Shown: positions 1-21,305 of the stretch, one piece after another
How the letters are laid out: each line of letters begins with the position of its first letter
How positions within the stretch are numbered: the stretch's first letter is position 1
Assembly: GCA_024278215.1 (NCBI GenBank)
Contig: JAJRTR010000085.1
Location: 1 to 21,305 of the forward strand
From: a bacterium
GTDB lineage: Bacteria; UBP15; UBA6099; JAJRTR01
Direction: 5' to 3'
Length of the DNA stretch: 21,305 bases
Translations under genes and position numbers: made by a program
Notes under the pieces: generated by a model
What the model saw: the letters and a program-made list of their open reading frames with translations, nothing else
What the model was told of the DNA's origin: nothing
Databases searched by the model: none

Positions 1-1276
1 AGGCGACGTCTTCGTCTATGAGTCCGTCGCCGTCGTTGTCGACACCGTCAAAACCGCCCGCCTCTTCGTCCGTCGAGCCATCGCCGTCGTTGTCGAGGTT
101 GTCGCCGGCCACTATCTGCGCTCCCAGGTAGTTGTCCAGGTCGAAAAGCGGCTCCGAGACTATTATGCGCAAATGTATATACCTGTTTGAGGATATGTCA
201 CATGTATCGGTTGCAAAATGGCAGGGGTCCGTCGTGACGATGGGATTGCCAAAGTCGTCTTCGGTAAATCCGCCGCTGTATCCATTGACAGCGTCGAAAT
301 CGGTGTAATACTCGACTTTCGTGAATTCCGGCGCCTGGCCGTCTGTCAGAACACATTGCTCATGCGCCAGTGTGTCCGGGTCGGTGTTGATGTCCAGATA
401 ACTGACACTCCAGTTTCCGGCAGAATCCTGGATTCGCGCAACATAGCAGAATTTATCGGGAGATTCCGCGAGCCTGTTGTTTGTCGTCGTCTGGTCGGTA
501 TCGGTAATGTAATACAGAGCGCCGTCGGTGGAACCGGCGGATGACGTCCCGTACAGGCTGGGGTCCAATCGCCTGAATATCTGCCATTGAAACCGCATGT
601 CCGTTTCGTTGCAGTCGTACAGGTGCCCGGAAGGCGCGTCACACATCGTTCCGTTTGTTCCGTCGGTATCGGGCTGGGTACCGGGGTCCTGGAAAAACCA
701 CGACCAGTATGCCTGGCCGCCCGCCTTCGCAACCAGAGGGAATGTCACAAGGTTGCTACCCGATATATCAGGCGGCACCCTGTCCAGCAGCATCGCGTCG
801 GGATATTCCCATACACATCCCGATTCCTCGGGTAGATACAGGGTGCACCAGACCGAGTGCACGTCAATACTCGGCGATATGTTCTCTTCACCCGTATAAT
901 CAGTAATTGTTATCGTATCGAACGTGATCGTTTCGTTAGGCGGTTCACCGTTTGTCTGCATGTCGGCACCCGTATGAGACAGGTCGACGCGCGTCCCGTT
1001 ACACATCAGCCATGCCGTGCTGGCGACTATCGAAGAATCTTTAGTGAAGCCCTGGTCGCCCCGCATTGTTCTGTAAGGGTCCCCGGCCTGCGCCCTTGTT
1101 GCATCGGTCGCCGACAGGCGGATGACGGAACCGGCGTTGTTCGGACATCCTCCACCAAGCACACTGCCCTCGATGCTGACTTTTATCCTGTCGGCAAAGG
1201 CTGTTGTCGATACCATGCCTGCTGCAAAAAAAGCCGCAAGCACCACTATGACATACGTTCTTCCGAGTTTATTCAC
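1..1276 (-). CDS. Secreted protein with DxDxDG acidic repeats, partial (C-terminus beyond left edge)
   Basis: A 425-codon frame without stops runs on the minus strand from a GTG at 1276 to the left edge, so the C-terminus is missing. It is easily overlooked because it has no ATG near its start and no stop inside the window. The N-terminus is a classic signal peptide: Lys and Arg at residues 3 and 6, a Val/Ala/Phe-rich core, and a probable AFA cleavage site near residue 28. The mature part carries spaced Cys residues suited to disulphides, and is rich in Asp, Thr and Ser. The last visible 35 residues hold two acidic repeats, DNLDNDGDGSTDEE and DGVDNDGDGLIDED, of the thrombospondin-type-3 or MopE-like metal-binding type, probably continuing outside. 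A purine run (AAGAGAG) lies about 11 nt before the GTG. I do not recognise the central domain. An extracellular or surface role with Ca2+ binding is inferred. Confidence 0.8.
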   Translation of the reverse strand, partial: MNKLGRTYVIVVLAAFFAAGMVSTTAFADRIKVSIEGSVLGGGCPNNAGSVIRLSATDATRAQAGDPYRTMRGDQGFTKDSSIVASTAWLMCNGTRVDLSHTGADMQTNGEPPNETITFDTITITDYTGEENISPSIDVHSVWCTLYLPEESGCVWEYPDAMLLDRVPPDISGSNLVTFPLVAKAGGQAYWSWFFQDPGTQPDTDGTNGTMCDAPSGHLYDCNETDMRFQWQIFRRLDPSLYGTSSAGSTDGALYYITDTDQTTTNNRLAESPDKFCYVARIQDSAGNWSVSYLDINTDPDTLAHEQCVLTDGQAPEFTKVEYYTDFDAVNGYSGGFTEDDFGNPIVTTDPCHFATDTCDISSNRYIHLRIIVSEPLFDLDNYLGAQIVAGDNLDNDGDGSTDEEAGGFDGVDNDGDGLIDEDVA

Positions 1277-1335
1277 TTTAGTAGATTCTCTCTTTTTATG
1301 CTTATGTATATTGTAACCACTGATATACATTCTAT

Positions 1336-1341
1336 ATTATA
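1336..1341 (-). promoter_or_regulatory. Candidate -10 box for the secreted-protein gene
   Basis: A perfect TATAAT reads on the minus strand from 1341 to 1336, about 60 nt before the GTG at 1276. No good -35 hexamer is seen 16-18 nt upstream, and the area is AT-rich, so chance is possible. Confidence 0.3.
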
Positions 1342-1633
1342 CATAATTATGAAGAATATGCATCTTTTTTTTACTCTGTGGTCCTGTTGATGATAATTAC
1401 GCCTACTGTTTTGGATAAAGATGAAAACTCATCAACCTGACCCGGCATAACCGGTATCTGGCCAGGATAATATTTCAGCTCACATCTCGAAACGCACCGC
1501 CCCGGTATCGAAACCACACATATTTCTACTCAAAATTTATGCCATAAATAAAACTGCGTTTTCTGCAAAATATTGCTGTTTTCTGATGATTACACGCTCT
1601 ATATATGTAATGTTTAACATATACGACATCGTT

Positions 1634-1673
1634 TGAGGCATTAATGCTTCACAAATGTGGCATTTATGCCTCA
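1634..1673. repeat. Long imperfect inverted repeat (hairpin)
   Basis: TGAGGCATTAATGC (1634-1647) faces GCATTTATGCCTCA (1660-1673), pairing at 13 of 14 positions. The inner segment adds CAC/GTG around an AAAT loop after a two-base bulge. No T-run follows on either strand, so it does not look like a standard terminator. It could be an operator, an RNA processing site or the core of a decayed small element. Confidence 0.7.
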
Positions 1674-1695
1674 TTTGCTCGAATCTGTACTGGAG

Positions 1696-1711
1696 AATTT
1701 TGCAATTGGCT
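1696..1711 (-). repeat. Solo end of the AGCCAATTG foldback repeat family
   Basis: Read on the minus strand from 1711, the sequence AGCCAATTGCAAAATT matches the terminal repeat consensus of the elements at 15696-15872 and 4922-4981. No clear partner end is found. A TGCAAAAT at about 1565 is the only weak candidate. It may be the remnant of a decayed copy. Confidence 0.45.
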
Positions 1712-1834
1712 CTACAGCATATTTTACATGACGAGTCGATTTTGTAACGGAAGAGAATTCATCGGAGTTTGCTTCGGGGTCGAGATGATACGTGAGTACC
1801 GTGCTTAAATGGTATGTGAGCGGTATCGGGGAAG

Positions 1835-1936
1835 ACCGCATATTTTACCAATGCGGGTAAAAAATCGTGAGAATGGGGGACTCGCGATTTCCCGGCTCTC
1901 TTTGTGCGAAATCCGGGATAGGTTTTCGAAAAAACC
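1835..1936. promoter_or_regulatory. Cluster of hairpins upstream of the PorV-like gene
   Basis: Four inverted repeats lie in a row: CCGCAT (1836-1841) with ATGCGG (1851-1856); AAATCGTGAG (1862-1871) with CTCGCGATTT (1881-1890), one G-T wobble; TCCCGG (1890-1895) with CCGGGA (1913-1918); and GGTTTT (1921-1926) with AAAACC (1931-1936). They lie upstream of the TATAAT at 1991. They could therefore be operators, the end of an unseen upstream transcript, or a structured small RNA. Confidence 0.4.
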
Positions 1937-1990
1937 GGACTTTATCAACAGCGTCAAATCCGAAAGGTTTCCGGACAGCGTTCAGTGTTA

Positions 1991-1996
1991 TATAAT
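1991..1996 (+). promoter_or_regulatory. Candidate -10 box for the PorV-like gene
   Basis: A perfect TATAAT lies 37 nt before the ATG at 2033. The -35 region 17 nt upstream (TTTCCG, 1968-1973) is weak. A GGGGAG ribosome-binding site at 2016-2021 precedes the start by about 11 nt. Confidence 0.45.
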
Positions 1997-2032
1997 TCGT
2001 AAGCATCAGCGAATCGGGGAGAATGAAATAAT

Positions 2033-3088
2033 ATGAAAAGAACAATATTGGTAATGGTAATTATGTCGGCGGCTGCGATGTTCGCGGTCGTGCGTGCGCA
2101 GGCGTTCAACATTCACGAACTCAACGGCTCGGACCTCGGTATGGGTGTGGGCGCGCGCGCCATCAGCATGGGCGGGGCGTTCACCGCGCTCGGTGATGAC
2201 GCATCGGCACTCTACTGGAACCCGGCGGCGATCACTGAAATGGATCACAATGAAGTCATGTTGATGATGGACATGGACCCGACGCGATATTCGTATAAAG
2301 CGGTTGTCTACAGGCCCGGGAGCCGGGCACGCAATCCGTACCACATGACATTCGGGCTCGGTCGCACCAACAGGCTGAAATACATCGCGGACGGCGACTG
2401 GACCGAGGGGAACGCGGGCCACCTCATCGACTTGAGCATGATAAATGTTGAACGCGATTATGTCGGCGGTCTCAATTCGAGGACAAACGACTGGCGCGTA
2501 ACTTTCGCTTCACGTGTCCCGCATTATGAAAACCTTTCACTTGGTTTCACCTATATTGACTTTGAATGCACTACTACTTTTTACGGAGCCGGCGCGGGCC
2601 GGATATGCCAGACTGTAGCCTACGACACGATCGACTTCGGACTGCATTACCGTGACAGCGAAACACGTCAATTCGGACTCTCTCTGCGCAATCCGATGGA
2701 GGCCACCAAACCCAAGTATATAAATATCGGCTCTGCTTTCTTTCGTGGCGACGACACTTTTACTTTTGATATCGAACACATCTTCGGTAATTACAGCCAG
2801 GAGTACCGCTCTGTGAATTTCCTTATGCTGCGCGCGGGAATGGAAAGGGACATGGGCAACGGATGGAAATTGCGCGGCGGCATCATTTATCCCATTCGCG
2901 CGCGCACGTCCACACTCGGCAACATACGCTCGAAAATCCCGTCTCCCAAGTTCGACGTAGCCGCAGGCGCGGGATATACATTCAGGAATTATGTTCTCGA
3001 CTTCGCGATATATGGAGACCCGGGCTGGGGCTATGTGAAAGAAGAGTTGCGGGCCCGGTCTCTGCTTACACTTAGATATAAGTTCTGA
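2033..3088 (+). CDS. PorV/PorQ-like (UPF0164) outer-membrane beta-barrel protein
   Basis: A 351-residue protein with a Sec signal peptide (KR at 2-3, hydrophobic core, probable cleavage at about residue 24, after AQA). The mature N-terminus carries the family signature: MGVGARAISMGGAFTALGDD followed by ASALYWNPAAI, seen in PorV/UPF0164 and the wider FadL-like barrels. The rest alternates polar and aromatic residues in beta-strand fashion and ends in LTLRYKF, with the terminal Phe expected of a substrate of the BAM machinery. It should sit in the outer membrane. In Bacteroidetes, PorV works with type IX secretion, but UPF0164 relatives occur in many phyla without it, and no other secretion gene is visible here. 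The start is supported by GGGGAG 11 nt upstream; an earlier ATG at 2023 stops after two codons. It stands alone, with its own promoter and a hairpin downstream. Confidence 0.8.
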   Translation: MKRTILVMVIMSAAAMFAVVRAQAFNIHELNGSDLGMGVGARAISMGGAFTALGDDASALYWNPAAITEMDHNEVMLMMDMDPTRYSYKAVVYRPGSRARNPYHMTFGLGRTNRLKYIADGDWTEGNAGHLIDLSMINVERDYVGGLNSRTNDWRVTFASRVPHYENLSLGFTYIDFECTTTFYGAGAGRICQTVAYDTIDFGLHYRDSETRQFGLSLRNPMEATKPKYINIGSAFFRGDDTFTFDIEHIFGNYSQEYRSVNFLMLRAGMERDMGNGWKLRGGIIYPIRARTSTLGNIRSKIPSPKFDVAAGAGYTFRNYVLDFAIYGDPGWGYVKEELRARSLLTLRYKF

Positions 3089-3228
3089 GCCGCTTGCAGT
3101 ATTTTCAAAAATGGTATTCGATTAAAAAGCAAGATGCTATTACGAGGATCGCGCTCTGTAAAATCGCAAAGAATTCCCCAATACTTGCATCGGGGTTATT
3201 ATTACGTTGGATCAGCACAGCATTGAGA

Positions 3229-3249
3229 GAAGCGCTCTTTTTGCGCTTC
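3229..3249. terminator. Stem-loop with T-rich loop
   Basis: GAAGCGC (3229-3235) pairs with GCGCTTC (3243-3249) around the loop TCTTTTT. No T-run follows, so a terminator role is uncertain. Confidence 0.3.
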
Positions 3250-3275
3250 CGGGCGAAAAGTTTTGAAAGAGTGTG

Positions 3276-3294
3276 AGGCCGGCATTGCCGGCTT
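3276..3294 (+). terminator. Possible terminator for the PorV-like gene
   Basis: GCCGGC (3278-3283) and GCCGGC (3287-3292) form a six-pair stem around ATT, extended by a G-T and an A-T pair and followed by TTCTT. It is GC-rich and compact, but the T-tract is short. Confidence 0.4.
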
Positions 3295-3370
3295 CTTGTG
3301 CAAAGGGCGAGTATGTGACCGATCCCGAGTCGCCACCGCAACGCGGTAGAACATGTGTTATCCCGTTTTT

Positions 3371-3395
3371 CCGGATTTCTTCGTGAGAAATCCGG
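3371..3395 (-). terminator. Perfect 10-bp stem-loop just after the DUF192 gene
   Basis: CCGGATTTCT (3371-3380) pairs perfectly with AGAAATCCGG (3386-3395) around TCGTG. It begins 3 nt beyond the stop codon of the minus-strand gene at 3398, so it probably protects or ends that transcript. The T-run next to it lies on the wrong side for a minus-strand U-tail. Confidence 0.45.
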
Positions 3396-3397
3396 GG

Positions 3398-3892
3398 CTA
3401 AATATTCCCGGGGATATCCACCTGGTCGCCGATGTCGATGCTATGTTCATCGCAGTAGCCGCCGTTTACTTCGAGGACATATCTTGCGGGTGCGGCGGAT
3501 GTGAAAGGTTCGAGCGAGAGCGGCACGGCGTCGTGATTGATATCGACGATACTACCAGATGAATTGATGAAAATCATGTCGAGCGGGATAAGGGTGTTCT
3601 TCATCCAGAAGGATCGGGTCTGCTCGTCGTCGAAGACGAAAAGCATTCCGTCGTTTTCGCTGAGTGATTCCCTGTTCATGAGGCCGATCTGGTGTTGCTC
3701 ATCGGTTACAGCGAGTTCCACGCCGACAGAGAAAACTTCCGACGAAGAATTCGTTATTGTAACAACTTTGAGGCTGGTGTCGCGGGATGCGCCGGTTGGC
3801 GACCCTGTGCCGCAGCCTGTGATACAAACAGCTATGAGAATGAGACTATAGATTACTTGCGGCATTTTGCGAAGACTCCGCGGCGGGATCAC
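3398..3892 (-). CDS. DUF192 family lipoprotein
   Basis: A 164-residue protein of the DUF192 family (COG1430). The signature block is residues 69-120: GLMNRESL, then GMLFVFDDE, then FWMKNTLIPLDMIFI. The family has no settled function. The N-terminus is a lipoprotein signal peptide: Arg and Lys at 5-9, a hydrophobic stretch, and the lipobox ITGC with Cys27 as the lipidated residue, so it should be membrane-anchored and periplasmic. The GTG at 3892 is preferred because it supplies the positive n-region. The ATG at 3865 is the alternative: it has GGAG 10 nt upstream and would still keep the lipobox. The gene follows the MBL hydrolase by only 15 bp, so they are probably co-transcribed. A perfect hairpin follows the stop. 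Confidence 0.85.
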   Translation of the reverse strand: MIPPRSLRKMPQVIYSLILIAVCITGCGTGSPTGASRDTSLKVVTITNSSSEVFSVGVELAVTDEQHQIGLMNRESLSENDGMLFVFDDEQTRSFWMKNTLIPLDMIFINSSGSIVDINHDAVPLSLEPFTSAAPARYVLEVNGGYCDEHSIDIGDQVDIPGNI

Positions 3893-3907
3893 CGCAACGG
3901 GCTTTCT

Positions 3908-4876
3908 TCAGAGGTCTATTTCCATACCTTCGCGTGCTGCGAAAACGTGCACATCATTCCGGCCCATCTTCTTCACTTTCAGTTGGCAATCCTTTTCTAT
4001 CTGTTCCAGTTCTTCATCGTAACGTGTCGGGTCGTGGTGGAAGAAAGCCAGCCTTTTAACATTCGCCTGAGTCGCGACATTTATGGCATCGTCGAAGGTG
4101 CTGTGTCCCCATCCCACCTTGGTCGGGTATTCCTCGGTGGTATACTGCGCGTCGAATATCAGCAGGTCCGCGTCCCTTGCCAGCTCTACAACACGCCGGT
4201 TCATGTCATCCGCTACCTTGCTTCCTTCGTTTATGCTTTCTTCATCGGAAGTCACATTCGCCGAGTCTTTTCCACTGCCTCCGAAAAGGAAGTCGTCCAT
4301 GTCGTCGCCTTCCTCCTCTTCGTTGAAGATGTTCGAGTATGGCTCCGTGTCGAATTCCGTTACAACGATTTTGCCGTTATATTCGAACCTGTAGCCGAGG
4401 ACAAGAATCGGATGATTGAGATATTTCGCCGTAACTTTTACGCCTTCAATTTCGAACGGAGGCCCTTCCTTAAGTTCGATAAACTCCATACTTGACGCCA
4501 TGTGGTCGAGAGGCACGGGAAAATATGAATACTTCATCTGTCCAGACACTATATCCTCGAGTTTTTCATTCAGCGAATTTACCGGTACGTACATACGGAA
4601 CTTGTTGCCGGGAATAAAAGCGGGAACAAAAAACGGGAACCCGTGAATGTGGTCCCAGTGCGTGTGGCTCAGGAAAATATGTGCATTGACCCTTCCGATG
4701 TTTCCGCGGCCCATCATATCCAGGCCGAGTTCCCTGATGCCCGTACCCATATCGATAATGAAATGTCGGTCACCGCCCGGCAGTATTTCCATACAGGATG
4801 TATTACCGCCGATATTCATTGTTTTTGCTCCCGGCGTCGGAATCGACCCCCGGACTCCCCAGAACTTAACTTTCAC
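3908..4876 (-). CDS. MBL-fold metallo-hydrolase (COG1235-like) with acidic insertion
   Basis: A 322-residue metallo-beta-lactamase-fold hydrolase. It opens with VKFWGVRGSIPTPG, typical of phosphodiesterase/RNase Z-like COG1235 proteins. It carries the metal-binding motif HTHWDH at 71-76, further probable ligands at NHP (154-156) and FDTEP (175-179), and the late FFHHDP motif (278-283). It probably hydrolyses a phosphodiester; the substrate is unknown. It has no signal peptide, so it is cytoplasmic. An insertion at about 186-225 is very acidic and Ser-rich (a run of four Glu, then DDMDD, then DEES) and is not part of the usual core. The start is GTG, supported by GTGGGGTG about 7 nt upstream. 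It lies 128 bp downstream of the HDOD gene, with a foldback repeat in the gap, and 15 bp upstream of the DUF192 gene. Confidence 0.8.
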   Translation of the reverse strand: MKVKFWGVRGSIPTPGAKTMNIGGNTSCMEILPGGDRHFIIDMGTGIRELGLDMMGRGNIGRVNAHIFLSHTHWDHIHGFPFFVPAFIPGNKFRMYVPVNSLNEKLEDIVSGQMKYSYFPVPLDHMASSMEFIELKEGPPFEIEGVKVTAKYLNHPILVLGYRFEYNGKIVVTEFDTEPYSNIFNEEEEGDDMDDFLFGGSGKDSANVTSDEESINEGSKVADDMNRRVVELARDADLLIFDAQYTTEEYPTKVGWGHSTFDDAINVATQANVKRLAFFHHDPTRYDEELEQIEKDCQLKVKKMGRNDVHVFAAREGMEIDL

Positions 4877-4921
4877 ACGAACACCCCACTTTAATGGATA
4901 TTAGGAACCACTATACATTGG

Positions 4922-4981
4922 AGCCGATTGCAATAATATGTTTGCAGCCGGACGTGGTAGAACATAATTGTGCAATTGGCT
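4922..4981. repeat. 60-bp foldback element, short relative of the 15696-15872 element
   Basis: The two ends are inverted copies: the left end reads AGCCGATTGCAATAATATGT and the right end, on the minus strand, reads AGCCAATTGCACAATTATGT. The right end matches the left end of the element at 15696 at 20 of its first 22 bases. No flanking direct repeat is visible. It lies between the HDOD stop and the MBL start and could act as a hairpin in that transcript. It is probably an internally deleted member of the same family. Confidence 0.65.
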
Positions 4982-5004
4982 CGTTAAGTGAATAGTTTAC
5001 GCAA

Positions 5005-5868
5005 TTACGAGGCGGTTTGCAAGAAAACGGATGCTCTTTCCACTCCCTCGACCAGCATTCCTTCCAGGTCTTCCACCGCTTCGGGAGTGATTCCTACTTC
5101 TTTATAGATACTATCCGCTATCGGTTCTATATAAGGGTTCCCGCTGAACCCCAGTTGTATTTTCTTACAGTAATTGTTGGCAATGTGGACGGAATAAACA
5201 AGTTTTCTGTTTTCACGGACAACTTTTCCCGGTGAATGATGGAGTGACATTGTGTCCTTCAATTGGAGCTGTAGCCCCCATTTTTCGGCCAGAAGCTCTC
5301 CGATCTCGGCATGGTTTATGCCGAAAACAGCCGACTCGTACAGGCCCAGCGGTTTGCCGGATTTCTGTGCCGCGTCGATAATCTTGTTGAAACCTGCCGG
5401 ATTGATTCTGTTGAGGACAATCTTCCCGATGTCGTGCATCAGGCCGCCGAGGAAATAATCTTCGAGGAGATTTTTGTGGATATTGATTTTTCGAGCGATC
5501 AGTTTCGCGCATACACCGGTCCCCAGCAGGTGCTGCCAGAAATCGTCCATATTGAAACCGCCCGATGTTTTTACGTTAAGCGTCTCGAGTGCGGCGGTGC
5601 TGAGCGCGAGGTTCTTTATCGTGTTGAGTCCCAGCATGACAATTGCGCGGACGGTTGAAGTTACTTCGTCGGAAAAACCGAAATATGCGGAATTGACAAC
5701 TTTCAGAACCTTTGCAGCCAGTACCGGATCGAGAGCGATGACTTTGTTGAGATCATTCGCAGAGGATGTCGGGTCGTTTGCTACCTGGAGTATTTTCGCA
5801 ACCGTAGGGGAAAGGCTGGGCATACGATCAATATGCCTTGTGACAAGGGCCGCCTTTTTTTCGTCCAT
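5005..5868 (-). CDS. HDOD domain protein
   Basis: A 287-residue protein made almost entirely of one HDOD domain (COG1639), a degenerate relative of HD phosphohydrolases found in bacterial signal transduction. It has the RMPSLSPTVAKILQVANDP opening typical of the family, the VNSAYFG segment at about 58-64, and MHDIGK at 144-149, so the His-Asp pair is retained at 145-146. No receiver or output domain is attached. It is soluble and cytoplasmic. The start has GGAG 9 nt upstream. It follows hslU by 24 bp in the same direction, so it is probably the last gene of an hslV-hslU-HDOD unit. Its partner is not visible; the single-domain response regulator at 13029 is one candidate but is not linked. Confidence 0.9.
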   Translation of the reverse strand: MDEKKAALVTRHIDRMPSLSPTVAKILQVANDPTSSANDLNKVIALDPVLAAKVLKVVNSAYFGFSDEVTSTVRAIVMLGLNTIKNLALSTAALETLNVKTSGGFNMDDFWQHLLGTGVCAKLIARKINIHKNLLEDYFLGGLMHDIGKIVLNRINPAGFNKIIDAAQKSGKPLGLYESAVFGINHAEIGELLAEKWGLQLQLKDTMSLHHSPGKVVRENRKLVYSVHIANNYCKKIQLGFSGNPYIEPIADSIYKEVGITPEAVEDLEGMLVEGVERASVFLQTAS

Positions 5869-5892
5869 ACCGGAAATTCTCCTATACGATTT

Positions 5893-7341
5893 TTACAAAA
5901 TATACCGGCTTAAGTCAATATCTTCGGCAATATCTTTCAACTTGCCGACCACATAGCCACTGTCTATTTTCACCTCTCCCTGCACACCTTCCGGGGCCTC
6001 GAACGATATTTCCTCGAGGAGTTTCTCCAGTAACGTATGCAGCCTGCGCGCGCCGATGTTCTCCGTCTGTTGATTAACCCGCGTCGCCGTCGCCGCGATC
6101 TCTCCTATCGCCTCTTCGTTGAAGTCAAGCTCCACGCCGTCTGCCCCGAGCAAAGCCACATACTGTTTTATCAGCGCATTGCGCGGCTCCGTGAGGATGC
6201 GCCTGAAGTCTTCTGTGCTCAGGCTGTCAAGCTCGACCCGCAACGGGAATCTGCCCTGCAACTCGGGAATCAGGTCCGAAGGGCTGCTGCCGGAAAACGC
6301 GCCGGCCGCCATAAATAGAATATGGTTTGTTTTTACAGGACCATACTTTGTAACTACCGTGCAACCTTCAACGATCGGCAGTATATCCCTCTGTACACCC
6401 TCGCGCGACACATCCGGGCCGCTGCCTCTGCCCTTGCGTATCGCAATCTTGTCTATTTCATCTATGAATATTATCCCGGATTGCTCGACCAGTTTGACCG
6501 CCTCCGCGCGGACTGCATCTTCGTCGATCAGTTTTTCCACTTCCTGGTTTAGCAGCAGTTTCTTCGCTTCACCGATTGTGACCTTCCGTTTCTTGCTGCT
6601 TTTCGGCATGAGATTGCCCATCATGTCCTGGATATTTATCCCCATCTCCTCGATGCCCGTATTGCTGAATATCTCGACCATCTTCGGGTTGGCGTCGCTG
6701 ACTTCGATCTCGACTGTATGGTCATCCATTTCGCCGCTCGCCACCTTTTCACGCAGGCGGTCTCTCATGCGTTCGAGCTGTGGTTTTTCTTTGTCTACAG
6801 GCGGCTCGTCTTCGGTGGATTGAAGGGTGAACGGTTTCCGTTTGGCAAACTTGGACGGCGGCTGAAGGATATCGACTATCTGGTCGATGACAAGTTCGGT
6901 GGCCTTCGGTTCGAGTTTTTCCTGCCGACGGCCCTTCACCATGCGGATACCGGCTTCCATGAGGTAGCGCACCATGCTCTCGACATCGCGGCCCACATAA
7001 CCTACTTCGGTATACTTAGTCGCCTCGACCTTGATAAACGGCGCGCCCATAAGTGTGGAAAGCCTGCGCGCAATTTCCGTCTTCCCGACACCGGTGGGAC
7101 CGATCATAAGGATGTTTTTCGGTATTATCTCTTCGCGGAGTTTTTCTTCGACACGTCCCCTGCGGGTTCTATTTCTTAAGGCGATTGCGACAACTTTTTT
7201 CGCGTTTTTCTGGCCGATCACATATTTATCTAGTTCGGCGACAATCTCCCGCGGGGTCAGATCGATTTCGTAGCCGCCCGCGACGGCAGGCGATGCGGGC
7301 GCGAGTTCAACAACTTTACTATTCTTCTTTTCTTCATCCAT
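5893..7341 (-). CDS. hslU: HslU, ATPase subunit of the HslVU protease
   Basis: A 482-residue AAA+ unfoldase that feeds substrates to HslV. It has the start block [17 protein letters not shown] (28-44), Walker A GPTGVGKT (81-88), the pore motif GYVG (114-117), Walker B IIFIDEID (290-297) and the C-terminal tail ending LSRYIL that docks into HslV. It is longer than the roughly 443-residue E. coli protein because of a 25-residue N-terminal extension rich in Lys, Glu, Ala and Pro, and because of a larger intermediate (I) domain at about 140-270. It starts 4 bp after the hslV stop with no close Shine-Dalgarno site of its own, so translational coupling to hslV is likely. Confidence 0.97.
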
Positions 7342-7345
7342 AACT

Positions 7346-7885
7346 TTATTCGAGTGTCTCCAAAACTACATTATTATTGGTATAAATGCAAAGCGAGGCG
7401 GCGATCGAAAGCGATTCCTTTGCGATCTCGTCGGCCGCCATGTCGGTGTTGCCGATGAGCGCGAGCGCGGCCGCCAGTGCCATCGTGCCGCCCGAACCGA
7501 TCGCCGCTACACCTTCGTCGGGCTCGATGACTTCACCGGTGCCCGAAAGCAACAGCATGTGTTCACGGTCCGCGACCAGCAGCATCGCCTCGAGCTTACG
7601 CAGGTATTTGTCTGTGCGCCAGTCACGGGCAAGTTCGCGTGCCGCTCGCGTCAGGTTGGTATTGTGCTGCTTCAGCTTTTCCTCGAACCTTTCAAGAAGC
7701 GTGAGTGAATCGGCCACTGCGCCCGCGAATCCCGCCAGCACCTTACCGTCGGCGATTCGCATGACCTTGTGCGCTGTACTTTTCATAACATTCGCGCCCA
7801 GCGTCACCTGTCCGTCCCCTGCGAAAGCCACCATGCCGCCACGGCGTATACCGATTATCGTCGTGCCCATTATTCTGTCATTCAT
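7346..7885 (-). CDS. hslV: HslV, peptidase subunit of the HslVU protease
   Basis: A 179-residue proteasome-beta-type peptidase. MNDRIMG is a short propeptide: the catalytic N-terminal threonine should be Thr8 of [10 protein letters not shown], exposed by removing seven residues. An internal ATG at residue 6 would leave only Met-Gly ahead of it. [21 protein letters not shown] and AAIGSGG are strongly conserved family blocks. HslV forms two stacked hexamers and degrades unfolded substrates delivered by HslU in the cytoplasm. GGTGGAGAG just upstream of the ATG is a good ribosome-binding site. It is the first gene of the hslV-hslU-HDOD unit and lies 68 bp after the tRNA-Gln gene. Confidence 0.97.
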
Positions 7886-7953
7886 ATAAACTCTCCACCA
7901 TTGCCCAATTCAATTTGATCATCAGAAACCTGATTCCCTGCGATTATTTTTAA

Positions 7954-8025
7954 CTGGGGTGGCAGGATTCGAACCTGCGAATCCCGGGACCAAAACCCGG
8001 CGCCTTACCGCTTGGCCACACCCCA
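7954..8025 (-). tRNA. tRNA-Gln (anticodon TTG)
   Basis: On the minus strand the sequence folds as a complete cloverleaf of 72 nt. The acceptor stem TGGGGTG/CACCCCA is perfect, with discriminator G. The D arm is GCC...GGC with loop AAGCGGTAA. The anticodon stem CCGGG/CCCGG encloses the loop TTTTGGT with anticodon TTG. The T arm is GCAGG-TTCGAAT-CCTGC. No CCA is encoded, as the next bases are TTA, so the tail must be added after transcription. It lies between the nucleotidyltransferase gene and hslV, in the same direction. Confidence 0.97.
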
Positions 8026-8282
8026 TCGCCATGTATTCAAATTAAGTCTAAGCTTGTGCGTTTTTCAATATATTGCGAGAATTTTGGGGACATGACTGGA
8101 ATTTGTCCTTTAATTCCGGATCGTGTCCCCAGGGAATTCTTCACTTGGTTAAAGTGTTACTAAGTTGTATATAAAACCTGCTTTGCACACGAGCCTGTCA
8201 ACAATTATAAAATTATAGGGGTTTTCCCTTATTAAGCAATAATTTCGTTTATTGAATTTCCGCAAAGATCAGAAAGAATGTT
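8026..8282. other. Intergenic region upstream of tRNA-Gln
   Basis: About 255 AT-rich bases without a gene. It holds the REP-like inverted repeat at 8086-8130. A TTGACA on the minus strand (8201 to 8196) faces the tRNA but has no well-spaced -10 box; the nearest TATA-like bases are about 20 nt on. Confidence 0.5.
8086..8130. repeat. REP-like imperfect inverted repeat (GGGGACATGA ... GTGTCCCC)
   Basis: GGGGAC (8086-8091) faces GTCCCC (8125-8130), with inner arms GGAATT and AATTCC around TGTCCTTT, giving a bulged hairpin of about 45 nt. Its ends resemble the GGGGAC/GTCCCC palindromes often found as REP-type repeats beside Y1 (RAYT) transposases. No transposase is present here. It is not followed by a T-run, so it does not look like a terminator. 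Confidence 0.45.
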
Positions 8283-9050
8283 TCATGCCCGGTTTTCTAT
8301 AACATTTTTCACCAGCAGGTAATCGCTCTCTTTGTCCACATCGACACCTATTTCCGGGTCCGTTACCTGCACGGCGCCGCCATCCATACCTACGATCTGT
8401 TTAACTTTGTTCTCGAGCATTTCCAAGGTGAGAATTCCGAGCACGTATCGTATTATAAAGGATATACCGATAAGCCTGAGCATTTTCATTACATTCTTTC
8501 TGCCTGCGATAGCCTGTTCCAGCATCTCCCAGTTGCGCCGTATCACCAGCGGGTTCAGCAACACAAGATTGCCGCCTGTGAACACGCCGTCTTTCAAATT
8601 GAAATATGTTCTTTTAGTTTTCGGGAATTTTTCATCGTTATATTTTTTGTTTATTATAGGGTAATAAACGTCGCCCTTCACCTTTTCGCATTCTCTGAGG
8701 AATCTCGACACCATATCCGCTGTTACGAGAGGTATATCGCATGACGATATGATCAGCCTGTCGGCATCCTTGAATTTTTCGATACCCAGCCACAGGTTCC
8801 CAAGCATAGTATCTTCTGCCTCGACTACCTGGATCACCCTGCCCGCCAGCACATCGCGCAACGGGTCCACAGGTCCGACTACAAGTATCTTGTCGACCTC
8901 TTCGGCTCCGTTCAGCGCATCCACAACGTATTCGATCATATAGCGCCCACCGATTTTCAACAATGCTCTGTTGTCATAACCGGAACTGTACTTCTTCAGG
9001 TCGTCGGGCAGCGTGCCGCCCGCAAGTATCAGAACATCAACTTTTTTCAT
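8283..9050 (-). CDS. MobA-like nucleotidyltransferase family protein
   Basis: A 255-residue NTP-transferase-fold protein. It shows the nucleotide-binding LILAGG near the N-terminus (7-12), an activating Lys in LLKIGG (30-35), and the metal-binding acid in ISSCDIPLV (Asp105). It also has GVDVDKESDY near the C-terminus, with the late Asp pair used to hold Mg2+. It should transfer a nucleotide onto a phosphorylated small molecule, but the substrate is not evident; molybdopterin, sugar phosphate and phosphocholine-type acceptors are all used by relatives. The mid-region (about 185-215) is hydrophobic and lacks an obvious family match. It is cytoplasmic. The start has GGTGGAAA just upstream. It is the first of the minus-strand genes and lies about 490 bp from the divergent redox operon. 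Confidence 0.75.
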   Translation of the reverse strand: MKKVDVLILAGGTLPDDLKKYSSGYDNRALLKIGGRYMIEYVVDALNGAEEVDKILVVGPVDPLRDVLAGRVIQVVEAEDTMLGNLWLGIEKFKDADRLIISSCDIPLVTADMVSRFLRECEKVKGDVYYPIINKKYNDEKFPKTKRTYFNLKDGVFTGGNLVLLNPLVIRRNWEMLEQAIAGRKNVMKMLRLIGISFIIRYVLGILTLEMLENKVKQIVGMDGGAVQVTDPEIGVDVDKESDYLLVKNVIENRA

Positions 9051-9542
9051 TTCATTTCCACCCGCTGCTTTCCTTCACCTGATTTGTCGATTCAGCAATA
9101 CTATCAGAATAATTGCCGCGGTTCAATCAGTAATGAAAAACCTCGATCTTCGCAATACTAATGAAGAATCTCCTGTTGCGATCATTATTTGCGACCGTTT
9201 CGCTCGAAAACATACGCGCATTGAGATGTGCCGCTATGAAAAGGAGCCCTGAATGACGCCCCCGCCCCCCCTGATTTTTTTCGCTGGACTATTACAGTAT
9301 ATAGCAGATTGCTTTATAATGGTGTTTGAAGGAGTTTTGTACAGTTTTTGTTTTACCGGGAATAACGAGTTGTGAAGAATGAAGCATGACGATTGATGCA
9401 GGAACCGGACAGGAATTATCGGAATAGAATTGAATATTTTATGGTTTTCTTATAATGAAAGTGGTATGATTTACGGATTGATAAAAAAGGGTAAGACATA
9501 ATAAGCAAAATACGGATACGGCACCGGATGGAGGAAAGGCGG
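9051..9542. other. Divergent intergenic region between nucleotidyltransferase and redox operon
   Basis: About 490 bp. It contains a C-tract/T-tract block (9247-9281) and at least two TATAAT boxes reading toward the redox operon (9315-9320 and 9451-9456). A 40-codon ATG frame at 9133-9252 looks non-coding. No other gene is seen. Confidence 0.5.
9291..9320 (+). promoter_or_regulatory. Candidate promoter for the redox operon
   Basis: ATTACA (9291-9296, four of six matches to TTGACA) and TATAAT (9315-9320) are separated by 18 bp. This would give a leader of about 215 nt before the ATG at 9543. A second TATAAT at 9451-9456, with TTGAAT at 9430-9435 (15-bp spacer), would give a shorter leader. Confidence 0.4.
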
Positions 9543-10256
9543 ATGGAACAGTTATTGCAGTTTGCAAGAGGCCCACTTTTCATAATGACATTTATGTTTA
9601 TGATGCTTGGGTTGTTGAGGCTGCTTGTCTCGCAATTTGTGTATATGACCGGCATAATAAGCAGGGCTGAGGGTAGCGATTCACCGGTCGAAAAAGCAGG
9701 AATTTCCGCTACTGGCTGGTTCGAGCCGGTCAGACAATTGCTGAAAGCGCGACCGCTTTTCGCTATTGCCTCTATAATATGGCATATTATACTCATTATT
9801 ACACCACTTTTACTTGTTAATCATGTGATGCTGTGGAACCGTGGGCTTGGGATCAACTTCCCGCTCGCGCTTACACTGAACAGAAATGTAGCGACAGCAC
9901 TGACAGTGATTACAATCGGGCTCACACTGCTGCTTTTAATCTTCAGGATCGGCAGCAAGGCGTTGCGCGAAAAAAGTGAGCCGGCGGACTTTTTTCTGCT
10001 TATACTTCTCGCGGTTCCGTTCGTGACGGGGTTCTTCGCCGGCCACCCCACTATTTCACCAATGAGTTATAACTCGATTATGTTCTTACATATACTCAGC
10101 GCGGAAACAATTTTTGTGCTGATCCCCCTTACGAAGCTGGCCCATGCGGCGCTCTGGCCGTTCGGGTCGCTCTCGACTTATTCATACTGGGTATTTCCGG
10201 GAGTCGGGGTCGGTAAAGACTCCGGCGAGTTGATTGGAGAGGAGGCCGGTATATGA
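9543..10256 (+). CDS. NarI-like membrane cytochrome b subunit (HmcE/DsrM-like)
   Basis: A 237-residue polytopic protein with about five transmembrane helices (roughly 10-34, 72-97, 113-135, 150-167 and 181-205). It has paired membrane histidines: His81 and His94 in the second helix, His183 and His201 in the last. The 18-residue spacing of the last pair equals that of the haem b ligands His187/His205 in NarI, so two b haems and quinol chemistry are likely. Relatives are the gamma-type subunits NarI, DsrM, TmcC and HmcE. The start is the ATG at 9543, because GGAGG (9530-9534) sits 8 nt before it; the upstream ATG at 9528 would contain that site. Its stop overlaps the ATG of the ferredoxin gene (ATGA), so the two are coupled. 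It is the first gene of the redox operon. Confidence 0.8.
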   Translation: MEQLLQFARGPLFIMTFMFMMLGLLRLLVSQFVYMTGIISRAEGSDSPVEKAGISATGWFEPVRQLLKARPLFAIASIIWHIILIITPLLLVNHVMLWNRGLGINFPLALTLNRNVATALTVITIGLTLLLLIFRIGSKALREKSEPADFFLLILLAVPFVTGFFAGHPTISPMSYNSIMFLHILSAETIFVLIPLTKLAHAALWPFGSLSTYSYWVFPGVGVGKDSGELIGEEAGI

Positions 10257-11089
10257 GTGGCGGCCATACCGACACAAGCAAACAGGCCGCAATTCTCACC
10301 GACACGACAAAATGTGTCGGTTGCCAGAAATGCGTCAAGGCCTGTGTCGAAACAAATAAGACGGGTGATCCCGTACCCTATATTCGCGCCCATCCGGACG
10401 GTCTGTCCGGGACACGCTGGACATCGGTTCTGCGCGTAAGGGATGAAGAACAGGGTATATCGAGATTTGTCCGCAAGCAATGTCTCCATTGCGTGGAAGC
10501 TTCATGCGTATCCGCCTGCCTGGTGGGCGCTATGCAGAAACAGGATAACGGCCCGGTCATCTACGATGCCGACAGGTGTATCGGATGCAGGTATTGCATG
10601 GTCGCGTGTCCATATAAGATTCCTCGTTCACAGTGGGACACCTGGATGCCGTTCATCAACAAGTGCATTATGTGCTATGAGCGGCTTGAGGAAGGCAAGC
10701 CTCCCGCGTGTACGGCGGCGTGCCCATACGGCGCGACGATTTTCGGAACCCGCGAGGAGTTGCTTGCCGAAGCGAAACACCGCATCGCGAAGGAGCCCGA
10801 CCTGTATATCGACCGGGTCTGGGGGGAACACGAATTCGGAGGCACCAATGTTTTTTATGTCTCAGACGTTTCACTCGAAGACCTGGGTTTTCCGAAGGAA
10901 CTCAACGAGGCGAATACGATATCGATTCCGGAAAAGAACTGGCCGATTGTCAGCGCGACGCCGTTTGTATTTACATTTGTATACAGTGGCCTGCTGCTGT
11001 CTTCTTTTGTCATCAGTCGCCGCATGAAGCTACAGAAGGAAAGAGAAGAAGCGGCAAAATCAAGTCACTTTGAAGACGAAATCATCTGA
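10253..11089 (+). CDS. Four-cluster ferredoxin subunit with C-terminal membrane anchor (HybA/HmcB/DsrO-like)
   Basis: A 278-residue electron-transfer protein. Cysteines fall in the four groups of the HybA/NrfC/DsrO family: 21-24-27-31, 77-80-85-89, 109-112-115-119 and 138-141-153-157, enough for four [4Fe-4S] clusters. One transmembrane helix follows at about 234-255, then a basic RRMKLQKER tail. There is no twin-arginine or Sec signal, and none is possible upstream because an in-frame stop lies at 10214. The start is certain: GGAGG ends 8 nt before it and it overlaps the previous stop. The protein should connect the cytochrome b and NrfD-like subunits. Which membrane face it occupies is unclear: the lack of a signal argues for the cytoplasm, while the positive-inside rule for the tail argues for the other face. 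Confidence 0.88.
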   Translation: MSGGHTDTSKQAAILTDTTKCVGCQKCVKACVETNKTGDPVPYIRAHPDGLSGTRWTSVLRVRDEEQGISRFVRKQCLHCVEASCVSACLVGAMQKQDNGPVIYDADRCIGCRYCMVACPYKIPRSQWDTWMPFINKCIMCYERLEEGKPPACTAACPYGATIFGTREELLAEAKHRIAKEPDLYIDRVWGEHEFGGTNVFYVSDVSLEDLGFPKELNEANTISIPEKNWPIVSATPFVFTFVYSGLLLSSFVISRRMKLQKEREEAAKSSHFEDEII

Positions 11090-11103
11090 CCGGCCCGGGC
11101 CGG
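11090..11103. repeat. Perfect 14-bp GC palindrome between operon genes
   Basis: CCGGCCCGGGCCGG begins directly after the ferredoxin stop codon. It could form a short hairpin in the operon mRNA between the ferredoxin and NrfD-cytochrome genes, or be a chance GC palindrome. Confidence 0.5.
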
Positions 11104-11147
11104 CGCATGCAGTCGGCGGGACATAATATGGAATATGGAGTTATTTG

Positions 11148-12956
11148 ATGAAAAGGCTTACAAGGATTAAAGGAGTACTCTGGGCGCTCGCTATGTTCGG
11201 ACTGGTGGCTATTGTCGCGAGGCTGATAAACGGTCTGGGCGCAACCACAAACCTGTCGGATGCGCTGCCGTGGGGACTGTGGAAGGTGGGTAACATGGTC
11301 GCGGGCGTCGCGCTCGGCACCTGCGGATTCGCTATTGCCGCGGCTGTTTACGCGTTCAAACTCGAGCGCTATCAAAAACTTGCGCGGCCCGCTGTCCTCA
11401 TAGCATTCCTCGGCTACGGCTCCTCCTGCTTTTCACTTTTTCTCGACATAGGGCTGCCCTGGCGTATATGGCACGCCATCGTCTATTGGAACATCCACTC
11501 GTTCCTCTTCGAAGTCGCATGGTGCGTCATGCTCTATTTTTCTATCACTCTCTATGAAACCGCGCCGGTTATTCTAGAAAGAACAAAGTTCCACAAGCTG
11601 GCCCATACGATGCACAGAGTCGCTTTCCCGATAATCCTGCTCGGCATCAGTTTGTCCACACTTCACCACACTTCGCTCGGCTCGCTCTTTCTTGTCAGCC
11701 CGACACGTGTGCATGAAATATGGATGACCATGCTTATTCCCGTCCTGTTCATAACATCGGCGGTCGGCGCCGGACTGCTGACACTTGTTCTGATCACCCT
11801 TATGTACAACTATCTCTATGACAAAAAACCCGACCTGGATGTGCTCGGCAGCGTGGCCAAAGCAGGCGCTATCCTGTTGTCGATCTATGCGATTATCAAA
11901 GGCTACGATATAGTGAACCGCGATATTATCCCTGTCATCCTCAGCGGACAGTGGGAGGGCATACTCTTTATATTCGAATCTATCCTGCTCGTTTTCATAC
12001 CGGTTGGAATAATCTTTTCGGGCCTGGCAAAAAAGAGCGCCAACCTGATGGCTATAGCCGCCGGTTCGGCGGTAATCGGCGTTGTCCTGAACAGGCTGGA
12101 CGTCGGCATCCTGTCTTATTTCCGAACAGCGGGCGCGGTCTACTACCCGTCGCTGCCCGAGATATTCACCACACTCGGCATATATTCCGCCGCCGGACTG
12201 TTTTTCTTCTTCATGGTCGAGAACTTCGAGGTCTTCGATAAACCACCGGTCAGGCCGAAAGACGCAGGCGAAGCACAGTCGCCCGACAGCACGTTCGGCC
12301 CCATCAGGAGTTTCGGCGACGGTGTGCTCCGGAACCCGATACACCGCTACAGCGCAATTGCAGTTGTTTCTCTGGTTCTCGCGGTCGGGCTTTTCAGCAG
12401 TTCGCTCCTGAAAGGCGCTCCGATGCTGTCGGAGAAAGTCGCGCCGCCTACCGCGTTGGACAATGAAAGAATGGTGCTGGTGATTAACGGCAACAAGAAC
12501 GATGTCTCTGTAGCATTCAGGCACGACATGCACAAAGCTATGCTCGGCGGCACACAATCGTGTATCCGATGCCATCATCTCGACATGCCGGACGACAAAA
12601 ATACCGCCTGCTGGAAATGCCACACGAACATGGAACAGAAAACTGATATTTTCAAACATGCATTCCACCAGGAAAAACTCGGCGGCAACGATAGCTGCGT
12701 CAAATGCCATACCGACACATCCCGGCCCAGATGGCGCGATAACACAAAAAAATGTTACGAGTGCCACGAGGAAAACATGGGGATGCTCTTCACTGCGGAC
12801 GATAAGTCCTACGACTACATGGCGCCGAGCTATGTCGATGCAATGCACAAGAAATGCGTCGGCTGCCACATAGAAATGCAGAATACCGTCGACAGGCCAG
12901 CGCTCGATGAATGTTACACTTGCCACGGCGATGTCAAACTTCAAACCGTAAGGTGA
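11148..12956 (+). CDS. NrfD/HybB-like quinone-interacting membrane protein fused to a hexahaem cytochrome c domain
   Basis: A 602-residue fusion. Residues 1 to about 370 are an NrfD/HybB (PsrC) type integral membrane domain with about nine to ten helices; ALPWGLWK near residues 40-47 and the LERTKFHKLAHTMHR segment are typical of HybB. A short Pro-rich linker (about 370-400) leads to one further helix (about 402-422), then a soluble domain with six CxxCH haem c motifs at Cys472, 488, 517, 536, 570 and 589. Spaced HxxxH pairs such as HDMH, HAFH and DAMH could supply distal ligands, as in class III / c7-like cytochromes. The haem domain must be periplasmic. The start is ATG 11148, with GGAG 7 nt upstream; a TTG lies directly before it. 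It is the last gene of the redox operon and is followed by a terminator-like hairpin. HmcC, DsrP and HybB are the nearest relatives, normally without a fused cytochrome. Confidence 0.88.
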   Translation: MKRLTRIKGVLWALAMFGLVAIVARLINGLGATTNLSDALPWGLWKVGNMVAGVALGTCGFAIAAAVYAFKLERYQKLARPAVLIAFLGYGSSCFSLFLDIGLPWRIWHAIVYWNIHSFLFEVAWCVMLYFSITLYETAPVILERTKFHKLAHTMHRVAFPIILLGISLSTLHHTSLGSLFLVSPTRVHEIWMTMLIPVLFITSAVGAGLLTLVLITLMYNYLYDKKPDLDVLGSVAKAGAILLSIYAIIKGYDIVNRDIIPVILSGQWEGILFIFESILLVFIPVGIIFSGLAKKSANLMAIAAGSAVIGVVLNRLDVGILSYFRTAGAVYYPSLPEIFTTLGIYSAAGLFFFFMVENFEVFDKPPVRPKDAGEAQSPDSTFGPIRSFGDGVLRNPIHRYSAIAVVSLVLAVGLFSSSLLKGAPMLSEKVAPPTALDNERMVLVINGNKNDVSVAFRHDMHKAMLGGTQSCIRCHHLDMPDDKNTACWKCHTNMEQKTDIFKHAFHQEKLGGNDSCVKCHTDTSRPRWRDNTKKCYECHEENMGMLFTADDKSYDYMAPSYVDAMHKKCVGCHIEMQNTVDRPALDECYTCHGDVKLQTVR

Positions 12957-12961
12957 ACCCG

Positions 12962-13014
12962 CACAGGTTTCCCCGGGCGCTGCCGCCCCCTGCCGGGACC
13001 GGCCCTGTGTTATT
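12962..13014 (+). terminator. Probable terminator of the redox operon
   Basis: CACAGG (12962-12967) pairs with CCTGTG (13004-13009) around an inner stem CCCGG (12972-12976) with CCGGG (12993-12997). TTATT follows. The stem starts 6 nt after the stop of the NrfD-cytochrome gene. The tail is only partly T, so strength is uncertain. Confidence 0.45.
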
Positions 13015-13028
13015 ATGGGTAAGTTTTC

Positions 13029-13445
13029 ATGCCTGAATCACTAAAGAAAAAGATACTCATTGTTGAAGACGAGCCGGATGTCGTCTCATACTTCACGATG
13101 CTTCTCGAAGACAACGGATATACCGCGATTGCCGCCGACAGTGCGGACATGGGCTTCGAGATTGCAGACAAAGAAAAACCCGACCTTATTTGCCTCGATA
13201 TCATGATGCCGCGCAGGTCGGGACTTTCTCTTTATAAAGAGTTGAAAAGGGATGAGTCCCTCAAAGACATTCCTGTTGTAATAGTAAGCTCCTTCGGCCA
13301 GCCCGCCGATTTCAAAGGAACACGTTTTTATAAAATAGTTTCAGGCGCCGACGACATCCCCCCGCCTGAATACTTCTGCGAGAAACCCATATCGCCAAAA
13401 GAACTTCTCGGCATGATCAAAAAACTGACCGGCGGCGGGGCGTGA
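13029..13445 (+). CDS. Single-domain response regulator (CheY-like receiver)
   Basis: A 138-residue stand-alone receiver domain. The acidic pocket is Glu13/Asp14 in IVEDEPD, the phosphoacceptor is Asp57 in CLDIMMP, the switch residue is Ser87 or Ser88 in VVIVSSFG, and the conserved Lys is Lys119 in CEKPI. There is no DNA-binding or enzymatic output domain, so it should act by protein contact. Between strand 4 and strand 5 (about 90-116) the loop is longer than in CheY and Pro-rich. No histidine kinase is in the window. The ribosome-binding site is weak (GGGTAAG). queH starts 4 bp after its stop, so the two are probably co-translated. Confidence 0.9.
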   Translation: MPESLKKKILIVEDEPDVVSYFTMLLEDNGYTAIAADSADMGFEIADKEKPDLICLDIMMPRRSGLSLYKELKRDESLKDIPVVIVSSFGQPADFKGTRFYKIVSGADDIPPPEYFCEKPISPKELLGMIKKLTGGGA

Positions 13446-13449
13446 AATC

Positions 13450-13992
13450 ATGACGAGAACAAGCCTGCTCCTGCACTCCTGCTGCGCGCCATGCACAACC
13501 TACGTTTACGATCTTCTCGAAAAGAAATACGATGTCGTTGTTTTTTTCTATAACCCGAATATTCAACCCGAAGAAGAATACCGCAGACGAGAGGAAGAAA
13601 TACGGCGTTTCGCATCCGAGAAGTGCTTCGAGCTGATCGTCGGCCCTTATGACGAACCCGGCTGGATGGATGCTGTCAAAGGCTTCGAGAATGAACCCGA
13701 GGGCGGCGCGCGCTGCCGTCTTTGCTTCCGCTACAGGCTCGAAAAAGCAGCAGCGGAAGCCGCCCGGCTCTACGGCATAAAACTTTTCACTTCGACACTT
13801 TCAGTCAGTCCGCACAAAAACGCGAAAGTGATAAATGAAGAAGGCGTGCGAGCCGCGGAAAAGTATGAAGTCGAATATCTCGAATCAGACTTCAAAAAAC
13901 GGGACGGATTCAAGAAAAGTGTCGAGTTGTCGAAGAAACACGGATTTTTCAGGCAGAATTACTGCGGCTGCGAGTTCAGCAAAAAGAGATAG
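13450..13992 (+). CDS. queH: Epoxyqueuosine reductase QueH
   Basis: A 180-residue protein of the QueH (former DUF208) family, which reduces epoxyqueuosine to queuosine in tRNA, the last step of queuosine synthesis, and replaces the cobalamin enzyme QueG. The hallmark cysteines are all present: HSCCAPC (Cys11, 12, 15), the CRLC pair (Cys89, 92) and YCGC (Cys172, 174). These cysteines bind the iron-sulphur cluster and a nearby metal site. FYNPNIQPEEEYRRR and TLSVSPHKN are also conserved. It is cytoplasmic. It follows the response regulator by 4 bp. The MITE-like element at 14002 begins 9 bp after its stop. Confidence 0.93.
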   Translation: MTRTSLLLHSCCAPCTTYVYDLLEKKYDVVVFFYNPNIQPEEEYRRREEEIRRFASEKCFELIVGPYDEPGWMDAVKGFENEPEGGARCRLCFRYRLEKAAAEAARLYGIKLFTSTLSVSPHKNAKVINEEGVRAAEKYEVEYLESDFKKRDGFKKSVELSKKHGFFRQNYCGCEFSKKR

Positions 13993-14001
13993 TTCAACAA
14001 T

Positions 14002-14142
14002 GATTCGTGTGTAATAAGTCATTTTCAAAAACAATGTTTTTATCAAAGTCGGTTAAGATGCTTTAAAATGCTGAACGCACGTTCGTTATAGTCGATTATT
14101 GTTGGTTGACATTTGTCATCTTCGACTTATTACACACGAATC
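14002..14142. mobile_element. 141-bp MITE-like element with 19-bp perfect terminal inverted repeats
   Basis: GATTCGTGTGTAATAAGTC (14002-14020) is repeated as a perfect inverted copy at 14124-14142. AACAAT flanks both sides (13996-14001 and 14143-14148), as expected for a 6-bp target duplication. A 20-bp repeat with a 4-bp ACAA duplication is an equally valid reading of the ends. The interior has no coding frame and shows a small central palindrome GAACG-CA-CGTTC (14073-14084). It is non-autonomous, and no matching transposase is visible here. It sits just after queH and does not interrupt a gene. Confidence 0.85.
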
Positions 14143-14319
14143 AACAATGCGGGTGAAAAATCGGAAGAATGCCATTATACAAGTCGCGACAGGTGAGTGG
14201 TGAGATATGTCGATAGTATTGTTGTGGAAAAAGGTGTTTTCAGGTGCTTTTTTTGCAGCTATCATCATTTCGCCCCACAGATTCTGCAGGGGAAACATAA
14301 ATATAGTTCGGGAGACAAC

Positions 14320-15555
14320 ATGATTATCGGAGAATACGACCCCGGCATTGAATCGAAGCAGACGGCGATAAGCAACGCTGAAAAGGGATTGTGGGACGCG
14401 GCGGTAATCGGCGCGGGACCGGCGGGTGGCATAGCCGCGCTGCACCTTGCGGCAAAAGGACACTCGGTGCTGCTGCTCGACAGGAAGCGGTTTCCACGCG
14501 AAAAAGTGTGTGGCGACGGGCTGATAGCAGACTCTCTCGGCGCACTCGAACGCGCAGGCCTGAAACAGGCTGTGACGGAAAGAGGCTATTCCACGACAAA
14601 AGGCTCAGTGTACAGTCCGTCACGGATAGAGATGACTGTTCCGGGCGAATATATTACGTTAAGGCGAATCGTGCTCGATACGATAATTACCAACGTAGCG
14701 GTGGATAAGGGAGCGGTCTTTGTGCGAGGCGATGTCGGAGAATTCGAGACGGAGCCGGACGGGTCGGTTACGATCACATTAAGAAACGAAGCGAAAAAGA
14801 TAAGAGCGCGAACCGCGCTTGTGGCCACCGGATGCAGCTTGAATCTGATTAAAAAACACGGCATGGTGCGCCGCCGCCGGCCCAGCGCGGTCGCGATCAG
14901 GCGTTATGTCAGGTCGCTCGAAGAAATAGATACGATGATTGTTTCTTTCGACAGGTCGATTGTTCCCGGCTACTGCTGGGTATTCCCGATGAAAGACAAC
15001 TGGTACAATGTCGGCTGCGGTGTTGCTTTCAGGAACTCGCCCCGCGACAAGGTCGATCTCAAGCATTTGTACAGGACTTTCGCGCATGAATTCCCGCCGA
15101 TGAAAGAAATTATGGCCTCGCTCGAGGAGCAGACACCCCTGCGAGGCGCGCCGCTGCGAACGGGACTTCAGGGCGCAGAGCCTGTCGGCCCTGGAAACGT
15201 GCTCGCTATCGGCGAAACCGTCGGTACGACATTCCCTTTCACAGGCGAGGGGATAGGCAAGGCAATGGAGACCGCCGAGATCGCGGCCGGCACTGTCCAC
15301 AAAGCGCTGGAATCCGGTGATTTCAGCGCTTACAAGAACTTCGCGCGCCTTCTTAATGACAGGCTTTCCGACAAATACATAGGTTATAAGATTGCCGAAA
15401 ACTGGCTTGCGATGCCGTGGCTGAATGATTTTGTCACAAAACGCGTTAATGCCAGTAGATACCTGCACGACGCCATCATCGGGGTCATTACGGAGACTGT
15501 CGATCCGAGAACGGTATTTTCCCTTAAAGGGATACTTGCATCATTCTTCAAATAA
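14320..15555 (+). CDS. Geranylgeranyl-reductase-family FAD-dependent oxidoreductase
   Basis: A 411-residue flavoprotein. The FAD-binding Rossmann motif GAGPAG is at 31-36, followed by the acidic strand end LLLDRK (Asp54). KVCGDG (62-67) is the family motif near the flavin. A second FAD motif, GNVLAIGE then GTTFPFTGEGIGKAME, lies in the C-terminal half; it has Glu where many relatives have Asp. Family members reduce isoprenoid double bonds in lipids or quinone and chlorophyll side chains, or oxidise other substrates; the substrate here is unknown. The ATG at 14320 is chosen because GGGAG lies 6 nt upstream. An upstream TTG/GTG-type extension to 14197 would add 41 residues unlike the family. 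It is followed after about 500 bp by the radical SAM gene in the same direction. Confidence 0.85.
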   Translation: MIIGEYDPGIESKQTAISNAEKGLWDAAVIGAGPAGGIAALHLAAKGHSVLLLDRKRFPREKVCGDGLIADSLGALERAGLKQAVTERGYSTTKGSVYSPSRIEMTVPGEYITLRRIVLDTIITNVAVDKGAVFVRGDVGEFETEPDGSVTITLRNEAKKIRARTALVATGCSLNLIKKHGMVRRRRPSAVAIRRYVRSLEEIDTMIVSFDRSIVPGYCWVFPMKDNWYNVGCGVAFRNSPRDKVDLKHLYRTFAHEFPPMKEIMASLEEQTPLRGAPLRTGLQGAEPVGPGNVLAIGETVGTTFPFTGEGIGKAMETAEIAAGTVHKALESGDFSAYKNFARLLNDRLSDKYIGYKIAENWLAMPWLNDFVTKRVNASRYLHDAIIGVITETVDPRTVFSLKGILASFFK

Positions 15556-15695
15556 TAATAATAGCAGGCATAATATAGAATTGAGTATATTGCAGATGAG
15601 GTGTCGTGTTCCCCATTGAGGAACAGAAGGCTCTTCCGCAATCCGCATTATCCGGCAATCGGCTTCCTTAGGGTTTCCGCTTCTACTTTTTATTG

Positions 15696-15872
15696 AGCCA
15701 GTTGCAAAATTATGTTCGTAGCGAGATCGAACGAAATTTTTCAGAAGCAAGGCGAAGGTGCAAAATCCCCGCAGGCGTACTCTCCGAGTACGTTGAGGAT
15801 AATTTTGTGCCGACAACGCAGCTATGGACAATTGCAGTCGATCGCAGCCTAATCATAATTTTACAATTGGCT
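15696..15872. mobile_element. 177-bp foldback MITE-like element with 6-bp target duplication
   Basis: The ends are inverted copies: AGCCAGTTGCAAAATTATG on the left and, on the minus strand from 15872, AGCCAATTGTAAAATTATG. TTATTG flanks both sides (15690-15695 and 15873-15878), a 6-bp target duplication. The two halves align imperfectly along their whole length. The apical hairpin CGTACTC-TCC-GAGTACG (15776-15792) is centred on 15784, the exact midpoint. There is no coding capacity. A 60-bp relative is at 4922-4981 and a lone end at 1696-1711. Confidence 0.88.
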
Positions 15873-15895
15873 TTATTGTGTTAATCTATTATAAT
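15867..15895 (+). promoter_or_regulatory. Candidate promoter at the right end of the foldback element
   Basis: TTGGCT (15867-15872), the last six bases of the element, matches TTGACA at four of six positions. It lies 17 bp before a perfect TATAAT (15890-15895), which is inside the palindrome CTATTATAATAG (15886-15897). It points to the radical SAM gene at 16062, leaving a leader of about 160 nt. Confidence 0.45.
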
Positions 15896-16061
15896 AGGTA
15901 ATATATGCTGGTTGATAAAATAATGTTGTGTTGGTATTGCAGATTTGGGCAGTCTGACATAAACTGTCAATAAGCAACAAATATCGGTACCCCTGAATCT
16001 CCGGGCTGTTTGATTTTATTTAAGCGTGCACGGGACACGGGCAGATGCTGTCGGAGGAAAT

Positions 16062-18011
16062 ATGTCTTTATTATTAACATCGGTTTTCAGGCCGTTCGGC
16101 GTAGACGACGAATACGGCAGAAAAGAGAACAAGCTCGAACTGTTTCACAATCAGGTTACACGAGAACAGGAAATATTTTCCATAAGGTACAATCATAAAA
16201 GTTTCGGACTGTACTTCATCGCGGAGAATATCAAGATGCCGACGGTAATACTTGATTTCCCGTCGCTGAAACAGTTTCGCAAAGAGTTGCGTAAAGGATA
16301 TGACTACGTGGGCATATCCTTCATTACGCCAAATTTTATCAAAGCAAAAAAGATGGCCGAGATAGCCAGAGAAGTGTCGCCCACGACGAAGATAATACTT
16401 GGCGGCCACGGCACCCGTATACCGGACATCGAGGAATTGATCGACGCCGACTACTACTTTCGCGGTGAAGGAATCCACCAGTTGAGAAAACTTTTCGGCG
16501 AAGATGTGGATGCGCCGATTTCGCACCCTGTGATAAACGCCGCGGACCATAAGCGCGTGCTTGGGCTGCCTATTCCGCAGAATTCGGGTTTGCTCATTCC
16601 TGGTGTCGGATGTCCCAATGCCTGCCGTTTCTGCTGCACATCGGATTTCTATGATCACACATATTATCCTTTCATGAAGACCGGGCAGGAACTATTCGAC
16701 ACGATGTGCCGCATCTCGGACGAACTCGGGACAGAGGAATTCTTTGTCATGGATGAAAACTTCCTGCTGCACAAGGACCGGGCGATGGAACTGCTCGACC
16801 TGATGGAAGAGCACGACAGGCCGTTCACCTTCAGCCTGTTCTCGTCAGCGGAAGCTATCACGGCATTCGGTATTGATAATATGGTGAGGCTCGGCGTCGG
16901 CTATATCTGGGTCGGTGTGGAGTCCAAAAAGATGCTCTTTGAAAAGACGAAGGGGATAGATGTTCCCAAACTTATCTCCGACCTGCGCGCAAACGGCATT
17001 CTGGTACTCGCGTCGAACATTCTTTTCCTCGAACATCACGACAAAGAAACGATATGGGAGGACATCGACTTCGCCATCAGCCTGAAACCGGACTTCACGC
17101 AATTCATGCAGCTCGGCCCGCTGCCTCAGACAAAGCTTTATAAAGATTATAAGGCAAATGGAATCCTGCGCGAAGACATTCCCTACGAAGAATGGCACGG
17201 TCAGCACCGGATATGGTTCGACCATCCGAATTTCACGCAAGAAGAAACGCAGGTAATTATCAAAGAAGCATTCCAGAAGGAATACAATGTGCTGGGCCCT
17301 TCGGTCGTTCGCTGGGCGGATACTATGATAAACGGATTCGAAGCGCTGGACGGAAAAACAGAAGATGAGTTCATGCTCAAGAGATTGGAGCAGAAGAGGA
17401 AAAGATGTGAAGCGGCATATTACATACTTGCGGCATTGAAATGGCTTGCTCCGACAAAGCACATGAAAGAACTCACCATGGACGTAATTCAGCGGTACAA
17501 ATCGCATTTCGGATCGCGCGCTGTAACAAACTGGATCGCGTCGTCTTTCGTTTTTACTGCCGCAAGCATCGCCCGCTTCAAGCTCAAACTCGGCTACGAA
17601 GCGCACAATCCGAAAGCCTACAAAACCCGGTTCAGACTCGAACCCGCAGTATATAAAGAAATGAAAGGCCGCATTGAAGCTCTACTCAGGAACAGGAAAA
17701 CATGGGCGTTTCTTGAAAACCAGGGCGGCACTTATGAGCTTTCTCTGCATTTCAGCGGCACGTTGAAGAAAAAGACTGCAAGAAAACTCATCAAACGCCT
17801 GAAAGACAGACCGCAGTTCTCGCTTCGAGCCGTCAAGATCAATATTACACCTCTGGCCGATGTCAATAATGAGACATTCGAGAAATTCCTGGAAAAGCTG
17901 TCCTCACAGTGCCAGGACATTCGTATATATTGCTCGGAAACGCAGAAACGCCAGATAGAAAAACTCGACAGGTTTGTCAACAAGCGTCTCTGCAAAGTGT
18001 CGACGATCTGA
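16062..18011 (+). CDS. B12-binding-type radical SAM protein with C-terminal STAS-like region
   Basis: A 649-residue protein. Residues about 55-150 form a cobalamin-binding-type Rossmann domain (YVGISFITPNFIKAKKMAE, then IILGGHGTRIPD). The DxHxxG cobalamin motif is not seen. The radical SAM core follows: CPNACRFC with Cys184, 188 and 191 holds the [4Fe-4S] cluster, and MDENF plus WVGVESK are typical of the Elp3/MiaB-like fold. Residues about 400-520 are helical and basic. Residues about 550-640 resemble a STAS domain in strand/helix order (YELSLHFSGTL, then KINITPLADVNNETFEKFL, then IRIYC). That last point is inference. The substrate is unknown. Start ATG 16062 has GGAGG 4 nt upstream; a GTG 36 nt earlier lacks such a site. 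It is followed by a strong terminator. Confidence 0.85.
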   Translation: MSLLLTSVFRPFGVDDEYGRKENKLELFHNQVTREQEIFSIRYNHKSFGLYFIAENIKMPTVILDFPSLKQFRKELRKGYDYVGISFITPNFIKAKKMAEIAREVSPTTKIILGGHGTRIPDIEELIDADYYFRGEGIHQLRKLFGEDVDAPISHPVINAADHKRVLGLPIPQNSGLLIPGVGCPNACRFCCTSDFYDHTYYPFMKTGQELFDTMCRISDELGTEEFFVMDENFLLHKDRAMELLDLMEEHDRPFTFSLFSSAEAITAFGIDNMVRLGVGYIWVGVESKKMLFEKTKGIDVPKLISDLRANGILVLASNILFLEHHDKETIWEDIDFAISLKPDFTQFMQLGPLPQTKLYKDYKANGILREDIPYEEWHGQHRIWFDHPNFTQEETQVIIKEAFQKEYNVLGPSVVRWADTMINGFEALDGKTEDEFMLKRLEQKRKRCEAAYYILAALKWLAPTKHMKELTMDVIQRYKSHFGSRAVTNWIASSFVFTAASIARFKLKLGYEAHNPKAYKTRFRLEPAVYKEMKGRIEALLRNRKTWAFLENQGGTYELSLHFSGTLKKKTARKLIKRLKDRPQFSLRAVKINITPLADVNNETFEKFLEKLSSQCQDIRIYCSETQKRQIEKLDRFVNKRLCKVSTI

Positions 18012-18055
18012 GTTTTACCGATGATATTCTAAATGTGAATAGTTTGCGGTTAATG

Positions 18056-18084
18056 AAGCGTCCGTAGCAATCCGGGCGCTTTTT
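18056..18084 (+). terminator. Rho-independent terminator of the radical SAM gene
   Basis: AAGCGTCCG (18056-18064) pairs with CGGGCGCTT (18073-18081) over nine pairs with one G-T wobble, around TAGCAATC. It ends in a run of five T. It lies 45 bp after the stop and before the convergent MBL gene. Confidence 0.85.
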
Positions 18085-18093
18085 GCTGATTCA

Positions 18094-18942
18094 TCACAAA
18101 ATGATCTCTTCACTTGGTGTGCGCTGGGCTGTTAAGTGAAGGCTGGTGCCGGATGCGTCGAGAGTGTCGAGAGTGTGCTGCGCAGTGTCGAGGGCGAGCC
18201 GGGGCGCGTTGCAATCCTCACTGAGGTGGGCGAGAAAGACGTGTTTGAGGAGACCTTGTCCGTGTGAAACGCAGTGGGCTATAGCTTCGGCGGCCTGATC
18301 GTTGGACAGGTGGCCGCGAGAGCCAAGCACCCATTTTACAAGGAACGGCGGGCGGCGGGAATTCTTTTCCATGGCCACATCGTGATTGCTCTCGATGACA
18401 AGCGCTTCCACATCCGCTATTGATTTCAGCACTTCCGGAGTCGCTTCGCCTAGGTCGGTAGTGTGTGCCACGCAGGTGTCGCTGCCGCCGTTGCTGTAAG
18501 TTATTCTGAATCCGACAGGTCTGCCCACGATATCCCTGTTCCAGCCGCCGGAGCCGTGGTTTACATTGAAAGCCCTGATTTTAAGATTCTCCCGCAATTC
18601 GACGGTGCCGCTGTCGAAGTATCGGATGAGGCCGACGCGCTCGAGTTCCTTAAATCTTGCGTCGCGCCGCATCAAGTCGTCGCGCGAGCCCGAGTGTATC
18701 ATGATCGGTATGTCATATCTGCGGCTGAGGCCCAGCGTGTTTTTGTCGACATGGTCGCCATGTATATGCGTGGCGAAAATTCCGTTTATTTCATTTATGC
18801 TTGTGCCGAGATTTTCAAGCTGATGCTTTATGTATTTTTGAGGAAGCCGCGCCGCGTCTATCAACAGCCGGTAGTCTTCAGTTTCATAAAGCGTGCAATT
18901 CCCACCGCTGCCGCTTCCGAGCACACATATTCTGATTGCCAT
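18094..18942 (-). CDS. WalJ/YycJ-like MBL-fold metallo-hydrolase
   Basis: A 282-residue MBL-fold protein of the YycJ/WalJ group (COG1235). It opens with the characteristic VLGSGSGGNCTLYE, followed by LLIDA. THIHGDH at 58-64 supplies the first metal ligands, and HTTDLGE and SNHD further acidic and histidine ligands; LSNDQAAE and FLAHLSEDCN are conserved late motifs. Family members are predicted or shown to act as nucleases (5'-3' exonuclease in mismatch-repair-linked roles has been proposed for YycJ); the substrate here is inferred. It has no signal peptide. AGAGAAG lies just upstream of the ATG. It is a second, different MBL hydrolase from the one at 3908 and stands alone, convergent with the radical SAM gene. 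Confidence 0.85.
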   Translation of the reverse strand: MAIRICVLGSGSGGNCTLYETEDYRLLIDAARLPQKYIKHQLENLGTSINEINGIFATHIHGDHVDKNTLGLSRRYDIPIMIHSGSRDDLMRRDARFKELERVGLIRYFDSGTVELRENLKIRAFNVNHGSGGWNRDIVGRPVGFRITYSNGGSDTCVAHTTDLGEATPEVLKSIADVEALVIESNHDVAMEKNSRRPPFLVKWVLGSRGHLSNDQAAEAIAHCVSHGQGLLKHVFLAHLSEDCNAPRLALDTAQHTLDTLDASGTSLHLTAQRTPSEEIIL

Positions 18943-18979
18943 AAATCTTCTCTTTCGCTACTTTGCAAAGTCATCTTAT

Positions 18980-18987
18980 ATTATAAT
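18980..18987. promoter_or_regulatory. Overlapping divergent -10 boxes
   Basis: ATTATAAT contains TATAAT on the plus strand (18982-18987) and TATAAT on the minus strand (18985 to 18980). They lie between the divergent WalJ-like and small membrane protein genes. No strong -35 boxes are seen at the right spacing on either side. Confidence 0.4.
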
Positions 18988-19076
18988 AAAACAGGTAAAG
19001 AATACAGAGCCTCTTGCCTTTTTATAACATTGTTTCATGTAAGATTACGTATTTCCTGGTTTGCGCAGCAGCAAGA

Positions 19077-19367
19077 ATGAAAAAAAACGCATCGAAAACA
19101 TTAATTGGAAGTGAATCAGAGACTGCTCCGCAAGTAGTGCCGGGCGGTACTCACAGGTCCCTGATCTATCTTATTTGTTTCGCCTTTCCGCCGCTCGGTA
19201 TTGCCGCGGGATTATTCTTTATAAGATCGCTGAACACTGAAGACAGAAAATTCGGGACACTCTGCCTGATCGGCTCTCTTTTCATTCTTCCCCTGTTCTG
19301 TGTCGGAGTCGTCGACAGGCTCGGCTATATGAAGGACTTAGAATCCATGCTCAGTTCGTTGTGGTGA
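19077..19367 (+). CDS. Small two-helix membrane protein, function unknown
   Basis: A 96-residue protein. A polar N-terminus of about 28 residues is followed by two hydrophobic helices (about 29-49 and 60-80) joined by a short charged loop (LNTEDRKFG), giving both ends on the same side of the membrane. I do not recognise the family. The ATG at 19077 is preferred over a TTG at 19014, whose 21 extra residues look like read-through of non-coding sequence; the ribosome-binding site is weak in either case. The GH2 gene starts 69 bp later in the same direction, so they could be co-transcribed. Confidence 0.6.
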   Translation: MKKNASKTLIGSESETAPQVVPGGTHRSLIYLICFAFPPLGIAAGLFFIRSLNTEDRKFGTLCLIGSLFILPLFCVGVVDRLGYMKDLESMLSSLW

Positions 19368-19436
19368 TAAGTGTTTGCAACCGTTATCGCCGCACATGAA
19401 TATAATGAATTATCAGCATATGAAAGAGGTTTGCTA

Positions 19437-21221
19437 ATGGCGCACTGGATCAGGGAGTTCTCGGAATACCCGCGCCCCGACAGGATCAGAGAACAAACAC
19501 TTGTCCTGGACGGTGAGTGGGACTTCAGCAGCGAGCCCGTCGACCTCGGTCCGTTCGCAAGAAGCATCAATCATGTGCGCTGGGACCGGAAGATAAATGT
19601 TCCTTTCTGTGTCGAATCGGAGCTTTCGGGTGTAGCGGCGACAAGCGCGCCGGGCGTGATGTGGTACCGGCACCGGTTCGAACTCGATAAAGAATTTGTC
19701 GACGGGCGAAGTGTCCTGTTGAATATAGGCGCTGTTGATTACGAGGCGGGCGTATGGCTTAACGGTACTTTTGTCGGAACCCACAGAGGCGGCTACACGC
19801 CACTGCGCGCAGATGTAACGGAGGCTGCGCGTGCCGGCGACAACGAACTTATTGTCCGTGTCACCGACACGCTCGACCTGCGTGTGCCGCGTGGCAAACA
19901 GTCTTTCTTTTCCAAACCCTTCAGCATATTTTATACAACCGTCAGTGGTATATGGCAGAGTGTTTATCTCGAGAGCGCGGGCCGGGCGTACCTGCGAAAC
20001 ATAAAAATAGACACCGATCCGGGTACCGGACTCGCACACATAGCGGCAGACGCGACCGGCGACGCGGGCGGGTATACTTTGCGCGTCGGCATACTTGACG
20101 ACGACGGTGCCAGGATTGCAAGCGTAAGCGATAGATTTGAAATATTGGAATCTACTCCCTCGCCGGTTTCCACGGAGCTCAAACTGGAATCGCCGTGTTT
20201 GTGGAGCCACACTGCCCCCGCGCTCTACAGGGTCGTGCTGGAAGTCCTGAGTGCCGACGGCGAAGCACTCGACACTGTGAAAACTTATATCGGTTTCAGG
20301 TCGATTGCAGTCGAAGACGGCAAGATATTGCTCAACGGCGAACGGCTATATCTGAAGATGCTGCTCAACCAGGGCTATTTCCCCGGCGGCCACTACACAC
20401 CTGAAAGCTGGGACTGGTTCCGGCGTGATGTCGAGCAGGCGCTCGATATGGGATTCAACGGGGTGCGATTGCACCAGAAGGTAGAAAACCCGAAGTTTCT
20501 TTTCTGGTGCGATGCGCTGGGGCTGCTTGTGTGGGAGGAAATGCCGTCGGCGTTCCTGTGGTCGCGCAGGATGCGGCACGCGATTCGGCAGCAGTGGACC
20601 GATGTCATTCGCCGCGACAGAGCCCATCCTTCCATCATAACATGGGTGCCGTTCAACGAAAGCTGGGGAGTCAATAACCTTGTTGTTTCCAGCCGTGTGC
20701 GCGATTTCATTGTCGAGATAAAACGGATGACGCATGAACTCGACCCGACCCGTCCGGTTGTGGACAACAGCGGTTTCGAACATGTGCAGACAGATATAAT
20801 GGACCTGCACCATTATCTCGGATCGGTGGACAGGTGCAGGGAGTATTATGAACGATTGCGGTCGTCTGAGAACATGGCGTTCGAGGCGAAAAATATTATC
20901 GGCCGCCTCGACCCGGCCCGCACACCCGTGTCTCCGCTCGCCCCCGGCGCGAAATACAACGGAGAGCCGATAGTGATAAGCGAGTACGGCGGTTTCGGCT
21001 TCTATAAAACCGACGAGCGACCGCTGCTGGATAATTTCAGGGACTACACGATTGCAATCGCCGAGGACGACCTCTTTCACGGCTACTGCTATACGCAGCA
21101 GTATGACACGGAACAGGAAGCGAACGGGCTTCTCACATTCAGCCGTGACGCGAAGCTGCCGCTTGAGGATATAAAAGCCGTCAACGACAGGGTGGACGAA
21201 ATTGTCGAATCACGAAAATGA
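19437..21221 (+). CDS. Glycoside hydrolase family 2 enzyme
   Basis: A 594-residue GH2 enzyme with all three core domains. The N-terminal sugar-binding jelly roll is at about 20-190 (LDGEWDF, WYRHRFEL, VWLNGTFVG, then SGIWQSVYLE). An immunoglobulin-like domain is at about 195-300, and the TIM barrel runs from about 300 (LNGERLYLK) to the end. The acid/base is Glu408 in FNESWG and the nucleophile is Glu516 in ISEYGG. Relatives are beta-galactosidases, beta-glucuronidases and beta-mannosidases; the substrate cannot be fixed from sequence. It lacks the C-terminal domains of large LacZ proteins. No signal peptide is seen, so it should act in the cytoplasm on imported oligosaccharides. ATG 19437 has AGAGG 8 nt upstream; a GTG start at 19371 would add 22 residues outside the family. 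Confidence 0.92.
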   Translation: MAHWIREFSEYPRPDRIREQTLVLDGEWDFSSEPVDLGPFARSINHVRWDRKINVPFCVESELSGVAATSAPGVMWYRHRFELDKEFVDGRSVLLNIGAVDYEAGVWLNGTFVGTHRGGYTPLRADVTEAARAGDNELIVRVTDTLDLRVPRGKQSFFSKPFSIFYTTVSGIWQSVYLESAGRAYLRNIKIDTDPGTGLAHIAADATGDAGGYTLRVGILDDDGARIASVSDRFEILESTPSPVSTELKLESPCLWSHTAPALYRVVLEVLSADGEALDTVKTYIGFRSIAVEDGKILLNGERLYLKMLLNQGYFPGGHYTPESWDWFRRDVEQALDMGFNGVRLHQKVENPKFLFWCDALGLLVWEEMPSAFLWSRRMRHAIRQQWTDVIRRDRAHPSIITWVPFNESWGVNNLVVSSRVRDFIVEIKRMTHELDPTRPVVDNSGFEHVQTDIMDLHHYLGSVDRCREYYERLRSSENMAFEAKNIIGRLDPARTPVSPLAPGAKYNGEPIVISEYGGFGFYKTDERPLLDNFRDYTIAIAEDDLFHGYCYTQQYDTEQEANGLLTFSRDAKLPLEDIKAVNDRVDEIVESRK

Positions 21222-21225
21222 AAAT

Positions 21226-21305
21226 ATGTTGCCTGCCCGCGACGCCCCCGGTCTGAGCAGTGAGAACAGCGACGAAGAAATACCTTATGACGCTACCGAC
21301 GGGAC
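21226..21305 (+). CDS. Possible start of another gene, cut by right edge
   Basis: An ATG 5 nt after the GH2 stop opens a frame that runs to the edge without a stop (26 codons, beginning MLPARDAPGLSSENSDEE). A TTG at 21202 in the same frame is an alternative start overlapping GH2. No clear ribosome-binding site is seen, and too little is visible to assign a family. The codon mix is similar to neighbouring genes. Confidence 0.35.
   Translation, partial: MLPARDAPGLSSENSDEEIPYDATDG

Follow-up and report, generated by a model that had tools for sequence, protein, structure and literature searches.

How might electrons be passed between quinones and the periplasm by a complex encoded in three genes, one of which joins an integral membrane subunit to a multihaem cytochrome? 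The Hmc, Tmc, Nhc, Qrc and DsrMKJOP complexes, with which such a locus invites comparison, were worked out mainly in Desulfobacterota. The locus considered here comes from a phylum represented by 7 genomes in our genome collection, and the window (the whole stretch of DNA analysed) is an entire 21,305-bp contig, C55. We propose that it encodes a CCG-less member of an unnamed Hmc-like family, and we think it probable that this member works in the manner of Hmc and Nhc, as a periplasmic cytochrome:menaquinone oxidoreductase.

The anatomy proposed in the initial annotation (a NarI-like subunit, a ferredoxin, and NrfD fused to a hexahaem cytochrome) was recovered in full, with open reading frames at 9543-10256, 10253-11089 and 11148-12956 and domain models that agree with it. 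All three lie on the forward strand, as do all the features below, and start with ATG (at 9543, 10253 and 11148), with the ferredoxin start overlapping the stop codon of the NarI-like gene. The 602-residue fusion protein (11148..12956) belongs to the NrfD family by its match to PF03916 (4.6e-12; 46.6 bits against a cut-off of 25.8) and to the class III cytochromes c by its match to PF02085 (2.7e-14; 53.8 bits against 22.9), while its score against HmcC (1.6e-66; 225 bits) lies below the cut-off of 550, and the NrfD part is of the HmcC/HybB type. In the AF2 model (pLDDT 86), ten transmembrane helices are followed by an eleventh at residues 397-422 (12336..12413) and finally by the haem domain, which bears out the extra helix suggested earlier between NrfD and the cytochrome; the linker between helices 10 and 11, residues ~369-399 (12252..12344), is the fusion site. 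Within residues 1-365 of the model, 357 residues can be overlaid on ActC of alternative complex III at an rmsd of 2.9 (Z 37), and the NrfD domain aligns with PsrC at Z 18.7. The even helix count of NrfD, the additional helix and the positive-inside loops together place the haem domain in the periplasm, to which the eleventh helix carries it, and the conserved GLGATTNLSDxxPWG loop of the NrfD domain also lies on the periplasmic side. The haem domain itself (12516..12935) has six CXXCH motifs, at residues 472, 488, 517, 536, 570 and 589, and six distal histidines (459, 462, 477, 504, 507 and 567) conserved at 93-100%, and thus holds bis-His haems with no open catalytic haem.

The other two subunits are likewise related to known ones at a distance. 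The NarI-like protein (9543..10256; 237 aa, 5 TM) matches PF02665 (8e-6) and resembles TmcC (NF045723, 2.9e-27, 95.6 bits against a cut-off of 240) and HmcE (NF045716, 4e-23, 82 bits against 275); a sequence search of solved structures gave no match up to E = 1. Four histidines (H81, H94, H183 and H201) are invariant in the NarI-like proteins of 76 relatives, a two-haem-b pattern, and we therefore read this subunit as a di-haem cytochrome b. The ferredoxin (10253..11089; 278 aa) would hold four [4Fe-4S] clusters, with 16 Cys in four groups that are invariant in the family alignment. It is closest to HmcB (NF045715, 2.3e-68, 230 bits against 420) and to the HybA model (2e-63), scores 104 bits against DsrO (cut-off 200), and ends in a single C-terminal transmembrane helix, at about 236-254, followed by an invariant R256-R257.

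Is the fusion peculiar to this genome? A GTDB scan returned 529 relatives, and the best 80 are all full-length fusions from metagenome-assembled genomes spread over about a dozen phyla, with six CXXCH motifs in 79 of the 80 loci. The window shows the features that define this family, namely NrfD fused to a hexahaem domain with ferredoxin and NarI genes directly upstream, and in the tree it is nested among fused forms as sister to the genome G002 (97, starred), in which a stop and a new start occupy the linker position where the window is fused. The fusion is genuine and old. An assembly error joining two genes was considered and rejected, because some 80 loci, independent of one another, are fused at this very position.

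The 2021 review of NrfD proteins contains neither the word "fused" nor "fusion" and tabulates the cytochrome subunits as separate (PMC8076601), and our targeted literature searches, which covered few subscription papers, found no earlier description of an NrfD-hexahaem fusion. The suggestion that the fusion is undescribed thus stood, and neither a characterised family nor any biochemistry of a member was found; the fusion is not unique, and searching for it and tabulating its neighbours revealed a widespread family with a standard CCG-NarI-ferredoxin operon. Because no NCBIfam equivalog cut-off was reached, we place the family apart from Hmc, Tmc, Nhc and Dsr, as a distinct, Hmc-like one. It is a compact, fused relative of Hmc, present in many uncultured phyla, for which we found neither an NCBIfam name nor a description, and the fusion offers a recognisable annotation marker for quinone-to-periplasm electron transfer.

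In 53 of the 55 loci that reach far enough upstream, the operon begins with a CCG gene of the DsrK-like kind; NarI is present in 54 and ferredoxin in all 55, so the standard operon is the four-gene CCG-NarI-Fd-NrfD::cyt6, often followed by a dedicated two-component system. The family CCG proteins are closest to DsrK, with scores of 264-274 bits (cut-off 400). That three genes suffice by design, as initially supposed, is contradicted by this count. No CCG gene occurs on the contig, and the intergenic stretch 9050-9543 holds no open reading frame or match to a CCG remnant in six frames. The reported absence of CCG is accordingly right for the contig and wrong for the family and for the genome (its draft assembly, of 207 contigs, is 95% complete and could lack a further CCG), as another contig, C120, encodes one. 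By comparison with the relatives, the absence from the window is a derived state; a CCG-less operon was met once more, in one Bryobacteraceae genome (L088). There are also two-gene relatives, with a signal-less ferredoxin and no NarI. The family shows which Hmc modules are dispensable: both NarI and CCG can be absent.

The C120 locus reads CCG-NarI-TM::cyt6-RR-HK-RR and is the Tmc-like one of this genome. Its CCG is the only close orthologue of the family CCG in the genome and is 60% identical to the operon type, and its NarI and cytochrome are nearest or next-nearest to the copies of the window and G002. The genome further encodes dsrA, DsrC and a separate true Hmc complex (on contig C109), with no detectable NiFe hydrogenase, which points to a sulfur-type anaerobic metabolism.

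Several known systems share parts of this design. Hmc of Desulfovibrio vulgaris (HmcABCDEF) combines, like the family, a class III multihaem cytochrome, a tail-anchored ferredoxin, a HybB-like NrfD, a NarI-like cytochrome b and a CCG protein, but its 16-haem HmcA is separate, whereas the window has six haems fused to NrfD, lacks HmcD, the Tat signal of the ferredoxin and an operon CCG (HmcF), and has all its subunits far under the Hmc cut-offs. Tmc (TmcABCD) supplies the closest NarI relative, TmcC, and a similar adjoining regulator, but has a separate tetrahaem TmcA and no NrfD (PMC4215793), where the window has both NrfD and ferredoxin. Both Tmc and Nhc are seen as reduced versions of Hmc, and the Nhc operon is without hmcE and hmcF (PMC4215793). 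Nhc (NhcABCD), listed as a TpIc3:quinone oxidoreductase (PMC8076601), is thus a known case of a cytochrome-ferredoxin-NrfD complex that reacts with quinones although it has no CCG; its nine-haem cytochrome is separate and it has no NarI, whereas the window keeps NarI and a fused cytochrome. DsrMKJOP offers the nearest CCG (DsrK) together with a NarI-like DsrM, ferredoxin DsrO, NrfD-type DsrP and haem protein DsrJ, the last a separate triheme protein in contrast to the fused hexahaem domain. Alternative complex III, whose ActC superposes so well, and Qrc both pair a quinone-side NrfD with iron-sulfur and multihaem subunits; the former has a separate pentahaem ActA and two NrfD subunits, the latter a separate hexahaem QrcA and an additional QrcB (PMC8076601).

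How might the complex work? The family is most likely one of quinone:periplasmic cytochrome oxidoreductases. The three subunits would assemble into one complex, in which menaquinol (or menaquinone) would bind the NrfD domain near the periplasmic face. The four clusters of the tail-anchored ferredoxin could then carry electrons to, or from, the tethered hexahaem domain, which would exchange them onward with soluble periplasmic cytochromes, and NrfD would probably couple the transfer to the movement of ions. The ancestral complex, with four genes, would have a further branch, through the NarI di-haem b and CCG subunits, to a cytoplasmic thiol or DsrC-type partner; with CCG gone from the operon, NarI may serve as a second quinone site or may borrow the C120 CCG. 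The initial proposal of a quinone/periplasmic cytochrome oxidoreductase related to Hmc, Tmc and Dsr is supported in its kinship and its fusion, though not in its three-gene design. If the task of NarI is to feed a cytoplasmic subunit, its retention where CCG is missing is difficult to account for, and this runs against the explanation we prefer.

The borrowing of CCG can be taken further, into an Hmc-like transmembrane complex assembled in trans from the window subunits and the C120 CCG, in which electrons would still cross the membrane between the hexahaem domain and DsrC or another cytoplasmic partner. The gene sets are complementary (the window lacks CCG, C120 lacks ferredoxin and NrfD), the C120 CCG has no close rival in the genome and counts the G002 operon CCG among its nearest by path (unstarred), and dsrA and DsrC are at hand. 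However, C120 also encodes a NarI and a hexahaem protein, which gives its CCG a cognate partner, and the recurrence of a CCG-less operon in L088 suggests that CCG is dispensable; we consider assembly in trans unlikely. That recurrence also speaks against a decaying, functionless remnant of the four-gene complex, for which the derived CCG loss could be cited, together with the absence of the histidine kinase and second regulator beside the operon. With three intact open reading frames, every cofactor ligand conserved and the NarI-ferredoxin overlap kept, decay seems very improbable.

The main puzzle is the location of the ferredoxin, for no signal peptide was seen on any family member, and yet its HybA-like C-tail helix and invariant Arg-Arg predict an N-out/C-in, and so periplasmic, placement. 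HybA and the genome's own HmcB (on C109, beginning MSISRRNFLGALTAG) pair such a tail anchor with a Tat-type signal, which the window ferredoxin is without; its first Cys comes 20 residues after the start. A missed upstream start is ruled out by the in-frame stop at 10214-10216 and by close upstream stops in relatives, 59 of 78 of which have one within 35 codons of the first Cys. A regular-expression search, which recovered just 2 of 3 controls, found no conserved Tat-tagged partner near the loci. A periplasmic ferredoxin with neither signal peptide nor conserved nearby Tat partner does not sit easily with the preferred explanation. These same absences would suit a cytoplasmic ferredoxin that docks on the N-side in place of CCG and passes electrons between a cytoplasmic donor and the periplasmic haems. 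This we judge quite improbable, given the predicted topology of the tail, the HybB/ActC fold and orientation of the NrfD domain with its periplasmic loop, the want of a path from an N-side cluster to the haems without haem b, and the two-gene relatives, which keep the signal-less ferredoxin although they have no NarI. A signal-less tail-anchored ferredoxin with a HybB-like partner has one precedent, in which the ferredoxin is suggested to travel along with a FeFe hydrogenase that bears a Tat tag (PMC10924467); the window, in contrast, encodes no Tat partner nearby. More tentatively, in this undescribed family, which spans about a dozen phyla of uncultured bacteria, the ferredoxin may enter the periplasm by some route as yet undescribed (or may dock with NrfD from the cytoplasmic side), and the CCG-less form may act by itself as a quinone:periplasmic-cytochrome oxidoreductase, with one quinone site in NrfD and a second in NarI. 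With this family a general question can be put to the test: in the absence of a Tat signal, what positions a tail-anchored iron-sulfur subunit in the membrane?

Adjoining the complex is a response regulator of the DVU0259/DivK-like type (13029..13445; NF045717, 4.5e-26). Relatives have a homologue in the same position, accompanied by a histidine kinase and another regulator. Of the 58 loci whose downstream sequence extends for 4 kb or more, 29 carry a response regulator and histidine kinase.

The complex encoded in the window is real and intact, and is a variant of the Hmc/Nhc/Dsr kind from a widespread family. Its three genes, all located where the initial annotation had placed them, encode a NarI-like cytochrome b (9543-10256; closest models TmcC and HmcE), a four-cluster ferredoxin (10253-11089; closest models HmcB and HybA), and a HybB/HmcC-type NrfD protein with an in-frame class III cytochrome domain of six CXXCH motifs (11148-12956). 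None of the three proteins reaches an NCBIfam equivalog cut-off, and we found no earlier description of the family in the open-access literature or in NCBIfam/Pfam.

The reported fusion of NrfD to the cytochrome stands, and is both real and common. Scanning 84,980 species genomes returned 529 relatives, and the best 80 of these (every one a metagenome-assembled genome) all carry the full-length fusion, 79 with the six haem motifs retained. Labels among these 80 include Acidobacteriota, Zixiibacteriota, Planctomycetota, Gemmatimonadota, Myxococcota, Chloroflexota, Omnitrophota, Armatimonadota, Latescibacterota, Poribacteria, Calditrichota, and others. The same 650-residue fusion occurs in two of the window's wider relatives (G030 and G012), and full-length fusions are present in 8 of 386 sampled genomes, scoring well apart from plain NrfD proteins. 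In G002, the window's nearest relative and of the same order, NrfD and cytochrome are separate neighbouring ORFs, the break lying at the linker. Because the tree places G002 as sister to the window, nested within the fused clade, this separation either arose secondarily or reflects a frameshift in the draft assembly, and is not ancestral.

What was not upheld is that three genes suffice. In the 55 loci that have 4 kb or more of sequence 5' of the fusion, the ferredoxin is present in all, NarI in 54, and a DsrK-like cytoplasmic subunit (CCG) in 53, in the order CCG-NarI-ferredoxin-fusion. The family CCG is nearest DsrK, yet below its cut-off (264-274 of 400 bits). The window contig does lack a CCG gene, as the initial annotation stated, and has no remnant of one, but this is an exception and not the family design. 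A second CCG-less case, the Bryobacteraceae locus L088 (1795-3847 and 9232-11821), has an apparent TSUP-type transporter in the CCG position; in this metagenome-assembled genome, a DsrK-like and a tri-haem (DsrJ-like) gene lie a few kb 5' of the NarI-ferredoxin-fusion operon. The published Nhc operon, without hmcE/hmcF (PMC4215793), shows that CCG-less Hmc-type complexes exist. Since locus L105 has neither NarI nor CCG, and shorter ferredoxin plus NrfD-cytochrome pairs occur in genomes G213, G387, G247, and G111, ferredoxin and fusion form the core, and NarI and CCG are modules added to it.

Among these pairs, L159 (4460-8793) and L165, from G213 and G387, encode pentahaem fusions without NarI or CCG, and the gene immediately 5' in G213 encodes a cytochrome with 16 CXXCH. 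In L162 and L163 (G247 and G111), the domain joined to NrfD is shorter and has three CXXCH; kinases are close by, as are multihaem cytochrome genes in L162. In loci L121 (8693-10732) and L122, another CCG gene (584-585 bits) lies in inverted orientation 5' of the operon CCG. Downstream of the fusion, a response regulator and a histidine kinase are found in 29 of 58 loci with enough sequence, resembling the regulator-rich setting of the tmc genes of sulfate reducers (PMC5109826); the window keeps only a response regulator (13029-13445).

The host probably has three related membrane electron-transfer systems. Contig C120 (locus L023, 6738-12626) encodes a Tmc-like paralogue: CCG; NarI; a hexahaem protein that is anchored in the membrane, has a signal-like N-terminus, and lacks NrfD; a response regulator; a PAS/histidine kinase; and a second response regulator. 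The C120 CCG is the genome's only close orthologue, and all three C120 proteins fall near the window and G002 copies in trees, not every one of these branches being well supported. The window and C120 copies are complementary within one genome. Contig C109 (locus L024, 7728-13971, minus strand) encodes a true Hmc complex, with HmcA (15 CXXCH), HmcB (Tat-type), and HmcC all above cut-offs; its CCG is nearer TmcB (677 of 735 bits) than HmcF. With dsrA and DsrC on contig C151 and no NiFe hydrogenase detected in the genome, the host is probably a dsr-type sulfur respirer, which may work in either direction.

In the model of the fusion protein (pLDDT 86), ten NrfD helices are followed by a flexible linker, an eleventh helix at 397-422, and then the haem domain. 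Superposition matches the NrfD part to ActC of alternative complex III (Z 37, rmsd 2.9, 357 residues), PsrC being a looser match (Z 18.7). As haem attachment to c-type cytochromes is periplasmic, helix 11 must run outward, and therefore both NrfD termini are cytoplasmic and the conserved GLGATTNLSDxxPWG loop periplasmic. Mean Lys plus Arg per predicted segment agrees with this topology (1.7-4.6 inside versus 0.6-1.1 outside). Cofactor ligands are kept family-wide: 16 Cys in the ferredoxin, four His invariant in 76 NarI sequences, and six distal His, one per c haem (93-100% conserved). The last suggests bis-His ligation of every c haem, and hence a haem domain acting as a wire rather than a catalytic site. 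NrfD proteins bind quinone on the side of their peripheral partner (PMC8076601), and the most economical path would run from quinone through ferredoxin and hexahaem domain to a soluble periplasmic cytochrome. Electron-transfer direction and ion coupling we infer from the family only.

Where might the ferredoxin reside? An invariant Arg-Arg comes after its C-tail helix, an arrangement shared with HybA of E. coli (VRRN), and predicts a periplasmic location. However, no family ferredoxin shows a signal peptide, and 59 of 78 have an in-frame stop within 35 codons 5' of the first Cys; in contrast, HmcB on C109 bears a twin-arginine N-terminus. For a tail-anchored ferredoxin described elsewhere that also lacks a signal, co-export with a Tat-tagged hydrogenase has been proposed (PMC10924467), but a crude test found no conserved Tat-tagged partner encoded near the family's ferredoxin genes. 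The family ferredoxin is either exported by an unlinked partner, placed by another route, or cytoplasmic.

Elsewhere in the window, minus-strand ORFs resembling HslU (5893-7341) and HslV (7346-7885) and a tRNA-Gln (7954-8025) are ordinary housekeeping neighbours. A minus-strand ORF running past the contig end (2-1330), with calcium-binding-like DNDGDG repeats near its end, probably encodes a large exported protein.
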